Assembly: GCF_003113265.1 (NCBI RefSeq)
Contig: NZ_PUIV01000020.1
Location: 1-64,000 of the forward strand
DNA from: Methylosinus sporium
Lineage (GTDB): Bacteria > Pseudomonadota > Alphaproteobacteria > Rhizobiales > Beijerinckiaceae
Reading direction: 5' to 3'
Length of the DNA stretch: 64,000 bases
Of the stretch, positions 1-64,000 are shown piece after piece; within the stretch, counting starts at the first letter, position 1, and every line of letters begins with the position of its first letter. Under the pieces are notes generated by a model. The model had not been told where the DNA came from and searched no databases. It worked only from the letters and a program-made list of their open reading frames with translations. Both the position numbers and the translations under genes were made by a program.

Positions 1-33
1 CTGCGTTTCGCTGAGCAAAAACAAATCACCCAT
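1..33 (-). CDS. IS5-type transposase, N-terminal fragment cut by the window edge
   Basis: Eleven codons on the minus strand starting at 33 read MGDLFLLSETQ and run off the left edge. This resembles the N-terminus I recall for IS5-group transposases (MSDLFWLSDAQM-like). A GGAGG ribosome binding site lies five bases before the ATG; an in-frame ATG at 45 is an alternative start. The IS end should lie between about 34 and 110, where GGTCCTGAGCCTAGGCC could be part of a terminal inverted repeat, but the other end is outside the window. The call rests on very few residues. Confidence 0.5.
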   Translation of the reverse strand, partial: MGDLFLLSETQ

Positions 34-250
34 CAAAGCCTCCATATCGGAGACCTTGAATCACGCCTCACTCGAAATTAACAGGTCCTGAGCCTAGGCC
101 CCGCTGGCTCCAGGCTTCATGCTCGCAGCCGCTCATACATTGTGCTGCCTTTGTCACTCTCCGTTGAAAACTGCGCAATTTGCATCGGATTAGCGCTTTC
201 CTACAGGTCAGAGCTTGCAAAGCCCTTTGCCGAGGCGCAAATTCGAAAGC
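34..250. other. IS leader and non-coding stretch
   Basis: No convincing gene. It holds the presumed end of the insertion sequence and the leader of the gene starting at 251. No promoter is clear enough to call. Confidence 0.4.
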
Positions 251-871
251 ATGTCATTGCAGCCCTTATCAAGAGGCGATTGCCTCGCTCTCATCGGCAT
301 TGTTCTCGGCATCGTGTGTGCCATTGGTGAATTGACTTGGTGGATCCGTACCTTACTGGTCGTGATTGCCTTTGGCCTGATTTTATTTGGGGCGGCGCTG
401 TCCCCCGCGAGAAGAGGTATTAAAATAATTACCGTAATTCTATTGTTCCTCATGCTTCTAGCAGTGACTTGGAATCCAGTATCGGATGGATTTCACAAGT
501 CATATCCAAATATAACATTTAGAACACCTTTGTTGGTGGACCAAAAGGAGGTTGCCTCTGGAACGGCCGCTAGGCCGCGACTGGAAACAGAATCCGCGAC
601 TCCTACCTTGTCGGTGCCTCCTGCTCTAATTCATAACGGTCCAGGAGGCGTTGTTAGCGGATTGAAAGCTAACCAAAATATCGTAAGTGGGCCTATGATC
701 CTTCTCAAAAATGAGGGGAAAATAACTGATTCTGAAATCAATAACAATTCTGTTTACACAGAATCTAGAACGGGTGCGGGGACTGAACAACCAAAGATAT
801 CGCCGACGTCGTCGTCCAAGCACAAGAAAATAAAGGCAAGATATAAAAGGAGGCGGCACGGCGCAGCATGA
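251..871 (+). CDS. Hypothetical membrane protein of the accessory patch
   Basis: 206 residues from the ATG at 251; an in-frame TTG at 215 is possible but less likely. The N-terminus has two to three hydrophobic segments (about residues 9-30, 33-48 and 54-70), followed by a polar Ser/Thr/Asn-rich region and a very basic tail rich in Lys and Arg near the end. I do not recognise a family. Base composition and codon use are clearly A/T-richer than the genes from 1.5 kb onward. The stop codon overlaps the start of the next gene (ATGA at 868-871), so the two are probably co-transcribed and may work together. It lies beside an IS fragment, which suggests acquisition by transfer. Confidence 0.6.
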   Translation: MSLQPLSRGDCLALIGIVLGIVCAIGELTWWIRTLLVVIAFGLILFGAALSPARRGIKIITVILLFLMLLAVTWNPVSDGFHKSYPNITFRTPLLVDQKEVASGTAARPRLETESATPTLSVPPALIHNGPGGVVSGLKANQNIVSGPMILLKNEGKITDSEINNNSVYTESRTGAGTEQPKISPTSSSKHKKIKARYKRRRHGAA

Positions 872-1488
872 TAGCAAGGACATTTTTCTCTACGCTTTGT
901 AGTATTATAACAAATACGGCTGTAGCACAATCCGTCATGCTACCTGAATTGAAACAACAGTATGGTCCCGTCGGAATCAAGATTGCTCCCGAAACAAAGG
1001 TAGAGGGCATCGATGTCGATGGCGTAGAGGCGCGTGGGCTGACTTATTTTTTAGATAACGATGGCTCTCTTGTCGGTGGTAGTATAAAAAATGTTAGATC
1101 ATTTGATACGGTCGGCGTCGGTCCTTCTCTTTATATAGAATATATGCATATTGGACGAGTTAGCAGCCTGAATCAGGATCAGATTGTGGGTCACATTCGA
1201 GCATTTGAAATGCGCGCGCCGCAAAATCGTATTGATATGACTAATTATCGAAGCTTCAAACTTCAGGTCGTTTCGCCATTTTTGCTAAAATCTTTTATTA
1301 TGTGCGTGAAAGGCGCTAACGTAAACTCAGTGCGTATGCGGTTCAAGGTAAAACATGTCGTGTTTGCTTGGCGAAGTGACACTGATAAAAAAATTTGTAT
1401 ATCGACAATAAATCCAACTGATGAAATATATGTTGGAATCTTTATGACAGATAATACGGCTGTGAAGGTTGAACTCGATGACTATTGA
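868..1488 (+). CDS. Hypothetical exported protein
   Basis: 206 residues. The first 21 residues look like a signal peptide (MIARTFFSTLCSIITNTAVA, then QS), so the product is probably periplasmic or secreted. The mature part is mixed polar/beta-like with a single Cys near the middle (FIMCVKG); no domain is recognised. An AGGAGG about 14 bases upstream lies inside the preceding gene, and the ATGA overlap implies translational coupling. A/T-rich codons set it apart from the rest of the window. Function unknown. Confidence 0.6.
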   Translation: MIARTFFSTLCSIITNTAVAQSVMLPELKQQYGPVGIKIAPETKVEGIDVDGVEARGLTYFLDNDGSLVGGSIKNVRSFDTVGVGPSLYIEYMHIGRVSSLNQDQIVGHIRAFEMRAPQNRIDMTNYRSFKLQVVSPFLLKSFIMCVKGANVNSVRMRFKVKHVVFAWRSDTDKKICISTINPTDEIYVGIFMTDNTAVKVELDDY

Positions 1489-1540
1489 GGTCGGTTTGTA
1501 GTTGTGAGGTTAATTGATTTAAGTGCTGTGCCGCCCGCGC

Positions 1541-3088
1541 TCAATAAGCGCGAGCGATCAAAATCTCCTCGACCGCGGGCCGGCCGGTGAAGACACAAAT
1601 GCTCTTCGGCGCGCTCTGCTCCAGCGGAATGTTGCGCAGCGTCAGTTTCAGCGCCTTCAGCCGCGTCTCCACCTCCTCGAGCTCGGCGCCGGTCGGCCGC
1701 GCCCAGGGCGCGCGCACCCAGCCTTTGAAGGCTGCCGCAGCCTCGTCGTCCTCGGCCGCCTTGCCGAAATAATCGGCGATCTCTGCGAAGCTCGTCAGAT
1801 CGGAGCGAATATTCGCCTCGAGCCGCGCCTTGGCCTCGGCGAACAGCGCCGCCTGAATTTCCGCCAGCAGGGCAGGGACCGCGTTCACGAATTCCGCGCG
1901 CGGCGTCGCCGTCGAGACGATCTTGTCGCCCTCGCGCAGTCTATCGCGGCGGATCAGCGTCACCACATCATTGGCGGCGTCGCGCGGGCCGATCTCGAGA
2001 ATGACCGGCGCGCCGCGGCGCACCCAGTCCCAGCGCTTATTGGCGGCTCGCGCCGGCTTCTTGTCGACGATCGCCCGCAAGGGGGAGCCGAGCGCGAAGA
2101 GCCCGTCCAGCTCGGCTTTGAGCTTGTCGCAAAAGGCCAGAACCTCGGCGTCCTCGGGCTTCTCACGCAGCATGGGCACGATCACCACCTGACGCGGGGC
2201 GATGGCGGGCGGCAGGCGCAGCCCGTCATCGTCGCCGTGGGTCATGATCACGCCGCCGATGAGCCGCGTCGAGACGCCCCAGCTCGTCGTGTGGCAATAT
2301 TCCAGCTCGCCGCTCGCGCTCTGGAAGCGGATGTTCTGCGCGTGAGCGAAATTGGTTCCGAGATAATGCGAGGTGCCGGCCTGCAGCGCCTTGCCGTCCT
2401 GCATCATTGCTTCGATGGAATAAGTGTTCACGGCGCCCGGGAAGCGCTCATTCTCCGGCTTCTCGCCGGCGATCACCGGAACGGCGAGCACATCCTCGAC
2501 GATCTGGCGATAGACCTCGAGCATTTTGCGCGTCTCTTCCCGTGCGTCGGCCTCGTCGGCATGGGCGGTGTGGCCCTCCTGCCATAGGAATTCGCTGGTG
2601 CGCAAAAAGAGTCGCGTGCGCATCTCCCAGCGCACGACATTGGCCCATTGATTGATGAGCACGGGCAGGTCACGATGCGAGGAGACCCAGCGGCGGAAGG
2701 CGTCGCCGATGATCGTCTCCGAGGTCGGCCGCACGATGAGCGGCTCCTCGAGCTTGGAGTCGGGATCGACGACGAGCTTGCCGTCCACGGCCTTCAGCCG
2801 GTGATGGGTGACGACCGCCATCTCCTTGGCGAAGCCTTCGACATGGCTCGCCTCCTGAGCGATGAAGCTCATGGGGATGAACAGCGGAAAATAGCAATTG
2901 TCGTGGCCGGTTTCTTTGATGCGCCTGTCGAGCGCCCCCTGGATCAGCTCCCAGACGCCATAGCCCCATGGCTTGACGATCATGCAGCCGCGCACCGGGC
3001 TCGTCTCGGCCATATCGGCCTCGGCGACGACGGCCTGATACCATTGCGCGAAATTCTCTTCTCTCGTGACCGACAGAGCGCGTTTCAT
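1541..3088 (-). CDS. proS: Prolyl-tRNA synthetase, archaeal/eukaryotic type
   Basis: Charges tRNA-Pro with proline in the cytoplasm. The 515-residue product from ATG 3088 (MKRALSVTREENF) shows class II synthetase features: the proline-pocket region TSETIIGDAFRRW, then motif 2 in LFLRTSEFLWQEGHTAHA, an arginine-containing motif 3 near the end, and the C-terminal extension ending in Ala-Tyr that is typical of the archaeal/eukaryotic ProRS (TIGR00408-like). It lacks the large INS editing domain of the usual bacterial enzyme. The open frame continues upstream to 3610, but that part overlaps the DUF29 relic in another frame and has no family similarity, so I start at 3088. It is transcribed away from the LysR gene. 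Confidence 0.93.
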   Translation of the reverse strand: MKRALSVTREENFAQWYQAVVAEADMAETSPVRGCMIVKPWGYGVWELIQGALDRRIKETGHDNCYFPLFIPMSFIAQEASHVEGFAKEMAVVTHHRLKAVDGKLVVDPDSKLEEPLIVRPTSETIIGDAFRRWVSSHRDLPVLINQWANVVRWEMRTRLFLRTSEFLWQEGHTAHADEADAREETRKMLEVYRQIVEDVLAVPVIAGEKPENERFPGAVNTYSIEAMMQDGKALQAGTSHYLGTNFAHAQNIRFQSASGELEYCHTTSWGVSTRLIGGVIMTHGDDDGLRLPPAIAPRQVVIVPMLREKPEDAEVLAFCDKLKAELDGLFALGSPLRAIVDKKPARAANKRWDWVRRGAPVILEIGPRDAANDVVTLIRRDRLREGDKIVSTATPRAEFVNAVPALLAEIQAALFAEAKARLEANIRSDLTSFAEIADYFGKAAEDDEAAAAFKGWVRAPWARPTGAELEEVETRLKALKLTLRNIPLEQSAPKSICVFTGRPAVEEILIARAY

Positions 3089-3186
3089 CTTTGCCTTCGG
3101 GATGTGATTCTGGGCTGACGGGAGAGATAGCTCGAGCCAGCCGTCATGGCGAGTGATGCCGGCGAGGCGCCGCGCGGTCGGCGAAC

Positions 3187-3596
3187 TCACGCTCGGTCGG
3201 CGTCGGGCCAGAAATCGGCGGCGATCGCTCGGTCGAAAAGCCAGGGACACGTCGGAGGGAAGGCGTCGTCGCCGAGGCCGGTTTCCCTTTGCGCGACGAT
3301 CGCGGCAAGCTCGTAGCCTTCGGCCATGGCGGCGTCGAGCAACGCATTCAGGCTCGGATTGTCTTCGAGATGACGTCGGATGCGCAGTCGCTGTTCTCGA
3401 ATGCTCAAGCGCCAGCTGTTGCCGCGCAACGCCGGCTGGAATCGCCACTTCAGCAGATGCGCCAGTAAAACGGCTCGCTGCGGCCCATGCTGTCGATCTC
3501 CTCGGCGATGTTCTCCACGTCGGCGGCTGAGAGCCGGCCGGCGCGCAGCAGGGCCCAGGCGTAGAAATCGGTTTCGTAGAGTGGGCTATGGGGCAT
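3187..3596 (-). pseudogene. DUF29 family protein, frameshifted by a small internal deletion
   Basis: The start at 3596 (MPHSPLYETDFYAWALL, with GGAGGGCGCGGA just upstream) is a typical DUF29 N-terminus, continuing to ENIAEEIDSMGRSE. The frame then reads into a stop at about 3461. A second frame resumes immediately with LAHLLKWRFQPALRGNSW and RLRIRRHLEDNPSL, then CPWLFDRAIAADFWPDA, which is the DUF29 C-terminus, stopping at 3187. About eleven conserved residues expected between GRSE and LAHLLKW are missing, so a deletion of some 30 bases that is not a multiple of three broke the gene. DUF29 proteins have no assigned function. Confidence 0.75.
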
Positions 3597-3680
3597 TCCG
3601 CGCCCTCCATTCGCTGCGCCGTCAGGATATCCGATATCCCCCATTCGTGCGAGGCATTCGCCGAGCTAGCCCATTATGTA

Positions 3681-3686
3681 TATAAT
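3681..3686 (+). promoter_or_regulatory. Consensus -10 box upstream of the LysR gene
   Basis: A perfect TATAAT lies 56 bases before the TTG start of the LysR gene in an otherwise G/C-rich stretch. No strong -35 box is visible 17 bases upstream (TTCGCC is the closest), as expected if the promoter needs an activator. Confidence 0.45.
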
Positions 3687-3742
3687 TCCCGCCAGCGTCC
3701 CATAAGGTCCCGCGAGGGCGCGAGAGGGAGCGCGAGCGCAAC

Positions 3743-4645
3743 TTGATCGACAAGCTGGAATTCTTCATCACCGTCGCCAAAGAGCGCAGCTTTTCCCGCG
3801 CGGCCGAACTGTGCGGCGTCACGCAGCCGACGCTCTCGGCCGGGATCAAGCAGCTCGAGGACAGTCTCGGCGTCCTGCTCGTCAATCGCTCTTCGCGCTT
3901 CCACAGCCTCACCGCCGAGGGCGAGCGCGTGCTGGAATGGGCCAAGCGCATCGTCGCCGACGCGAGGGCGATGCGCCAGGAGGTCCGCACGCTGAAGGAG
4001 GGGCTCGGCGGCCAGCTCAAGATCGCCGCCATCCCCACGGCGCTGACCATGGTGCCGGCGCTGACGACGCCCTTCCGCGAAAAGCACCCCAATGTGCGCT
4101 TCACCATTCTCACAAGCTCTTCGACCGAGATCTTGTCCATGCTGGACAATCTCGAGATCGACGCCGGCCTCACCTATCTCGACAACGAGCCCTTGGGCCG
4201 CGTGCGCACAGTGCCGCTGTTTTCCGAGCGCTACCGGCTGCTGACCGCCGCCGACAATCCGCTCGGCAATCGCGACAAGGTGAGCTGGGCCGAGGTCGGC
4301 CGCATCCCGCTCTGCCTGCTGACGCCCGACATGCAGAATCGCCGCATCGTCGAGCGGCTGATTCGCGACGCCGGCGGCGAGCCCGAGCCCGCGCTCGAAT
4401 CGAATTCGGTCATCGTGCTCTTCGCCCATGTGAAGACTGGACGCTGGGCGACCATCCTACCCGAAAAGCTGGTCGACTCGCTGCGCGTCACCGCCCCTTT
4501 GCGCTCTATTCCCATCGTCGAGCCCGAGGCGGTCCATGAGATCGGTTTGGTCGTCCCGCACCGCGAGCCGACCATTCCGCAGGTCGCAGCGCTGGTCGCC
4601 GAGGCGAAGAAGCTCGCGCGGAATCCGATAGTTGGCGATCTATAG
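3743..4645 (+). CDS. LysR-family transcriptional regulator of the formate dehydrogenase operon
   Basis: A 300-residue LTTR. Residues 1-60 hold the winged helix-turn-helix (FSRAAELCGVTQPTLSAGIK); about 90-295 is the LysR substrate-binding fold. The start is TTG with a GGGAG about 12 bases upstream. It lies just upstream of and parallel to fdsGBA-fdhD-fdsD, an arrangement known for formate dehydrogenase regulators (FdsR-like). The gap to fdsG carries a LysR-type box, so control of the fds operon is likely. The inducer is unknown; formate or a related C1 signal is inference. Confidence 0.9.
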   Translation: MIDKLEFFITVAKERSFSRAAELCGVTQPTLSAGIKQLEDSLGVLLVNRSSRFHSLTAEGERVLEWAKRIVADARAMRQEVRTLKEGLGGQLKIAAIPTALTMVPALTTPFREKHPNVRFTILTSSSTEILSMLDNLEIDAGLTYLDNEPLGRVRTVPLFSERYRLLTAADNPLGNRDKVSWAEVGRIPLCLLTPDMQNRRIVERLIRDAGGEPEPALESNSVIVLFAHVKTGRWATILPEKLVDSLRVTAPLRSIPIVEPEAVHEIGLVVPHREPTIPQVAALVAEAKKLARNPIVGDL

Positions 4646-4656
4646 GATTCGCCTAT
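4642..4656 (+). promoter_or_regulatory. LysR-type T-N11-A operator overlapping the regulator stop codon
   Basis: ATAGGATTCGCCTAT is a perfect 5-bp inverted repeat with a 5-base spacer and fits the T-N11-A consensus of LysR boxes. It overlaps the TAG stop of the LysR gene and lies 136 bases before fdsG. The likely reader is the adjacent LysR protein (inference). Confidence 0.55.
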
Positions 4657-4791
4657 CGTGTAACTGTTCCAGATTATTGATCCCGCCGGCTTTTTGCGGC
4701 ACTGTTGGGGCAATTACCTAAAATGGGCGGCTGTCGCTCACAAAGGGTCCGCTCTTCAAGAACGGGCCGGCTCGATAAGAACGGGGAAGAA

Positions 4792-5268
4792 ATGTCTGGC
4801 GCTGTTCCGTGGAACGAGGCGCGGGCGCAGGAGATCATCGACGCCCATCTCGGGCTCGAGGGTCCTGCCCTGCCTATCTTGCATGCTATCCAGGAAGAAT
4901 TCGGCTATGTGCCCGAGGCCGTCGTGCCGCAATTGGCGCAGTCGCTGAACATCTCCCGGGCCGAGATGCATGGCGTCGTCACTTTCTATCACGACTTCCG
5001 CCACGCGCCGGCCGGCCGCCATGTGCTGAAGCTGTGCCGCGCGGAGTCCTGTCAGTCCATGGGATCGGAGAAGATCGCCAAGGACTTCCTCGAGCGCATC
5101 GAGCTCGAATGGGGCGGGACCGCCAATGACGGCTCGCTGACGGTCGAGGCGGTCTATTGCCTCGGCCTTTGCGCTCACAGCCCCGGCGCTCTCTACGACG
5201 GCGAGCCGATCGGCCGCGTCGATGCGGAGATTCTGGACGAGCTGGCGTCGGAGGCGCAAAAATCATGA
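4792..5268 (+). CDS. fdsG: NAD-dependent formate dehydrogenase gamma subunit
   Basis: 158-residue NuoE-like subunit of the soluble, Mo-containing, NAD-dependent formate dehydrogenase. It binds one [2Fe-2S] cluster through Cys82, Cys87, Cys123 and Cys127 (CRAESC and CLGLC) and passes electrons toward the FMN/NAD subunit FdsB. The ATG at 4792 follows GGGGAAGA directly; upstream in-frame codons show no family similarity. Its TGA overlaps the fdsB ATG (ATGA at 5265-5268). Confidence 0.95.
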   Translation: MSGAVPWNEARAQEIIDAHLGLEGPALPILHAIQEEFGYVPEAVVPQLAQSLNISRAEMHGVVTFYHDFRHAPAGRHVLKLCRAESCQSMGSEKIAKDFLERIELEWGGTANDGSLTVEAVYCLGLCAHSPGALYDGEPIGRVDAEILDELASEAQKS

Positions 5269-6818
5269 CCAAGATTTATGTGCCCCGCGACATGGCCGCG
5301 CTCGCGGTGGGCGCCAAGCGCGTCCTCGCCGCCATTGAAAAAGAGGCCGCCGCGCGTGGCGAGACCATTCAGATCATTCGCAACGGCTCGCGCGGCCTGC
5401 TCTGGCTCGAGCCTCTGGTCGAGGTCGAGACGCCGGAAGGCCGCATCGGCTACGGCAATGTGAAGCCCTCGGACGTTCCGTCGCTGTTCGACGCCGGCTT
5501 TCTGAAGGGCGGCGCGCATCCGCTCTCCATCGGCAAGGTCGAGGAGCATCCCTATTGGGCCAAGCAGACGCGCGTGACCTTCGAGCGCGTCGGAATTATC
5601 GACCCCGTGAATCTCGATGATTACGTCGCCCATGGCGGCGGGCAGGGGCTCGCCAAGGCCTTCGAGATCGGCCCGGCCAAGGTGATCGAGGAAGTCACCA
5701 AATCCGGCCTGCGCGGCCGTGGCGGCGCGGGCTTCCCGGCCGGCATCAAATGGAAGACGGTCGCCGACGCTCCGGCCGATCGCCGCTATGTCGTCACCAA
5801 CGCCGACGAGGGCGACTCGGGCACTTTCGCCGATCGCATGGTGATGGAGGGCGATCCCTTCGTCCTCATCGAAGGCATGACGATCTGCGGCTACGCCATC
5901 GGCGCGAGCAAGGGCTTCATCTATCTGCGCGCGGAATATCCGCAATGCGCCGAGGTGCTGACCGAGGCGCTGGAGGCCGCGCGCAAGGCCGGCTGGCTCG
6001 GCGAGAATGTGCGCGGCTCCGGCTTCGCCTTCGACATAGAGTTGCGCATCGGCGCCGGCGCCTATGTCTGCGGCGAGGAGACCTCGCTGCTGGAGAGCCT
6101 CGAGGGCCATCGCGGCATTGTGCGCGTCAAGCCGCCGCTGCCGGCGCATGTCGGCTTCATGGGTCGCCCCACGGTCGTCAACAATGTCCTGACGCTCGCC
6201 ACCGCCCCCGCGATCCTCGCCAAGGGCGGCGAATATTACGCTTCCCTGGGCGTCGGCCGCTCGCGCGGCACCATGCCGCTGCAGATCGCCGGCAATGTGA
6301 AGTTCGGCGGCCTCTATGAGACGCCCTTCGGCCTGACGCTGGGCGAGATCGTCAACGACATCGGCGGCGGCACGCTGACCGGCCGTCCGGTGCGCGCCGT
6401 GCAATGCGGCGGCCCGCTCGGCGCCTATGTGCCCCCGTCGCTGTTCGACACGCCTTTCGACTATGAGGCGTTCCAGAAGCACGACAGCCTGATCGGCCAT
6501 GGCGGCCTCGTCGTTTTCGACGACACCGTGGACATGGCGCAAATGGCGCGCTTCGGCATGGAGTTCTGCGCCATAGAGAGCTGCGGCAAATGCACGCCCT
6601 GCCGCATCGGCTCCACCCGCGGCGTCGAGACGATCGACAAGATCGTCGAAGGCGTCGATGTGGAGGCGAATATCGAGCTGCTGTCCGACCTCTGCAACAC
6701 GATGAAGTTCGGCTCCCTCTGCGCGCTCGGAGGCTTCGCCCCATATCCGGTCGAGAGCGCCCTTCGTCATTATCCAGAAGATTTCCGCAAAGCGACGCTT
6801 CCCGCCGCCGCCGAGTGA
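5265..6818 (+). CDS. fdsB: NAD-dependent formate dehydrogenase beta subunit
   Basis: 517-residue NuoF-like flavoprotein subunit. It has an N-terminal thioredoxin-like segment, then the FMN/NAD binding region around GLRGRGGAGFPAGIKW, an SLBB region, and a C-terminal [4Fe-4S] motif ESCGKCTPCRIG with a further Cys in the following helix (LCNTMKFGSLCALGG). It reduces NAD+ with electrons from formate delivered through FdsA and FdsG. Translationally coupled to fdsG; fdsA follows after 11 bases. Confidence 0.95.
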   Translation: MTKIYVPRDMAALAVGAKRVLAAIEKEAAARGETIQIIRNGSRGLLWLEPLVEVETPEGRIGYGNVKPSDVPSLFDAGFLKGGAHPLSIGKVEEHPYWAKQTRVTFERVGIIDPVNLDDYVAHGGGQGLAKAFEIGPAKVIEEVTKSGLRGRGGAGFPAGIKWKTVADAPADRRYVVTNADEGDSGTFADRMVMEGDPFVLIEGMTICGYAIGASKGFIYLRAEYPQCAEVLTEALEAARKAGWLGENVRGSGFAFDIELRIGAGAYVCGEETSLLESLEGHRGIVRVKPPLPAHVGFMGRPTVVNNVLTLATAPAILAKGGEYYASLGVGRSRGTMPLQIAGNVKFGGLYETPFGLTLGEIVNDIGGGTLTGRPVRAVQCGGPLGAYVPPSLFDTPFDYEAFQKHDSLIGHGGLVVFDDTVDMAQMARFGMEFCAIESCGKCTPCRIGSTRGVETIDKIVEGVDVEANIELLSDLCNTMKFGSLCALGGFAPYPVESALRHYPEDFRKATLPAAAE

Positions 6819-6829
6819 GGAGCAAAGCC

Positions 6830-9706
6830 ATGAGCCTCGTCAAAGAAATCGATTACGGCACGCCCGCGTCGAAGTCCGAGAAAGAAGTCACTCTGACGAT
6901 CGACGGCGTATCGGTCACCGTGCCGGAAGGCACGTCCATCATGCGCGCCGCCATGGAGCTGGGGACGGAAATCCCCAAGCTCTGCGCCACCGACAGCCTG
7001 AAGGCCTTCGGCTCCTGCCGTCTCTGCGTCGTCGAGATCGATGGCCGCTATGGCACGCCGGCCTCCTGCACCACGCCGGTGCTGCCGGGCATGAGCGTGC
7101 ACACGCAGACGCCGCGCCTCAAGGCGATCCGCCGCGGCGTGATGGAGCTCTATATCTCCGACCATCCGCTCGACTGTCTGACTTGCGCCGCCAATGGCGA
7201 TTGCGAGCTGCAGACGATGGCGGGCGCCGTGGGCCTGCGCGACGTGCGCTATGGCTATGACGGCTCCAACCATGTGTTCGCCCGCAGCCGCGTCGACGGC
7301 AAGGCGAATTTCGATTGGATGCCGAAGGACGAATCCAATCCCTATTTCACCTATGATCCGTCGAAATGCATCGTCTGCAATCGTTGCGTTCGCGCCTGCG
7401 AGGAGACTCAAGGCACTTTCGCGCTGACGATCGACGGCCGCGGCTTCGACAGCCGCGTCTCGCCCGGCATGGCCGAGGCGTTCATGGATTCCGAATGCGT
7501 CTCCTGCGGCGCCTGCGTGCAGGCCTGCCCGACCGCGACCTTGACCGAGAAATCGGTGATCGCCGTCGGCCAGCCGGAGCATTCGGAAGTCACCACCTGC
7601 GCTTATTGCGGCGTCGGCTGCACCTTCAAGGCGGAAATGCGCGGCGAGGAGATCGTCCGCATGGTTCCCTGGAAGGACGGCAAGGCCAATCACGGCCATA
7701 GCTGCATCAAGGGCCGCTTCGCTTATGGCTATGCGCTGCACAAGGAGCGCGTCACCTCGCCGATGATCCGCGACAAGGCGACCGATCCCTGGCGCGTCGT
7801 GTCCTGGGACGAGGCCATCGCCTTCGCGGCGGATCGTTTCAAGTCGATCATCGAGAAGCATGGCAAGCGTTCTGTCGGCGTGATCACCTCCTCGCGTTGC
7901 ACCAATGAGGAGACCTATCTCGTCCAGAAGCTGACCCGCGCCGGCTTCGGCAACAACAACACCGACACTTGCGCGCGCGTCTGCCATTCGCCGACGGGCT
8001 ATGGCCTCAATCAGGCTTTCGGCACCTCGGCGGGCACGCAGGACTTCGACTCGGTCGACGATTCCGACGTCATTCTGGTGATCGGCGCCAATCCGACCGA
8101 CGCGCATCCTGTGTTCGGCTCGCGCATGAAGAAGCGCCTGCGCGATGGCGCCAAGCTCATCGTCGTCGATCCGCGCCGCATCGATCTGGTGCGCTCGCCC
8201 CACATCTCGGCCGATCATCATCTGGCGCTGAAGCCCGGCACCAATGTCGCGGTCGTCACCGCTCTGGCGCATGTGATCGTCAAGGAAGGCCTCGTCAATG
8301 AAGCCTTCGTGCGCGAGCGTTGCGATTGGGACGAGTTCCAGGATTGGGCGGCTTTCGTCTCCGACGATCGCAACAGCCCGGAAGAGGTCGAGAAGCTCTC
8401 GGGCGTCCCGGCGGAAGAGATTCGCGCCGCGGCGCGCCTCTACGCCACCGGCGGCCGCGCGGCCATCTATTATGGCCTCGGCGTCACCGAGCACAGTCAG
8501 GGCTCGACCACCGTCATGGCCATCGCCAATCTTGCAATGGCGACCGGCAATCTCGGCCGCCGCGGCGTCGGCGTGAACCCGCTGCGTGGACAGAACAATG
8601 TGCAGGGCTCCTGCGACATGGGCTCTTTCCCGCATGAGCTGCCCGGCTATCGCCACGTCTCCAACGACGATGTGCGTCACAGCTTCGAGCAGGCCTGGGG
8701 CGTCGAACTCGACAATGAGCCGGGCTTGCGCATTCCCAATATGTTCGACGCGGCGATCGCCGGCGAGTTCATGGGCCTCTATTGCCAGGGCGAGGACATT
8801 CTGCAGTCCGACCCGGACACCAAGCATGTCTCGGCGGCTCTGTCGGCGATGGAATGCGTCATCGTGCAGGATCTCTTCCTGAACGAGACCGCGCATTACG
8901 CCCATGTCTTCCTGCCGGGCGCGAGCTTCCTCGAGAAGGACGGCACTTTCACCAACGCCGAGCGCCGCATCCAGCGCATCCGCAAGGTGATGAGCCCGAA
9001 GAACGGCTATGGCGATTGGGAGATCACCCAAATGCTCGCCAAGGCCTTCGGCCTCGACTGGAACTATTCGCATCCGAGCGAGATCATGGATGAGATCGCG
9101 CGGCTGACGCCGACCTTCAAGAATGTCTCCTATGAGAAGCTCGAGAAGGACGGCTCGGTTCAGTGGCCATGCAATGACGCCGCGCCGGAAGGCATGCCGA
9201 TCATGCACATCAGCGGCTTCACGCGCGGCAAGGGCAAGTTCGTCATCACCGAATATGTTCCCACCGACGAGAAGACCGGGCCGCGCTTCCCGCTGCTGCT
9301 GACGACGGGCCGCATCCTGTCTCAGTACAATGTCGGCGCGCAGACCCGCCGCACCGAGAACAGCCGTTGGCACGAGGAGGACGTGCTCGAGATCCATCCG
9401 CATGACGCCGAGCTGCGCGGCGTGCGCGATGGGGATTGGGTGCGCATCGCCAGCCGCGCCGGCGAGATCACGCTGCACGCCAAGGTCACGGATCGCGTGG
9501 CGCCGGGCGTCGTCTACACCACCTTCCATCACCCGCTCTCGCAGGCGAATGTCGTGACCACCGATAATTCGGATTGGGCCACCAATTGCCCCGAATATAA
9601 GGTGACGGCGGTGCAGATCTCGCCCTCCAACGGTCCGACCGAGTGGCAGGAGCAATATCGCGAGCTTTCCGAGAACGCCCGTCGCATCGCGACGGCGGCG
9701 GAATGA
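6830..9706 (+). CDS. fdsA: NAD-dependent formate dehydrogenase alpha (catalytic) subunit
   Basis: 958 residues. The NuoG-like N-terminus has a [2Fe-2S] ferredoxin domain (Cys52, Cys63, Cys66, Cys80), a His/Cys cluster and two ferredoxin-type [4Fe-4S] motifs (CIVCNRCVRAC, CVSCGACVQACPT). The molybdopterin oxidoreductase part starts at CAYCGVGCTF and ends in a molydopterin-dinucleotide-binding domain. The Mo ligand is Cys381 in NTDTCARVCHSP, coded TGC, so the enzyme is not a selenoprotein. It oxidises formate to CO2, the last energy-yielding step of C1 oxidation. The ATG at 6830 follows GAGGAGC. Confidence 0.97.
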   Translation: MSLVKEIDYGTPASKSEKEVTLTIDGVSVTVPEGTSIMRAAMELGTEIPKLCATDSLKAFGSCRLCVVEIDGRYGTPASCTTPVLPGMSVHTQTPRLKAIRRGVMELYISDHPLDCLTCAANGDCELQTMAGAVGLRDVRYGYDGSNHVFARSRVDGKANFDWMPKDESNPYFTYDPSKCIVCNRCVRACEETQGTFALTIDGRGFDSRVSPGMAEAFMDSECVSCGACVQACPTATLTEKSVIAVGQPEHSEVTTCAYCGVGCTFKAEMRGEEIVRMVPWKDGKANHGHSCIKGRFAYGYALHKERVTSPMIRDKATDPWRVVSWDEAIAFAADRFKSIIEKHGKRSVGVITSSRCTNEETYLVQKLTRAGFGNNNTDTCARVCHSPTGYGLNQAFGTSAGTQDFDSVDDSDVILVIGANPTDAHPVFGSRMKKRLRDGAKLIVVDPRRIDLVRSPHISADHHLALKPGTNVAVVTALAHVIVKEGLVNEAFVRERCDWDEFQDWAAFVSDDRNSPEEVEKLSGVPAEEIRAAARLYATGGRAAIYYGLGVTEHSQGSTTVMAIANLAMATGNLGRRGVGVNPLRGQNNVQGSCDMGSFPHELPGYRHVSNDDVRHSFEQAWGVELDNEPGLRIPNMFDAAIAGEFMGLYCQGEDILQSDPDTKHVSAALSAMECVIVQDLFLNETAHYAHVFLPGASFLEKDGTFTNAERRIQRIRKVMSPKNGYGDWEITQMLAKAFGLDWNYSHPSEIMDEIARLTPTFKNVSYEKLEKDGSVQWPCNDAAPEGMPIMHISGFTRGKGKFVITEYVPTDEKTGPRFPLLLTTGRILSQYNVGAQTRRTENSRWHEEDVLEIHPHDAELRGVRDGDWVRIASRAGEITLHAKVTDRVAPGVVYTTFHHPLSQANVVTTDNSDWATNCPEYKVTAVQISPSNGPTEWQEQYRELSENARRIATAAE

Positions 9707-9733
9707 CCTAGGGCCGAATCGACGAGCGCGAAT

Positions 9734-9903
9734 CCTTCTCCCACTTGTGGGAGAAGGTGGCCCGGCGTAGCCGGGTCGGATGAGGGTGTCTCATCGCGCG
9801 CCATCGATTGAATAGGGGCCGGTTTCGAGGACGATGGCCTATCGCACGGTCCCTCATCCGACCCCGCTTTGCGGGGCCACCTTCTCCCGCAAGCGGGAGA
9901 AGG
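9734..9903. repeat. Paired inverted REP-like elements between fdsA and fdhD
   Basis: Two copies of the same element of about 53 bp face each other (9734-9786 and 9851-9903 on the opposite strand). Each contains a perfect hairpin (CCTTCTCCCAC/GTGGGAGAAGG in the left copy) followed by a second short stem and TCGGATGAGGG. They fill most of the only large gap in the fds operon. The RNA could form a very large fold, with possible effects on mRNA stability or attenuation. Confidence 0.8.
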
Positions 9904-9927
9904 GGCGCGCGCTGGAGATAGATCTGG

Positions 9928-10758
9928 ATGAACGAGGACCTCCCCGCGGCCAGCATTCGCGTTCCGTGCATCGTGCGGCGCAATGATGCTCTGTCGGACA
10001 GCTCCCGCATCATCCCGGAAGAAACCCCCATCGCCTTCACCTATGGCGGCTCCACGCACGCGGTGATGATGGCGACGCCGGCCGATCTCGAGGATTTCTC
10101 GATCGGCTTCGCGCTCACCGAAGGCCTCATCGATTCGATCGACGAGGCCGGCGATTTCGAGATCGTCGCCTCCGAGGCCGGCATAGAGCTGCGCAGCTGG
10201 CTCGCCGGCGGACGGCAGGAGGTCTATGCGGCGCGCAAGCGCTCCATGGCCGGGCCGACCGGCTGCGGCCTCTGCGGCATCGAAAGCCTCGAGCAGGCGA
10301 GCCGGCCGCTGCCGGTTCTCGCCAATGCGCTGCGCGTCTCGTCGACGGCGCTCGTCGCCGCCATGGATCGTCTGCCGGGCGCGCAAATGCTCAATCGCGA
10401 GACGCGCGCCGTCCACGCCGCCGCTTTCTGGGCGCCGGAGTCGGATGCGCTGATCGTCCGCGAGGATGTCGGCCGCCACAATGCGCTGGACAAGCTCGCC
10501 GGCGCGCTGGCGCGTCAGCGGCTTCCAGCAGCGCAGGGCGTCGTGCTGATGACGAGCCGCATTTCCGTCGAGCTCGTTCAAAAGGCCGCCCGCATCGGCG
10601 CGCCTATTATCGCCGCAGTCTCCGCGCCGACGGCTCTGGCCGTGCGCACGGCGGAGAAATGTGGCATGACCTTGGTGGCGGTCGTGCGCGGCCGCGACTT
10701 CGAAATCTTCACCCACCCCGAACGCATTCTGGAACAGGTCTCTACCCATGTCGCATAA
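9928..10758 (+). CDS. fdhD: Formate dehydrogenase accessory sulfurtransferase FdhD (FdsC)
   Basis: 276 residues. FdhD proteins bind Mo-bis-PGD and transfer sulfur from a cysteine desulfurase to the formate dehydrogenase cofactor. Seen here: the conserved Cys pair in CGLCG (Cys113/Cys116) and the REDVGRHNALDK segment. The gene lies between fdsA and fdsD, the usual fdsGBACD order; its last codons overlap the fdsD start. Confidence 0.95.
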   Translation: MNEDLPAASIRVPCIVRRNDALSDSSRIIPEETPIAFTYGGSTHAVMMATPADLEDFSIGFALTEGLIDSIDEAGDFEIVASEAGIELRSWLAGGRQEVYAARKRSMAGPTGCGLCGIESLEQASRPLPVLANALRVSSTALVAAMDRLPGAQMLNRETRAVHAAAFWAPESDALIVREDVGRHNALDKLAGALARQRLPAAQGVVLMTSRISVELVQKAARIGAPIIAAVSAPTALAVRTAEKCGMTLVAVVRGRDFEIFTHPERILEQVSTHVA

Positions 10759-10969
10759 TTCGGCTGACCGGCTCGTCAAAATGGCCAATCAGATCGGCAA
10801 GTTCTTCGCTGCGCAGAGGCATTCCGACGCGGTGGCCGGCACGGCCGAGCATTTGAAGAAATTCTGGGACCCGCGTATGCGCGCCGGCATCATCGATCAT
10901 GTCGCCCATGGCGGCGCGGGCCTCGACGAGGTGCCGCTGCAGGCGGTGCAGAAGCTCGCTACGAAATAG
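10748..10969 (+). CDS. fdsD: Formate dehydrogenase delta subunit
   Basis: 73 residues, the normal size for FdsD. Typical features are LVKMANQIGKFF near the N-terminus and LKKFWDPRMRAGI in the middle. The subunit is needed for a stable, active FdsABG complex, probably with FdhD during cofactor insertion. It starts 11 bases before the fdhD stop, so it is the coupled last gene of the operon. Confidence 0.93.
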   Translation: MSHNSADRLVKMANQIGKFFAAQRHSDAVAGTAEHLKKFWDPRMRAGIIDHVAHGGAGLDEVPLQAVQKLATK

Positions 10970-10983
10970 CGCCGAGCGGCAGC

Positions 10984-11008
10984 CTTGTCGCGTCTGCTCG
11001 GCGACAAG
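10984..11008. terminator. Hairpin after the fds operon
   Basis: CTTGTCGC and GCGACAAG form a perfect 8-bp stem with a 9-base loop, between the fdsD stop and the stop of the convergent gene at 11018. There is no T-run, so it may be a Rho-assisted or bidirectional terminator. Confidence 0.45.
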
Positions 11009-11017
11009 CGCCTCGAT

Positions 11018-11668
11018 TCAGGCGCCGACATCTTCCGTTGTTCCGCGCCAGGCGACGGCCTCGAGCTGCTGCATGTTTGTCTGACAGCGCCGAACGATCA
11101 GCCGAACGAGATAGAGCCCGAATTGCGGGTTCTGGAAATAGAGCTGCTCGAATTCTTCGTAAGTGATCGATAGCAGCCGACAATCGTCGCGGGCGCGCGC
11201 GGTGGCCGTGCGCAGGCCTTGCGTCGTGAATAGCGCCATTTCCCCGAACAATGTTCCCGGGGGCAGGACGATCCCCATCTCCGAGAGCTCGATCTCGCCT
11301 TCGATCAGCATATAGGCGCGGTCGGCCTCCTCGCCTTTGCGAAACAAAAGCGCGCCGGCCTTCACGCTGCATGGATGCATGAACGGCTTCAGCCATTCGA
11401 CCTTCAGCTCGCCATCCGCCGCGCGCTTCACGCTCGCCACCAGCTTGCGCATCTCGCGCAGCCGCGTGAGGTCGAGCGGAAACAGAATGAGGTGGCGCAC
11501 CAGCACGGCCATATTGCCGCTCGCCGCGCCGACGATGACGCCGAGGAAATTCGCGATCATGGATGCGATCCGCAGGCGGATCATCGTCTTCGAATAGGCG
11601 GAAGCCACAGCCGCCACCGACTGCGTCCACGAGGCCGCGATCACCAGATACAGAATATGATCGCTCAC
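11018..11668 (-). CDS. Membrane-anchored cyclic-nucleotide-binding protein (Popeye-like layout)
   Basis: 216 residues from a GTG preceded by GGAGA. Residues about 1-75 are mostly hydrophobic (two to three membrane segments), and about 90-200 form a CRP-type beta-barrel. The cNMP phosphate-binding cassette looks intact: LFGEMALF followed by RTATA. There is no helix-turn-helix, so it is not a transcription factor. Membrane segments followed by a single cNMP domain match the bacterial Popeye-domain-like proteins. A role as a membrane cAMP sensor is inference. The neighbours (fds operon, transglycosylase) give no functional clue. Confidence 0.75.
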   Translation of the reverse strand: MSDHILYLVIAASWTQSVAAVASAYSKTMIRLRIASMIANFLGVIVGAASGNMAVLVRHLILFPLDLTRLREMRKLVASVKRAADGELKVEWLKPFMHPCSVKAGALLFRKGEEADRAYMLIEGEIELSEMGIVLPPGTLFGEMALFTTQGLRTATARARDDCRLLSITYEEFEQLYFQNPQFGLYLVRLIVRRCQTNMQQLEAVAWRGTTEDVGA

Positions 11669-11774
11669 GTAAGTCTCCAGGCGGGCGGAGCTCTCGCGGA
11701 GCGGCTCGACGCCTCTTCAGCGTCACAGATAGCTTATTTCTCGCGTTGACGTCTGCAGCTTCGGCGCGACAGGC

Positions 11775-12971
11775 TCAGCGCGCGAGCCGCTGCAGCACGT
11801 CCTTGGTGGCGAAGCCGTCCGCCGGCTGCAGACCTTCGCTCAGCTGAAAGGCATGCACGGCGTTGCGGCTGGTGCGGCCGAGCTTGCCGTCGATGGCGCC
11901 GCGATAGAAGCCGCGCGCGGCGAGCAGGCGTTGCAGTTCCTTGCAGTCGGCGGTGGAGAGGGCCGCGATCTTCTTCGGCCAGGGGGCGACGGGCGCGCGC
12001 CGCCCGGCGATTCGGTCGGCGAGCAGGCCGATCGACAGCGCATAGGCGTCGGATGTGTTGTATTTGCGAATCACCTCGAAATTATCGGTGATGAGAAAGG
12101 CCGGCCCCGCCGCGCCGGCCGGCAGATAGAGGCTCGCCGGGCCGCTCGCCGGCAGCGCTTCGCCATTCGCCGCGGCGAGGCCGAGCGCGCGCCATTGCGC
12201 GAAGTCGAGATCGAAGTCGGCATAGTCGAAATTTTTGGGCAGGATGACCTCGAGGCCCCAAGGCAGGCGCGGGTCCCAGCCGGAGAATTTCAGAAAATTG
12301 GCGATGGAGGCCAGCGAATCGAGCCGGTTCGTCCAAATGTCGGGCGCGGCGCCGCCCGCATAGCTCGTCGCATATTTCAGATAGGCGCTGGGCAGAAATT
12401 GCGGCTGTCCCATGGCGCCGGCCCAAGAGCCGCGCAGCCGCGTGCGGGTGACGTCGCCCCGCTGCAGCATGACGAGCGCCGCGACGAATTCGTCCGCGAA
12501 GATCGCGCCCCTATGGCCGGCGAAGGCCAGCGTCGCCAGCACGCGCAGCGTGTCGGCGCCGCCGGTCGCGGAACCGAAATTGCTTTCGACCCCGAGTATG
12601 GCGAGAGCGATCTCGGAAGGAACGCCGCTGCGCTCCTCGATCGTCGCCAGCGGCGCGGAGAGCTCGCCCGAGAGCGCGCGTCCCTGTTGGACACGCGCCG
12701 CGCTCACGGCGCCGGCGACATAGGAGGGGATGGAAATGGTGAACTCGGCTTGAGCCTGTGGGCGCCGCAGCAATCCAGGCTCCACGGTCAGGCCCGCGAC
12801 CGCGGAATCGAAAGTCTCGCGCGAGACCCCTGCGTCCTGCGCCGCTGGCCATAATCGCTGCAGGAAATGCGCGAGATCTGAATCGTCGGCGCTTTCCTGC
12901 GCGGCGGCGAAGGAACTGAAAATAGCCGTCAGGACAAAGAGTAGGAAAACGGCGGGCAATGTTCTGAACAC
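11775..12971 (-). CDS. Lytic murein transglycosylase (MltB family) with a peptidoglycan-binding domain
   Basis: 398 residues from a GTG at 12971, which gives a signal peptide ending in SSFAAA-QES. The SLT_2/MltB catalytic domain spans about 35-320, with the catalytic Glu in LGVESNFG. A C-terminal peptidoglycan-binding domain lies at about 335-398 (CKELQRLLAARGFYRGAIDG). It cleaves glycan strands to 1,6-anhydro ends in the periplasm. The frame is open further upstream with an ATG at 13103 (442 residues), but that adds 44 atypical residues before the signal peptide and covers the irr promoter, so I prefer the GTG. Divergent from irr. Confidence 0.85.
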   Translation of the reverse strand: MFRTLPAVFLLFVLTAIFSSFAAAQESADDSDLAHFLQRLWPAAQDAGVSRETFDSAVAGLTVEPGLLRRPQAQAEFTISIPSYVAGAVSAARVQQGRALSGELSAPLATIEERSGVPSEIALAILGVESNFGSATGGADTLRVLATLAFAGHRGAIFADEFVAALVMLQRGDVTRTRLRGSWAGAMGQPQFLPSAYLKYATSYAGGAAPDIWTNRLDSLASIANFLKFSGWDPRLPWGLEVILPKNFDYADFDLDFAQWRALGLAAANGEALPASGPASLYLPAGAAGPAFLITDNFEVIRKYNTSDAYALSIGLLADRIAGRRAPVAPWPKKIAALSTADCKELQRLLAARGFYRGAIDGKLGRTSRNAVHAFQLSEGLQPADGFATKDVLQRLAR

Positions 12972-13068
12972 GTCGCGGCGACTGGCGCGAGCGTGGCCGA
13001 AAGTTTGTCGCAGAATTGCCCACGAGCTTGGCCATTCTTTGGAATCTTTACACTTTTGGCCATTTTGT

Positions 13069-13097
13069 TTGACACTTCGCTGCGCTGCGTTTTCAAT
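13069..13097 (+). promoter_or_regulatory. Sigma-70-like promoter of irr
   Basis: TTGACA at 13069-13074 and TTCAAT at 13092-13097 are 17 bases apart, placing the transcript start near 13104, about 54 bases before the irr ATG. TTTGGAATCTTTACA just upstream has one half resembling an iron-control element but no second half, so I do not call an Irr site. Confidence 0.5.
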
Positions 13098-13157
13098 CGG
13101 CATGTCTCGACTTCCACTAGGAGCCGCGAGCAGGACAGGATCTGAGGCGAAACGGAA

Positions 13158-13640
13158 ATGACGCATCACCCCATGATTACGAATTTTCGTGCGCCGATCC
13201 AACTCGGAAAAAAGGCGGTTCCCGCCAAGGAGGAGCATGAGCTGAAGGCCAAGCTGCGGGCGGCGGGCCTTCGTCCCACCTCGCAGCGCATCTCGCTCAG
13301 CAAGCTGCTCTATGGCAATGGCGACCGCCATGTGAGCGCCGAAGCGCTCCACGCCGAAGCGCGCGAGGCCGGGCTGCAAATGTCGCTCTCGACCGTCTAC
13401 AACACGCTCAACCAATTCGCCGACGTCGGCCTGCTGCGGGAGATCGCCGTGCAGGGACCGCGCACCTATTTCCACACACGCACCGCGCCGCATCATCATT
13501 TCATGGATGAGGTCAGCAAGCGCATGTTCGACGTGGTGGACGGCTCCATCGAATTCGCCAAGCTGCCCGCTCCGCCCGAGGGCATGGAGATCGTCGGCTG
13601 CGACGTCATCATCCGGCTGCGGCCGAAGCGGAAGGCGTAG
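13158..13640 (+). CDS. irr: Iron response regulator Irr, Fur superfamily
   Basis: 160 residues. The N-terminal winged helix (LRAAGLRPTSQRISLSKLL to VSLSTVYNTLNQFADVGLL) is that of Irr rather than Fur or PerR, and the HHH motif at 112-114 is the Irr heme/metal site. In alphaproteobacteria Irr accumulates under iron limitation, represses heme synthesis and iron-using genes, and is degraded when heme is present. The residues before position 25 are an extra N-terminal stretch without the GCPWHD-type heme motif of Bradyrhizobium. Divergent from the transglycosylase, convergent with galU. Confidence 0.9.
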   Translation: MTHHPMITNFRAPIQLGKKAVPAKEEHELKAKLRAAGLRPTSQRISLSKLLYGNGDRHVSAEALHAEAREAGLQMSLSTVYNTLNQFADVGLLREIAVQGPRTYFHTRTAPHHHFMDEVSKRMFDVVDGSIEFAKLPAPPEGMEIVGCDVIIRLRPKRKA

Positions 13641-13658
13641 CTTTCGAGGCTTGGTTAG

Positions 13659-13706
13659 CGCCCCTCCCTCACCCTCGCGGGAAAGGGTCGGGGAGGGGCC
13701 TTTTCC
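13659..13706. terminator. Shared terminator between irr and galU
   Basis: GCCCCTCC and GGAGGGGC pair into a G/C-rich stem followed by CTTTTCC, between the convergent irr and galU genes. The sequence is similar to the C/G-rich REP elements found elsewhere in the window. Confidence 0.6.
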
Positions 13707-13708
13707 GA

Positions 13709-14593
13709 TCAGCCGAGCAGCTTGGCGATCTCCGCCCTCAGCCCGTCGGCTATGTCCGGGCGCGTCAGGCCGAAGGCGAGATTGGCGGCGAGGAAGCCGA
13801 GCTTCGATCCCGTGTCATAGGTCTTGCCGTCGAAGCGCACGCCGTGGAAGGCCTGTGAGCCGCTGAGCGTCACCATGCCGTCGGTGAGCTGAATCTCGCC
13901 GCCCGCGCCCTTCTCGCCTTTCGCCAGAATGTCGAAAATCTCCGGCTGCAGAATATAGCGGCCCGAGATCATCAGATTGCTCGGCGCGGTTCCGCGCGGC
14001 GGCTTCTCCACCATTCCGGTGATCTCGAAAGCGGCGCCGAAATCCTTGCCCACGGAGACGATGCCATATTGATGCGTCTCCTCCGGCGGCACTTCCTCCA
14101 CCGCGATCACATTGCCGCCATGGGCCTCATAGGCCTCCACCGCCTGGGCGAGGCAGCGGCTCTGCTTGGGGCCATTGCCGAGCGTCACCATATCGGGCAG
14201 CAGCACGGCGAAGGGCTCGTCGCCGACGATCTCGCGCGCGCACCAGACGGCGTGGCCGAGGCCGAGCGGCGCCTGCTGGCGGGTGAAGCTCGTCGCGCCG
14301 GCGGCCGGCAGATCGGCGACCAGCGCGTCATATTCCTTGGCCTTGCCGCGCCTTTTGAGCGTGTCCTCGAGCTCGTAGGCGATGTCGAAATGATCCTCGA
14401 TGACGCCCTTGTTGCGTCCGGTCACGAAAATGAAATGCTCGATCCCGGCCTCGCGCGCCTCGTCCACCACATGCTGGAGCACGGGACGATCGACGACGGT
14501 CAGCATTTCCTTCGGCACCGCTTTGGTCGCCGGAAGGAAGCGCGTGCCGAGGCCGGCTACGGGAAATACAGCCTTGCGAATGCGTTTGCTCAT
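13709..14593 (-). CDS. galU: UTP-glucose-1-phosphate uridylyltransferase
   Basis: 294 residues. Makes UDP-glucose from glucose-1-phosphate and UTP for exopolysaccharide and envelope glycans. It carries the nucleotidyltransferase signature [18 protein letters not shown] at about 14-31, VEKP at about 190, and the GSKLGF tail motif. It is divergent from galE, which uses its product. Confidence 0.96.
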
Positions 14594-14793
14594 GATTAGT
14601 CCATTTCGAGCGAGTGCGACCCGAGCGCGAGAGCGCGACGCGCGAGCAGGGTTGTGGAAAAGGCGCTAGCGCTTTTCCGAGAATATCCCGCAATGGCGAA
14701 AGACCAACGCCTAGTCCGAGCCGGGCCAGGATTCGTCCTTAACCATTGCCCGTTAATTTCCCGTGATGACGTCTTCAGCAGGAAGAGAGCGGA

Positions 14794-15789
14794 ATGACCA
14801 TTCTCGTGACCGGCGGCGCCGGCTATATTGGAAGCCATATGACGCTCGAGCTGCTCGACGCCGGCGAGAAGGTCGTCGTGCTCGACGATCTCTCCACGGG
14901 GTTTCGCTGGGCGGTTCCGGAAGAGGTTCCGCTCATCGTGGGCGATTTTGGCGATGCGGCGCTGCTGCGCGATATTTTCGCGCGGCATGATGTCCAGTCG
15001 ATCATTCATTTCGCGGCCAAGATCGTGGTCCCCGAGTCCGTCGCCGATCCTCTCGGCTATTATTCGAACAATACGGCAAAAGCGCGGGCTCTGCTGGAGG
15101 CAGCGGTGGAAGCTGGCGTGAAGCGCATCATCTTCTCCTCGACCGCGGCCGTCTATGGCGATCCCGAGCATAATCCGGTGACGGAGGACGAGAGCCTGAA
15201 GCCGGTCTCGCCCTATGGACGCTCCAAGCTGATGGTCGAGTGGATGCTCGAGGATGTCTCGCGCGCGCATGATCTCGCCTATGTAGCGCTGCGCTATTTC
15301 AATGTCGCGGGCGCCGACCCCAAAGGCCGCTCCGGCCAATCGACGCCCAAGGCGACGCATCTCATCAAGGTCGCGGTGCAGGCGGCGCTGGGGCTGCGCC
15401 CGGGCATGCAAGTGTTCGGAACCGATTATCCGACGCCCGACGGCACCTGCCTGCGCGACTATATCCATGTCACCGATCTCGCCCGCGCCCATCTCGACGC
15501 GCTGCGCCATTTGCGCGGGGGCGGCGAGAGCCTCGTCTGCAATTGCGGCTATGCGCACGGCTTCTCGGTGCTCGAGGTGATCGAAACGGTGAAGCGCGTC
15601 TCCGGCGTCGATTTCCCGGTCGAATTCGCTGGCCGTCGGCCGGGCGATCCGGCCGCCATCGTCGCCGCCAATGATCGCATCCGCTCGCGCCTCGGCTGGA
15701 CGCCGCGTCACGACGATCTCGAGACGATCGTGCGCCAGGCGTTGGATTGGGAGCGCAAGCTTGCGGTGCGTAACGAAAGTGGAGCATAG
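14794..15789 (+). CDS. galE: UDP-glucose 4-epimerase
   Basis: 331 residues of the extended short-chain dehydrogenase family. The NAD motif GGAGYIGSHM lies at 7-16, SSTAAVYG holds the catalytic Ser/Thr, and SPYGRSK holds the catalytic Tyr and Lys. It interconverts UDP-glucose and UDP-galactose. An AAGAGAGCGGA lies before the ATG. The pairing with divergent galU suggests an envelope polysaccharide role. Confidence 0.95.
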   Translation: MTILVTGGAGYIGSHMTLELLDAGEKVVVLDDLSTGFRWAVPEEVPLIVGDFGDAALLRDIFARHDVQSIIHFAAKIVVPESVADPLGYYSNNTAKARALLEAAVEAGVKRIIFSSTAAVYGDPEHNPVTEDESLKPVSPYGRSKLMVEWMLEDVSRAHDLAYVALRYFNVAGADPKGRSGQSTPKATHLIKVAVQAALGLRPGMQVFGTDYPTPDGTCLRDYIHVTDLARAHLDALRHLRGGGESLVCNCGYAHGFSVLEVIETVKRVSGVDFPVEFAGRRPGDPAAIVAANDRIRSRLGWTPRHDDLETIVRQALDWERKLAVRNESGA

Positions 15790-15958
15790 CATATATATTA
15801 TAGAAATATTTCGACGCTCTTCGGAGATGGGAAGAAAACGCCCGATTTTACAAGTATTTCTGTGCGATATAGCCTCTAGATAGTGGATGTTGGTAAGTTT
15901 TGCGTAAGGCGGCGCGCGGACAGTCGCGCACGTCCGCTCTCCTTGCAGGATACGCAGA

Positions 15959-16864
15959 ATGTCCATATCGAGTCTGGCCTCCAGCGCGGTTCAAACCGCC
16001 TATCATCATCATTCCCGTCACACGAAAGACGTCGACGACACGACAGCGGCGGCTGCCGCGAGCGCTTCGGCGACGACCAGCTCCACCTCCACGACGCAGA
16101 CCAGCGCCGTCGATTCCAGCTCGGCGATCGATTTCCGCAGCCCGGGCTCCGGCCAGCTCGCCTCGCTGCTCTTCGCCAGCGATTCCAGCTCGACCAGCTC
16201 CAGCGACGATTCCACTTCGTCCTCTGATTCGAGTTTCGCCTCGACAGTCGCCAGTCTGCTGAAGGCGGTCGACTCCGGCGATACAGAGGCGGCCAAGACC
16301 GCCGCGTCGAGCCTTCAGAGCCTGTTGCAGCAATCGTCGTCGACCTCGGATTCGTCGAGCTCGTCATCGTCCTCGTCGGATGGCCAATCCGGATTCCTCT
16401 CCGATCTGCAGACTTTGGTCTCGGCGGTGCAGTCGGGCGACACGACGACCGCGCAATCGACGGCCAAGACGATCGAGAGTCATTTGAAAGCGCCGCCGCC
16501 TCCGCCCCCGCCGTCTTCTTCCGACAGCTCGGATTCGACCGCTTCCTCCTTCGTCTCCGATCTGGCGACGCTGCTGAACGCAGTGCAATCGGGCGATACG
16601 ACGACGCAGAAGAGTTCCGCCACGAGCCTCGAGAGCGATCTCGCTTCGCTCCTGTCCTCGTCCTCGACGGATTCCTCGTCATCGTCCTCGACGACGACCG
16701 ATTCCTCGTCTTCCTCTTCGACCATCGTCGATGATCTGAAGACGCTGATCACGGCCGCCAAGAGCGGCGACGCCAGCGCCGCGCAATCGAGCGTCGAGGC
16801 GTTGCTGAAGGATCTCGTCGCTCAGCAGGGCTCTTGGTCCTCGAGCGCTTCGCAAAACGCGTAA
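15959..16864 (+). CDS. Serine-rich protein with four helical repeats
   Basis: 301 residues. Four copies of a module of about 34 residues (near residues 87-120, 140-172, 193-229 and 254-288) share the pattern F.SDL.TLL.AVQSGDTTTA followed by a helix such as LESDLASLL. They are joined by long Ser/Asp/Thr linkers, with one run of eight prolines before the third copy. The N-terminus (MSISSLASSAVQTAYHHHSR) has no signal peptide. Proteins with this 'AVQSGD' repeat occur in Rhizobiales without assigned function, as far as I recall. The linkers suggest a flexible surface or scaffold protein. AGGA lies 8 bases before the ATG, and an A/T-rich promoter-like stretch precedes it. Confidence 0.75.
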   Translation: MSISSLASSAVQTAYHHHSRHTKDVDDTTAAAAASASATTSSTSTTQTSAVDSSSAIDFRSPGSGQLASLLFASDSSSTSSSDDSTSSSDSSFASTVASLLKAVDSGDTEAAKTAASSLQSLLQQSSSTSDSSSSSSSSSDGQSGFLSDLQTLVSAVQSGDTTTAQSTAKTIESHLKAPPPPPPPSSSDSSDSTASSFVSDLATLLNAVQSGDTTTQKSSATSLESDLASLLSSSSTDSSSSSSTTTDSSSSSSTIVDDLKTLITAAKSGDASAAQSSVEALLKDLVAQQGSWSSSASQNA

Positions 16865-16881
16865 AAGAGCAGGGGCGGCCT

Positions 16882-19800
16882 TCACCAGACCACTTTGAGG
16901 CCGCCTCGTCCCGCATAGGATTGCGTGCGTCCGCCATATTCGCCTTCGAAAGACGCGAAGAGCGCGACCGAGGCGCTCACATCGAGACGCAGCCCGCCTT
17001 TTACCTGCAGGTAATTCTCGTCAGGACGCGCGCCGGCGATGGTGAAAGCCGCCGAAGGCGCCGAGGCGAAGGATGCGAGAAGCGCGCGCGTCGGCTCGAA
17101 TTCATGCACATAGGCGAGCGAGAGATCGGGCGTCAGCCGCCAGCCATTGTCGAGCGCGAAGCTGCGTTTGAAGCGCGCGCCGAAATAGAGGGGCAGCGAG
17201 TCCGTCTCGCGCGCGGCGAAGGCGAGTGCGCCGAGGCCCGCAAAGCCGGGGAAGGCCGCCGTCGTCTCGGTGAATCCATCCGTCCAAATATGCGCCGTCT
17301 CGATAGCCGCGAAGGGCGTCGCGCTCAGCCCGAAGAGATCGACGTCTCGCCCGATCTCTACGCGCGCGCGCAGCACGCGGCTCCCGAAATTCGCATTGGC
17401 CGTTTCGCCCGTTCCGAGGCCGAAGACGGAGCGGCGTGAGTAATTGTCGAAATCGGAGAAGGCGAGCGAGGCGGAGATATAATTGGGATCGAAGGTGAAA
17501 ACGCCATAGCCGCCGATATGCCAGCCATGCGTGTCCACATGGGTCGAGCGCAGATCGGTCGAGGCGCCGCCGGCGCTATAGCCGCCCGCGAAGCCGAGCA
17601 GAAGATTGGGAAGCACGGCCGCATCGAGGCCGATCGCGCCGCCGCCGAGGCTCGTGCGCTGCGTCGCCGAGCCTTGCGCAGCGTCGCCGCCGAGGCGCGC
17701 GCTCTGGCCGAATCCGGAGATCCACAAGCGCCAGAGCCGCGCCGGCTCTTGCGTCGGACGCATGGCGATCGGACCCTTTTTCGATTCCAGCGACGCATAG
17801 CCGAGGGCGGGCGTCGTCGCGGAAACGGAGAATCCATTGGCGTCGCGCGTCTCGCCCGAGCGCCAGAATTGTCCGGCGTCTGCGAGCGCCCCGCCGAACA
17901 GGCGGTTCGATTCGAGACCGACGTTCAGCGCGCCGGTGACGCCTTCGCCGGAGAGTCCGTCGAAGGCCGCGCGCGCGCCGGCCGCCGATTTGCCGACGAT
18001 GGACAGGAAGAGGGGACTCGCCGTCGGTGTCGTGTCGAGCGCCGCGGCGACGGCGCGCTGATTGCGATTGGTCGCGACGCTCTGGAAGAACACGCCATTG
18101 CGCGAGAGCGTCAGAAAGGCGTTGTTGGCGTTATAGGAGAGCGTGGGCGTCAAAAAGGCGAGGTCGGTGGAAACAGAAGCAAAGGAGCCGCTGACGCCGC
18201 CCGTCGCCTGCACGATCGAATAGGTCGTGGCGGGGGCGTAATTGCCGGAGGCGGCGCTCACTTGCACGGAGCCGGCGAGCGTCGCCGTTCCGCCGACGAC
18301 GATCTTATCCGCCGCGCCGGCGGCGTTGGCGTCGATCTGATAGACCGAGCCCGAACGGAAAGTTGCGTCGCCGGTGATGGAGAGCGTGGAGATCGCGCCG
18401 GCGCCCGAGCCCGGCGAGACGACGCCGGAAAGATCGAGCGCGCCCAGCGCGCCGGAGCCCGACAGGCGCCCGCCCGCGGCGACGGTGACGAGATTGCCGA
18501 TCGCGCCGGCGGCGACGAGCTCCGCGCTGCTGGCGACAGTGACGCCGCTCGAATAGCTCTGCGTTCCGGTGAGCGTCCACACGCCGTCGTCGACGCTCAG
18601 CGTTTCGAAATTGATCGCGCCGGCGAAAGTCCCCGTTCCCGAGAGCGAGACGCGGTCGTTTCCGGCGCCGCCGTCCACCGTGCCGTTGATGACGGAGCCG
18701 GTGCGAATATTCAGCGTGTCGTCTCCGGAGCCGAAGACGATCGCCTGTCCGCCGCCGCCGGTAATGGTTCCGGAATTGGTGAGCGTATTGTTCAGCGTGC
18801 TGTTGATATAGACGCCGTAGCGCGTCGTGCCTTCGATCGTCCCGGCGTTGGTGATCGTCACCGGGCCGAAGGCCGGCCCTTCCGAGCTATTGTCGACGAG
18901 AATGCCGTCCGCTTGGCCGATGATCGTCGCGCCGGCCTTATTGTCGATGACGCCGCCGCCGATCGCGACGCCCTGGCTCGTGTTGGTCTTGCCGTCGGAG
19001 CCGACGCCCTTCGCGCCCGTCCCTTCGATCGTGCCGTAATTGGTGATGTTGCCGATGTAGTCGATATCGACGCCATCGCCGTCGCCATTGGCGACGCCGG
19101 CTATACTGTCGATGCGGCCGGAGATGAGGCCGTAATTGATCACGGTTCCGCCGACGTCGGAGCCGAAGCCCGAGCCGTTGCGGCCGATGATCTGGCCGCC
19201 CGCGTAATTGGTGATGGTGATGGAGGAGCTGGTCGTATTCGCCGTGGAATCATAGCTGATGTTGATTCCGTGGCGCCCGCCGGAGATGATTCCGCCAGCG
19301 TAATTATTGACCGTTCCGCCCGTGCTGGTCTGGAAGTCGATTCCATCCGCGCCGGTGTTGGTCTGGAAATTATTGGAGACGATCTGGCCGTAATTATTGA
19401 TCGTGGCGTTGTTGCCGGGGCGAATGCCGTCGGCGTCGGCGGTCTGCAGCACGCCCGTCGCGAAATTATTGATGGTGATCGACGCCGTGCCGGCGGCGAC
19501 ATTGCCGAAGTCGATCGCCTGGCCATTGTTCGAGCCCGTGCCCGTCGCCTGGATCAGCCCGTAATTATTGACGACGATGGTCCCGGATTTGACGGCGGTT
19601 CCGATCTGCAGCGCGTCATTCTGCGATTGGATCGTCGCGCCGGCCTCATTGGTCAGCGTGAAGCTCATAGCAGTTCCGCTGTTGAAGCGGATCGCACGCG
19701 TTCCTGTCCCCGTCGATTCGATCGTGCCGAAATTGTCGATGAGCACGCCGGTGGAGGCGGACGTCTGATTGAGCGTCGGATTGGCGGTGGAGGTGAGCTT

Positions 19801-19962
19801 GCCTCCGGCGCCGACGGAGATTTTGTCGGTCCCCCCGAATGTCTTCTGGCCGGAGACGGTCGTATCGGCCGGGACATTTATGTCCGCTGCGACGGCCGCG
19901 GAAGAGAACGAGAGAGAGGCGAAGAGCGCGAGTGGGCTGACGCGCGAGAGGAGAGGCGACAT
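16882..19962 (-). CDS. Autotransporter adhesin-like outer membrane protein
   Basis: 1026 residues. A signal peptide at about 1-25 ends in AAVAA. A passenger of about 26-640 is built of short beta-helix turns rich in Asn, Gly and Ile (repeats such as ITNYGTIEGTG and TINNYGQI). A C-terminal autotransporter beta-barrel covers about 740-1026 and ends in the aromatic residue Trp (LKVVW). It is a type V secreted surface protein; a barrel-proximal self-cleavage site is not evident. The passenger has no enzymatic motif, so adhesion or biofilm formation is the likeliest role (inference). Confidence 0.9.
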   Translation of the reverse strand: MSPLLSRVSPLALFASLSFSSAAVAADINVPADTTVSGQKTFGGTDKISVGAGGKLTSTANPTLNQTSASTGVLIDNFGTIESTGTGTRAIRFNSGTAMSFTLTNEAGATIQSQNDALQIGTAVKSGTIVVNNYGLIQATGTGSNNGQAIDFGNVAAGTASITINNFATGVLQTADADGIRPGNNATINNYGQIVSNNFQTNTGADGIDFQTSTGGTVNNYAGGIISGGRHGINISYDSTANTTSSSITITNYAGGQIIGRNGSGFGSDVGGTVINYGLISGRIDSIAGVANGDGDGVDIDYIGNITNYGTIEGTGAKGVGSDGKTNTSQGVAIGGGVIDNKAGATIIGQADGILVDNSSEGPAFGPVTITNAGTIEGTTRYGVYINSTLNNTLTNSGTITGGGGQAIVFGSGDDTLNIRTGSVINGTVDGGAGNDRVSLSGTGTFAGAINFETLSVDDGVWTLTGTQSYSSGVTVASSAELVAAGAIGNLVTVAAGGRLSGSGALGALDLSGVVSPGSGAGAISTLSITGDATFRSGSVYQIDANAAGAADKIVVGGTATLAGSVQVSAASGNYAPATTYSIVQATGGVSGSFASVSTDLAFLTPTLSYNANNAFLTLSRNGVFFQSVATNRNQRAVAAALDTTPTASPLFLSIVGKSAAGARAAFDGLSGEGVTGALNVGLESNRLFGGALADAGQFWRSGETRDANGFSVSATTPALGYASLESKKGPIAMRPTQEPARLWRLWISGFGQSARLGGDAAQGSATQRTSLGGGAIGLDAAVLPNLLLGFAGGYSAGGASTDLRSTHVDTHGWHIGGYGVFTFDPNYISASLAFSDFDNYSRRSVFGLGTGETANANFGSRVLRARVEIGRDVDLFGLSATPFAAIETAHIWTDGFTETTAAFPGFAGLGALAFAARETDSLPLYFGARFKRSFALDNGWRLTPDLSLAYVHEFEPTRALLASFASAPSAAFTIAGARPDENYLQVKGGLRLDVSASVALFASFEGEYGGRTQSYAGRGGLKVVW

Positions 19963-20050
19963 TGCGGTTCCGTTCCAGCTGGATCGGAACCCCTAATGGC
20001 GGCGGCGCATGACGCTTTGACGACAGCGCCGCAATGTCGCCCTCTTCTGT

Positions 20051-22810
20051 TCACCCCGTGTTGCGCAGGCCCGCGGCGACGCCGTTGATGGACATCAATA
20101 TCCCCTGGCGGATGTCGTCGCCGGTCTGGCCGCTGCGCCAGCGGCGGATGAGCTCCACCTGCAGATAGTTGAGCGGCGCGATGTAGGGGAAGCGATGATG
20201 CAGCGAGCGCGCCAGCGCCGGATTGTCGGCGAGGCGCTCGCTCGATCCGGTGAGATCGGCGAGCGCGGCGTTGGCTCTGCTCCACTCCGTTTCTATCTCC
20301 CCATAGATGCGGTCGGCGAGCGCGTGATCCTGCACGAGGCCCGCATAATGGCGCGCGATCGAGAGATCGGTCTTCGACAGGATCATGTCGATGTTCGACA
20401 GAAGCGTGCGGAAGAAGGGCCATTCGCGATACATGCGCTTCAGCAGCTCGAGCTTGGTCCCGTCATCGCCCTCGCGGAAGCGTGCGATCGCCGAGCCGAA
20501 GCCGTACCAGCCGGGCAGGGCGAGGCGCGCCTGACCCCAGGAGAAGCTCCACGGAATGGCGCGCAGATCCTCGATTCTGCGCGAGGGTTTGCGCGAGGCC
20601 GGCCGCGAGCCGATGTTGAGCGAGGCGATCTCGGAGATCGGCGTCGAGGCGAAGAAATAATCGACGAAATCGGGCGTCTCGTAGACGAGGCCGCGATAGG
20701 CGTCCATGCCCCATTGCGCGAGCTGTTTCGCCACCTCTAAGAACTCCGGCGGCGGCGCCTTGCTGTGCGAGAGCAAAGTCGCCTCGAGAGTCGCCGCGAC
20801 GAGCAGCTCGAGATTGATGCGGCCGATCTGCGGATTGGCGTATTTCGCCGCGATCACCTCGCCTTGCTCGGTGAGGCGAATTTGCCCATTCACCGTGCCC
20901 GGCGGCTGCGCGAGAATGGCGTCATAGCTCGGTCCGCCGCCGCGGCCCACCGTGCCGCCGCGGCCGTGGAAGAGGCGCATGGCGATGGAGGGCAGGCTGG
21001 AGAAGAAATCCGCGAGCGCGGTGGAGGCGCGATAGAGCTCCCATATGCTGGCGAGAATGCCGCCGTCCTTGTTGCTGTCGGAATAGCCCAGCATGATGTC
21101 CTGTTGCGCGCCGGAATTGGTGACGAGCTTGACGATTCCGGGCAGCGCATAGAATTCGCGCATGATGACGGCGGCGTTACGCAGATCGCCGATCGTCTCG
21201 AACAAAGGCACGATGATGAGATCGGCGGCGACGATATTGGCGTCGCGCGGATCGAGCGTGCCGCGCATCATGCCGCATTCCTTCTGCAGCAGCAGCACTT
21301 CCAAGAGATCGCTCACCGTCTCCGTATGGCTGACGATGTAATGTCGGATCGACTCGTGGCCATAGGTCTTGCGCATCTCCGCCGCGCGTTCGAAGATCGC
21401 CAGCTCGCTCGCCACATCTTCCGAATAGGCGGCGTCGACCAGCCGCACCGGCCGCGGATCGCCGAGCAGCTTCAGCAATAGGGCGCGCTTCTCCTCTTCC
21501 GAGAGAGCGGCGTAATCCGGCGCGACGCGCGCCTCGCGCAGCAGCGCGGCGATCGTCTCCTCGTGACGGTCGGAACTCTGGCGCAAATCGACCGTGGCGA
21601 GATGAAAGCCGAAGACTTCCGCCGCGCGGATCAGCGGCTCGAGCCGCTGCGTCGCGATCACCTCGCTGTGATGGCAGCGCAGGGAATCGTCGACGATTTC
21701 GAGATCGGCGAGAAAGGCGCGCGCATTGGGGTAGGGGTTCGCCGGCGCGACGGCATGGCGTTGCGCCTCCTGGCCGGTCAGCTCCTCGAGCGTCGCGGCG
21801 AGGCGGGCGTAGACGCCGATCAGCGCGCGGCGATAGGGCTCGTCGTCGCGATGCGGATTATCGTCGCCGGAACGCGCGGCGAGCGCTTCCAACGCCTGGC
21901 TGCAACCGGCGTAGCGGCGCGAGATGGAGAGCTCTGCGCCGAGCTCATGCACCTCGCTGAGATAGAAGCGCAGCGTCGTCTCGCTCTGCATTCGCAGCGC
22001 ATTGGCGAGCGAGTCGGCGCGCACATTGGGATTGCCGTCGCGATCGCCGCCGACCCAAGTGCCCATGCGCAGAAATGGCGGAATGCGCAATCCGCCGAGG
22101 CGCTCTTCTATATCGGCGTAGAGCAGGGGAATCTGGCGCAAAAAAGTGCTGCGATAATAGCTCAGCGTGTTGGCGATCTCGTCGCGCACGGTGAGTCGCG
22201 CCTGACGCAAGAGCTCCGTCTGCCACAGCTGCGAGACGCGGGCGCGCAATTGCAGCTCATTATGGGCGAGTTCCGCTTTGCTGCGCGCGTGCTGGCGCGC
22301 TTGCAGCAGGGCGGAGATGGCGTGCTCTGCGTCGAGCAGGCTTTTTCGCCGCACCTCCGTCGGATGCGCGGTGAGGACGGGCGAGACCCAGCCATTGGAG
22401 AGCACTTGCGCCACTTTGCCCGGGCCGATGGACGCCTTGCGCAAATGGGCGAAAGTATTGGCGAGGCTCGGCGCGCCGGAGGCCTCGTCGCCCTGCAGCG
22501 GATGCAGATCCTCGGCGATATTGGCGAGATGCGAGAAATAGCTGAAGGCGCGGATGACGGTGACCGCCTCGCTCGCCGAGAGCGAGCGCAGCAGCGCCTC
22601 GAGCTTGTGATCGGCCTCCATATCGCCATTGCGGCTCACGGCCACGGAGAGGCGGCGGATGGTCTCGATACGCTCGAAGGCGGCGACGCCCTCCTGCTCG
22701 CGCACAGTGTCGCCGAGCAGGCGGCCGAGGAGGCGAATATCGGCGAGCAAGGACTGATCGTCGAGCATGGCGGAGGAGCTGGAATTGGCGGCGTCTGTTT
22801 CGACTTGCAT
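20051..22810 (-). CDS. ppc: Phosphoenolpyruvate carboxylase
   Basis: 919 residues, normal full length. Carboxylates phosphoenolpyruvate with bicarbonate to oxaloacetate. Seen: the catalytic His region [11 protein letters not shown], the glycine loop [14 protein letters not shown], the IGSRPASRK effector/active region and the conserved C-terminus ending GLRNTG. In serine-cycle methylotrophs this is the CO2-fixing step between phosphoglycerate and malate, which fits the formate dehydrogenase nearby (inference). The allosteric type (acetyl-CoA or NADH) cannot be read from the sequence. Confidence 0.96.
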
Positions 22811-23011
22811 ATGGGGCGTCGATCCTCGAGCGGGGGCGCCGTCGGGCGCGGTAGGTGAGGGCAGCTATAGCAGATTTTGGCGAAATTACGATGCGAGGCG
22901 GGGGAGGCGAGCCGTCGGCGCCCGCTGCGGCCCTCCCGCGTCCCCTCCCTTGTCCCCTCCGCCGGTCCGACTTATAGACCTCGCTGCGGCCGTAACCCTA
23001 CGAGTTCGACA

Positions 23012-23548
23012 ATGGAACACGCGTCCTCGATTCTGATTCCCGCCGCCGTCGGCGCGCTCGTCGGCGCGGCCTTCGTGTTCTTCGCGCGCTGGTCGGAGCG
23101 TTATCCGCAGGCGGGCTCGCGCCGCGCGCTGGCCTATGGGCTCATCGCCACCGCCGCGCTCTATGTCGGCCTCGCTTTCGCCTCGGACAATCCCAAGGCC
23201 TGGTTCGGCATAGAAATGACCGGCTTCGCCATTTTCGGCTCTTTCGCTCTGCTCGGCCTCGTCGGCTCGCCCTGGTGGCTCGCCGTGGGCTTCGCGCTGC
23301 ATCCGTTCTGGCATTTGCAGTTCCATTATCTCGGCACGGGCTCGGAGTTCACGCCGGCGTGGTTCACGCTCGGCCTCACCGGTTTCGATCTGGCCGTCGC
23401 CGCTTATGTCGTCTATGCCATTCTTCGCGGAGCCGATCCGCAGCTCCAGCGCAAGCGGCCGACGTCGTCGGCGGCGAGCGAGGGCGAGCACGATCCGCAG
23501 CGTCCGCTCACGCGCAATGAGCGACGCCTCGCGAAGAAATCCCGTTGA
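23012..23548 (+). CDS. Small polytopic membrane protein, DUF6010-like
   Basis: 178 residues from ATG 23012. Five to six hydrophobic segments fill residues 7-145, with [19 protein letters not shown] in the middle; His in a Trp-rich helix resembles DUF6010 proteins. The last 35 residues are polar and strongly basic ([10 protein letters not shown]), so cytoplasmic. It ends 26 bases before bioB and may share its transcript. The function is unknown and the family call is from memory. Confidence 0.55.
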
Positions 23549-23574
23549 CCCAAAGCCCGAGGAAGGCCCGCTCG

Positions 23575-24561
23575 ATGAACGCTCCCGCCGATTTCACTCT
23601 CCGTCACGATTGGACGCTGGAGGAGATCGTCGCCATCCACGACGCGCCCCTGCTCGAGCTGATCGCGCGGGCGAGCGCGCTGCACAGCCGCTTCTTCGAT
23701 CCCAATGACGTGCAGAAGGCGGCGCTGCTCAGCATCAAGACCGGCGGCTGCCCGGAGAATTGCTCCTATTGCTCGCAATCGGCGCATCACCGTGAGGTAA
23801 AGCTGGACCGCGTCGAGCTGATGCAGGTGGACGAAGTCCTCAGCGCCGCCAAGCGCGCGCGGGAGGCCGGAGCGGATCGATTCTGCATGGGCGCAGCCTG
23901 GCGCCAGGCGCCCAAGGGCGAGCGTTTCGAATCCGTGCTGGACATGGTGCGCGGCGTGCGCGCGCTCGGTATGGAGGCCTGCGTCACGCTCGGAATGCTC
24001 GATGACGGCCAAGCCGAGCGGCTCGTGGAGGCGGGCCTCACCGCCTATAACCACAATCTCGACACGGGGCCGGAGTTCTACGGCGAGATCGTCACCACGC
24101 GCACTTACGAGGATCGGCTGCAGACGCTCGCCGCCGTGCGCCGGGCCGGCATAGAAATGTGCTGTGGCGGCATTATCGGCATGGGCGAGAGCGTGCGCGA
24201 CCGCGCCCATATGCTGCAGGTGCTGGCCTCCTTCGATCCGCATCCCGAGAGCGTGCCGATCAATGCGCTGGCCGCGATCGAGGGCACGCCGCTCGAGGGC
24301 CGCCCGCCGGTCGATTCGCTGGAGCTGGTGCGCATGATCGCGACGACGCGCATCCTCATGCCGAAGTCGCGCGTGCGCCTGTCGGCCGGCCGCTCCGGCC
24401 TCTCGCGCGAGGCGCAGATATTGTGCCTCGTCGCCGGGGCCAATTCTATTTTCTATGGCGAGAAGCTGCTCACGGCCGGCAATCCCGGCCTCGACGCCGA
24501 CGCCGCGCTCTTTTCGGCGCTCTCCGCGCAAGGGCAGGGGGGCTGCGCGGCGAAGCAATAG
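23575..24561 (+). CDS. bioB: Biotin synthase
   Basis: 328 residues. Radical-SAM enzyme inserting sulfur into dethiobiotin. The [4Fe-4S] motif [10 protein letters not shown] lies at about 61-70; the Cys and Arg ligands of the auxiliary cluster appear in [17 protein letters not shown] and [11 protein letters not shown], with the late Arg in [15 protein letters not shown] lies before the ATG. It sits alone, without bioA, bioD or bioF. Confidence 0.95.
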
Positions 24562-24596
24562 GCGCCGCGGGCGGAAGAACGAGCGGGGAGAAGCAG

Positions 24597-25439
24597 ATGC
24601 ATGGGCAGGACCGCTTTCTCCTCGCCGGCGTGATGGGCTGGCCGATCTCGCATTCGCGCTCGCCCAAAATCCACAATTACTGGCTCGAGCGCTACGGCCT
24701 CGCCGGCGCGTATGTCCCGCTCGCCATAGAGCCGGGCCGTCTCGAGGCGGCGCTGCGCGCGCTGCCGTCGTTGAATTTTTCGGGCTGCAATCTCACCATC
24801 CCCCATAAGGAAGCAGCGCTTTCCGTCGTCGACGCTCTGGACGCCGGCGCCGAGCGAATCGGCGCGGTGAACTGCGTCGTGGTGGAAGAGGACGGAACGC
24901 TCGTCGGCCGCAATTACGACGGTTTCGGCTTCACCGCATCGCTGCGCGCGGCGGCGCCCATGTGGCGGGCGGACGCCGGGCCGGCGGTCGTCATCGGCGC
25001 GGGCGGGGCGGCGCGGGCCGTCATCGCCGGGCTCATCGACGCCGGCGCGGCGGAGGTGCGGCTGTTCAATCGCACGCTCGAGCGGGCGCAGAAGATCGCC
25101 GCAGATTTCGGCGCGCCGGTTTCGGCGTTCCGCTGGGAGGAGCGCGCCGAGGGCCTCGCCGGCGCCGGACTCCTGGTCAATACGACGAATCAGGGCATGG
25201 TCGGCGAGCCGCCGCTCGATCTGACTTTGGATCGCCTGCCCGCGGCGGCGCTCGTCTCCGATATCGTCTATGCGCCTTTGGAGACGCCGCTGCTGGCCGC
25301 GGCCAGAGCGCGCGGCAATGTCGCCGTGGATGGGCTCGGAATGCTGATCCATCAGGCGCGGCCGGCCTTCCGCGACTGGTTCGGCGTCATGCCCGAGGCG
25401 ACGCCGGAACTGCGCGCGCTGATCGAGGCCACGCTCTAG
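24597..25439 (+). CDS. aroE: Shikimate dehydrogenase
   Basis: 280 residues. Reduces 3-dehydroshikimate with NADPH in aromatic amino-acid synthesis. Substrate residues appear in PISHSRSPKIHNYW (10-30) and NLTIPHKE (catalytic Lys, about 66-73), and the NADP fold in VIGAGGAARAV with NRT for the phosphate. A GGGGAG precedes the ATG. It follows bioB by 35 bases. Confidence 0.95.
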   Translation: MHGQDRFLLAGVMGWPISHSRSPKIHNYWLERYGLAGAYVPLAIEPGRLEAALRALPSLNFSGCNLTIPHKEAALSVVDALDAGAERIGAVNCVVVEEDGTLVGRNYDGFGFTASLRAAAPMWRADAGPAVVIGAGGAARAVIAGLIDAGAAEVRLFNRTLERAQKIAADFGAPVSAFRWEERAEGLAGAGLLVNTTNQGMVGEPPLDLTLDRLPAAALVSDIVYAPLETPLLAAARARGNVAVDGLGMLIHQARPAFRDWFGVMPEATPELRALIEATL

Positions 25440-25440
25440 A

Positions 25441-25494
25441 GCGTTTCCAGCCGAAGTGGACGCCGGTTCGGCGTTGGAAACGCGTCAAAACAAA
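25441..25494 (+). repeat. Rhizobiales-type repeat serving as the aroE terminator
   Basis: GCGTTTCCAGCCGAA pairs with TTCGGCGTTGGAAACGC (one two-base bulge) immediately after the aroE stop and is followed by GTCAAAACAAA. This matches a dispersed hairpin repeat I recognise from many Rhizobiales genomes (GCGTTTTC...GAAAACGCGTCAAAACAAA). Confidence 0.65.
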
Positions 25495-25535
25495 AGACTC
25501 CAGGGGCCTGCGCCAGATGAATTGACGTGAGAACC

Positions 25536-25589
25536 GAGCCTAAAGGCTCGCGGTCCACGCGCGCCTCTGGACCGCGAGCCTTTAGGCTC
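25536..25589. repeat. Perfect 22-bp inverted repeat of the GGACCGCGAGCC family
   Basis: The arms at 25536-25557 and 25568-25589 are exact reverse complements around a 10-base loop. Each arm contains GGACCGCGAGCC (or its complement) and a nested small palindrome GAGCC-TAAA-GGCTC. Related copies lie at 47628-47694 and 58883-58910. Confidence 0.8.
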
Positions 25590-25641
25590 GCTTTTCGAAA
25601 CCCTTCGACTCCGGCGTCGCATTCGGCCGAGCGCTGTCGCC

Positions 25642-26235
25642 TCACGCAACAAAAGCGGAGACGGCGAAGCGAAAGGGCGACCAGCGGCTCGACAGCTCGA
25701 CGAATTCATTGGCGCGCTTCACGAAGGTCGAATAGCGCTCGCTGGCGAAACGCGATTGCGCCTCCAGCGCGTCGCTGACCGTTCGGGCCTGGCCGAGCGC
25801 GAGCGCCAGATCGAAGACGGCGGCGGCGTTCTCATTGACGAGGTCGATCGTCTTCAGCGGCCAGAGACTCGGATCGAGCGCGGTCGATTCGGACTTCGGC
25901 GCAGGGGGCTCGATCGTCGCGTCGATCACGGCGAAAGGCGTGATCGGCGCTTCGGCGATAGGCTCCGCCAGGGTCGTCGGCGCGGGCTCCGCGGATGTCT
26001 CGATGACCGCCTCGGCCGTCGTCACGCCCAACTCGACAGGCTCCAGCGCGGCAGTGACAGCCTCTATCTCCACGGCCTCCAGCGCCGCGGCGACGGCCTC
26101 GATCTCAGCGGCCGGGGCGGAGGAGGCGGGCGGCGCCGCCTCGGGTTCGTCGTCGTCCAGCGCGTCTTTCAGAGTGATCGGCGGCTCCTTCGGCGGCGCC
26201 GGGCGTTTGGAAGAACCTCTCGTATGGGTGGCCAT
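25642..26235 (-). CDS. Phasin-family protein with a long acidic/proline-rich N-terminus
   Basis: 197 residues. The last 75 residues (TIDLVNENAAAVFDLALALGQARTVSDAL to FVELSSRW) look like a Phasin_2 helix bundle, which coats polyhydroxyalkanoate granules. Residues about 1-120 are low-complexity Ala/Glu/Pro with repeats such as AALEAVEIEAV. It is downstream of a short phasin on the same strand. The long N-terminus may tether another component to granules (inference). Confidence 0.65.
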   Translation of the reverse strand: MATHTRGSSKRPAPPKEPPITLKDALDDDEPEAAPPASSAPAAEIEAVAAALEAVEIEAVTAALEPVELGVTTAEAVIETSAEPAPTTLAEPIAEAPITPFAVIDATIEPPAPKSESTALDPSLWPLKTIDLVNENAAAVFDLALALGQARTVSDALEAQSRFASERYSTFVKRANEFVELSSRWSPFRFAVSAFVA

Positions 26236-26376
26236 CGCTTCGGGCTCCTGGTTTCTGGTGTCGCGCGCGCCCGAATCGTCTTCGGCTCGGTCGCCTTACT
26301 CACCCGCCAACGCACGATATCGTCTCGTCGAGGAGCCGCGCGTCAGCGCGGCGCCGTCGCATCTCACTGTGCCGGC

Positions 26377-26736
26377 TCACTTGCCGGTCGTCGCCTTTTG
26401 CAACGCGGCGCCGAGCTCCTTGGCCTGGCTCTGGATGGTCTCGACCTGGCTCTTCACATATTCCGCTTGCAGCTGGAGAACCTCCTGCGGGTCCTTGGCG
26501 CGGAGCAGCTTCTGGGCGAGGTCGAAAGCGGCGTTCACATTGGCTTCGGCGTAGCCGAGCGCCTTGGCGCTCACATCCTTGGCCCCGACCTGGAAGGTGG
26601 CGGTCGTCGTCTCGACAGAGCCGATCGCTTTATGCGCGGCTCCGGCGAATCCCTCGAACGCCTTGCGCGCCTGCTCGACGCTCTTCTCGGCGAAGTCGCG
26701 GACCTCGTTCGGTATCTGATAGATCGGATCGTTCAC
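26377..26736 (-). CDS. Phasin, polyhydroxyalkanoate granule protein
   Basis: 119 residues, typical for Phasin_2: an amphipathic helical protein with YQIPNEVRDFAEKSVEQAR near the start and QAEYVKSQVETIQSQAKEL near the end. It coats PHA granules in the cytoplasm. A near-palindrome upstream (26869-26883) could be a PhaR operator. It pairs with the following larger phasin-like gene. Confidence 0.88.
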   Translation of the reverse strand: MNDPIYQIPNEVRDFAEKSVEQARKAFEGFAGAAHKAIGSVETTTATFQVGAKDVSAKALGYAEANVNAAFDLAQKLLRAKDPQEVLQLQAEYVKSQVETIQSQAKELGAALQKATTGK

Positions 26737-27088
26737 GAATGCTTCCTTCTGGTCGGGTCGGCCCGAGGCCGCCCGTCGGCCGAAGAAGGGGCGCCGGCCG
26801 ACCGCCTGCGGCCGTTCTCGCGCATCGCGACAGGAACGGTACCGCCGATTCGAATATGGCTCAACTCATGCTGCATTGCAACATAATTATGGCCTCGAGG
26901 CGGCGCATCCGTTCATGATGAATCGTCGAAGCTTGTTAAAATGTCCGACGCCGCATAGACCAAGCCGCGCCGAACCTTTAAGTTTCTTTTAACCGATCCT
27001 TCACCTTCGATCGGCCGCGACGCGCGTTCCGCGCCGCTTTGTTCCGCGCCGTTCCGGCGCTTGTCGCGTCCGAAGAGGCGCTGTCGAT
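26737..27088. other. Intergenic region between divergent phasin and histidine kinase genes
   Basis: About 350 bases without a gene. An A/T-rich island at about 26845-26990 probably holds the phasin promoter and the near-palindrome described separately; GAAGAGG before 27089 is the ribosome binding site of the kinase. No other structure seen. Confidence 0.5.
26869..26883. promoter_or_regulatory. Possible PhaR operator upstream of phasin
   Basis: TGCTGCATTGCAACA is a near-perfect palindrome (one mismatch between arms) in an A/T-rich island 133 bases upstream of the phasin start. Alphaproteobacterial PhaR regulators bind TGC-rich palindromes before phasin genes. No second copy was found before the other PHA-related genes. 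Confidence 0.35.
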
Positions 27089-29785
27089 ATGAGCGAGCAC
27101 GACAGGCTGGGGATCGAGAGCGAGGCGGTCGCCGCGCGGATCAGCGCCGATCCGGCCTTCGCCGCGCTCGAAGCGTCCGGGGCGCCGATCATCGCGGCCG
27201 CCGGCGCGCCGCTTTCGGTCGTCTACGCCAATGAATCCGCCATCGCGATATTCGGCGGGGATATCGCCGCGCTGAGCGAACGTCTGTTCGGCGGCGAGGA
27301 GCCCGGCGCGCGCCGGCTCCGCGAGCTCGCCGGAGCGCAGAGCCACGCGGCGGCGCCGCGACTCGAGCGGCTGCGCTTTTCTTTCGGTCCGATCGCGCAG
27401 ACGGCGACGGTATTGTGCCGTGTCCTCGCCGGCGACAATGGATCGCCTCTTTTCCTCGTCGCAATGCTCGGAATGCGCTCCGCAGGGCAAGAGAGCACGG
27501 CTCCCGGCGTCGCCGCGGAAGCTGCCGCCTCTTCCGCGCCGAAGCCGGCCGCCGTGCCGGAGCCCGAGGCTCCACAACCGGCGCGTGTGGTGCGGCCGGA
27601 GCGCTTTCTCTGGCGTTCGGACGCCGACGGCCGGATTCTCGACGTCACTTCCGCCCTCGCCGAAATCGTCGGGCGGGAGAATGGCGACATCGCCGGTCGC
27701 CGGTTTCTCGATCTGGCCAGCGGGCTGCGGCTCGCCCCGGACGGCCGTCTCGCCGAGGCCTTCGCCTCGCATCGCTCCTGGAGCGGGGTCGAGCTCGACT
27801 GGCCGCTCGACGATCATTCGGCGCGCGTGCCGGTGACATTGGGCGCTCTGCCCGTCTTCGACGACGGGCGCTGTTTCGGCGGCTATCAGGGTTATGGCGT
27901 GCTGCATGTCGACCGGCTGCGCAAAGAACCGGAACGGGAGCCGGAGAAAGAATCGCCGCCGGCCGCGCTCGAGCCGCCGACCCTGGCGGTGGTCCAGGCC
28001 GAGGCCGAGGCCGAGCCGGCGCAGATCGCCGGCGGCGCCAAGGTCGTCGCGCTGCGCCCGTCGCCGCGGCTCGAGGAGGCGACCGCCTCCATCGGCGAGG
28101 CGCTGTCGGCGAGCGAGCGCACGGCCTTCGACGAGATCGCCCGCGCGCTCGCCGCCGCCGCGCAAAAACCCGCCAAAGGCTCGGTGCGCGACTTGTTCGA
28201 GACGATCGAGCAGGCGACGACCGGACAAGCCGCCGCGGCTCCGGCGGAGCCCGAGCCGGTCCACGAGCCCGAATCCGTCTGCGAGCCGTCGCCGTCGAAT
28301 GAGAATAACGTCCTTTCGCGCGCCGAGGCGCTGCTCGACCGCCTGCCCATAGGCGTGATGGTCGCGCGCGGGGCGGAGGTCCTCTACGCCAATCGCACGC
28401 TGCTCGATTATCTCGGCTATGGCGACGCTGCGGCGCTCGCCGGCGATGGCGGCGCCACTCGGCTCTTCGCCGGCCGCCGCCCGCCGACCGCGCCCGACGG
28501 AAGCGCGGGCGGCGTCCTCGAAGTGATCGATAGCGATGGCGAGCCGCTGGAGGCCGACGCGCGGCTGGAGCCGATCGAATGGGACGGCCTCGCCGCCACG
28601 CTCGTCACCTTGCGCAGCGCGCGCCCGGCTTCGGCCGCGCCCGTGTCGGCGCGAGCCGGCGCCTTACGCAAGGAGCTGGAGTCGCGTCGCCTGGAGGCGG
28701 AGGAGTTGCGCGCCACGCTGGACGCGGTGAGCGACGCCGTGGTGGTGGTGGACGCCGATGGACGTCTGCGCAGCGTCAACGCCGCTTTCGGCCGGCTCGT
28801 CGGCGGCGAGGCGCGCGTGCTGCTCGGCTCCGGCCTCGCCTCATTGTTCTGCGACGCCGATCAGGGCGCGGTCGCCGATTTCCTCCGCCGTCCCCCGACG
28901 CAAGAGGAGGGGCTTCAGCTCCCGCTCCAGGCGCATATGCGCATCGGCCAATTGCTCCCGGTGCAGCTGACCCTCGCGCCGCTCGGCCCGCCGCCCGAGC
29001 AGAGGCGCTGCGTCATTCTTCATGTCGTTCGTCGCCGCGGCTCGGACGACGAGCTCGAGGCCGCCCGCCGCGAGGCCGAGCGCGCCAGCGCCGCCAAGAC
29101 CGATTTTCTGGCCAAGGTCAGCCATGAGATCCGCACGCCGCTCAACGCCATCATCGGCTTCGCGGAGGTGATGATGGAGGAGCGCTTCGGCGCCCTCGGC
29201 AATGAGCGCTACAAGGAATATCTCAAGGACATCCACACCTCCGGCGAGCATGTGCTGAGCCTCGTCAATGATCTGCTCGACCTTTCGAAGATAGAGGCGG
29301 GCAAGTTCGAGCTCGACGTCGAGCGCATCGACGCCAACGCCGTGATCTCCGAATGTGTGTCGATCATGCAGCCGCAGGCGAACCGCAGCCGCGTGGTGAT
29401 CCGCCTGTCGCTGTGGCCGCGTTTGCCGCGCATCCTTGCCGACGGCAGGTCGCTGCGGCAGATATTGCTCAACCTTCTGTCCAATGCGGTGAAGTTCAAC
29501 GAGGCGGGCGGGCAGGTGATCGTGTCGAGCGCCTTGACCGACGCCGGCTATGTGGTGATCCGCGTGAAGGATACAGGGATCGGCATGTCGGAGAATGAGA
29601 TAGAGACGGCGCTCGAGCCGTTCCGACAGGTGGGCGCGTCGCGCGGCGGCACCGGCCTCGGCCTGCCGGTGACGAAAGCGCTGATCGAGGCCAATCGCGC
29701 CTCCTTCTCGATCAAGAGCCGCAAGAATCAGGGCACTTTGATCGAGGTCGCCTTTCCGCCGCCGCAGGTCCTCGCAGCGGAGTAG
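27089..29785 (+). CDS. PAS-domain sensor histidine kinase of the PleC/DivJ/PdhS group
   Basis: 898 residues. Several PAS-like domains (about 30-115, 165-270, 410-510 and 530-640) with Ala/Glu/Pro-rich linkers, no clear membrane segment, then HisKA with phospho-accepting His679 in [19 protein letters not shown] and a HATPase_c domain (N box [14 protein letters not shown]1 DTGIGMS, G2 GGTGLGLP). The HisKA/HATPase sequence closely resembles kinases that act on DivK-type regulators in alphaproteobacterial cell-cycle control. No response regulator is adjacent. GAAGAGG precedes the ATG. Confidence 0.85.
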
Positions 29786-29886
29786 AAGCGGCCGCGAGCG
29801 CCGCCGTCCTGAATTGATGAGGAGCATTTCGAAGCGCATCTCCGATCGGAGCAGATATCGCCGAGGTCGTGGCGCGCGGGAGCCCG

Positions 29887-30660
29887 GTGACAGTGACAAT
29901 CGATCTCAACGCCGATCTCGGAGAAGGATTCGGAGCCTGGCGCATGGGCGACGACGAGGCCATGCTCGATCTCGTCACCTCCGCCAATGTCGCCTGCGGC
30001 TATCACGCCGGCGATCCCGACATAATGGCGCGTTGCTTCACTCTGGCGAAGGCGCGCGGCGTCGCCATTGGCGCGCATGTGTCCTTTCCCGATCTCGCCG
30101 GCTTCGGCCGGCGCCGCATTCCCTATTCCGCCGCCGAGGTGGAGCGTCTCGTCGCCTATCAGATCGGCGCGGCGCAGGCGCTCGCGCTCTATAGCGGCCA
30201 TCGTCTCACTTATGTGAAATGCCATGGCGCGCTCGCCAATGTTGCGGAGGTCGAGCCGGAGATCGCGCTCGCCGTGGCGCGGGCGATGCGCGCCGTCGAC
30301 GCCGGCCTCACTCTGCTCGCCATCGCGCGCAGCGAGCAGGTGGCGGCGGCCGAACATGCGGGCGTTGCGATCGCCCATGAAGTCTTCGCCGATCGCGCCT
30401 ATCTCGACGATGGACGGCTGAAGTCGCGCAGCCAGAAGGGCGCGGTGATCGAGGACCCCGATTGGGCCGCGGCGCGCGCGGTCAACATGCTGAGCGAGCA
30501 GGCGATCGTGACCGAGAGCGGCAAGCGACTGCCGACGCCGATCGACTCCATCTGCGTGCATGGCGACACCGCCCACGCTGTCGAAATGACGCGGCGCCTG
30601 CGCGCGGCGCTGGAGCGCGCGGGCTATCAGTTGCTGCCCTTCGCGCCATCGCAGGCGTGA
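29887..30660 (+). CDS. pxpA: 5-oxoprolinase subunit A (LamB/YcsF family)
   Basis: About 257 residues from the GTG at 29887, which follows GGGAG and gives the usual start MTVTIDLNADLGEGFG; an in-frame GTG at 29869 is the alternative. With PxpB and PxpC it forms the prokaryotic ATP-dependent 5-oxoprolinase that opens 5-oxoproline to glutamate. Conserved segments: ANVACGYHAGDP, GAHVSFPD, VKCHGALAN, SICVHGDTAHAVE. pxpB starts 4 bases after its stop. Confidence 0.92.
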   Translation: MTVTIDLNADLGEGFGAWRMGDDEAMLDLVTSANVACGYHAGDPDIMARCFTLAKARGVAIGAHVSFPDLAGFGRRRIPYSAAEVERLVAYQIGAAQALALYSGHRLTYVKCHGALANVAEVEPEIALAVARAMRAVDAGLTLLAIARSEQVAAAEHAGVAIAHEVFADRAYLDDGRLKSRSQKGAVIEDPDWAAARAVNMLSEQAIVTESGKRLPTPIDSICVHGDTAHAVEMTRRLRAALERAGYQLLPFAPSQA

Positions 30661-30664
30661 GCTG

Positions 30665-31393
30665 ATGCGCTACGCCGCGCCGCGCTGTCTCGACGCCGGC
30701 GAGGCGGCGCTGGTGGTCGAGTTCGGCGACAGCGTCGATCCTGCGATCAACGCCGAGGCGCTGGCGTTGGACGCGGCTCTGCGCGCCGCGCCGCTCGCTG
30801 GAATCGTCGAGACGGTTCCGACCTATCGCTCGCTGATGATTCACTACGATCCGCTGGCGCTCACGCGCGCCGCGCTCGTCGCTCATGTCGAGGCGCTGGA
30901 GAGAGCGGCGCCGGCGCGCGCCGCTGCGAGCGTCCGCTGGATCATTCCCTGCTGCTACGCACCGCCGCATGGCGAGGATATCGCGGCGGCGGGCGAGGCG
31001 CTTTCGCTTTCGCCCAGCCAAGTCGCGGCGCTTCATTCGGGCTCCGACTATCGCGCCTACATGTATGGATTCGCGCCGGGCTGGTGCTATCTCGGCGGCC
31101 TGCCTTCGGCGCTGGCCGTTCCGCGCCGCGCCTCTCCGCGCGGGCCGACGCCGCGCGGCGCCGTGCTCATCGGCGGCGGCCTCTCGCTCATCGGCGCCGA
31201 TCCCATGCCGACCGGCTGGTATGTCCTCGGCCGCACGCCAGAGCGGATGTTCGCGCCGGAGCGCGATCCGTCCTTTTTCGTCGAGGTCGGCGATGCGCTG
31301 CGCTTCGAGCCGATCGACGAAGCGACATTTCGCGCGCTCGAGCAGAAGAGCGCCTGCGGCGAGATGATCGCGCGGCGCGAGACGATGACATGA
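30665..31393 (+). CDS. pxpB: 5-oxoprolinase subunit B (KipI/allophanate hydrolase subunit 1 family)
   Basis: 242 residues with the family core YMYGFAPGWCYLGGLP, then PRGAVLIGGG and GWYVLGRTP. It forms the heteromer with PxpC. The QTGIYP-type loop of the B. subtilis protein is replaced by LSLIGADPMPTGW, a variant common in alphaproteobacterial homologues. Its TGA overlaps the pxpC ATG (31390-31393). Confidence 0.92.
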   Translation: MRYAAPRCLDAGEAALVVEFGDSVDPAINAEALALDAALRAAPLAGIVETVPTYRSLMIHYDPLALTRAALVAHVEALERAAPARAAASVRWIIPCCYAPPHGEDIAAAGEALSLSPSQVAALHSGSDYRAYMYGFAPGWCYLGGLPSALAVPRRASPRGPTPRGAVLIGGGLSLIGADPMPTGWYVLGRTPERMFAPERDPSFFVEVGDALRFEPIDEATFRALEQKSACGEMIARRETMT

Positions 31394-32421
31394 GCGCGTG
31401 GCTGATTATTCGCGCGGCGGGGCCGGGCGTCACTGTGCAGGACGCCGGGCGGCGCGGCAGCCTGCGCTTCGGCGTGACGCCGGCCGGGCCGATGGACGCC
31501 CGCGCCTTCGCCGCCGCCAATCTCGCGGCGGGCGCCGCAATGGGCGCCGCGGCGATCGAGGTCTCGCTCGGCGGATTGGAGCTGACGGCGGAAGGCGAGA
31601 CGATCGGCCTCGCCATCGCCGGCGGCGAATTCGACATTCGCCTGGACGGCGCGCCGCTTCCCTTCGCTTGCGCTCTCGCGCTGGAGCCCGGCGCGCATCT
31701 CGTCATCCGCGCGGGGCGAGGTGGGGCCTGGTGCTATGTCGCAATCGCGGGCCGCATCGATCTGCCGCCGACGCTGGGCTCGCTCGCCACGCATACGCGC
31801 TCTTCCATGGGCGGCCTCGAGGGGCGGGGATTGCGCGCCGGCGATAGTCTGCCGCTCGCCGATCTCGCCGCGCCGCCGCGGGCATTGCTGGCGCTCGAGG
31901 CGTCTTGGCTCGCCGCCTCGGAGGAGCCGATCCGCGCCGTGCTCGGGCCGCAGGCGGATTATTTCACGCCAGAGGCGATCGACGAATTTCTGTCGGCGCG
32001 CTGGCGGGTCGGGCAGCGGAGCGATCGCATGGCCTATCGGCTGGAGGGCGCGCGCCTCGCTCACGCCAAAGGCCATGACATCGTCTCGGATGGGGTGGCG
32101 CTCGGCGCGATTCAGGTTCCGGGCGATGGCGCGCCGCTCGTGCTGATGGCGGATCGCCAGCCGACCGGCGGCTATCCGAAGATCGCCAATGTCATCGGCG
32201 CCGATATCGGCCGCTTCGCGCAGCGGCGGCCGGGCGAGGCCTTTTCCTTTGCCGCTGTGTCGATCGAGGAGGCCGTCGCGGCGCGGCGCGCGCAGAGCGA
32301 GGCGGTCGACGCGGGCGTGCGGCTCCGTCCCATGGGCGGGGAGATTTCGACGGAATTGCTGCTGTCCGCCAATTTGATCGGCGGCGTCGCCGACGCAAAT
32401 CTGCCTTTGGAGAAAGAGTAG
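31390..32421 (+). CDS. pxpC: 5-oxoprolinase subunit C (KipA/biotin-dependent carboxyltransferase family)
   Basis: 343 residues with the N-terminal signature GVTVQDAGRRGSLRFGVTPAGPMD, the RSSMGGLEGRGL loop and RMAYRLEGA followed by SDGVALGAIQVPGDGAPLVLMADRQPTGGYPKIA. It completes the PxpABC set. The ATGA overlap with pxpB indicates coupling. Confidence 0.93.
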   Translation: MSAWLIIRAAGPGVTVQDAGRRGSLRFGVTPAGPMDARAFAAANLAAGAAMGAAAIEVSLGGLELTAEGETIGLAIAGGEFDIRLDGAPLPFACALALEPGAHLVIRAGRGGAWCYVAIAGRIDLPPTLGSLATHTRSSMGGLEGRGLRAGDSLPLADLAAPPRALLALEASWLAASEEPIRAVLGPQADYFTPEAIDEFLSARWRVGQRSDRMAYRLEGARLAHAKGHDIVSDGVALGAIQVPGDGAPLVLMADRQPTGGYPKIANVIGADIGRFAQRRPGEAFSFAAVSIEEAVAARRAQSEAVDAGVRLRPMGGEISTELLLSANLIGGVADANLPLEKE

Positions 32422-32675
32422 GGTTCGCCCCTCCCGCGATAGCGCGATCGGATTCGCACATCATCAGGCGCTGCGGCCGTCCTGGCCGGGGCAGGATGTC
32501 GCGAGGGCCCTCGAGGCTGAGATAGAAGCGCCGCTTCCGACGCGCGTCTCATTCGTTCGGTCGGAGCGCCGGGCCTTTATCGCGCGCGCCATTGCGCGTA
32601 AATTCCAGACCTGCGCCGCCGCGGCGGCGAGAACGATAAAAAGCGGGCCGCGAGCGCGCGCAAAGGGAGAGCCAA
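32422..32675. other. Non-coding gap after pxpC
   Basis: 254 bases with no convincing gene; it ends in the leader and AAGGGAGA ribosome binding site of the small protein at 32676. Confidence 0.4.
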
Positions 32676-32810
32676 TTGTCCTATCTGCAGACGATCTGGG
32701 GCTATTTGTCGTGGAGCGACAAATGGGTCCTCGCCATCAATGTCTTTCTCGCCGTCATCTTCTTCGCCTCCTGGCGCAACAAGAAGCGCCGCCAGAAACA
32801 GGGCGAGTGA
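32676..32810 (+). CDS. 44-residue single-pass membrane microprotein
   Basis: A TTG start after AAGGGAGAGCCAA reads MSYLQTIWGYLSWSDKWV, then a hydrophobic helix (LAINVFLAVIFFASW, about residues 19-33) and a basic cytoplasmic tail NKKRRQKQGE before TGA. The strong ribosome binding site, one clean membrane helix and positive-inside tail support a real gene. The family is unknown to me. It is convergent with the glutathione transferase gene (6 bases apart). Confidence 0.55.
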   Translation: MSYLQTIWGYLSWSDKWVLAINVFLAVIFFASWRNKKRRQKQGE

Positions 32811-32816
32811 ACGCGC

Positions 32817-33521
32817 TCAGCCGCCGCGCAGGCTCGCCGCCGTCTGGCCGAAGAGGATTTTGCGCTCCTCCTCGGTGAAGCCGTCGCGCGGACGCGAAAC
32901 GGCCTCGCCCTTCGCATAGGCGCGCTCGACCGCCGGCCGCGCGCGCATCGTCTCGAACCAGCGTTTCACATTGGGAAAATCGTCGAGATTTTGTCCCTGC
33001 CGCTCATAGGGGACGATCCAAGGATAGGCGGCCATATCGGCGATGGAATAATCGTCGGCGATGTAGTCCCGTCCCGCGAGGCGCTTGTCCAGCACGCCAT
33101 AGAGGCGATTGGTCTCGTTCACATAGCGATCGATCGCGTAAGGAATCTTCTCCGGCGCGTAATTGCGGAAATGATGGTTCTGCCCGGCCATGGGACCGAG
33201 CCCGCCGACCTGCCAGAACAGCCATTCGAGCACGCGCGCGCGGCCGCGCAGATCGCTCGGCAGAAAGCGGCCCGTCTTCTCGGCGAGATAGACGAGTATG
33301 GCGCCGGATTCGAACAGCGACACGGCCGCGCCGCCATCGACCGGCGCATGATCGACGATCGCCGGCATTCGATTGTTCGGCGAGATGGCGAGAAAGGCGG
33401 GAGCAAATTGCTCGCCTTTGGAAATGTCCACCGGAACGATTTTATAGGCGAGCCCCGCCTCTTCGAGAAAGATCGTGATCTTATGGCCATTGGGCGTCGG
33501 CCAGTAGTGGAGGTCGATCAT
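32817..33521 (-). CDS. Glutathione S-transferase family protein (YfcG/YghU-like)
   Basis: 234 residues from ATG 33521 (MIDLHYWPTPNGHKITIFLEE). It has an N-terminal thioredoxin-like GST domain (1-85; PNG motif at the glutathione site as in disulfide-bond oxidoreductases of the YfcG group; FESGAILVYLAEK) and a C-terminal helical domain (YSIADMAAYPWI). Probably a cytoplasmic thiol or disulfide reductase. The frame upstream of 33521 has no family similarity. Confidence 0.88.
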   Translation of the reverse strand: MIDLHYWPTPNGHKITIFLEEAGLAYKIVPVDISKGEQFAPAFLAISPNNRMPAIVDHAPVDGGAAVSLFESGAILVYLAEKTGRFLPSDLRGRARVLEWLFWQVGGLGPMAGQNHHFRNYAPEKIPYAIDRYVNETNRLYGVLDKRLAGRDYIADDYSIADMAAYPWIVPYERQGQNLDDFPNVKRWFETMRARPAVERAYAKGEAVSRPRDGFTEEERKILFGQTAASLRGG

Positions 33522-33580
33522 GTCGCGGCTCCGTGTCGCGTGAGGGGAGCGAGTAGCGATCGCTCCGCCGCTATTTTCCA

Positions 33581-33615
33581 CTCGCTACTCGCTACTCGCT
33601 ATTCGCTATTCGCTC
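33581..33615. repeat. Heptamer tandem repeat (YTCGCTM) x5
   Basis: Five copies of a 7-base unit (CTCGCTA three times, TTCGCTA, TTCGCTC) lie at the 3' end of the histidine kinase gene; the kinase stop codon is in the third copy. A copy of AGCGAGTAGCG at 33548-33558 can pair with the repeat as an 11-bp stem. The same motif follows the stop of the DUF1499 gene at 60091. Confidence 0.7.
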
Positions 33616-34714
33616 TTCCCAACGGAATCGCGACATAGAATACCGATCCGAGCCCGGGCTGCGACGTCACCGACAGCCGCCAGCCATGGCGATCGGCGAT
33701 CGATTTGCAGATCGCGAGGCCGATGCCGGTGCCGGGATATTTGCCTTTGGGATGCAGGCGCTTGAACGGCTCGAAGACGAGATGCTCATATTTGCTCTCG
33801 AAGCCTATGCCATTATCGGCGAAGGAAACGACGATCTCGCGCTCGCTCTGCGTCGCCTGGATGACGACGTCCGGCGCGCAATCTGGCTTGCGATATTTGA
33901 GCGCATTGGAGACGATGTTATGCGTCAGCCGCGCGAATTGCGAGCGGTCGGCGCGAATGGGGACATGCGGCGCCTCGATGTGCAGGCGCGCGTTGGTTTC
34001 CGCGATCGTCTCGGAGAGATCGTTCACGGCGAGCTCTATCTCCTCGCGCAGATCGAGCTCCTGCACATTCTGCGCGTCATTGATCGCGCGCGAATAGGTG
34101 AGGAGGTCGTCGACGAGCTCGCGCGCGCGCAGAGCGGAGGAGCGCATGACGCTATTGGCGTAGCTCATGTCGGTCGCATTGGCGCTGGAGATCGCATGCT
34201 CGAGAATATCGGAGAAGGCGGCGATCTTGCGCAGCGGCTCCTGCAGATCATGCGAGGCGACATAGGCGAATTGCGCGAGCCGCTCATTGGCGCGCTCGAG
34301 CTCCGCCGCCCGTTGCGACAGCGCATTCTCGGCCTCTCGTCGCGCCGTGATGTCGAGCACTGTCGCCAGCACGATGGAGCCGGTCTCGCTCTCGATCGGC
34401 GTCAGCCCGATCTCGACCGGAAACTCGCTGCCGTCGCGGCGCGTCGCCTTGAGATCGCGGCCCACTCCCATCGGTCGCTTGCTCGGATGGGCGAAGAAGC
34501 TCCGCCGCAAGCTGGCGTGTGTCGCCCGCATATGCGCGGGGACGAGAATATCGATGGACTTGCCGACCAGTTCGTCGCTACGATAACCGAACATTCGCTC
34601 GGTCTCCGCGTTGACGAATTGGATGAGGCCGTCGGCGCTGCTGACGATCATGGCGGCGGGCGCCGATTCCACCGCCAGGCGAAAGTGGTCGTCGCCTATG
34701 CTGTCGAAACTCAT
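33599..34714 (-). CDS. PAS-domain sensor histidine kinase
   Basis: 371 residues from ATG 34714, preceded by GTGCGAGG. A PAS domain lies at about 9-125 with a PAC tail (ATRRDGSEFPVEIGLTPIE), a coiled coil at 126-148, HisKA with His155 in YVASHDLQEPLRKIAAF, and HATPase_c (N box NIVSNALKYRKP, DNGIGF, GTGIGLAICK). The HDLQEPLRK type is that of bacteriophytochrome-like kinases that work with small Rcp1-type regulators. Such a regulator is divergent at 34822. No membrane segment, so a cytoplasmic sensor. Confidence 0.9.
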   Translation of the reverse strand: MSFDSIGDDHFRLAVESAPAAMIVSSADGLIQFVNAETERMFGYRSDELVGKSIDILVPAHMRATHASLRRSFFAHPSKRPMGVGRDLKATRRDGSEFPVEIGLTPIESETGSIVLATVLDITARREAENALSQRAAELERANERLAQFAYVASHDLQEPLRKIAAFSDILEHAISSANATDMSYANSVMRSSALRARELVDDLLTYSRAINDAQNVQELDLREEIELAVNDLSETIAETNARLHIEAPHVPIRADRSQFARLTHNIVSNALKYRKPDCAPDVVIQATQSEREIVVSFADNGIGFESKYEHLVFEPFKRLHPKGKYPGTGIGLAICKSIADRHGWRLSVTSQPGLGSVFYVAIPLGRANSE

Positions 34715-34821
34715 CCTCGCACCCCTTTCGTGCGCATTCGCGGCGCTCGTCGGCTGCGCGCGGGGCGGCCGCATCCTATCTTAGAGGAAACAGCGTCGGA
34801 GAAACGAGCGCAATCGAGAAG

Positions 34822-35307
34822 ATGGGGATTGTGATGTCGGCTGTCGAGACGAAGAACCGGGCCTGCCGCGTTTTAATCATCGAGGACGATCAGGACGACG
34901 TCTTCTTGTTCAAGCGGGCGCTCGAATCCGTGCGTTCCATGCTGGAGCGCGACATAGAATGCGAGCAGGTGGACAATGGCCTCGATGCGATCTTTCTCGT
35001 CTCGCGCGAGGAGATCACGGACAAGCTTCCGGACGTGCTGGTGCTGGACCTCAACATGCCGCGGCTCGACGGGGTGAAGTTCCTCAAGTCGCTGCGCCGC
35101 TCGCTGCTGCTGAAGGACCTGCCGGTCTATGTGCTGACGACCTCGACCGCGCCGTCGATCCATGAGGAGGCGATGCGCGCCGGCGCCGACAAGGTCTTCG
35201 TCAAGCCCAATGACGCGGAGGCGCTGCTGGCGATCGCGCTGGAGATCGTGACCTCGGCGCTGGAGCGCCGCTCCGGCGGCGAGAACGCGACGCCGACGCT
35301 TCAGTAA
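34822..35307 (+). CDS. Single-domain response regulator (Rcp1-like)
   Basis: 161 residues, receiver domain only. Acidic pocket EDD at 21-23, phospho-acceptor Asp76 in DVLVLDLNMPRLDG, the switch Thr in VLTTSTAP and Lys in VKPND. The Rcp1-type layout (long beta-4/alpha-4 region, no output domain) matches partners of PAS/phytochrome kinases. The start may be ATG 34822 or the later ATG 34834. It is divergent from the kinase, and its last 7 bases overlap the convergent gene at 35301. Confidence 0.88.
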   Translation: MGIVMSAVETKNRACRVLIIEDDQDDVFLFKRALESVRSMLERDIECEQVDNGLDAIFLVSREEITDKLPDVLVLDLNMPRLDGVKFLKSLRRSLLLKDLPVYVLTTSTAPSIHEEAMRAGADKVFVKPNDAEALLAIALEIVTSALERRSGGENATPTLQ

Positions 35308-35669
35308 TACCAGAGGCCATTGTGCAGCCCGCGCGGCGACTGCGGCGGCGCCGGGCGCGGCGGCGGGGCGACGTCGTCGCCATAGCCATAGCCGCCACTC
35401 GGGGCGCCATAGGCGTAGGGCGCCTGTCCCGGGTAACCGCCCCCCGGATAATCGCCCGCATTCCGGTGACGGCTGCGCTGGCGCTCACGCTGCTCGGCGA
35501 GACGCTCGCGCGCCTCCCAGAGATCATGGCGGCGCTGTTCCTCGGCGGCCCGGGACTGTTGCGGGGCTGCGCTCTCCCGGGCGCGCGGGGCGCCGAAAGG
35601 CTCGGCCTCGGCGGCGGTCGCGAGCGCGACGCCGGCGACGATCGATGCGACGAGCAGGACTTTCGACAT
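35301..35669 (-). CDS. Small exported protein, Gln/Arg-rich then Tyr/Pro/Gly-rich
   Basis: 122 residues from ATG 35669. A signal peptide (MSKVLLVASIVAGVALATAAEA) is followed by a charged helix rich in Arg, Glu and Gln and a C-terminal tail of Gly/Tyr/Pro (GGYPGQAPYAYGAPSGGYGYG). No domain recognised; a periplasmic or surface structural role is possible. Its end overlaps the response regulator end by 7 bases. Confidence 0.6.
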   Translation of the reverse strand: MSKVLLVASIVAGVALATAAEAEPFGAPRARESAAPQQSRAAEEQRRHDLWEARERLAEQRERQRSRHRNAGDYPGGGYPGQAPYAYGAPSGGYGYGDDVAPPPRPAPPQSPRGLHNGLWYY

Positions 35670-35813
35670 GGAGCGGCTCCGATCATGAATCGAAGCGCAG
35701 TCTAGACCATGGCGCCGCCGATCGTCCGCGCCGCGCGCGGATGTGGTTAAGCGCGCCTCTCGCTCGCCGGCGCACCGCAAGATTTTTTCAATTTTTGTGG
35801 ATAGTCGCCGAGC

Positions 35814-36140
35814 TCAGCCCTTCGGCCGATGATCGATCCGCAGCGCCTGGCCGGCGCGATCGGCCAGCGCGGATTGGATGCGGCCGGTCAGGGCGGCCAG
35901 AATCCACGGCATCCAAACCTCTATACGCAGCGAATCGGCGAGCACGTCGATGCGCGCCTGCATATTGTGGCCGAAAGCGCCGACTTTCAGATCGGCGGCG
36001 TTTTCGGTCCAGGCGACTTCGGAATGGGCGAGCTTGTCCACATAGTCCCTCCGCAGCTGATCGAGCCCGGCCGCGACGCGCGCCCGCGCGGTTTCGACGC
36101 CGAGATCATGGCTCACGGTGACGACGATGGATTTTTGCAT
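35814..36140 (-). CDS. Polyhydroxyalkanoic acid system family protein
   Basis: 108 residues from ATG 36140 (MQKSIVVTVSHDLGVETARARV). It matches the small PHA granule-associated family (PHA_gran_rgn, TIGR02610-like): the conserved SHDLG and a beta-rich middle DLKVGAFGHNMQARIDV. The exact role is unknown; members occur with PHA metabolism genes. The frame extends upstream to 36188 but lacks similarity there. Confidence 0.75.
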   Translation of the reverse strand: MQKSIVVTVSHDLGVETARARVAAGLDQLRRDYVDKLAHSEVAWTENAADLKVGAFGHNMQARIDVLADSLRIEVWMPWILAALTGRIQSALADRAGQALRIDHRPKG

Positions 36141-36325
36141 AGCGAGGCTCCCGTGCCGCCAATCTAGGCGTCGAGAGACGGATTTCACAGGGGCCGCTCC
36201 CCTATCGGAATAATTTCAAGCAAATCCACCGAAATTCAGGCAGGGTCTGCGGTTTGCCCGAGGGGGTGCGAAGGGACGATCTGCGAGGAGCGAAGGGCGG
36301 CTTCGACCGCCCTTCGTCCGATCGT

Positions 36326-36595
36326 TCAGCGATTATTGTTGCCGTTGTTGCTGCCGAGATTCCCGTTGCCGTTGTTGCTGCCGAAATTATTGTTACCGTT
36401 ATAGTTTCCGGCATTCGAGTTGCCGTTGCCGCCGCCGACGTTCGCGTTTCCGTTTCCGCTGCCGCGATTATAATTGCCATTGTTGCTGCCGACGTTTCCG
36501 TTTCCGTTTCCGTTGTTTTGAGCGAAAGCGGGAACTCCGAGCGCGGAGGAGCAAACCAGGCCGATAGCAAAAGCCAAAACGATTCTCTTCAGCAT
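36326..36595 (-). CDS. Secreted Asn/Gly-repeat protein
   Basis: 89 residues from ATG 36595; GGAGA lies 6 bases before it, a better spacing than for the ATG at 36601. The signal peptide MLKRIVLAFAIGLVCSS ends near PAFA-Q. The mature part (about 63 residues) is almost only Asn, Gly, Ser, Ala with period-two NG units (NNGNGNGNVGSNNGNYN). It may form a beta-solenoid or amyloid-like fibre; similar N/G-rich proteins are widespread in alphaproteobacteria without known function. An A/T-rich promoter region lies upstream. Confidence 0.65.
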   Translation of the reverse strand: MLKRIVLAFAIGLVCSSALGVPAFAQNNGNGNGNVGSNNGNYNRGSGNGNANVGGGNGNSNAGNYNGNNNFGSNNGNGNLGSNNGNNNR

Positions 36596-36601
36596 TGTCA
36601 T

Positions 36602-37098
36602 TCTCCGAGTCTATTAAGATATCACGCAATTAAATGATAGACTTCATAGCGATTCTGTCAATAAGCGCTAGATAAGAGGTTTCACGGATTTTGATATATT
36701 AATAAATGTAATCAGTTTGATCGTAATATATTATCAATGCGTAGGGATTACGCATCGGAAAACAACTAATGGCAGGGCTATTGCTCGAGCGCGACGATCG
36801 TCGGAGCGAGAGCGGAGTGCTTTTCCTGGGCCAGCATCATCTTTTGCGGATGATGGTTTTCGATTTGATGAATGAGTTGAGCCGGCGCTACGCGGGATCG
36901 TGGACAGAAGCGCGCGGGCTCGGGTCTCGGCCGTAGTGATGCGCTGGCGAATATCGCGGGCGCGCTCCGCGCAATCTCGAACGTAGTTCGGGATAGTCGC
37001 CGAGCGGACGTTGCGCTGTCGCGCACGGCCAATCGCCAGATTTCTGAGGGGAAGTGCGGCCTTTGCCGGACGCTGGCGGATGTTTGGAAAAAGGCGGC
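36602..37098. other. A/T-rich intergenic region and possible gene relic next to tRNA-Asn
   Basis: 36602-36775 is strongly A/T-rich, holds promoter-like sequence and a perfect inverted repeat ATGCGTA-GGGAT-TACGCAT (36737-36755). From about 36778 to 37080, minus-strand fragments in two frames (IPNYVRDCAERARDIRQRI and LIHQIENHHPQKMMLAQ) read like protein but are not continuous, so a decayed gene is possible. No family recognised. Confidence 0.3.
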
Positions 37099-37174
37099 TG
37101 GCTCCCCGAGCAGGACTCGAACCTGCGACCCAGCGATTAACAGTCGCTTGCTCTACCGGCTGAGCTATCGGGGA
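37099..37174 (-). tRNA. tRNA-Asn (GTT)
   Basis: A 76-base cloverleaf on the minus strand: acceptor TCCCCGA/TCGGGGA, D arm GCTC...GAGC, anticodon loop TGTTAAT with anticodon GTT, T loop GGTTCGAGTCC, discriminator G and an encoded CCA. Confidence 0.95.
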
Positions 37175-37265
37175 ACGGTGGCGGGCATATAGCAAGCTCT
37201 AAGCACTCTTGCCAAGCCCTGTTCGCAGCCTTTCTCGATTTCCTTCACATTCGCCCACAAGCCTT

Positions 37266-38162
37266 TCAATCGGCAGGGGGAAAAAGCGCGAGTGTCGCCA
37301 CTATGTCGTTCTGCGAGGGCAGGCCGGCCTCATTGCCGAGGTGCTGAATCTTGTAGCCGGAGGCCACGCGCGCGAAGCGGAAGTGCTCGCGCCAGGTCGC
37401 TTCCGGCCGCTGGAGATAGGACGCCATATAGGCGCCGTGGAAGACATCGCCCGCGCCGGAAGTATCGACGATGCGCTCAGCCGGCACCGGGAGCGAGGGC
37501 AGGCGCTGCACCTCGCCATTCTCGTCGTACCAGAGCATTCCGCGCTCGCCATTGGTGACGCCGCCGATGCGGCAGCCCTTGCTCTTCAAAAAGGCCAGCA
37601 TGTCGGCCTCCGATAGATTCATCTGCTCGCAGAGCCGCTCGGCCACGATGGCGACGTCGATGAACTCCAGCAGATCGGTGATTCCCGGCCGCAGCGCGCC
37701 GCCGTCCAGCGAGGTCAGCGCGCCCGATTCGCGGCAGGCGCGTGCGTAATGCAGGGCGGCGTCGGCGATGTGTCCGTCGCTGTGCAGGGCGCGCACCCCG
37801 GTCAGATCGAGACGCGGGAAATCTTCGAGGAATTTATTGTCGCGGGCGCGCAATATGGCGCGCTTGCCATCCTTGGGCAGGACGAAGGAGAGCGAGGAGC
37901 GCCGCACCCGGCGCGGATGCACGCGCAGCCCATAGGTCGCGGCCATGTCCATGAACATATGGCCGAGCCAGTCGGGCGCGAGCTGCGTCAGCAGATCGAC
38001 GCCGTCGCCGACCAGCTTGGAGCAGGCGAAGGCGGCCGTCACGGCGTTGCCGCCGAAGGAAACGGCGTAATCCTCCGCCACATCCTTTTCATCGCCCTTG
38101 GGCATGACCTGCGTGCGCATGGTCACGTCGATATAGGAATGGCCAATGAATAGTGACTGCAA
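37266..38162 (-). CDS. PfkB-family carbohydrate kinase
   Basis: 298 residues. Ribokinase-like fold with GGNAVTAAFACSKL near residue 37 and the PfkB signature DTSGAGDVFHGAYMA (catalytic Asp, anion hole) at about 245-259. Substrate not predictable; a sugar, sugar phosphate or nucleoside are all possible. It is followed by the erpA-type gene on its upstream side (39 bases). Confidence 0.9.
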   Translation of the reverse strand: MQSLFIGHSYIDVTMRTQVMPKGDEKDVAEDYAVSFGGNAVTAAFACSKLVGDGVDLLTQLAPDWLGHMFMDMAATYGLRVHPRRVRRSSLSFVLPKDGKRAILRARDNKFLEDFPRLDLTGVRALHSDGHIADAALHYARACRESGALTSLDGGALRPGITDLLEFIDVAIVAERLCEQMNLSEADMLAFLKSKGCRIGGVTNGERGMLWYDENGEVQRLPSLPVPAERIVDTSGAGDVFHGAYMASYLQRPEATWREHFRFARVASGYKIQHLGNEAGLPSQNDIVATLALFPPAD

Positions 38163-38201
38163 GCGAGGACTCTTCGATAGGAGGAGAGGAGGAGGGCGTC
38201 G

Positions 38202-38546
38202 TCAGACCGAGAAGCTGGAGCCGCAGCCGCAGGAGGCCGTGGCGTTCGGATTCTCGACGCGGAAGGATTGGCCCATCAGATCCTCGACATAATCGACGCG
38301 CGCGCCGGCGATATAGGCGGCGGAAATCGAATCGACGACGAGCCGCGCCCCGTCGCGCTCGACGATGATATCGTCCGCTGTGGGCTCGGTCTCGAGCGTA
38401 TAGGCGTATTGCAGGCCGGAGCAGCCGCCGCCATCGACGGAGAGACGCAGCACCTTCGCTTCGGCCTCGCCGGCGAGGATGGCGTTGATGCGCTCGGCCG
38501 CGCGCTCGCTCATCTCGATCTTCGCAATCGTCGCCGTATCGGTCAT
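38202..38546 (-). CDS. erpA: Iron-sulfur cluster insertion protein, A-type carrier (ErpA/IscA)
   Basis: 114 residues from ATG 38546. HesB/IscA fold with the three cluster ligands Cys42 (GGGCSGLQY), Cys106 and Cys108 (SCGCGSSFSV). It delivers Fe-S clusters to apo-proteins. A long open frame continues upstream to 40016 but crosses a repeat and the antisense of the HD gene, so I do not use it. Divergent from the dGTPase-like gene, the usual alphaproteobacterial neighbour. Confidence 0.92.
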   Translation of the reverse strand: MTDTATIAKIEMSERAAERINAILAGEAEAKVLRLSVDGGGCSGLQYAYTLETEPTADDIIVERDGARLVVDSISAAYIAGARVDYVEDLMGQSFRVENPNATASCGCGSSFSV

Positions 38547-38675
38547 TTGGGCGCGCCTTCCTCTTTTTTGGCTTTTGTCTCGCCGGCCAGCTCGCTTGCG
38601 CTCCACGGGGCGGGCGGGATATGCGAAGCGAAAATATGGCCGCCCGCGTGACCTTGCAATGACAGGAGCAGACGA

Positions 38676-39869
38676 TTGGCGATCGAAGATCCCGCCGTCC
38701 GCGGCCGCGCCCCTTGCGCCAGCGACCCTTCGGCCTCGCGCGGGCGCCTTTTTCCCGAACCGGCCTCGCCGACGCGCAGCGAGTTCCAGCGCGACCGCGA
38801 CCGCATCATCCATTCGACGGCCTTTCGCCGCCTCGCGCATAAGACTCAGGTCTTCGTGCCGCTGGACGGCGACCATTTCCGCACGCGGCTGACCCATACG
38901 ATAGAGGTGGGGCAGATCGCCCGCGCGCTCGCCCGCGCGCTGGCGCTGGACGAGGACCTCGCCGAGGCGGTGGCGCTCGCCCATGACCTCGGGCATACGC
39001 CTTTCGGCCATGCCGGCGAGCATGCGCTGCACCGTTGCATGGAGGTCTATGGCGGCTTCGACCACAACGCCCAGGCGCTGCGCGTCGTCACTTTGCTCGA
39101 GCGCCGCTACGCCCGCTATGATGGGCTGGACCTCACTTTCGAGACGCTGGAAGGCCTCGTCAAGCACAATGGCCCTTTGCGCGGGCCTCGCGCGAATCGC
39201 GCGCTCGCTCCTTATGTGGCGGAATTCGACGCGCTGTTTCCGCTGGAGCTGGACACATTCGCCGGGCCCGAGGCGCAGGCGGCGGCGCTCGCCGACGATA
39301 TCGCCTATGACGCCCACGACATTGACGATGGGCTGCGCGCAAACCTGTTCTCGCTCGAGGATATCGCCGCCGTGCCCTTCATCGGCGTGATGCTGGACGA
39401 GATACGCGCCGTCTATGGCGCGCTGGAGCGCACGCGCGTCATTCACGAGCTGGGCCGGCGCGTCATCACCCGCTTCGTCGAGGACGCCATCATCCAATCG
39501 GAGAAGCGGCTGCGCCTCGTCGGGGCGAAAAGCGTCGAGGATGTGCGCCGCGCCGGCGTGGCGACGATCGCCTTCTCGCCGCCCATGGCCGAGGCCGATC
39601 GCTCGATCAAGGCCTTTCTCTTCCCCAAAATGTATCGGCACGAGAAAGTCGTGGGCGTCTGGGACCGCGCCGAGCAGGTGATCTCGCGGCTTTTCCCCGT
39701 CTATTTCGACGATCCGGCGCAAATGCCGCCGGAATGGGCCGAGCTCGCCCGCGCCGAGCAGGGCGCCGCCCGCGCCCGCCATGTCGCCGATTACATCGCC
39801 GGAATGACCGACCGCTATGCGCTCGGCGAATATCGCAAGCTGTTCGGGGAGAAAATGTCCCTGGGCTGA
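38676..39869 (+). CDS. dgt: dGTPase-like deoxynucleotide triphosphohydrolase
   Basis: 397 residues, TTG start with AGGAG upstream. HD-domain metal ligands: His74 (RLTHTIEVGQIA), His103-Asp104 (AHDLGHTPFGHAGE), then GGFDHNAQALRV and the distal Asp in DDIAYDAHDIDDG. It hydrolyses dNTPs to the nucleoside and triphosphate. This is the short dgt-like type common beside argS and erpA in alphaproteobacteria. Confidence 0.92.
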   Translation: MAIEDPAVRGRAPCASDPSASRGRLFPEPASPTRSEFQRDRDRIIHSTAFRRLAHKTQVFVPLDGDHFRTRLTHTIEVGQIARALARALALDEDLAEAVALAHDLGHTPFGHAGEHALHRCMEVYGGFDHNAQALRVVTLLERRYARYDGLDLTFETLEGLVKHNGPLRGPRANRALAPYVAEFDALFPLELDTFAGPEAQAAALADDIAYDAHDIDDGLRANLFSLEDIAAVPFIGVMLDEIRAVYGALERTRVIHELGRRVITRFVEDAIIQSEKRLRLVGAKSVEDVRRAGVATIAFSPPMAEADRSIKAFLFPKMYRHEKVVGVWDRAEQVISRLFPVYFDDPAQMPPEWAELARAEQGAARARHVADYIAGMTDRYALGEYRKLFGEKMSLG

Positions 39870-39880
39870 ACGGTTGCCCC

Positions 39881-40012
39881 GCTCACCCTCCCCTTTAGGG
39901 GGAGGGTCGGCCGGCGATAGCCGGACGGGGTGGGGTTCAACAGCAAAAACTCGGGGCGTCACCCCCTCCCGATCGCCTTCGGCGCTCGACCTCCCCCCTC
40001 GAGGGGGAGGTG
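39881..40012. repeat. Composite REP-like element
   Basis: Starts with CACCCTCCCCTTTAGGGGGAGGGT (hairpin), then a GGCCGGC-GATA-GCCGG stem and GGGGTGGGG. After a 30-base spacer the mirrored half follows: CACCCCCTCCCGATCGCC, TTCGGCGCTCGACC and a palindrome CCTCCCCCCTCGAGGGGGAGG. An almost identical element is embedded in dnaE2 at 62949-63077. Confidence 0.85.
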
Positions 40013-40130
40013 GCAACGCGCTTTCGAGCGACGCCGCTCATTTCCCCCATCGCCCTGAGGGCGGACCACAGCTCGCCTTGACGGCGCCCCTCGCGCGCCC
40101 GACCTCCTGGTTCTGACCCGGGAGGCTCCC

Positions 40131-40355
40131 ATGCTCGTCATCGAATTCGTCGGCGCCGCGCCAGAGGGAATGAACGCGCAGGTCATCGATCGGATGAACA
40201 CCGACATCAGCGACGTGCGCAAGGCGGTCACGCACGCCAAGTCGCTGTTCTCGAATGTGATCGTCCAGCGCAAGCACAAGCCGCTGCCGCATGGCTTCCG
40301 CATATTGGACAGCGATGGGCGGGAGGTCGCGAGCTGGAGCATAGACGACAGCTGA
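40131..40355 (+). CDS. Small hypothetical protein
   Basis: 74 residues (MLVIEFVGAAPEGMNAQVID...SWSIDDS), with GGGAGGCTCCC before the ATG. It is a mixed alpha/beta soluble protein with no family I recognise. Base composition matches the chromosome. It is convergent with the YwgA-like gene, 5 bases apart. Confidence 0.55.
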   Translation: MLVIEFVGAAPEGMNAQVIDRMNTDISDVRKAVTHAKSLFSNVIVQRKHKPLPHGFRILDSDGREVASWSIDDS

Positions 40356-40360
40356 AGTAG

Positions 40361-40882
40361 TTATCCAGCTGAACAAGCAACCGCTGGAGGAAGGCCAAGT
40401 ACTTTCAACAACTCAATCGCTTCCTGCTCGCGGCCGTTCTGCGTCTTAGCGCCTTTGCGTCGGACTAATTCGGTAGGCCAGTCAGCGCGGTTTTCCATCA
40501 CAGCCAACCAATGAATCGTCGCTGCCAATTCCAGGACCGTGGCGGATCGTCGCTGCATTTCGTAAAGCCCATTTTTTGCTATATCCAAGGGAATAGACGA
40601 ATCCAAAGGTTCTCCGTCGCCCGCCGTGCTGGCTCGAAAAACAATATAGGGAACGCCATCGCTCAGGCGTCTCCGTTGTTCGGACTCGACATGGCCGATA
40701 ATCACTTCGTCTTCCACTTCCTCGGCGAGGTCAGCCGAATAGGGGCCATAGTGGTGATATTCGTACGAAAAACCGCTACCCAGGCCCATCTGATCCAGCA
40801 GATAGACAACTTTTTGAAGGCGAATTTTTCCGACGATCTCTCCACCAGCGGCGACGATGAGGCTAGGAATATCTATGGTCAT
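40361..40882 (-). CDS. YwgA-like protein of the HD module
   Basis: 173 residues. The N-terminal part KIRLQKVVYLLDQMGLGSGF followed by YEYHHYGPYSADLAEEVE is the pattern of YwgA-like proteins (distant from GepA/Panacea-type domains of toxin-antitoxin and phage-associated proteins). The biochemical function is unknown. Its ATG overlaps the stop of the HD gene (ATGA at 40879-40882), so the two are translationally coupled, and B. subtilis pairs ywgA with the HD gene ywfO in the same way. A/T content is higher than in flanking genes. Confidence 0.7.
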   Translation of the reverse strand: MTIDIPSLIVAAGGEIVGKIRLQKVVYLLDQMGLGSGFSYEYHHYGPYSADLAEEVEDEVIIGHVESEQRRRLSDGVPYIVFRASTAGDGEPLDSSIPLDIAKNGLYEMQRRSATVLELAATIHWLAVMENRADWPTELVRRKGAKTQNGREQEAIELLKVLGLPPAVACSAG

Positions 40883-42282
40883 GCGCGCCTCCTTTTGACC
40901 GAATCGATTATGCCTTCAGCTATCTTGTATTCTGAATCGTTGAGAAAAAAATATCGCTCGAACGAACGTTGCCCGCCTGTAGCTGCTATTGTGGCATCCG
41001 TGAAATGAGTGATTTCTTTTAGCCTTCTGTCGGACATTTGAATCATGAGCCGCTTCTGGGCTCGGCCGTCATCGGCGCCGATTTCGCCATAGATCGAGAG
41101 CTTCGCCGAATCGCGGAATACACTCTCGTCGAAATTGTCTTTGAACTTCTCATTGAGAGCGTGTTTGAGCCGACGCTGCGACTCTGCGTCTTCCGGAAAG
41201 CATTGCTGAATATCGAGGCAGATCGGCTTTTGTCGGTCGAGAATACGTTTTGCGATCACCTTGGCTTGTCCGCTTCCGGAGGCCGCAACTGCGTGAAATG
41301 CGTTCCACACGACCGAATCATCTAAAGCGCGATAGTTGGATATCGTTTCTCCGCCGGGTAGAAAGAATTGGACCAGCGGATTAGCATCGGCAAGGCCTGC
41401 GGCAGTGGTATTAGTCGCAACCTCTCTCGCGAGAAAGCGAAAAAATGCAGCAACAAGCTGTTCAATTCCGCGAGTTGTCTTGTGAAAATATACATTAGTA
41501 TAGAGGCGATATCTGGCCAGTAGGAAATCTTCTGCTGCATCGCGCGCTTTATATCCGAGACAAAATCCGTGACTATAAATTGGAGTCGCGTCTTCCGAGT
41601 CTGGTAGCGATATGTCGAGTTCCGCGACGCGAACATTGTCCATCAACCAATCAAGATCGATGGCCCCCGCTCCCGTCCCCGTCATGTACCGATCACGAAT
41701 AAGATAGTCGAGCCGATCAGCGTCGAACGAACTTGAAACCACGGAATGATACATATCCGTGGGCGTCTCGGCTCGTATCAATTCGGCTACTGCTTCGGAA
41801 CTCACACCGCCACTCGACAAAATCTCCTTGATCTCTCCCTGTGGGTCATCAATCATATCTGCCGTAAATTCCTCGTGCTTCCGAATTTTTCGTCGTGTGA
41901 AAGACCCGTCAGAAGCAAGGGACTTACGTGCCTCTTCGAAGGCGTGACTGAAGGGGCCATGCCCAATATCGTGCAGAAGAGCGGCGAACAGGGCGACCTT
42001 GGCACGCTCGACATTGAATTCGCCGTCTACTCGCCCGAGTTTAATTTCTCGTTCAATGAGCTTCACCAAACGACGTGCGTTGTGGAAAACTCCAACAGAG
42101 TGCGCAAAGCGGGTATGAGAAGCGGACGGAAAAACAAATTCAGACACACCAAGCTGCTTGATGCGGCGGAGACGCTGGAGGTCTGGCGTTTGGAGTAGAC
42201 GCCATACGGACTCATCGACGAGACCTTCGTCTTCGAATGTGACCAGTCCGTGGATCGGGTCTCGAATGCGCTCGGTTTTCAT
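40879..42282 (-). CDS. HD-domain phosphohydrolase, SAMHD1/YwfO-like
   Basis: 467 residues from ATG 42282 (MKTERIRDPIHGL, the usual start). HD ligands: His61 in SHTRFAHSVGVF, His104-Asp105 in LLHDIGHGPFSHAFE, and the distal Asp in SSFDADRLDYLIRDRYMTG. Members hydrolyse dNTPs. The C-terminal 200 residues are variable. The gene is A/T-richer and less codon-biased than its neighbours, which suggests transfer. It forms a coupled pair with the YwgA-like gene and lies 1 kb from the chromosomal dGTPase-like gene. Confidence 0.88.
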   Translation of the reverse strand: MKTERIRDPIHGLVTFEDEGLVDESVWRLLQTPDLQRLRRIKQLGVSEFVFPSASHTRFAHSVGVFHNARRLVKLIEREIKLGRVDGEFNVERAKVALFAALLHDIGHGPFSHAFEEARKSLASDGSFTRRKIRKHEEFTADMIDDPQGEIKEILSSGGVSSEAVAELIRAETPTDMYHSVVSSSFDADRLDYLIRDRYMTGTGAGAIDLDWLMDNVRVAELDISLPDSEDATPIYSHGFCLGYKARDAAEDFLLARYRLYTNVYFHKTTRGIEQLVAAFFRFLAREVATNTTAAGLADANPLVQFFLPGGETISNYRALDDSVVWNAFHAVAASGSGQAKVIAKRILDRQKPICLDIQQCFPEDAESQRRLKHALNEKFKDNFDESVFRDSAKLSIYGEIGADDGRAQKRLMIQMSDRRLKEITHFTDATIAATGGQRSFERYFFLNDSEYKIAEGIIDSVKRRRA

Positions 42283-42504
42283 AGAACAAACATAGAACGA
42301 TAATGCGTCACGGTCCAGCCCCTTTTGGTTCCGGCGCAATCTGATGGCATGGCCCGCGACGACGCAAGGGGCTTACGTCGTTGATCTGTGGATGAAAGCT
42401 AGCCAGGCGACGCAGCTCGATCGCTGGCCGACTTCGAATGGCGTGCTTTCTCCGCCTCTGTCTGCTAAACCCCCGGCCGCAATCGCCCCCGGCCCGGACA
42501 TTCG

Positions 42505-44283
42505 ATGAACATCTTCTCCGACTTCCACGTCGCCATCGCCGCCATTCTCGATTCGATCAAGGCCTCCGGCCGCCTGCCGGAGACGCTGGATTATGCGCGT
42601 TTCGTCGTGGAGCCGCCCAAGGACGCCGCCCATGGCGATCTCGCCACCAACGCCGCCATGGTCTTCGCCAAGGAGGCCAAGGCCAATTTCGCCAATCCGC
42701 GCCAGCTCGCGGTGGAGATCGCGGCGGCGCTCGCCGAGCTGCCCAATGTGGCCGAGGCCGAGGTCGCCGGGCCGGGCTTTATCAATATCCGCCTGAAGCC
42801 GAGCCTCTACGCCGATGTGCTGCGCGCCGTGCTGAACGACTGCGAAGCCTATGGAAGGCCGCAGGGCAGGGGGGCGCTCACGGGCAAGATCAATGTCGAA
42901 TATGTCTCGGCCAATCCGACCGGGCCGATGCATGTCGGCCACGGCCGCGGCGCTGTGTTCGGCGATGCGCTGGCCAATCTCCTGGCCTTCGCGGGCGCGG
43001 AGGTCACGCGCGAATATTACATCAATGACGCTGGCGCGCAGGTCGATGTTCTCGCCCGCTCGGCCTTCCTGCGCTATCGCGAGGCGCTCGGCGAGACGAT
43101 CACAATTCCAGAGGGGCTCTATCCGGGCGACTATCTGAAGGCCGCCGGCGAAGCTCTGGCGAAACAATATGGCCGCGAGCTTTTGGACAAGAGCGAGAGC
43201 GAATGGCTGGAGCCGGTCAAACGCGCGGCGATCGACGCGATGATGGCGATGATCCGCGACGATCTCGCCGCGCTCGACATCACTCATGAGGTCTTCTTCT
43301 CCGAGCGCACGCTGCATGAGAAGATCAATGGGCTGTCGGAGATCGACAAGGAAATAAACGAGCTGCGCGCGCGCGGCCTCGTCTATGACGGCCGCCTGCC
43401 GCCGCCCAAGGGCCAATTGCCGGATGATTGGGAGGATCGCGAGCAGACCTTGTTCCGCTCCACGGATTTCGGCGATGACGTCGATCGTCCTTTGAAGAAA
43501 TCCGACGGCTCCAACACCTATTTCGCGGCCGATATCGCCTATCACAAATCCAAGATCGACCGTGGCTTCACCGCGCTCGTCGATGTGTGGGGCGCGGATC
43601 ATGGCGGCTATGTGAAGCGCATGACCGCCGCCGTCGCCGCTCTGTCCGACAATAAGGTCACGCTCGATGTGAAGCTCTGCCAGCTCGTGAAATTGATGCG
43701 CAATGGCGAGCCGGTGAAAATGTCGAAGCGCGCCGGCGATTTCGTCACGCTGCGCGAGGTGGTGGACGAAGTGGGCGTCGACGCCGTGCGTTTCATGATG
43801 CTCTATCGCAAGAATGACGCGCCGCTCGAATTCGATCTCGCCAAGGTCATAGAGCAGTCGAAGGACAACGCCGTCTTCTATGTGCAATACGCTCATGCGC
43901 GGGCGAAATCGGCGCTGCGTCAGGCGCTCGGCGCTTTTCCCGATCTCGATCTGACGCCCAAGGCGCTCGCGGCCGCGCCGCTGGATCTGTTGCAGGACGA
44001 AGGCGAGATCGCGCTCGCCAAAGCCATTGCGCAATATCCGAGGTTGATCGAATCGGCCGCCACGGCGCATGAGCCGCACAGAATCGCCTTCTATCTCTAC
44101 GATCTCGCCAGCGTCTTTCATTCGCATTGGAACAAAGGCAAAGATCGGCCACAATTACGCTTTGTTAATGCAGATGATAGAAATTCGACCTATGCGCGGA
44201 TGGCGTTGGTCGTTTCTTTGACTTGCGTCCTGGCGTCGGGTTCGAGACTCCTAGGCGTGAGCGCCCCCGACGAGATGCGGTGA
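42505..44283 (+). CDS. argS: Arginyl-tRNA synthetase
   Basis: 592 residues. Class I synthetase: N-terminal Add1 domain (1-95), HIGH motif as HVGH at 143-146 ([15 protein letters not shown]), [12 protein letters not shown] near 405, and a C-terminal DALR anticodon-binding domain. Full length. The SPOR-domain gene follows after 91 bases and then nagZ, scpA and scpB, a common alphaproteobacterial order. Confidence 0.96.
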
Positions 44284-44374
44284 TCGCGGCCGGCGCTTTG
44301 CTAGAGCGCGGCGCGCGCTCGCATCCGGGAGTGGCGACGTCGCGTCCGTCGGGTAGTGAGCAGGAAGGTGCATC

Positions 44375-45763
44375 ATGCGCGAGGCGACGGCCCGAGGGCC
44401 TTCCATCGACATCAGCGAGTTCGAGCGGCGCCTGCGTGGCGGCGAGCCGCAGGGAAATCAGCCGGGCCAGGCGAATCCGCCCGGCAAAGGCGAGGGGAAG
44501 AGCGATCCGCTCGCCGAGCTGGCGCGGTTGCTGCACGGCGACGAGGCGGCCGCCGCGGCGGACCCTTACGGCAAAGTCTTCGCCGATCGGCAGCGGCGGG
44601 AGCCGACCATCGGCCAGAGAGACAGGGATATTTTCGACGCCGCCGAGCTGCGCGGCGCGCTGTCGCCGTCGCCGTCTGTCGCACCGCCGCCTATGTCGCA
44701 ATCGCAGCCGCAATCGAACGATTATTACGCGGCGCACGCGCCCGGCGAGACGCAATGGGAGCATCACGAGCCGCAGGATTATCTCGACTATGGCGTCGAG
44801 GACGAGCCCTATGACGAGCCGCCCGCGCGTCGCGGCTTTTTCGGCGCGCTGCGCGATCGGCTGCGTCCCTGGCACGCGGTCGTCGCGCTCGCCGGCGTCG
44901 GCGCGCTGAGCGTCGGACTGGCCTTGGGCCATCGCGGCGGCGTCGTCGCGCCGAAAGAGCTCGCCACCATCAAAGCGCCGGAGGGGCCGGCCAAGGTGCA
45001 GCCTTCCTCCGTGGCGGAAGCCGCTGCGCCCCACCGCGGCGCCGCCGTGCTCGATCGCAATCAGAACGCCCCGGTCAAGAAGGTCGTCTCCAAGCAGGAG
45101 CAGCCCGTCGATCCGGCGGCGGCGGTGCGCGTCGTCAAGCTCGGCGGCGAAGGGCCGGTCGATGCGCCGCATGAGCCGGCTCCCGTCGGCGGGCCCAATA
45201 ATCCCTATGGCGCCGAGCCGCGACGGGTGAAGACTGTCTCGGTGCGGCCCGATGGCACTGTGATCGACAATGACGCGCCGACGCCGGCCATTGCGCGTCC
45301 GGCGACCAATGTCGCGCCGCCGGCGCGGCCGCCGTCTCTCGCCGCCCGGCCGAGCGCCGTCGAGGCGCCGATCGAGCCGCCGACCGCGACGCCCAAGAGC
45401 CCGGCCAAGCCGGCGACGACGCCGAAGGTCGCGCAGCCGCCGCGTCCCAAGCCCGCCGCCCCGCCCGAGCAGACCGCCGCCATCGAGCCGGCGCAGACGG
45501 AGGCGGCGACTGGCGGCAATGGCGGCTTCGCCGTGCAATTCGGCGCCGCCGGCTCGGAGGATGAAGCGCGCCGGCTGATCCAGACGGTGAACTCCAAATT
45601 CAGCGCCCAGCTCGGCGGCAAGCGGCTCGGTTTCCGCCTCGCCAAGGTCGGCGAGAAGAGCGTCTATCGCGTTCGTGCCGCCGGCATGAGCCGCGAGGCC
45701 GCGGTCGGCGTCTGCGAGAAGGTGAAGGCCTCCGGCGGCTCTTGCTTCGTCGCCGCCAATTGA
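44375..45763 (+). CDS. SPOR-domain membrane protein
   Basis: 462 residues. A cytoplasmic N-terminus (1-165) holds DPLAELARLLHG; one membrane helix lies at about 167-187 (WHAVVALAGVGALSVGLAL); then a long Pro/Ala-rich periplasmic linker; and a SPOR domain at about 385-462 (FAVQFGAAGSEDEARRLI). SPOR domains bind denuded septal peptidoglycan, so this is probably a cell-division protein. It is upstream of the peptidoglycan-recycling gene nagZ. Confidence 0.9.
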   Translation: MREATARGPSIDISEFERRLRGGEPQGNQPGQANPPGKGEGKSDPLAELARLLHGDEAAAAADPYGKVFADRQRREPTIGQRDRDIFDAAELRGALSPSPSVAPPPMSQSQPQSNDYYAAHAPGETQWEHHEPQDYLDYGVEDEPYDEPPARRGFFGALRDRLRPWHAVVALAGVGALSVGLALGHRGGVVAPKELATIKAPEGPAKVQPSSVAEAAAPHRGAAVLDRNQNAPVKKVVSKQEQPVDPAAAVRVVKLGGEGPVDAPHEPAPVGGPNNPYGAEPRRVKTVSVRPDGTVIDNDAPTPAIARPATNVAPPARPPSLAARPSAVEAPIEPPTATPKSPAKPATTPKVAQPPRPKPAAPPEQTAAIEPAQTEAATGGNGGFAVQFGAAGSEDEARRLIQTVNSKFSAQLGGKRLGFRLAKVGEKSVYRVRAAGMSREAAVGVCEKVKASGGSCFVAAN

Positions 45764-45779
45764 TGGAGACAGCGGCTCC

Positions 45780-46781
45780 GTGACGCGCGCTTTCATCTGC
45801 GGCTGCGCCGGCCTCGCCCTCTCGCAGGAGGAAAAATCCTTTCTGCGCGAGGCGCGGCCCTGGGGCGCGATCCTGTTCAAGCGCAATGTCGCCTCGCGCG
45901 AGCAGCTTTCCGCCCTCACCGCGGAGATCCGCGCGGCGCTGGGAACGGACGCCCCCATTCTCGTCGATCAGGAAGGCGGGCGCGTCCAGCGTCTTGGCCC
46001 ACCGGTCTGGCGCGCCTACCCCTCCGCGGCGGCCTTCGAGAGGCTGGGGCTTCCCGCCGAGGAGACCGCCGCTCTCGTCCGGCTCGGCGCGCGGCTGATC
46101 GCTCATGACCTGCGCGAGGTCGGGATCGACGTCGATTGCCTGCCGGTTCTCGACACGCCGGTGGACGGCTCCCACAATATCATCGGCGACCGCGCCTATA
46201 GCCGCTCTCCCGCCGAGATCGCGCGGCTCGGCCGCGCGGCCGCGGAGGGGCTGCTCGACGGCGGCGTGCTGCCGGTCATCAAGCATATCCCCGGCCATGG
46301 ACGGGCGCGGGCGGACAGCCATCTCGAGCTGCCCGTCGTCGAGGCCTCCCGCGCCGAGCTGGAGGCGCAGGATTTCATTCCCTTCCGCGCCGACGCCGAT
46401 CTGCCGCTCGGCATGACCGCCCATGTCGTCTATCGGGCCATCGATCCCGAGCTTCCGGGCACGCTCTCCAAAGCCGTGATCGAAGAGATCATTCGCGGCC
46501 TCATCGGCTTCGACGGCCTGCTGATGACCGACGATCTCTCGATGAAGGCGCTCTCGGGCGGCTTTCGCGCGCGCGCCGAGGGCGCGATCGCCGCCGGCTG
46601 CGATGTGGTCCTGCATTGCAACGGCGATCTGGCCGAGGCCCGCGCCGTGGCGGAAGGGGCGGGCGATCTCGTCGGCCGGGCGCTGGAGCGGGCGCGCGCG
46701 GCCAAGGCGAAAGCGCCGAAGGAATTCGATCCTGTGGACGGCGCCCGCCAGCTCGACGCGGCTCTTGCGGCCGGCGTCTGA
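45780..46781 (+). CDS. nagZ: Beta-N-acetylhexosaminidase NagZ
   Basis: 333 residues, GTG start after GGAG. Glycoside hydrolase family 3 with the NagZ signature KHIPGHGRARADSH (about 167-180) and the nucleophile Asp in LLMTDDLSM (about 248-252). Removes GlcNAc from anhydromuropeptides in the cytoplasm during cell-wall recycling. Upstream of scpA. Confidence 0.94.
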   Translation: MTRAFICGCAGLALSQEEKSFLREARPWGAILFKRNVASREQLSALTAEIRAALGTDAPILVDQEGGRVQRLGPPVWRAYPSAAAFERLGLPAEETAALVRLGARLIAHDLREVGIDVDCLPVLDTPVDGSHNIIGDRAYSRSPAEIARLGRAAAEGLLDGGVLPVIKHIPGHGRARADSHLELPVVEASRAELEAQDFIPFRADADLPLGMTAHVVYRAIDPELPGTLSKAVIEEIIRGLIGFDGLLMTDDLSMKALSGGFRARAEGAIAAGCDVVLHCNGDLAEARAVAEGAGDLVGRALERARAAKAKAPKEFDPVDGARQLDAALAAGV

Positions 46782-46840
46782 TCGGGCCAATCTCTCGCCT
46801 TCCCGATTGGCGGAGGCGTGAGACGACGCCGTGAGGCGAG

Positions 46841-47674
46841 ATGGCGCAGGATTTGGCTTTCGACATCGCCGGAGAACATGAGCGCGCGGAGGCGGAGCCC
46901 GCCTTCCTCGTCGATGTCGACGGTTTCGAAGGTCCGCTCGACCTGCTGCTGGAGCTCGCCCGCCGCCAGAAGGTCGATCTCGCGCGCATTTCCATCTTGG
47001 CGCTGGCCGAGCAATATCTGGCCTTCGTCGAGGAGGCGCGGCGCGTCCGGCTGGAGCTCGCCGCCGATTATCTGGTGATGGCCGCCTGGCTCGCCTATCT
47101 GAAATCGCGCCTGCTGCTGCCGGAGCAGCCCAAGACGGGCGAGGAGCCCTCGGCGGCAGAGCTGGCGGCGGCGCTCGCAGATCGGCTGCGCCGGCTGGAG
47201 GCGATCCGCGCGGCGTCGGACAAGCTTCAGGAGCGCGCGCGGCTCGGCCGCGACATGTTCCTGCGCGGCGGGCCGGAAGGGATAGAGACCAAGACGGCGT
47301 CGACCTTCACGGCCAGCCTCTATGATCTTCTGTCGGCCTACGCCCGCCAAAGGCAGAAGCAGGCGATCTCCAAGGTCACGCTGCGCCAGCGCAATGTCTG
47401 GTCGCTGGCGGAGGCGCGCGAGACTTTGGAGCGGCTCGCCGGAATCGCCGCCCAATGGACAGCGCTCGACGATTATCTGTTGGAATATTGTGTGGATATT
47501 CAAACCGCGCGCACCGTCCGCGCCTCGTCTTTTTCCGCTTCTCTGGAAATGGTGCGGGAAGGGCGGTTCGACATTCGCCAGGACCGCGCCTTCGCGCCGA
47601 TCTGGCTGCGGCGGCGGGAGACGGAACTGGACCGCGAGCCTTCGGGCTCATTGAGCGAAGCCTCGGAGCCGTGA
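46841..47674 (+). CDS. scpA: Segregation and condensation protein ScpA
   Basis: 277 residues. Kleisin of the SMC-ScpAB chromosome condensation complex. N-terminal SMC-binding region FEGPLDLLLELARRQKVDLARISI (head) and LAADYLVMAAWLAYLKSRLLLP; C-terminal winged helix near 200-260. The last 15 residues (from LDREPSGSLSEASEP) are encoded by a palindromic repeat (47628-47694), not by conserved ScpA sequence. scpB follows after 38 bases. Confidence 0.92.
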   Translation: MAQDLAFDIAGEHERAEAEPAFLVDVDGFEGPLDLLLELARRQKVDLARISILALAEQYLAFVEEARRVRLELAADYLVMAAWLAYLKSRLLLPEQPKTGEEPSAAELAAALADRLRRLEAIRAASDKLQERARLGRDMFLRGGPEGIETKTASTFTASLYDLLSAYARQRQKQAISKVTLRQRNVWSLAEARETLERLAGIAAQWTALDDYLLEYCVDIQTARTVRASSFSASLEMVREGRFDIRQDRAFAPIWLRRRETELDREPSGSLSEASEP

Positions 47675-47694
47675 GCCATAGGGCTCATGATCCA
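47628..47694 (+). repeat. Palindromic element at the scpA/scpB junction
   Basis: TGGACCGCGAGCC at 47628-47640 and GGCTCATGATCCA at 47682-47694 are imperfect inverted ends (10 of 13 positions pair). Inside are two small perfect hairpins, GAGCC-TTCG-GGCTC and GAGCC-ATAG-GGCTC. It belongs to the same family as 25536-25589 and 58883-58910. It supplies the ScpA C-terminus and stop codon. Confidence 0.7.
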
Positions 47695-47712
47695 AAGGCG
47701 AGGGAGAGAAAT

Positions 47713-48453
47713 TTGGCGCGAGCCTTGCGACCCGTCGAATTGTTCGAAGACGATGCGGCCCTCGAAGGTGAGGAGGCGGCGCTGCGCGAGGCCGCCCGCA
47801 TCGCCGAGGCGCTTCTGTTCGCGGCCGGCGAGCCCCTGGAGCAGAGCGAGATCGCCCGCCGTCTTCCCGACGGAACCAATGTCGAGGCGGTGCTGGCGCG
47901 GCTGAAGCAGGATTACGCCGACCGTGGCGTCACGCTGACGAGGGCCGGCCACAAATGGTTCTTCCGCACCGCCGCCGATCTCGGCTGGGTGCTGGCGCGC
48001 CAGCAGGTGGAGCAGAAAAAGCTCTCCCGCGCAGCGCTCGAGACGCTCGCCATCGTCGCCTATCATCAGCCGGTCACGCGCGCCGAGATCGAGGACATAA
48101 GAGGCGTCGCCGTGGCCAAGGGCACGCTGGACGTGCTGCTGGAAACCGGCTGGGTGCGTCTGCGCGGCCGTCGCCGCGCCCCCGGCCGGCCGCTCACCTA
48201 TGGCACGACCGATAGTTTCCTCATGCAGTTCGGCCTCGAGCAGATCGGCGATCTTCCCGGCCTCGACGAGCTGAAGGGCGCGGGCCTTTTCGACGGCCGC
48301 CTGCCCAAGGGCTTCGACGTGCCGCAGCCGACCGACGACGCCGCGCTCAAGGAGGACGAGGATCCGCTGGAGGGCGACGCGGAGGCGGCGCTCGAGATGG
48401 ATTTTCTGCAGGAGCCGGACGCGCCGGAGGAGCCGGAGCCGATCGAGGAGTAG
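47713..48453 (+). CDS. scpB: Segregation and condensation protein ScpB
   Basis: 246 residues from TTG 47713 preceded by AGGGAGAGAAA. Winged-helix protein of the SMC-ScpAB complex: LREAARIAEALLFAAGEPL, then LSRAALETLAIVAYHQPVTRAEIEDIRGV and GRPLTYGTTDSFLMQFGL. The acidic C-terminal tail (about 40 residues, rich in Glu, Asp and Pro) is usual in alphaproteobacteria. The frame is open upstream into scpA but without similarity. Confidence 0.92.
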   Translation: MARALRPVELFEDDAALEGEEAALREAARIAEALLFAAGEPLEQSEIARRLPDGTNVEAVLARLKQDYADRGVTLTRAGHKWFFRTAADLGWVLARQQVEQKKLSRAALETLAIVAYHQPVTRAEIEDIRGVAVAKGTLDVLLETGWVRLRGRRRAPGRPLTYGTTDSFLMQFGLEQIGDLPGLDELKGAGLFDGRLPKGFDVPQPTDDAALKEDEDPLEGDAEAALEMDFLQEPDAPEEPEPIEE

Positions 48454-48753
48454 GGCGCCGGCCGGGGAGGGAGGGGACGGTCCCCGCGCGGCCCGGCGCC
48501 GAGGTCGCGCCGCCATCGTCAAAAAATCCGTCGGCCCGCGCGCGATCGTCGTTACAGCTGTCGCATTCGGGCTATAGTGCGCTCACCATCCTTTGCGCGC
48601 GCCCGCCGCGGCGCGCCGATCTGCGAGGAGGCGCCGACACGAGGCCCTTCGTTTCCGCCGCGATACGGCCGAGACGGGGCCCAGCGAACAGACAGCGACT
48701 TCGGCCTGTACCCGCTCCCGCGCGCCTTGCGAGGCCAGGATGGAGGACCTCCG
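48454..48753. other. Intergenic region before thpR
   Basis: 300 bases with no supported gene. An open frame in phase with thpR starts at 48577 but shows no conserved sequence. A GCTATAGT near 48570 might be a -10 element. GGAGGACCTCC directly before 48754 contains the ribosome binding site. Confidence 0.4.
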
Positions 48754-49338
48754 ATGCCCAGACTGTTCACCGCCCTCGAAATCCCCCCTCTCGTCGCCGG
48801 CAGTCTCGCCGCATTGCGTGGAGGCCTGCCGGGAGCCCGCTGGATCGACGCCGAGAACTACCACATCACGCTGCGCTTCATCGGCGATGTGGACGACGCG
48901 CTCGCCCATGACGCGGCCATGACGCTGGCCGCCATCCGCCGCTCCCCGATCACGGTCACGCTCGAGGAATTGTCGAGTTTCGGCGGCGACAAGCCGCGCG
49001 CGGTGGTGGTGAAGGCGCGCGCCGATCGGGCGCTGGCCGAGCTGCAGGCAGAGCAGGAGCGGCTGCTGCGGCGCATCGGCGTTCCGCCCGAGCCGCGCAA
49101 ATTCGCGCCGCATGTGACGCTCGCCCGGCTGCGCGGAGCGTCCTGCGCCTCGGTCGCCACCTATCTGGGGACGCGCGGCTATTTTCCGCCTTTGCGCTTC
49201 GAGGCGGCGCGTTTCGTGCTGTTCTCCTCGCGCGATTCGGTCGGCGGCGGCCCCTATCTCGTCGAGGCCGCCTTTCCGCTGCAGGATCGCCGGGCGTTTC
49301 CCGCCGGCGCGAGCGAATTGCGCGCCTACGGAAGATAG
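48754..49338 (+). CDS. thpR: RNA 2',3'-cyclic phosphodiesterase (LigT/ThpR)
   Basis: 194 residues from ATG 48754 with GGAGG 8 bases upstream. 2H phosphoesterase with the two catalytic motifs HITL (37-40) and HVTL (120-123). Opens 2',3'-cyclic phosphate RNA ends and can ligate tRNA halves in vitro. The conserved N-terminus RLFTALEIPP supports the start. Convergent with plsC. Confidence 0.93.
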   Translation: MPRLFTALEIPPLVAGSLAALRGGLPGARWIDAENYHITLRFIGDVDDALAHDAAMTLAAIRRSPITVTLEELSSFGGDKPRAVVVKARADRALAELQAEQERLLRRIGVPPEPRKFAPHVTLARLRGASCASVATYLGTRGYFPPLRFEAARFVLFSSRDSVGGGPYLVEAAFPLQDRRAFPAGASELRAYGR

Positions 49339-49349
49339 GCTCTTCGCGC

Positions 49350-50126
49350 TCAGGCCGCCGTTTCGGCGGTTCGGCGTCCGCGCTCCACCACCGCGGCGAG
49401 CGAGGGATCGCGCGCGACCGCCTCCGCGATGAGGCGGTCGGAGGCGCTCTCGATCCTGTCCTGCATCCGCTCGAAGAAATCCCGTGGCTCCAATCCCGGC
49501 GGGATCGGCGGCAGATATTCGATGACCGCGGTCCCCGGCCGCAGGATGAAGGCCTGGCGCGGCCAGAACAGGCCGGAATTCAGCGCCACCGGCAGGCAGG
49601 CCGCGCTGGTCTCGCGATAGAGCAGGGCGACGCCGAATTTATAGATGGGCGGCGCGCCGGCCGGCCTCCGCGTTCCTTCGGGGAAAATGAACAATTGCCG
49701 GCCCTGGGCGAACAGCGCCTTGGTCTTCTCGATCAGCTGCGGCAACAGCTTGCCGCCCTTGGCGCGATCGATGCCGATCTGCTCCGCGCCCATCAGATAC
49801 CAGCCGAAAAACGGGATCAGCACCAGCTCGCGCTTGAGAATATAGGAGAAGTCCGGCGAATGCAGCGGCAGGACGAAGGTCTCCCAGGTCGACTGATGCT
49901 TGCAGGCGACGATGACCGGGCCTTGCGGAATATTCTCGAGCCCGCGAAACTCGAATTTCAGCCCGACGATCTTGTCGAGCAGGAAGAGCGAGCTGCGCCC
50001 CCAGACGCGGCCGAGCGTCATGGAGGCCTGCCGCTTCATCAGCAGCGCCGGCAGCCAGACGATCTGCAGCGCTATGAGGTTGGCGAAGAAAGCGACGTGG
50101 AACAGCAGCGAGCGCAGGAAGAGCAT
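49350..50126 (-). CDS. plsC: 1-acyl-sn-glycerol-3-phosphate acyltransferase
   Basis: 258 residues from ATG 50126. Hydrophobic N-terminus (4-30) anchoring it to the inner membrane, then the PlsC catalytic domain: KHQSTWE (His77, with Glu82 in place of the common Asp of HX4D), FPEGTRRPAG at about 154, and VALNSGLFWPR. Makes phosphatidic acid. The frame upstream of 50126 covers the non-conserved end of the next gene. Confidence 0.9.
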   Translation of the reverse strand: MLFLRSLLFHVAFFANLIALQIVWLPALLMKRQASMTLGRVWGRSSLFLLDKIVGLKFEFRGLENIPQGPVIVACKHQSTWETFVLPLHSPDFSYILKRELVLIPFFGWYLMGAEQIGIDRAKGGKLLPQLIEKTKALFAQGRQLFIFPEGTRRPAGAPPIYKFGVALLYRETSAACLPVALNSGLFWPRQAFILRPGTAVIEYLPPIPPGLEPRDFFERMQDRIESASDRLIAEAVARDPSLAAVVERGRRTAETAA

Positions 50127-50254
50127 AGCCTTGTCGCCTGATGGTTTCGCATGGGGCCGGGGCGGGGACGCCTTCCTAGCGCATTTCTCGCCGTTCGGCA
50201 GCGCCGGAGCCGCATTTTCGATAAAATCGGGTTTTTCCAAAAGGCTCGGCGGCG

Positions 50255-50947
50255 TCAGCGCGGCTCCGCGACGGCGGCGCTTCCGATCGGCGCCGCCGGG
50301 CTTCGCTCCAGCAACCGGTTGCGCAGCGCCACATAGAGATATTTGCAATATTCGGCCGCGATGAGCCGCGTCACGGCGATGTCGTCGAGCCAGTCCTCGA
50401 CGCGCACATGATCGCTGACCACGGCGAAGGGATAGAGCGAGGCTTCGGGCAGCGCCGCCGAGAGCTCGGCCAGAGCGCGCGGCATGTGGTAATTGGAGGT
50501 GACGACGATCAGCGACCCGCGGTCCAATCCGCGCGCCTGCGCCCAATCGCGCGTCTCCAGGGCGTTGCCGATCGTGTCGCGGGCCCGATAGCCGAGATCG
50601 ACGCAGCAGTCGAAGAGCTCGCGTGAGACGGGCAGGAGCTTGGCGATCTCATGGCCGCGCGTCGCGCGATTGACGCCGGTGATCAGCAGACGCCGCGCCT
50701 GGCCGCGCGCCAGCAGCCCGCCGGCCTCATAGACGCGATCGGAGCCGCCGGTCAGCACGACGACGCCGTCGGCCTGCACGGTCAGAGTCGATTCGCTCCG
50801 CTCGAGCGAGAGGGCGAAACCGATGAAGCCGGCGACGAAGGCCGCGGCGAGGAACGAGACGAGGGCGAGCGCCGCTATGCCCCAGCGACCGAGCGCTGGG
50901 GTCCGCGCCGTTCCCGCGTCTCGTCCTCGCGCTCGCAAGCGATTCAC
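50255..50947 (-). CDS. YdcF/SanA/ElyC-like DUF218 membrane protein
   Basis: 230 residues from GTG 50947; an in-frame TTG at 51025 directly after ftsX is possible. One membrane helix near residues 20-45 (IAALALVSFLAAAFVAGFIGF), then a DUF218 domain: VVVLTGGSDRVYEAGGLL, RLLITGVNR, and VVTSNYHMPRAL. Family members affect envelope and peptidoglycan lipid-carrier processes; the substrate is unknown. It lies in the ftsE-ftsX-ydcF-plsC cluster, an order common in Rhizobiales. Confidence 0.85.
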   Translation of the reverse strand: MNRLRARGRDAGTARTPALGRWGIAALALVSFLAAAFVAGFIGFALSLERSESTLTVQADGVVVLTGGSDRVYEAGGLLARGQARRLLITGVNRATRGHEIAKLLPVSRELFDCCVDLGYRARDTIGNALETRDWAQARGLDRGSLIVVTSNYHMPRALAELSAALPEASLYPFAVVSDHVRVEDWLDDIAVTRLIAAEYCKYLYVALRNRLLERSPAAPIGSAAVAEPR

Positions 50948-51039
50948 CTCGTCGTCGGCTCCCTGGTCGTCGGCTCCCCGACAAGATGGAAGCGGCGCTC
51001 GAGGCCGTCCAGGGCCGAGAAGCAATTATGCGGAGGGGG

Positions 51040-52041
51040 TTATTCGGCTCCGTCCAACCGTCGCAACTGCCGGAAGACGATCTCCTGCGACATGAAGCCG
51101 GTGAGCAGACCCGCCGCTGCGGAAATGCAGCCGACGACGGTGAAGCCGAGCGGCCCCAGCGAGAAGCTGCCGAACATTGCCTCGAGCTGGTCGCCGTCCG
51201 GCGTCGCCGTCCAGCGGCTCGCCAGATAGCCGGAGAACAGGAAAAAGGCCATAGCGGAGGCGCCGCCGATAAAGCCGCCGCGCAGCCCCAGCGCTAGAAA
51301 ACGGCGCTGGAACTGCTGGGCGATGTATTTGTCCGCCGCGCCGACGAGATGCAGCACTTCGATGATCTCGCGATTGCCGACCATGGCCGCCCGCGTGGCG
51401 AAGGCGACGGCGAGGCCCATGGCGACGACGATCAGCACGAAGACCAGCGCCGCCACCGCCACCACGGTGCGCGCCATCTGGCCGAGCCGCTCCACCCAGA
51501 GCCGGTGATCGTCCAGCGCCGCGGTCGGGATCGCCTGAGCGAGCTCGCGGCGCAGCGCGTCGAGATCGGCGCGGCGGTTCTCGTCCAGCTTGACGACGAT
51601 CATGCGCGGGGCGGGAAGCTCGGCGAAATCGAGGCCCTGGCCGAGCCAGGGCGCGAGCAGCGCCTCCGATTCCGCCTTGGTGTAGACGCGCACGTCGCGC
51701 ACGCCCTCGGCGGCGACGAGGACCGAGGTCGCCCGGTTCACATCGGCTTCTATGTCGCGGTCGGGCGCGGAACGGATCTGGACGCTGGCCTCGCGCGCCA
51801 CCTCGCGCCGCCAATCGACGCTGGCGTCGGCGACCATCAGCGCCGCTCCGGCCGAGAGCGAGGCGAGAAAGGTCATGATGGCGATGACGATGACGAGCGA
51901 GCGGCCGGCGATGGAGGAGGTCGGCACCAGCGGCGTCTCGCGGCCGAGCGTCTCCTCCAGCGTGGCGTCGCTCGGAGCCGGGCTCGCGGCCGGCGACAGG
52001 CGGCGCAGCGCGGCGCGGGATTTCGCGTCATTCGAAGACAT
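51040..52041 (-). CDS. ftsX: Cell division ABC transporter permease FtsX
   Basis: 333 residues from ATG 52041. Four membrane segments (about 60-84, 207-232, 260-280 and 302-326) with a large periplasmic loop after the first (AREASVQIRSAPDRDIEADV). It works with FtsE to activate septal peptidoglycan hydrolases. Overlaps ftsE by 14 bases. The alphaproteobacterial type with a long N-terminal cytoplasmic tail. Confidence 0.88.
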   Translation of the reverse strand: MSSNDAKSRAALRRLSPAASPAPSDATLEETLGRETPLVPTSSIAGRSLVIVIAIMTFLASLSAGAALMVADASVDWRREVAREASVQIRSAPDRDIEADVNRATSVLVAAEGVRDVRVYTKAESEALLAPWLGQGLDFAELPAPRMIVVKLDENRRADLDALRRELAQAIPTAALDDHRLWVERLGQMARTVVAVAALVFVLIVVAMGLAVAFATRAAMVGNREIIEVLHLVGAADKYIAQQFQRRFLALGLRGGFIGGASAMAFFLFSGYLASRWTATPDGDQLEAMFGSFSLGPLGFTVVGCISAAAGLLTGFMSQEIVFRQLRRLDGAE

Positions 52042-52690
52042 GCAGCCGCCCGTCCGCGAGCACCAGCCGGCGCGCGCTCTCATATTGCTCCATCAACGCC
52101 AGATCATGGGTGGCGATGACCACGGAGGTCCCGCTCTTGTGCAATTCCACGAACAGCCGCAGCAGCCGGCGAGCCAGAGTGGGGTCGAGATTGCCGGTCG
52201 GCTCGTCGGCGAGCAGCAGCTCGGGACGCACGATCAGCGCGCGGGCGATGGCGGCGCGCTGCTTCTCGCCGCCCGAGAGTACGCTCGGCCGGCTGGCGAT
52301 TCGCTCGTCGAGCCCCACCCAGCGCAAGAGCTCCAGCACTTCGGCGCGATAGCTCGTCTCCTCGCGGCCGATGACCCGCAAAGGCAGAGCGACATTCTCA
52401 TATAGATTGAGATGTTCGAGCAGGCGGAAATCCTGGAAGACGACGCCGATCCGACGGCGGATGTCGGTGACCGAATCCTTGTCCAGCGTCTGCGTATCCT
52501 TGCCGAAGAGGCTGATTCGCCCGCGCGTCGGCTTCAGCGACATCAAGACGAGCTTGAGCAGCGTCGTCTTGCCGGCGCCGGAGGGTCCGGTGAGGAATTG
52601 GAACGACCGCGGCGTTATGGAAAAAGCGAGATCGCTCAATATCTCGCTGCCGCTTCCATAGCGCAGGCCGACGTTCTCGAAGCTCAGCAA
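52028..52690 (-). CDS. ftsE: Cell division ATP-binding protein FtsE
   Basis: 220 residues, TTG start at 52690. ABC ATPase with Walker A GPSGAGKTT (35-43), Q loop VFQDFRLL, signature VLSGGEKQR, Walker B LLLADEPTGNLD and the switch His in ATHD. Partner of FtsX. Divergent from the DUF3426 gene across a 138-base gap with an inverted repeat TTAACC-N8-GGTTAA (52750-52769). Confidence 0.92.
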   Translation of the reverse strand: MLSFENVGLRYGSGSEILSDLAFSITPRSFQFLTGPSGAGKTTLLKLVLMSLKPTRGRISLFGKDTQTLDKDSVTDIRRRIGVVFQDFRLLEHLNLYENVALPLRVIGREETSYRAEVLELLRWVGLDERIASRPSVLSGGEKQRAAIARALIVRPELLLADEPTGNLDPTLARRLLRLFVELHKSGTSVVIATHDLALMEQYESARRLVLADGRLHVFE

Positions 52691-52828
52691 AGGCGTGCAT
52701 CCATCGGCGCGAGAATCGCGCCTTCCGAAGATTAGCAGTTCACCGCCTATTAACCATATCGGCGGTTAATCGACGATGATCCGGCGGCCGATTCCGAAGA
52801 CGGCCGCCAGCGGGCTCGGAGAGCGGCT

Positions 52829-53395
52829 ATGCGTAACGACCTCGTCAAGCCTCGGTCCCAGGTCGACTCGTCTTTTCCCCAGAAAATGGACGAGGCCCAG
52901 CTATGGCGTGAGCCCCCGCGCGAGAGCGATTTCGTCGATAAGCGGCGCGAGAGTCTGCTGCCGGTGATCGCGGCGATCATCGCCATCGTCTTCGGCGCCA
53001 TGGCGCTCATCGGAATGCGCGAAAGGATCGTGCGCGTCCTCCCCGTCGCGACGGCGCTCTATTCGGCCATGGGACTGAAGGTCGATGCGATCGGGCTCGA
53101 TCTGCGCGGCGTCACTTCCAAGATCGTCACCGAAGGCCAACGCAAAGTGCTGACCGTCGAGGGCGAGATCGTCAATCTGCGGCGCTCCGCCAATCGCGTG
53201 CCGCCCATGGCGCTGGCCGTGCGCGGAGCCGACGGCCGCGAGCGCTACGCCTGGACCGCCGCCGCGCCCAAGATGCGGCTCTCGCCGGGCGAGAGCGTCC
53301 AATTTCGCGCCCGTCTCGCCTCGCCGCCCGCCGACGGCGCCGATGTGCTGGTGCGTTTCGCCGGCCTCGACGAGACGGAAAAATCGGTGCGATAG
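52829..53395 (+). CDS. DUF3426-type membrane protein lacking the zinc ribbon
   Basis: 188 residues. A polar N-terminus (1-42), one membrane helix at 43-63 (LLPVIAAIIAIVFGAMALIGM) and a periplasmic beta domain (70-185; GVTSKIVTEGQRKVLTVEGEIVN, SPGESVQFRARL) typical of DUF3426 proteins divergent from ftsE in Rhizobiales. Those usually begin with a CxxC...CxxC zinc ribbon. Here there is no Cys at all, so the ribbon is lost or replaced. Role in the envelope unknown. Confidence 0.7.
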   Translation: MRNDLVKPRSQVDSSFPQKMDEAQLWREPPRESDFVDKRRESLLPVIAAIIAIVFGAMALIGMRERIVRVLPVATALYSAMGLKVDAIGLDLRGVTSKIVTEGQRKVLTVEGEIVNLRRSANRVPPMALAVRGADGRERYAWTAAAPKMRLSPGESVQFRARLASPPADGADVLVRFAGLDETEKSVR

Positions 53396-53439
53396 ACGAC
53401 GAAATTCCCTTGGCGCGCGAAATGGCCTAAGTAGGCTCC

Positions 53440-54756
53440 ATGCCGCCATCCATGCCGCCGCACGCGCCTCTCCTCTTCGTCAACGCCCGCCTCGTCGATC
53501 CCGCCTCCGGCGTGGAGACGCGCGGGGGGCTTCTCGTCCTCGACGGCCGGATCGCCGATCTCGGCCCCGCTCTGATCGCGCAGGCTGCCCCGCAAGGCGC
53601 GCGCATTGTCGACTGCGCGGGCGATGTGCTCGCGCCCGGCCTCGTCGACATGCAGGCCTTTGTCGGCGAGCCAGGGGCCGAGCATCGCGAGACCATCGCC
53701 ACCGCGACTGCGGCGGCCGCGGCGGGCGGCGTCACCACCATCGTCGCTGCGCCCGGCACCTCGCCGCCCGTGGACGATCCGGCGGTCGTCGATTTCGTGC
53801 TGCGCCGGGCGCGCGACACCGGCCGGGTGCGCGTGCTGCCGCTGGCGGCGCTCACCAAGGGGCGCGAAGGTAGGGAAATTTCCGAATTCGGCCTGCTGCG
53901 CGAGGCTGGAGCGATCGCCTTTTGCGACGGCAAGCGCTCGCTGCGCAACGCTCAGACGATGCGCCGCGCGCTGACCTACGCGCGCGATTTCGACGCGCTG
54001 GTCATCCATTTTCCGGAGGATCGCGATCTCGTCGGCGAGGGCGTGATGAACGAGGGCGAATTGGCGATGCGCCTCGGCCTCGCCGGCGTCCCCCGAGAGG
54101 CGGAGGCGATCATCGTCGATCGCGATCTGCGTCTCGTCCAGCTGACGGGTGCGCGCTACCACGCCTCCATCGTCGCCAACGGCCTGTCGCTGGCGGCGCT
54201 GGAGGAGGCCAAGGCCCGCGGCCTGTCGGTCACTTGCGGGACAACCATCAATCATCTGACTCTCAACGAGAACGACATCGGCGACTATCGCACCTTCCTG
54301 AAGCTGCGGCCGCCGCTGCGCCATGAGGACGAGCGACGCCTTCTGGTCGAGGCGGTGGCGAACGGGCTCATCGACGTGATCGTCTCCGATCACGATCCGC
54401 AGGACGTGGAAATGAAGCGTATGCCCTTCGCCGAGGCCGAGGCCGGCGCCGTCGGCCTCGAGACCATGCTGGCGGCGGGACTGCGGCTCGTCCATTCGGG
54501 CGATGTTCCGCTGCCGACGCTGCTGCGGGCCATGTCGACGCGGCCGGCCGAAATTCTGCGCCTCGAGCAGGGTCGCCTCGCCAAAGGCGCGCCGGCCGAT
54601 CTCATCCGTTTCGATCCCGATGAGCCCTTCGTGGTCGATCCGGCCGAATTGCATTCCCGCTGCAAGAACACGCCCTTCGATACGGCGCGGCTGCAAGGCC
54701 GGGTGAAATCCACCTTCGTCGCGGGACAATCTGTCTTCGAGAGGCGCAGCGACTAG
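53440..54756 (+). CDS. pyrC: Dihydroorotase-like protein lacking the metal-binding HxH
   Basis: 438 residues of the amidohydrolase fold. At the first metal site the canonical DxHxH is GLVDMQAFVGEPG (around residue 70) with no His; the next conserved segment is VIHFPED instead of HCED, while INHLTLNEND and SDHDPQD remain. This pattern is that of alphaproteobacterial PyrC-like/PyrX proteins, which are thought to be structural partners of aspartate transcarbamoylase. No pyrB is adjacent in this window. An alternative ATG lies at 53452. Confidence 0.8.
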   Translation: MPPSMPPHAPLLFVNARLVDPASGVETRGGLLVLDGRIADLGPALIAQAAPQGARIVDCAGDVLAPGLVDMQAFVGEPGAEHRETIATATAAAAAGGVTTIVAAPGTSPPVDDPAVVDFVLRRARDTGRVRVLPLAALTKGREGREISEFGLLREAGAIAFCDGKRSLRNAQTMRRALTYARDFDALVIHFPEDRDLVGEGVMNEGELAMRLGLAGVPREAEAIIVDRDLRLVQLTGARYHASIVANGLSLAALEEAKARGLSVTCGTTINHLTLNENDIGDYRTFLKLRPPLRHEDERRLLVEAVANGLIDVIVSDHDPQDVEMKRMPFAEAEAGAVGLETMLAAGLRLVHSGDVPLPTLLRAMSTRPAEILRLEQGRLAKGAPADLIRFDPDEPFVVDPAELHSRCKNTPFDTARLQGRVKSTFVAGQSVFERRSD

Positions 54757-54984
54757 AGCTCGGCTTTGGCGAATATGGCGATTTACGGCCGGGTTTCGGA
54801 CAAAAACGGGAAAAACAGGCAATTCGAATGTGAATCTTTGAAATAGGTACGTAGGTTAACTCCCCGTAACTTCCACGAACCGAAGGCGGGGCGTTGGCTC
54901 TGATTCTGCGTTCGTCCACCCGCGACGCGCCGCCTTCGACGAGACAATCGCCCGAGCGGCCGGGCCGGAAGTGGAAGAGAAACG

Positions 54985-57318
54985 ATGCTTGGTTCCCGAA
55001 TTTCCCTCGTCGCGCTGATGGTCGCCGCGGCGCCTGCGTTGCAGGCGCACGCTCAGGAGACCCTGCCCGACATCGACATTGTCGCGACATCGCCGGAGGC
55101 GGGCGCGGGGATCGAAAAGTCGAAGATTTCCACCAATCCGATCACCATCTCGCGCAAGGATCTGGACCGCGATCACGCGCTCACCCTCACCGAGACGCTG
55201 GCGCGGCGCAACGCCTCGATCAACATCAACGAGGTGGCCGGCAATCCCTTCCAGCCGGATGTGACCTATCGCGGCTTCTCGGCCTCGCCGGTGTCCGGCA
55301 CGCCGCAGGGCCTCGCCATCTATCAGGACGGCGTGCGCATCAACGAGGCCTTCGGCGACGCCGTCAATTGGGATCTGATCCCCACCGTCGCCATCGCCAA
55401 TGGCGACATCGTCAGCGGCAATCCGCTGTTCGGCCTCAATGCGATCGGCGGCGCGCTGACGCTCGAGATGAAGAACGGCTTCACCTGGCAGGGTTTCGAG
55501 GCCGACGGCCGCGGCGGCTCCTATGGGCGCCGCGTCGGCACGCTGCAATATGGCAAGCAGATCGACAATTGGGCCGCTTATTTCGCCTTCGAGGGCATTG
55601 GCGACGGCGGCTGGCGTCAGCGCTCGGGCTCCTCTGTGCTGCGCGGCTTCGCCGATCTCGGCTATAAGGGCGACAAGACCGAGTTTCATTTGAACTTCAC
55701 CGGCGCAGGCACGCGGCTCGGCAACGCGGCGGCGACGCCCGTCGACCTTTTGAACAATGGCGGCTACGGCTCCGTCTTCACGACGCCGCAGACAACCAAT
55801 AACGACCTCGCCTTCGTGAATTTCAAAGGCGCCTATGAGGCGACGAACCATCTGAAGTTCAACGGCAACGCCTATTTCCGGCAGTTCCGGCAGGAGCATG
55901 TCGACGGCAATCTCGCCGATGTCGAGACCTGCAGTTCGCGAGCCTTCATCTGTCAGGACAATGATCCGTTCCTGGTCAATGTGCCGACCAACGCCCAGCG
56001 ACGCTTGCGGGACGTCTCCGGCAATCTCATTCCCGCCTCGGTCCTCGCCGGCGGCGTGCCCGCGAGCGTGGACAAGACGAAGACCGATTCGCGCTCTTTC
56101 GGTTTCGCGCTGCAGGGGACTTATGACGAGGCGATCTTCGGCTTCAAGAACAAGCTCGTCGTCGGCGGCTCGCATGATCGCCAGCATGTCGACTTCCGCG
56201 GCTATTCCGAGCTCGGCGTGCTGCAGCCCGATCTCTCCGTCGCATCGACCGGGCTCGTCTATCAGAACGCCGTTCCCGAGGGCGGCTTCCAGCCGGTGAG
56301 CGTCGGCGGCCGCAATTTCTATTGGGGCGTCTATGCGCTCGACACGCTGGATGTGACCGACAAGCTCACCGTCACCGCCGGCCTGCGCTTCAACAGCGCC
56401 GATATCGCGCTCTTCGACCATCGCGGCGTCTCGCTGAATAGCAACGCGGTCTATCAGCGGGTCAATCCGGTCGCGGGCCTCACCTATAATTTCCTGCCCG
56501 AATTCACCGTCTACGGCAATTACTCGGAAGCCAATCGCGCACCGACGGCGCTGGAGAACGGCTGCTCGGATCGCCTGCATCCCTGCATGATCGATGGTTT
56601 CCTCGTCTCCGATCCGCCGCTGAAGCAGGTGGTGGCGCGCACCTGGGAAGTCGGCTTTCGCGGCTATCACCCCATCGGCCCCGACAATGGCCGTCTCGAC
56701 TATCACGCGGGACTCTTCCGCACCGAGAGCACGGACGACATTCTCGCGCTGCCTTCCGACGTGATCCAGGGCCGCGGCTATTACGCCAATGTCGGGCAGA
56801 CGCGCCGGCAGGGCGTGGAAGCCGGCGCCACATGGCGCAATGATTTCCTGGCCCTCTACGCCGATTACGCGCTCATCGACGCCACCTTCCGCAATTCGAT
56901 GACGTTGAACTCCGGCGACAATCCCTACGCCGATGAAAATGGCCAGATTCATGTGCGTCCGGGCAATGTGCTGCCGGGAATTCCGCGCCATCGCGTCAAG
57001 CTGGGTTTCGATTACAATATCACGCCGGAGTGGAAATTCGGTCTCGATTATGTCTTCACGAGCGGCGTGCATCTGGCGGGCGACGAGGCAAATCTCGACA
57101 AGACGCTGCCGTCCTGGGGCATCGTCAATCTGAAGACCTCCTACAAGATCATGGATAATGTCGAGGTCTATGCCCTCGTGCAGAATTTGTTCGATCGGCG
57201 CTACTATACTTTCGGCACATATTTCGAAAGCGGCGCGTTGGCGGGCTTCAGCAATCCGCGCACTGTCGGCCCCGGCGCGCCGCTCGCGGCCTATGGCGGC
57301 GTCAAGGTCAGATTTTGA
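54985..57318 (+). CDS. TonB-dependent outer membrane receptor
   Basis: 777 residues. Signal peptide 1-24 (ending AHA-QE), a plug domain at about 45-165 (ITISRKDLDRDHALTLTETL; VTYRGFSAS; GNPLFGLNAIGGALTL) and a 22-strand barrel ending in Phe (GGVKVRF) after the TonB-box-like C-terminal motif NLFDRRYYTFGTYF. Likely imports a siderophore, cobalamin, copper or lanthanide chelate; the substrate is not predictable. No fecR/sigma gene or partner transporter is nearby. Confidence 0.9.
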   Translation: MLGSRISLVALMVAAAPALQAHAQETLPDIDIVATSPEAGAGIEKSKISTNPITISRKDLDRDHALTLTETLARRNASININEVAGNPFQPDVTYRGFSASPVSGTPQGLAIYQDGVRINEAFGDAVNWDLIPTVAIANGDIVSGNPLFGLNAIGGALTLEMKNGFTWQGFEADGRGGSYGRRVGTLQYGKQIDNWAAYFAFEGIGDGGWRQRSGSSVLRGFADLGYKGDKTEFHLNFTGAGTRLGNAAATPVDLLNNGGYGSVFTTPQTTNNDLAFVNFKGAYEATNHLKFNGNAYFRQFRQEHVDGNLADVETCSSRAFICQDNDPFLVNVPTNAQRRLRDVSGNLIPASVLAGGVPASVDKTKTDSRSFGFALQGTYDEAIFGFKNKLVVGGSHDRQHVDFRGYSELGVLQPDLSVASTGLVYQNAVPEGGFQPVSVGGRNFYWGVYALDTLDVTDKLTVTAGLRFNSADIALFDHRGVSLNSNAVYQRVNPVAGLTYNFLPEFTVYGNYSEANRAPTALENGCSDRLHPCMIDGFLVSDPPLKQVVARTWEVGFRGYHPIGPDNGRLDYHAGLFRTESTDDILALPSDVIQGRGYYANVGQTRRQGVEAGATWRNDFLALYADYALIDATFRNSMTLNSGDNPYADENGQIHVRPGNVLPGIPRHRVKLGFDYNITPEWKFGLDYVFTSGVHLAGDEANLDKTLPSWGIVNLKTSYKIMDNVEVYALVQNLFDRRYYTFGTYFESGALAGFSNPRTVGPGAPLAAYGGVKVRF

Positions 57319-57360
57319 GCCTAAGGCTATGATCTAGCGAGGCGATATTCTTTATCGGAG

Positions 57361-57389
57361 GGGGAGGCGGCGATCAGCGGCGCCTCCCC
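57361..57389 (+). terminator. Hairpin between the TonB receptor and tuf
   Basis: GGGGAGGC and GCCTCCCC pair over a 13-base loop 43 bases after the receptor stop. A second perfect hairpin AAGGCGG-CAA-CCGCCTT (57434-57450) lies in the tuf leader. There is no long T-run. Confidence 0.45.
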
Positions 57390-57503
57390 TATGTTCATTG
57401 GCGACCCGCCCGAATCACGAACGCACTTGAAGAAAGGCGGCAACCGCCTTAAAGGCTCGCGCGCGCGGGACGCGAGGCGCGCCGCAACCGGGAACGAGAA
57501 CGC

Positions 57504-58694
57504 ATGGCCAAGGAAAAATTCTCACGCACGAAGCCGCATTGCAACATCGGCACGATCGGTCACGTGGACCATGGCAAGACGTCGCTGACGGCGGCGATCA
57601 CCAAGGTTCTGGCCGAGTCGGGCGGCGCGACCTTCACGGCCTATGACCAGATCGACAAGGCCCCGGAAGAGCGCGCGCGCGGCATCACCATCTCGACGGC
57701 GCATGTCGAGTATGAGACGACCAATCGCCACTACGCCCACGTCGACTGCCCCGGCCACGCCGATTATGTGAAGAACATGATAACCGGCGCCGCGCAGATG
57801 GACGGCGCCATCCTCGTCGTCTCCGCCGCCGACGGCCCGATGCCGCAGACCCGCGAGCACATCCTGCTCGCCCGCCAGGTCGGCGTGCCGGCGCTCGTCG
57901 TGTTCCTGAACAAGGTCGACATGGTCGACGATCCCGAGCTGCTCGAGCTCGTCGAGCTCGAGGTCCGCGAGCTTTTGTCGAAATACGAGTTCCCCGGCGA
58001 CGACATTCCGATCACCAAGGGTTCGGCCCTGGCGGCGCTCGAGAACAAGACGCCCGAGATCGGCCATGACGCGATCCTGAAGCTGATGCAGACGGTCGAC
58101 GAATATATCCCGCAGCCGGAGCGTCCGAAGGATCAGCCCTTCCTGATGCCGGTCGAGGACGTGTTCTCGATCTCGGGCCGCGGCACGGTGGTGACGGGCC
58201 GCGTCGAGCGCGGCATTGTCAAGGTCGGCGAGGAAGTCGAGATCGTCGGCATTCGCCCGACGGTGAAGACGACCGTGACCGGCGTCGAAATGTTCCGCAA
58301 GCTGCTCGATCAGGGCGAGGCGGGCGACAATATCGGCGCGCTGCTGCGCGGCACCAAGCGCGAGGACGTGGAGCGCGGCCAGGTTCTGTCGAAGCCGGGC
58401 TCGGTGAAGCCGCACACCAAGTTCAAGGCGGAAGCCTATATTCTGACGAAGGAAGAAGGCGGCCGTCATACGCCGTTCTTCACCAACTATCGTCCGCAGT
58501 TCTACTTCCGCACGACGGATGTGACCGGCATTGTGACGCTGCCCGAGGGCGTGGAGATGGTGATGCCGGGCGATAATGTGGCGATGGAGGTGAACCTCAT
58601 CGTTCCGATCGCCATGGAGGAGAAGCTGCGCTTCGCCATCCGCGAAGGCGGCCGCACCGTCGGCGCCGGCGTCGTCGCCTCGATCATCGAGTGA
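57504..58694 (+). CDS. tuf: Elongation factor Tu
   Basis: 396 residues, full length. Delivers aminoacyl-tRNA to the ribosome. G1 GHVDHGKT (19-26), G2 RGITIST, G3 DCPGHADY, G4 NKVDMVD; domains 2 and 3 intact, ending VVASIIE. The gene is away from the rpsL-rpsG-fusA str operon, so this is probably one of two tuf copies. The last 30 coding bases recur downstream at 58770. Confidence 0.97.
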
Positions 58695-58799
58695 TTGGAA
58701 CGAGTGCGCCGTCGCGACGGCCGCACATTCGTTTGCGTTTGCGCAAGTGCGAAACATCGCACTTGCGCCCGGCGCCGGCGTCGTCGCCTCGATCATCGA
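58661..58799 (+). repeat. Perfect 30-bp duplication of the tuf 3' end
   Basis: Bases 58661-58690 (end of tuf) are repeated exactly at 58770-58799. Each copy is followed by a CATTCGT-containing spacer and a similar hairpin (GCGCAAGTGCGA stem at 58741-58768; GGCGAGCGCGAC stem at 58817-58842), so tail plus terminator appear duplicated and diverged. Confidence 0.8.
58741..58768 (+). terminator. tuf downstream hairpin
   Basis: GCGCAAGTGCGA-AACA-TCGCACTTGCGC, a perfect 12-bp stem 46 bases after the tuf stop. No T-run, but the stability suits transcript termination or 3'-end protection. Confidence 0.6.
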
Positions 58800-58882
58800 A
58801 TATGGGCATTCGTCTGGGCGAGCGCGACACGTCGCACTCGCCATGCTTCATCGTGAGCCGAACCCGAGGACGTAAAATGACA

Positions 58883-58910
58883 GGACCGCGAGCCGGAGGG
58901 CTCGCGGTCC
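58883..58910. repeat. GGACCGCGAGCC-family hairpin
   Basis: GGACCGCGAGCC-GGAG-GGCTCGCGGTCC: a perfect 12-bp stem with a 4-base loop between tuf and the convergent small gene at 58940. Confidence 0.75.
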
Positions 58911-58939
58911 GCGTTCATTCGGCTCGGTTCGTTCTGGGG

Positions 58940-59146
58940 TCAGGCCGCGAGCTGCTCCTCGAGGAGGATCGCCGGGAGGCGCGCATCCTCGGCGGCCTCG
59001 GTCTCGTCCTGGCTCGAATGCAGCATCACCTCGAGCGCGGCGGCGACGGCGGAAATGCCGATTTCGCGATAGAGGCGGGCGAGCAGATCATGCGGGCGGT
59101 CGGCGGATTGCGTTTCGCTGAAATCGGAGGCGACGAGATTCGACAT
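58940..59146 (-). CDS. Small hypothetical protein
   Basis: 68 residues from ATG 59146 (MSNLVASDFSETQSADRPHD). A helical segment with LYREIGISAVAAALEVML recalls small uncharacterised proteins of methylotrophic and rhizobial genomes. The frame opens at 59194 but the shorter start is more plausible. No function can be given. Confidence 0.5.
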   Translation of the reverse strand: MSNLVASDFSETQSADRPHDLLARLYREIGISAVAAALEVMLHSSQDETEAAEDARLPAILLEEQLAA

Positions 59147-59280
59147 GGCGGTGACTCTTCTACTGACGGGGGCGGGACGCTCGAGAAATTTCACGCATTT
59201 GATTTAAAGTCTCCCTTACCCCGGTAAACTATTCGTAAAATCGCGGAGGCCGCCGCGCCTTTTTCCCGATCGCGCAATGG

Positions 59281-60093
59281 GTGAGCGCCGCCGCGATCGA
59301 TGCTATGATGGCCGCCATGCTGCGCCATATTCCAGAAGAGCCAGTCTCCAACGCCGCGGTCTGGTGTCGACGCCTCGCGGTTTTCGCTCTGCCGGTGGCG
59401 GCGATCGCCGTGATTCTCGCGCGCTCCAATGCGGTGGAGCCGCAGGCGTCGCTCGCCGTGCTCGGCGGCGCGATCGTCGTGGCGCTCATCGCTCTGCTGC
59501 TGTTTTTCGCCGCCTGCGTCGTCATCTGGCAGGAGGGCCGGCGCGGATTGGGCGCGGCGCTGGGCGGCGCCTTTCTCGCCGCTTTGACGCTCTCCTATCC
59601 GGCCTATCTCGCCGTTCAGGCCGTGCGCCTGCCGGTGCTGTCTGATGTGTCGACCGACACCGCCGATCCGCCGCGTTTTTCCGCGTCCCGGGCGGCGGTG
59701 GCGGCGCGCGCCGGCTTCACGCCCGCCGGTTTCGACGCCGATCAGGCCGAGCGGCAGAGGGACGGCTATCCGGACATAGAGCCGATCGTCGTCGATCTCG
59801 AGCCGGACGAGGCCTATCAGCTGGTTTTGGAGACGGCCCAGAGCCGCGGCTGGCGGGTCATCGACCAGCGTCCGCCGGGCGGGCGCTCGGGCGTCGGCCA
59901 TCTCGATTTTCTCGATCGAGACCTCGTCATGGGTTTCGCCGACGACATAGCCGTGCGGCTACGTCCGCTCGCCGGCCAGACCCGCATAGACGTGCGCTCC
60001 GCCTCCCGCTACGGACGCCACGACTTCGGCGCCAATGCGAAGCGCATCCGGCAATTCGCGGAGGAATTGCAGGCGGGGCTGAATGAGAAATGA
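59281..60093 (+). CDS. DUF1499 family membrane protein
   Basis: 270 residues from GTG 59281; ATGs at 59305 and 59317 are alternatives. Three membrane segments (about 30-47, 58-80 and 90-114) followed by a periplasmic DUF1499 domain (about 160-265: YPDIEPIVVDLEPDEAYQLV, MGFADDIAVRLRPL, SASRYGRHDFGANAKRI). Function unknown. The stop is followed by the AGCGAGTAGCGAA motif also found near 33550. Confidence 0.85.
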   Translation: MSAAAIDAMMAAMLRHIPEEPVSNAAVWCRRLAVFALPVAAIAVILARSNAVEPQASLAVLGGAIVVALIALLLFFAACVVIWQEGRRGLGAALGGAFLAALTLSYPAYLAVQAVRLPVLSDVSTDTADPPRFSASRAAVAARAGFTPAGFDADQAERQRDGYPDIEPIVVDLEPDEAYQLVLETAQSRGWRVIDQRPPGGRSGVGHLDFLDRDLVMGFADDIAVRLRPLAGQTRIDVRSASRYGRHDFGANAKRIRQFAEELQAGLNEK

Positions 60094-60121
60094 GCGAGTA
60101 GCGAATTGAACCGGGACGCCG

Positions 60122-61033
60122 CTATTCACCGCTCTTGAAATATCGCGCCTCCAATGTCGCCGGCCCCTCGCAGCGGGCGAGGCCGCGTTCGATCATATCC
60201 TCGAGATGCGCGAAGACGGAGAACGCCGCCGCCTTTTGGAGCCGCGCGTCGAAACCCTCGTAAATGCGTGCGACCATGACGGCGATCGTCTCGTCGCCGG
60301 CCTCCAGCCGCTCGAGAATGGCCGCCTCGCGCTGTTGGCGATGCTGGCGCAAGGCGCGCAAATAGCGTTGCGGCTCCTTCACCGGGCCGCCATGAGCCGG
60401 CCAATAGAGACGATCGTCGCGCCGGCGCAGCTTTTCCAGCGAGGCGAAATATTCGCTCATCGAGCCGTCCGGCGGCGCGATGACCGTGGTCGCCCAGCCC
60501 ATCACATGATCGCCGGTGAAGAGCGTCGCCTCCTCGGCCAGCGCGAAGCAGAGATGGTTCGTCGTATGGCCCGGCGTCGCGACGGCCTCTATGGCGAGGC
60601 TGCCGAAGCTCAGCCGATCGCCATCGGCGAGGAGATGGTCGGGCGCATAGCTTTTGTCATGCGAGGCGTCGAGGCCTGGGCCTGTGACCGAAAGATCGGG
60701 CGGCGGCGCATAGGGCGCGCAGCCGGCGATGGTCGCGCCCGTCCTCTCCGCCAGAATGCGCGCCGCCGGCGAGTGGTCGCGATGCGTATGGGTGACGAGC
60801 AGATAGCGCAGCGTTTCGCCCGCTATGGCGGCGAGCAACGCCTCTATGTGCGAAGCGTCCGCCGGGCCGGGGTCGATGATGGCCACCTCGCCTTCGCCGA
60901 GGATGTAGCTGCAAGTGCCCGTATAGGTGAAGGCGCCGGGATTGGGCGCGACGATGCGGCGCGTCAGCCGTGAAACGCGTTGCAGCGCGCCCGGCGGAGA
61001 GTCGAAGGTGGTGAGGAAATCATCTGGGGTCAT
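60122..61033 (-). CDS. Metallo-beta-lactamase-fold hydrolase (LACTB2-like)
   Basis: 303 residues. Metal site THTHRDHS (His82, His84, Asp86, His87), then ATPGHTTNH and FTGDHVMGW; the C-terminal winged-helix-like region (about 230-300) resembles LACTB2 endoribonucleases. Substrate not known. Its ATG overlaps the dnaE2 stop (60-61 kb, minus strand), so it is probably the last gene of the dnaE2 transcript. Confidence 0.88.
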
Positions 61034-64000
61034 TGAAAATTGCGTCCCTTCGGAATTGCTTCGCGCGCCTTGGCGCCGCGCGATTGCTCGAGCAGGCGCA
61101 GATCGGCGCTCAGATCCTCGACCTTCTGCGCGATCACATGGACCACGCCGGATTCGTTCTGCACGCGCCCTGTGACCGCGACAAGCCGCGCGCCTATGAC
61201 CTCGGGACGCTGGCGCTCGAACAGTTTCGGCCAGACGACGATATTGGCGATTCCCGTTTCGTCCTCGATCGTCATGAAGATGACGCCGCTCGCCGAGCCC
61301 GGCCGCTGCCGCACCAGCACGAGGCCGGCGACGCTCACGCGGGCGCCCTCCCTCACTCTCTGCGTGGAAGAGGGGGGCGGCCTGCGTTGTGCGAAATCTC
61401 GATGAAGCGCGGCGCCTGCTCCCTCTCCCGCTCGCGGGGGAGGGATGGGGAGGGGGCCGCCGCCGAGCGCGCTACAGGGCATGATTCCCTTCGCCTCGAG
61501 CCGTCCCCGCAGAAACGCCATCGGATGCGCCTTCAGCGATAATGACAGAAAGCGATAATCCTCCACCACCTCCGCCCCGAGCGGCATGGGCGGAAGGTTC
61601 GCGTCCTCCTCCTGCGGCGCGAAGGAGAGCGCGCGCAGCAGCGGCAGATCGTCCTTGTCGCCGGCGCGATTGAGCGCCTGCACGGCCCAGAGCGCGTCGC
61701 GGCGCGGCAGGCCGAGCGAGGCGAAGGCGCCGGCTTCCGCCAAGCGCTCCAGCGTCACCGGCTCGAGCCCGCCGCGCAGCCACAGATCGCGCACGGAATC
61801 ATAGCCGGCGCCGCGCTTCGCCACGAGCCGCTTCATATCCTCTTCCCGCAGGCCGACGATCTGGCGAAAGCCGAGCCGCACATCATGCGTCGCGCGAATA
61901 TCGCCGGCCATGGAGACATGGCGCGAATGCAGCGGCGTCGCCTGCGCGCGCGCCTCCAGCGCGCAATCCCAATCGGAGAAATTCACATCCACTTCATGCA
62001 CGCCGACGCCATGCTCCTGCGCATCGCGCACGATCTGCGCCGGGGCGTAGAAGCCCATGGGTTGCGCGTTCAGCAAGGCGCAGCAGAATACGTCCGGGTA
62101 GCGGCATTTGAGCCAGGCGGAGGCATAGACGAGCAGGGCGAACGAGGCCGCATGACTCTCCGGGAAGCCATAGGAGCCGAAGCCTTCGATCTGCCCCCAG
62201 CAGCGCTCGGCGAATTCGCGGCTATAGCCGCGCGCCTCCATGCCGGCGAGCATTTTGGCGCGGAAGGTTCCGATCGTGCCGACGCGCTTGAAGGTCGCCA
62301 TGGCGCGGCGCAGCCGGTCCGCCTCATCCGGCGTGAAGCCGCCGGCGACAATGGCGATGCGCATCGCCTGCTCCTGGAACAAAGGCACGCCGAGCGTCTT
62401 GCGCAGCACCTCCTCGAGCTCCGCCGAGGGAAAGGAGACCTCCTCCTTGCCGATGCGACGGCGCAGATAAGGATGCACCATATCGCCCTGAATGGGGCCG
62501 GGGCGCACGATCGCCACCTCTATGACGAGATCGTAGAATTCGCGTGGCTGCAGCCGCGGCAGCATGGACATTTGCGCGCGGCTCTCGATCTGGAACACGC
62601 CGATCGTGTCGGCGCGCGAGATCATGTCATAGACACTCTCCTCCTCCGCGGGGATCGACGCGAGGCGATGCACGACGCCATAGCGCTCGGCCAGCAGAGC
62701 GAGGCCCTTGCGCAGGCAGGTGAGCATTCCGAGCGCCAGCACGTCGATCTTCAATATGCGCAGAGCGTCGAGATCGTCCTTGTCCCATTCGATCGTCGTG
62801 CGGCCTTCCATGGCGGCGGGCGCGAGCGGGACGATCTCGTCGAGCCGATCGCGCGTGATGACGAAGCCGCCCGTATGCTGCGAGAGATGGCGCGGAAAGC
62901 CGGTCAGCTCGCGCGTCAATTCCAGCGCCTTGGCGAGGCGCGGCTCGCGCTCACCCTCCCTTTTAGGGGGAGGGTCGGCCGGCGAAGCGGTCCGGGGTGG
63001 GGTCATCCCCGAGACTCGGGACGTCACCCCCTCCCGATCGCCTTCGGCGCTCGACCTCCCCCCTCTAGGGGGAGGTGGTGACGCCTCTCCTTGCGCCTCT
63101 TCTCGCACGCCCGAGCCGCTCCAGACATTGTTCGAGAGTCGCGAAACGACATCGGCCGAAAGGCCGAAAGCTTTGCCGACCTCGCGAATGGCCGAGCGCG
63201 AGCGATAGGAGACGACGGTCGCGGTGAGCCCGGCGCGCTCGCGGCCATAGCGCGCGTAGATATATTGCATCACCTCCTCGCGCCGCTCATGCTCGAAATC
63301 GACGTCGATATCTGGCGGCTCGTTGCGCGCGGCGGAGACGAAGCGCTCGAAGAGGAGATCATGCTTCGTCGGATCGACTTCGGTGACGCCGAGACAGTAG
63401 CAGACGACGGAATTAGCGGCCGAGCCGCGTCCCTGCGCGAGTATGTCCTTCGAATGCGCGAAGCGGACAATGTCGTGCACGGTGAGAAAGTAAGCGGCGT
63501 AGCCGAGCTCTGCGATCAGCCGCAGCTCATGGCGTAGCAGCGCCTCGACCTGATCGGGAACGCCGCCTGGATAACGCGTCCGCGCGCCGTCTCGCGCGTA
63601 GAATTCGAGCGCCTCCTGCTCGCTGGAAAATCCCTCGCGCAGCTCACTCGGATAATTATGCGCCAGTGCGTCGAGACGGAAGGATAGGCCTTCCAGAAAG
63701 CGCGCCGTCTCCTCGATCGCCTGCGGCGCCTGCGTGAATAGTCGCGCCATTTCCGCTCCGCTCTTCAGCGAGCGCTCGGCGTTGGCGGAGAGCAGATAGC
63801 CGGCGTTGTCGAGCGTCGTCTTCTCGCGCACGCAAGCGAGAACGTCGGCGAGCGGGCGTCGCTCGGGGACATGCATGTTCGGCTCATTCACCGCGATGAG
63901 CGGCAGGCCGGTCTCGCGCGAGAGCGCGATGCGGCGGGCGAGGGCGGCGCGCATGTCGACGCCATAGAGCGCGGTCGCCGCCAGCCACATCCGCTCGTCG
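61030..64000 (-). CDS. dnaE2: Error-prone DNA polymerase DnaE2 (ImuC), 5' end outside the window
   Basis: About 990 C-terminal residues are present. C-family polymerase core with catalytic Asp residues in [25 protein letters not shown] and a later acidic residue near [43 protein letters not shown] and [26 protein letters not shown] are typical of DnaE2. A C-terminal OB fold ([18 protein letters not shown]) ends the protein. It acts in damage-induced mutagenic translesion synthesis with ImuA and ImuB, which are expected beyond the right edge. Two REP-like elements interrupt it in frame (62949-63077 and about 61346-61463). Confidence 0.93.
61346..61463. repeat. REP-like element inside dnaE2 (3' copy)
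   Basis: Paired C/G-rich palindromic ends: CCCTCCCTCACTCTCTG...GGAAGAGGGGGGCGG and GCTCCCTCTCCCGC-TCGCGGGGGAGGG-ATGGGGAGGGGG. The translated insert reads [15 protein letters not shown] and [15 protein letters not shown] and separates the conserved thumb/tail region from the OB fold. The reading frame stays open. Confidence 0.7.
62949..63077. repeat. REP-like element inside dnaE2 (5' copy)
   Basis: Nearly identical in layout to the intergenic element at 39881-40012: CACCCTCCC-TTTTA-GGGGGAGGGT, GGCCGGC, GGGGTGGGG, then CACCCCCTCCCGATCGCC, TTCGGCGCTCGACC and CCTCCCCCCTCTAGGGGGAGG. Within dnaE2 it encodes about 45 residues rich in Pro, Arg and Gly between NNVWSGSG and [15 protein letters not shown]. 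Confidence 0.85.

Follow-up and report, generated by a model that had tools for sequence, protein, structure and literature searches.

How does a palindromic repeat whose other copies lie mainly between genes come to be read as part of a conserved DNA polymerase, and what has become of it there? We address this question for the dnaE2 gene at the end of a 64,000-nt stretch of DNA from the methane-oxidizing bacterium Methylosinus sporium (the window; positions 1 to 64,000 of contig NZ_PUIV01000020.1), comparing the genome to which it belongs (G000; 3.79 Mb in 55 contigs) with nine other genomes of the genus, so that G000 to G009 make up a set of ten. The reading that we favor, with a probability of roughly 0.8, is that a REP-like repeat was inserted in frame into dnaE2 and tolerated, either before three Methylosinus species diverged or with later transfer of the gene among them, and that ectopic gene conversion subsequently rewrote it.

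Two units in inverted orientation, with a spacer between them, make up the element (Table 1), which measures 126 nt in G000 between flanking motifs, with borders set against the natural insert-free allele of G005. It lies where the first-pass annotation had placed it, with the borders given there (62949-63077) slightly off, and is translated in frame from the minus strand as ASPPPPRGG...PPPKREGE. A 151-nt stretch containing the element folds at -87.8 kcal/mol as RNA (z -3.7) and reaches z -3.4 as DNA, in each case beating 200 of 200 dinucleotide shuffles. The intergenic copy at 39.9 kb belongs to the same family, as had been claimed, although "almost identical" was a generous description of 89% identity over 132 nt in blastn (94% over 71 nt). 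Because these two copies match at a blastn E value of 1e-41 and the fold beats all shuffles, the element is beyond chance. Palindromic, paired and multi-copy in G000, the insert is indeed REP-like.

Table 1. Positions in the window of the dnaE2 gene, its two repeat-derived inserts and the related intergenic copy.
Feature	Position	Strand	Basis or remark
dnaE2 (DNA polymerase III alpha paralogue, error-prone type)	61030..64000, on to contig position 64428	-	Pfam; genome match
Second in-frame insert, derived from a different repeat; linker preceding the OB domain	61345..61470, approximate	-	18 own-genome matches, itself included
Paired palindromic REP-like element in dnaE2	62954..63079	-	Sequence; borders against the insert-free G005 allele; fold z-scores
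Left half-unit: hairpin CCCTCCC..GGGGGAGGG, second stem, then GGGGTGGGGT	62954..63003, approximate		Sequence reading; DNA fold
Right half-unit, inverted: CACCCCCTCCC, hairpin, then hairpin ACCTCCCCCCTCTAGGGGGAGGT	63026..63079, approximate		Sequence reading; DNA fold
Intergenic copy of the dnaE2 element's family, 89% identical	39881..40012	+	Same subtype as the G001 insert

The gene carrying the element has an open frame of 1140 aa (1132 residues from the likely Met) with the Pfam domains DNA_pol3_alpha, finger, HHH and OB, a set that also fits DnaE1. Its name was taken from the first-pass annotation and PMC3733652; the assignment rests on these polymerase domains, on a distinct DnaE1-like gene on contig C29 of G000 that is 31% identical to dnaE2 over the matched core, and on an ImuB homologue in the same genome, the combination that characterizes DnaE2 (ImuC). 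The closest DnaE2 among named records is that of Methylosinus sp. Sm6 (L062), at 80% identity.

The dnaE2 reading frame crosses the element without a stop, and the insert does add residues, as first noted: a net 38 (114 nt) against G005, however, and not about 45, because some of the old linker disappeared at the same place. Between fixed motifs the net gain over G005 is 114 nt in G000 and G002 and 117 nt in G001, where a further 15 nt are lost left of the insert. All three carriers have an extra AGAGG at the left of the insert, and at its right they lack a stretch of about 18 nt that GCGCG repeats bound in the G005 loop; the element thus took the place of some loop sequence besides adding to it. 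MITEs have terminal inverted repeats with a target site duplication; the element has long inverted repeats, and comparison with the G005 allele, in which the right flank is found to be deleted, shows no recognizable duplication. The insert is absent from the aligned DnaE2 of all 80 loci of other species, which are named records, many of them metagenome-assembled. In these 80 relatives the aligned slice of the recipient loop is 40-43 aa long and always has a Gly within the same 12-residue stretch; that piece is missing in the carriers, and for a loop of such near-constant length and constant Gly, tolerance alone is not a self-evident explanation.

When the protein is aligned by phmmer to chain 3e0d, a solved structure presumably from Thermus, the alignment is interrupted where the insert lies, in the interval from chain residue 516 to 534, which we take to lie in the thumb domain. 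An AlphaFold2 model from 30 sequences, middling overall (mean pLDDT 65.7, pTM 0.52), gives pLDDT below 50 for residues 435-494; the Pro/Arg/Gly-rich inserted loop is thus predicted to be floppy and is probably disordered in the protein. Removal of the element from RNA or protein in the manner of an intron or intein, which its strong hairpin might bring to mind, is hardly credible: the frame is kept through the element, the same element is intergenic elsewhere, an Rfam scan of the window at gathering thresholds returned a tRNA and nothing else, and Pfam matched polymerase domains only.

Is the gene that carries the insert still a working gene? It could instead be a decaying pseudogene in the carriers, its open frame an accident of high-GC DNA, and the strong variation of its C-terminal linker as well as the retention of just a C-terminal piece of chromosomal dnaE2 in G006 would agree with decay. 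We consider this very improbable, since about 1,130 codons are free of stops in three carrier species, the PDIDVDF motif is unchanged, and dN/dS between carriers (G000/G001 0.138, G000/G002 0.128, G001/G002 0.135) is lower than in pairs with insert-free species: other dnaE2 pairs range from 0.158 to 0.218, the lower value being that of G000 against insert-free G005, whose dnaE2 is 92% identical to the G000 gene. ImuB is likewise stop-free in the three insert carriers (G000, G001 and G002). With an intact frame and a dN/dS of about 0.13, dnaE2 with its insert is under purifying selection and, judged from its sequence, still looks functional; the check for a pseudogene thus gave no sign of one.

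Within the insert the pattern is different. Over 47 codons that include the insert, G000 and G002 differ at 7 of 141 positions, with dN and dS both about 0.05 (0.051 each); because the two are about equal, no constraint at the protein level is visible on the insert. Its 2 synonymous changes at 40.5 sites compare with about 8.7 expected from the rate of the gene (binomial P 0.004), a small-sample hint of homogenization, or of selection on the palindrome at the DNA level, rather than neutrality.

Among the ten genomes the insert is present in dnaE2 of G000, G001 and G002 and absent from that of G003, G004, G005, G007, G008 and G009; since two other Methylosinus genomes share it with the window, the insertion is not recent. 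The inserts of G000 and G002 are 94.6% alike, whereas that of G001 is 87.6% identical to both and 96.9% identical over 130 nt to the 39.9-kb copy of the window (96.2% in another alignment). What distinguishes the G001 insert from the others is confined to the spacer and one half-unit; indels of +2 and +1, which sum to three, shift the frame in which the middle of the G001 insert is translated. Ectopic gene conversion between the G001 insert and a copy of the 39.9-kb type is probably the simplest reading of these sequences; we infer both that conversion occurred and that it ran toward the coding copy. The match to the 39.9-kb subtype over the whole length of the G001 insert would also be expected if this were the product of a second, independent insertion of the other subtype, which is quite unlikely because both flanks, with the extra AGAGG on the left and the shortened linker on the right, are common to G000, G001 and G002.

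The distribution of the insert is in conflict with one simple gain. A tree from 7234 columns of flanking sequence groups insert-free G005 with G001 and G002, apart from G000 (support 100), in agreement with a dnaE1 tree that leaves out G002 (98) and a TruA tree of six of the ten genomes (96), whereas the dnaE2 tree joins the carriers, with a support of 100 when linker columns are included and 53 when they are not. We therefore rejected a simple species history for the insert; because the trees conflict, either the insert or its lack in G005 has probably been moved by recombination.

Following the favored reading, a non-autonomous paired REP-like repeat, brought in by some mobilizing enzyme, would have entered the DnaE2 loop at the cost of about 18 nt of the original sequence, before the three Methylosinus species diverged or at a time from which it could pass between them with the gene. 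About 43 repeat codons would now encode the Pro/Arg/Gly-rich, probably disordered loop. The insertion would have survived as its net length keeps the frame, that frame has no stop and DnaE2 tolerates the addition; coding and intergenic copies would later have swapped sequence by ectopic gene conversion. DnaE2 is dispensable in normal growth. A tolerated insertion is the most likely reading, and a regulatory or mutator role for the insert would be hypothetical. If conversion is the correct account of G001, selfish repeats go on editing a protein after they have been inserted into it.

To what extent is the dnaE2 copy exceptional within its family? There are at least 31 blastn matches to the element at no fewer than 28 distinct places in G000, partial ones included; 3 of the 31 are second pieces or opposite-strand readings of places already counted, and the count is a lower bound from 40 scored candidates of 68. 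The element is found in nine of the ten genus genomes (none in G007), with 31 matches in G000 and 35 each in G001 and G005. In a 60-genome sample of the family, with at most 14 candidates scored per genome, matches with an E value of 1e-10 or lower turned up in at least 5 genomes, of which two belong to the genus. Ten plasmid records match at 74-87% identity, 2 from Methylosinus and 8 from rhizobial genera, and the element lies at 59618-59741 of the Methylosinus trichosporium OB3b plasmid NZ_CP023738.1, with the same position on a contig of G009.

The search of the genome for further copies in genes, which the first-pass annotation had proposed, left dnaE2 as the only in-frame case. Places were classed by the codon score of their flanks (trained on 19 ORFs of the window) together with reading frame; 26 of the 28 could be classed, the other two sitting at contig ends, and among the matches listed the dnaE2 copy is the only one of the 26 whose flanks are coding in a common frame that stays open across the element. 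Four other matches have their best flanks in one frame: in three of them (L011, L018 and the 39.9-kb copy) a flank contains stops; in the fourth (L149, a 36-nt match) the flanks contain none, yet no frame of 200 aa or more spans the match. We did not accept lists of spanning ORFs as proof of intragenic copies, long spurious frames being common in GC-rich DNA. Translations place two candidates before the start of a conserved gene (L012 and L014; the gene downstream of the former we take to be uvrA-like) and show no recognizable protein for a third (L008), and all three were rejected as intragenic copies. When all six frames of 24 near-full copies, drawn from several genomes, are considered, 58% are free of stops, against 49% for the shuffled element, so reading through such an element is easy and unremarkable. 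A count of 16 among these 24 copies with an open dnaE2 frame was discarded because frames had been counted from each match's own end and were out of register.

The first-pass annotation had labeled the insert the first of its kind in dnaE2, and the gene does hold a second, different repeat-like insert (Table 1). This other repeat occupies the linker before the OB domain in four genomes (G000, G001, G002, G004), and in G007 the linker holds a different palindrome; fold z-scores there are -8.6 (G007), -5.3 (G004), -3.3 (G001), -2.2 (G000) and -1.6 (G002); as background, none of 22 windows of the insert-free G005 dnaE2 reaches z -3, the lowest being -2.4. The second insert of the window is thus weakly palindromic (z -2.2), yet has 17 other matches in the genome.

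Of the 80 named-record DnaE2, 6 (L024, L041, L045, L056, L061 and L094) have palindromic inserts, defined as being at least 20 aa long with a fold z no higher than -3. Inserts in the C-terminal tail stand outside this count (L068, z -3.5; G150, z -3.3), and, besides the second insert of the window, two repeat-looking cases fell below the palindromic threshold (L023, z -2.2 and -2.6; G102, z -2.2). Parts of the inserts of L023, L045 and L061 recur elsewhere among the fetched loci. In a sample of 150 genomes of the order, 117 have a DnaE2-level match, G000 included; 29 loci of 28 of these genomes were fetched, chosen for a long, split or shortened match and hence not blindly. Strongly palindromic inserts, so called by fold score and not by copy number in their genomes, were found in nine of the 117 (G041, G050, G054, G070, G098, G129, G137, G151 and G182); the G000 insert is not counted among the nine, which include two pairs sharing a genus.

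For DnaE1 the same sample provides 138 rows, made up of 129 that reach the C-terminus and 9 of 16 partial ones, with 7 short-open-frame rows left out; inspection covered 11 rows with a net gain of at least 21 aa, 5 with 15-17 aa and 9 partial ones. No palindromic insert is present among the 11 with the larger gain. The stronger statement that DnaE1 has none was rejected, since among the further rows G040 has one, giving 1 of 138; this insert (L275) is strongly palindromic and in frame, and follows reference residue 829 (z -7.7). The difference between DnaE2 (9/117) and DnaE1 (1/138) has a Fisher P of 0.006, or 0.025 with same-genus pairs counted once. In 30 of the 80 named-record genomes (most of the tagged ones included, L094 left out), 26 near-full-length DnaE1 matches show no large gain in span. 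ImuB was found in 70 of the 80 loci, one with a palindromic insert (L083, Azospirillum brasilense; 29 aa after reference residue 170, z -8.8), and the difference between DnaE2 and ImuB (6/80 versus 1/70) is not significant (P 0.12).

These counts bear on whether the insert could be adaptive, the added loop altering DnaE2 processivity, fidelity or partner binding and being kept by selection; a mutator idea for REP-tagged repair genes was raised in PMC3733652. Both the excess over dnaE and the near-constant length of the loop that was replaced would fit such a role. We nevertheless regard it as unlikely, given that dN equals dS in the insert, that a shifted frame in the middle of the G001 insert has not cost that genome the gene, that sites and palindrome sequences differ between species, and that ImuB also carries one such insert and does not differ significantly from DnaE2. 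A broader proposal, doubtful at present, is that in Rhizobiales DnaE2 acts as a permanent acceptor for coding palindromes: palindromes differing in sequence would be taken up repeatedly in the same few loops, remain in frame and then be rewritten by conversion with intergenic copies; if it were true, a mutagenic polymerase would be varied by the genome's own repeats, a route by which the mutation machinery could be diversified.

To which known class of repeat does the family belong? It has the general properties of REPs and paired REPs, with short, palindromic, dispersed and mainly intergenic copies in large number. REPINs take the form of two inverted palindromic units with a spacer, and the Methylosinus element shares this form. 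Unlike in the REPIN/RAYT system, however, no match to Y1_Tnp (PF01797) was found in five of the ten genus genomes searched (G000, G001, G004, G005 and G006), despite the 31 to 35 element matches in G000, G001 and G005; G000 therefore appears to lack the enzyme that would define the system, which may have been lost or may be very divergent. Rickettsia palindromic elements (RPE) are palindromes some 150 bp long that stand in frame within unrelated genes and lengthen the proteins by extra peptide segments. The likeness to them drawn in the first-pass annotation holds for the mode of insertion: the repeat stands in frame in a gene that appears to stay functional and is absent from the 80 relatives. 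It does not extend to frequency, with one of 26 classed places in a gene here and nearly half of the 44 first-reported RPE in genes according to the part of PMC10969869 consulted.

The closest precedent is PMC3733652 (2013), whose sections on REPs describe members of the CGTC and GTAG superfamilies inside coding regions, many of them in replication or repair genes, and name dnaE2, tRNA pseudouridine synthases and dnaE in Rickettsia conorii as carriers. The CGTC REPs are characterized there as mainly alphaproteobacterial, without association to transposase genes, and as having an unpaired CGTC (or TGTC, CCTC) end, a stem of 8-9 bp with A-T nearly always in the first two pairs, a loop of 4-5 nt and a CCA-like tail. 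Like those intragenic REPs, the Methylosinus repeats are short palindromes, mostly intergenic, often paired and sometimes wholly within genes; unlike them, they are GC-rich, form a two-hairpin unit and have no constant GTAG or CGTC tag. GC-rich stems and the two-hairpin unit set the family apart from the CGTC superfamily: CGTC occurs at the same spot in both copies of the window but is absent from the dnaE2 inserts of G001 and G002. The GTAG superfamily, which has a GTAG tag at one end, does not fit either, since neither GTAG nor CTAC occurs in 62949-63077.

The first-pass annotation knew of no such insertion described for this group, and this stands to the extent that the main text of PMC3733652 has no match to "methylo" and hence no Methylosinus or Methylocystis case; intragenic REPs as such, including in dnaE2, are known from that paper. 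The text of PMC12306157 available to us has no match for "intragenic" or "in-frame", and the accessible text of two methanotroph genome papers (PMC7285482 and PMC3794950) uses "palindromic" only for CRISPR and oriC. A title and abstract search found no report of REPs in Methylosinus genes, weak evidence of absence given that subscription journals were mostly uncovered. The kind of event is thus known. An insertion shared across species and its rewriting by another copy are absent from the sections on REPs in PMC3733652 that we compared, and the points of interest added here are the probable rewriting by conversion, together with a measured, non-blind excess of inserts in DnaE2 over DnaE1. The case can be traced through three species, with a palindromic repeat inside a conserved polymerase fold and a natural insert-free allele for comparison, and the order-wide counts make testable the remark in the same sections that repair genes are frequent REP carriers, with DnaE2 exceeding its replicative paralogue.

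Further observations concern the surroundings of dnaE2 in the genus. An SOS box (GAACN7GAAC) within 160 nt upstream was seen in G007 only, among 11 dnaE2 genes of which one (G004b) is a fragment. Other REP-like hairpin repeats stand directly upstream of dnaE2 in G002 (L133), G004 (L135) and G003 (L140). The piece of chromosomal dnaE2 found in G006 lies at G006:C5:3702093-3702452 (L127, L143), and contig C3 of that genome (L141) holds a dnaE2 of a second, plasmid type with imuB. Matches to the second-type imuB in G005, G006, G008 and G009 all have an in-frame TGA.

Elements of the same family also reach another gene, which we take from its motifs to be truA. In G001, G002, G005 and G004 (L171, L172, L173 and L175) one lies between the likely start of TruA and its conserved body, the start being placed before the element because no ATG occurs between element and body; in G000 and G006 (L174 and L176) there is a short, remnant-like in-frame piece, SPPPPEGEGE or similar. 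TruA was read in six of the ten genomes, its motif being unmatched in the other four. Elsewhere in the window, direct repeats about 70-76% alike follow one another every 27 nt at positions 36332-36520, perhaps encoding a repeat protein.
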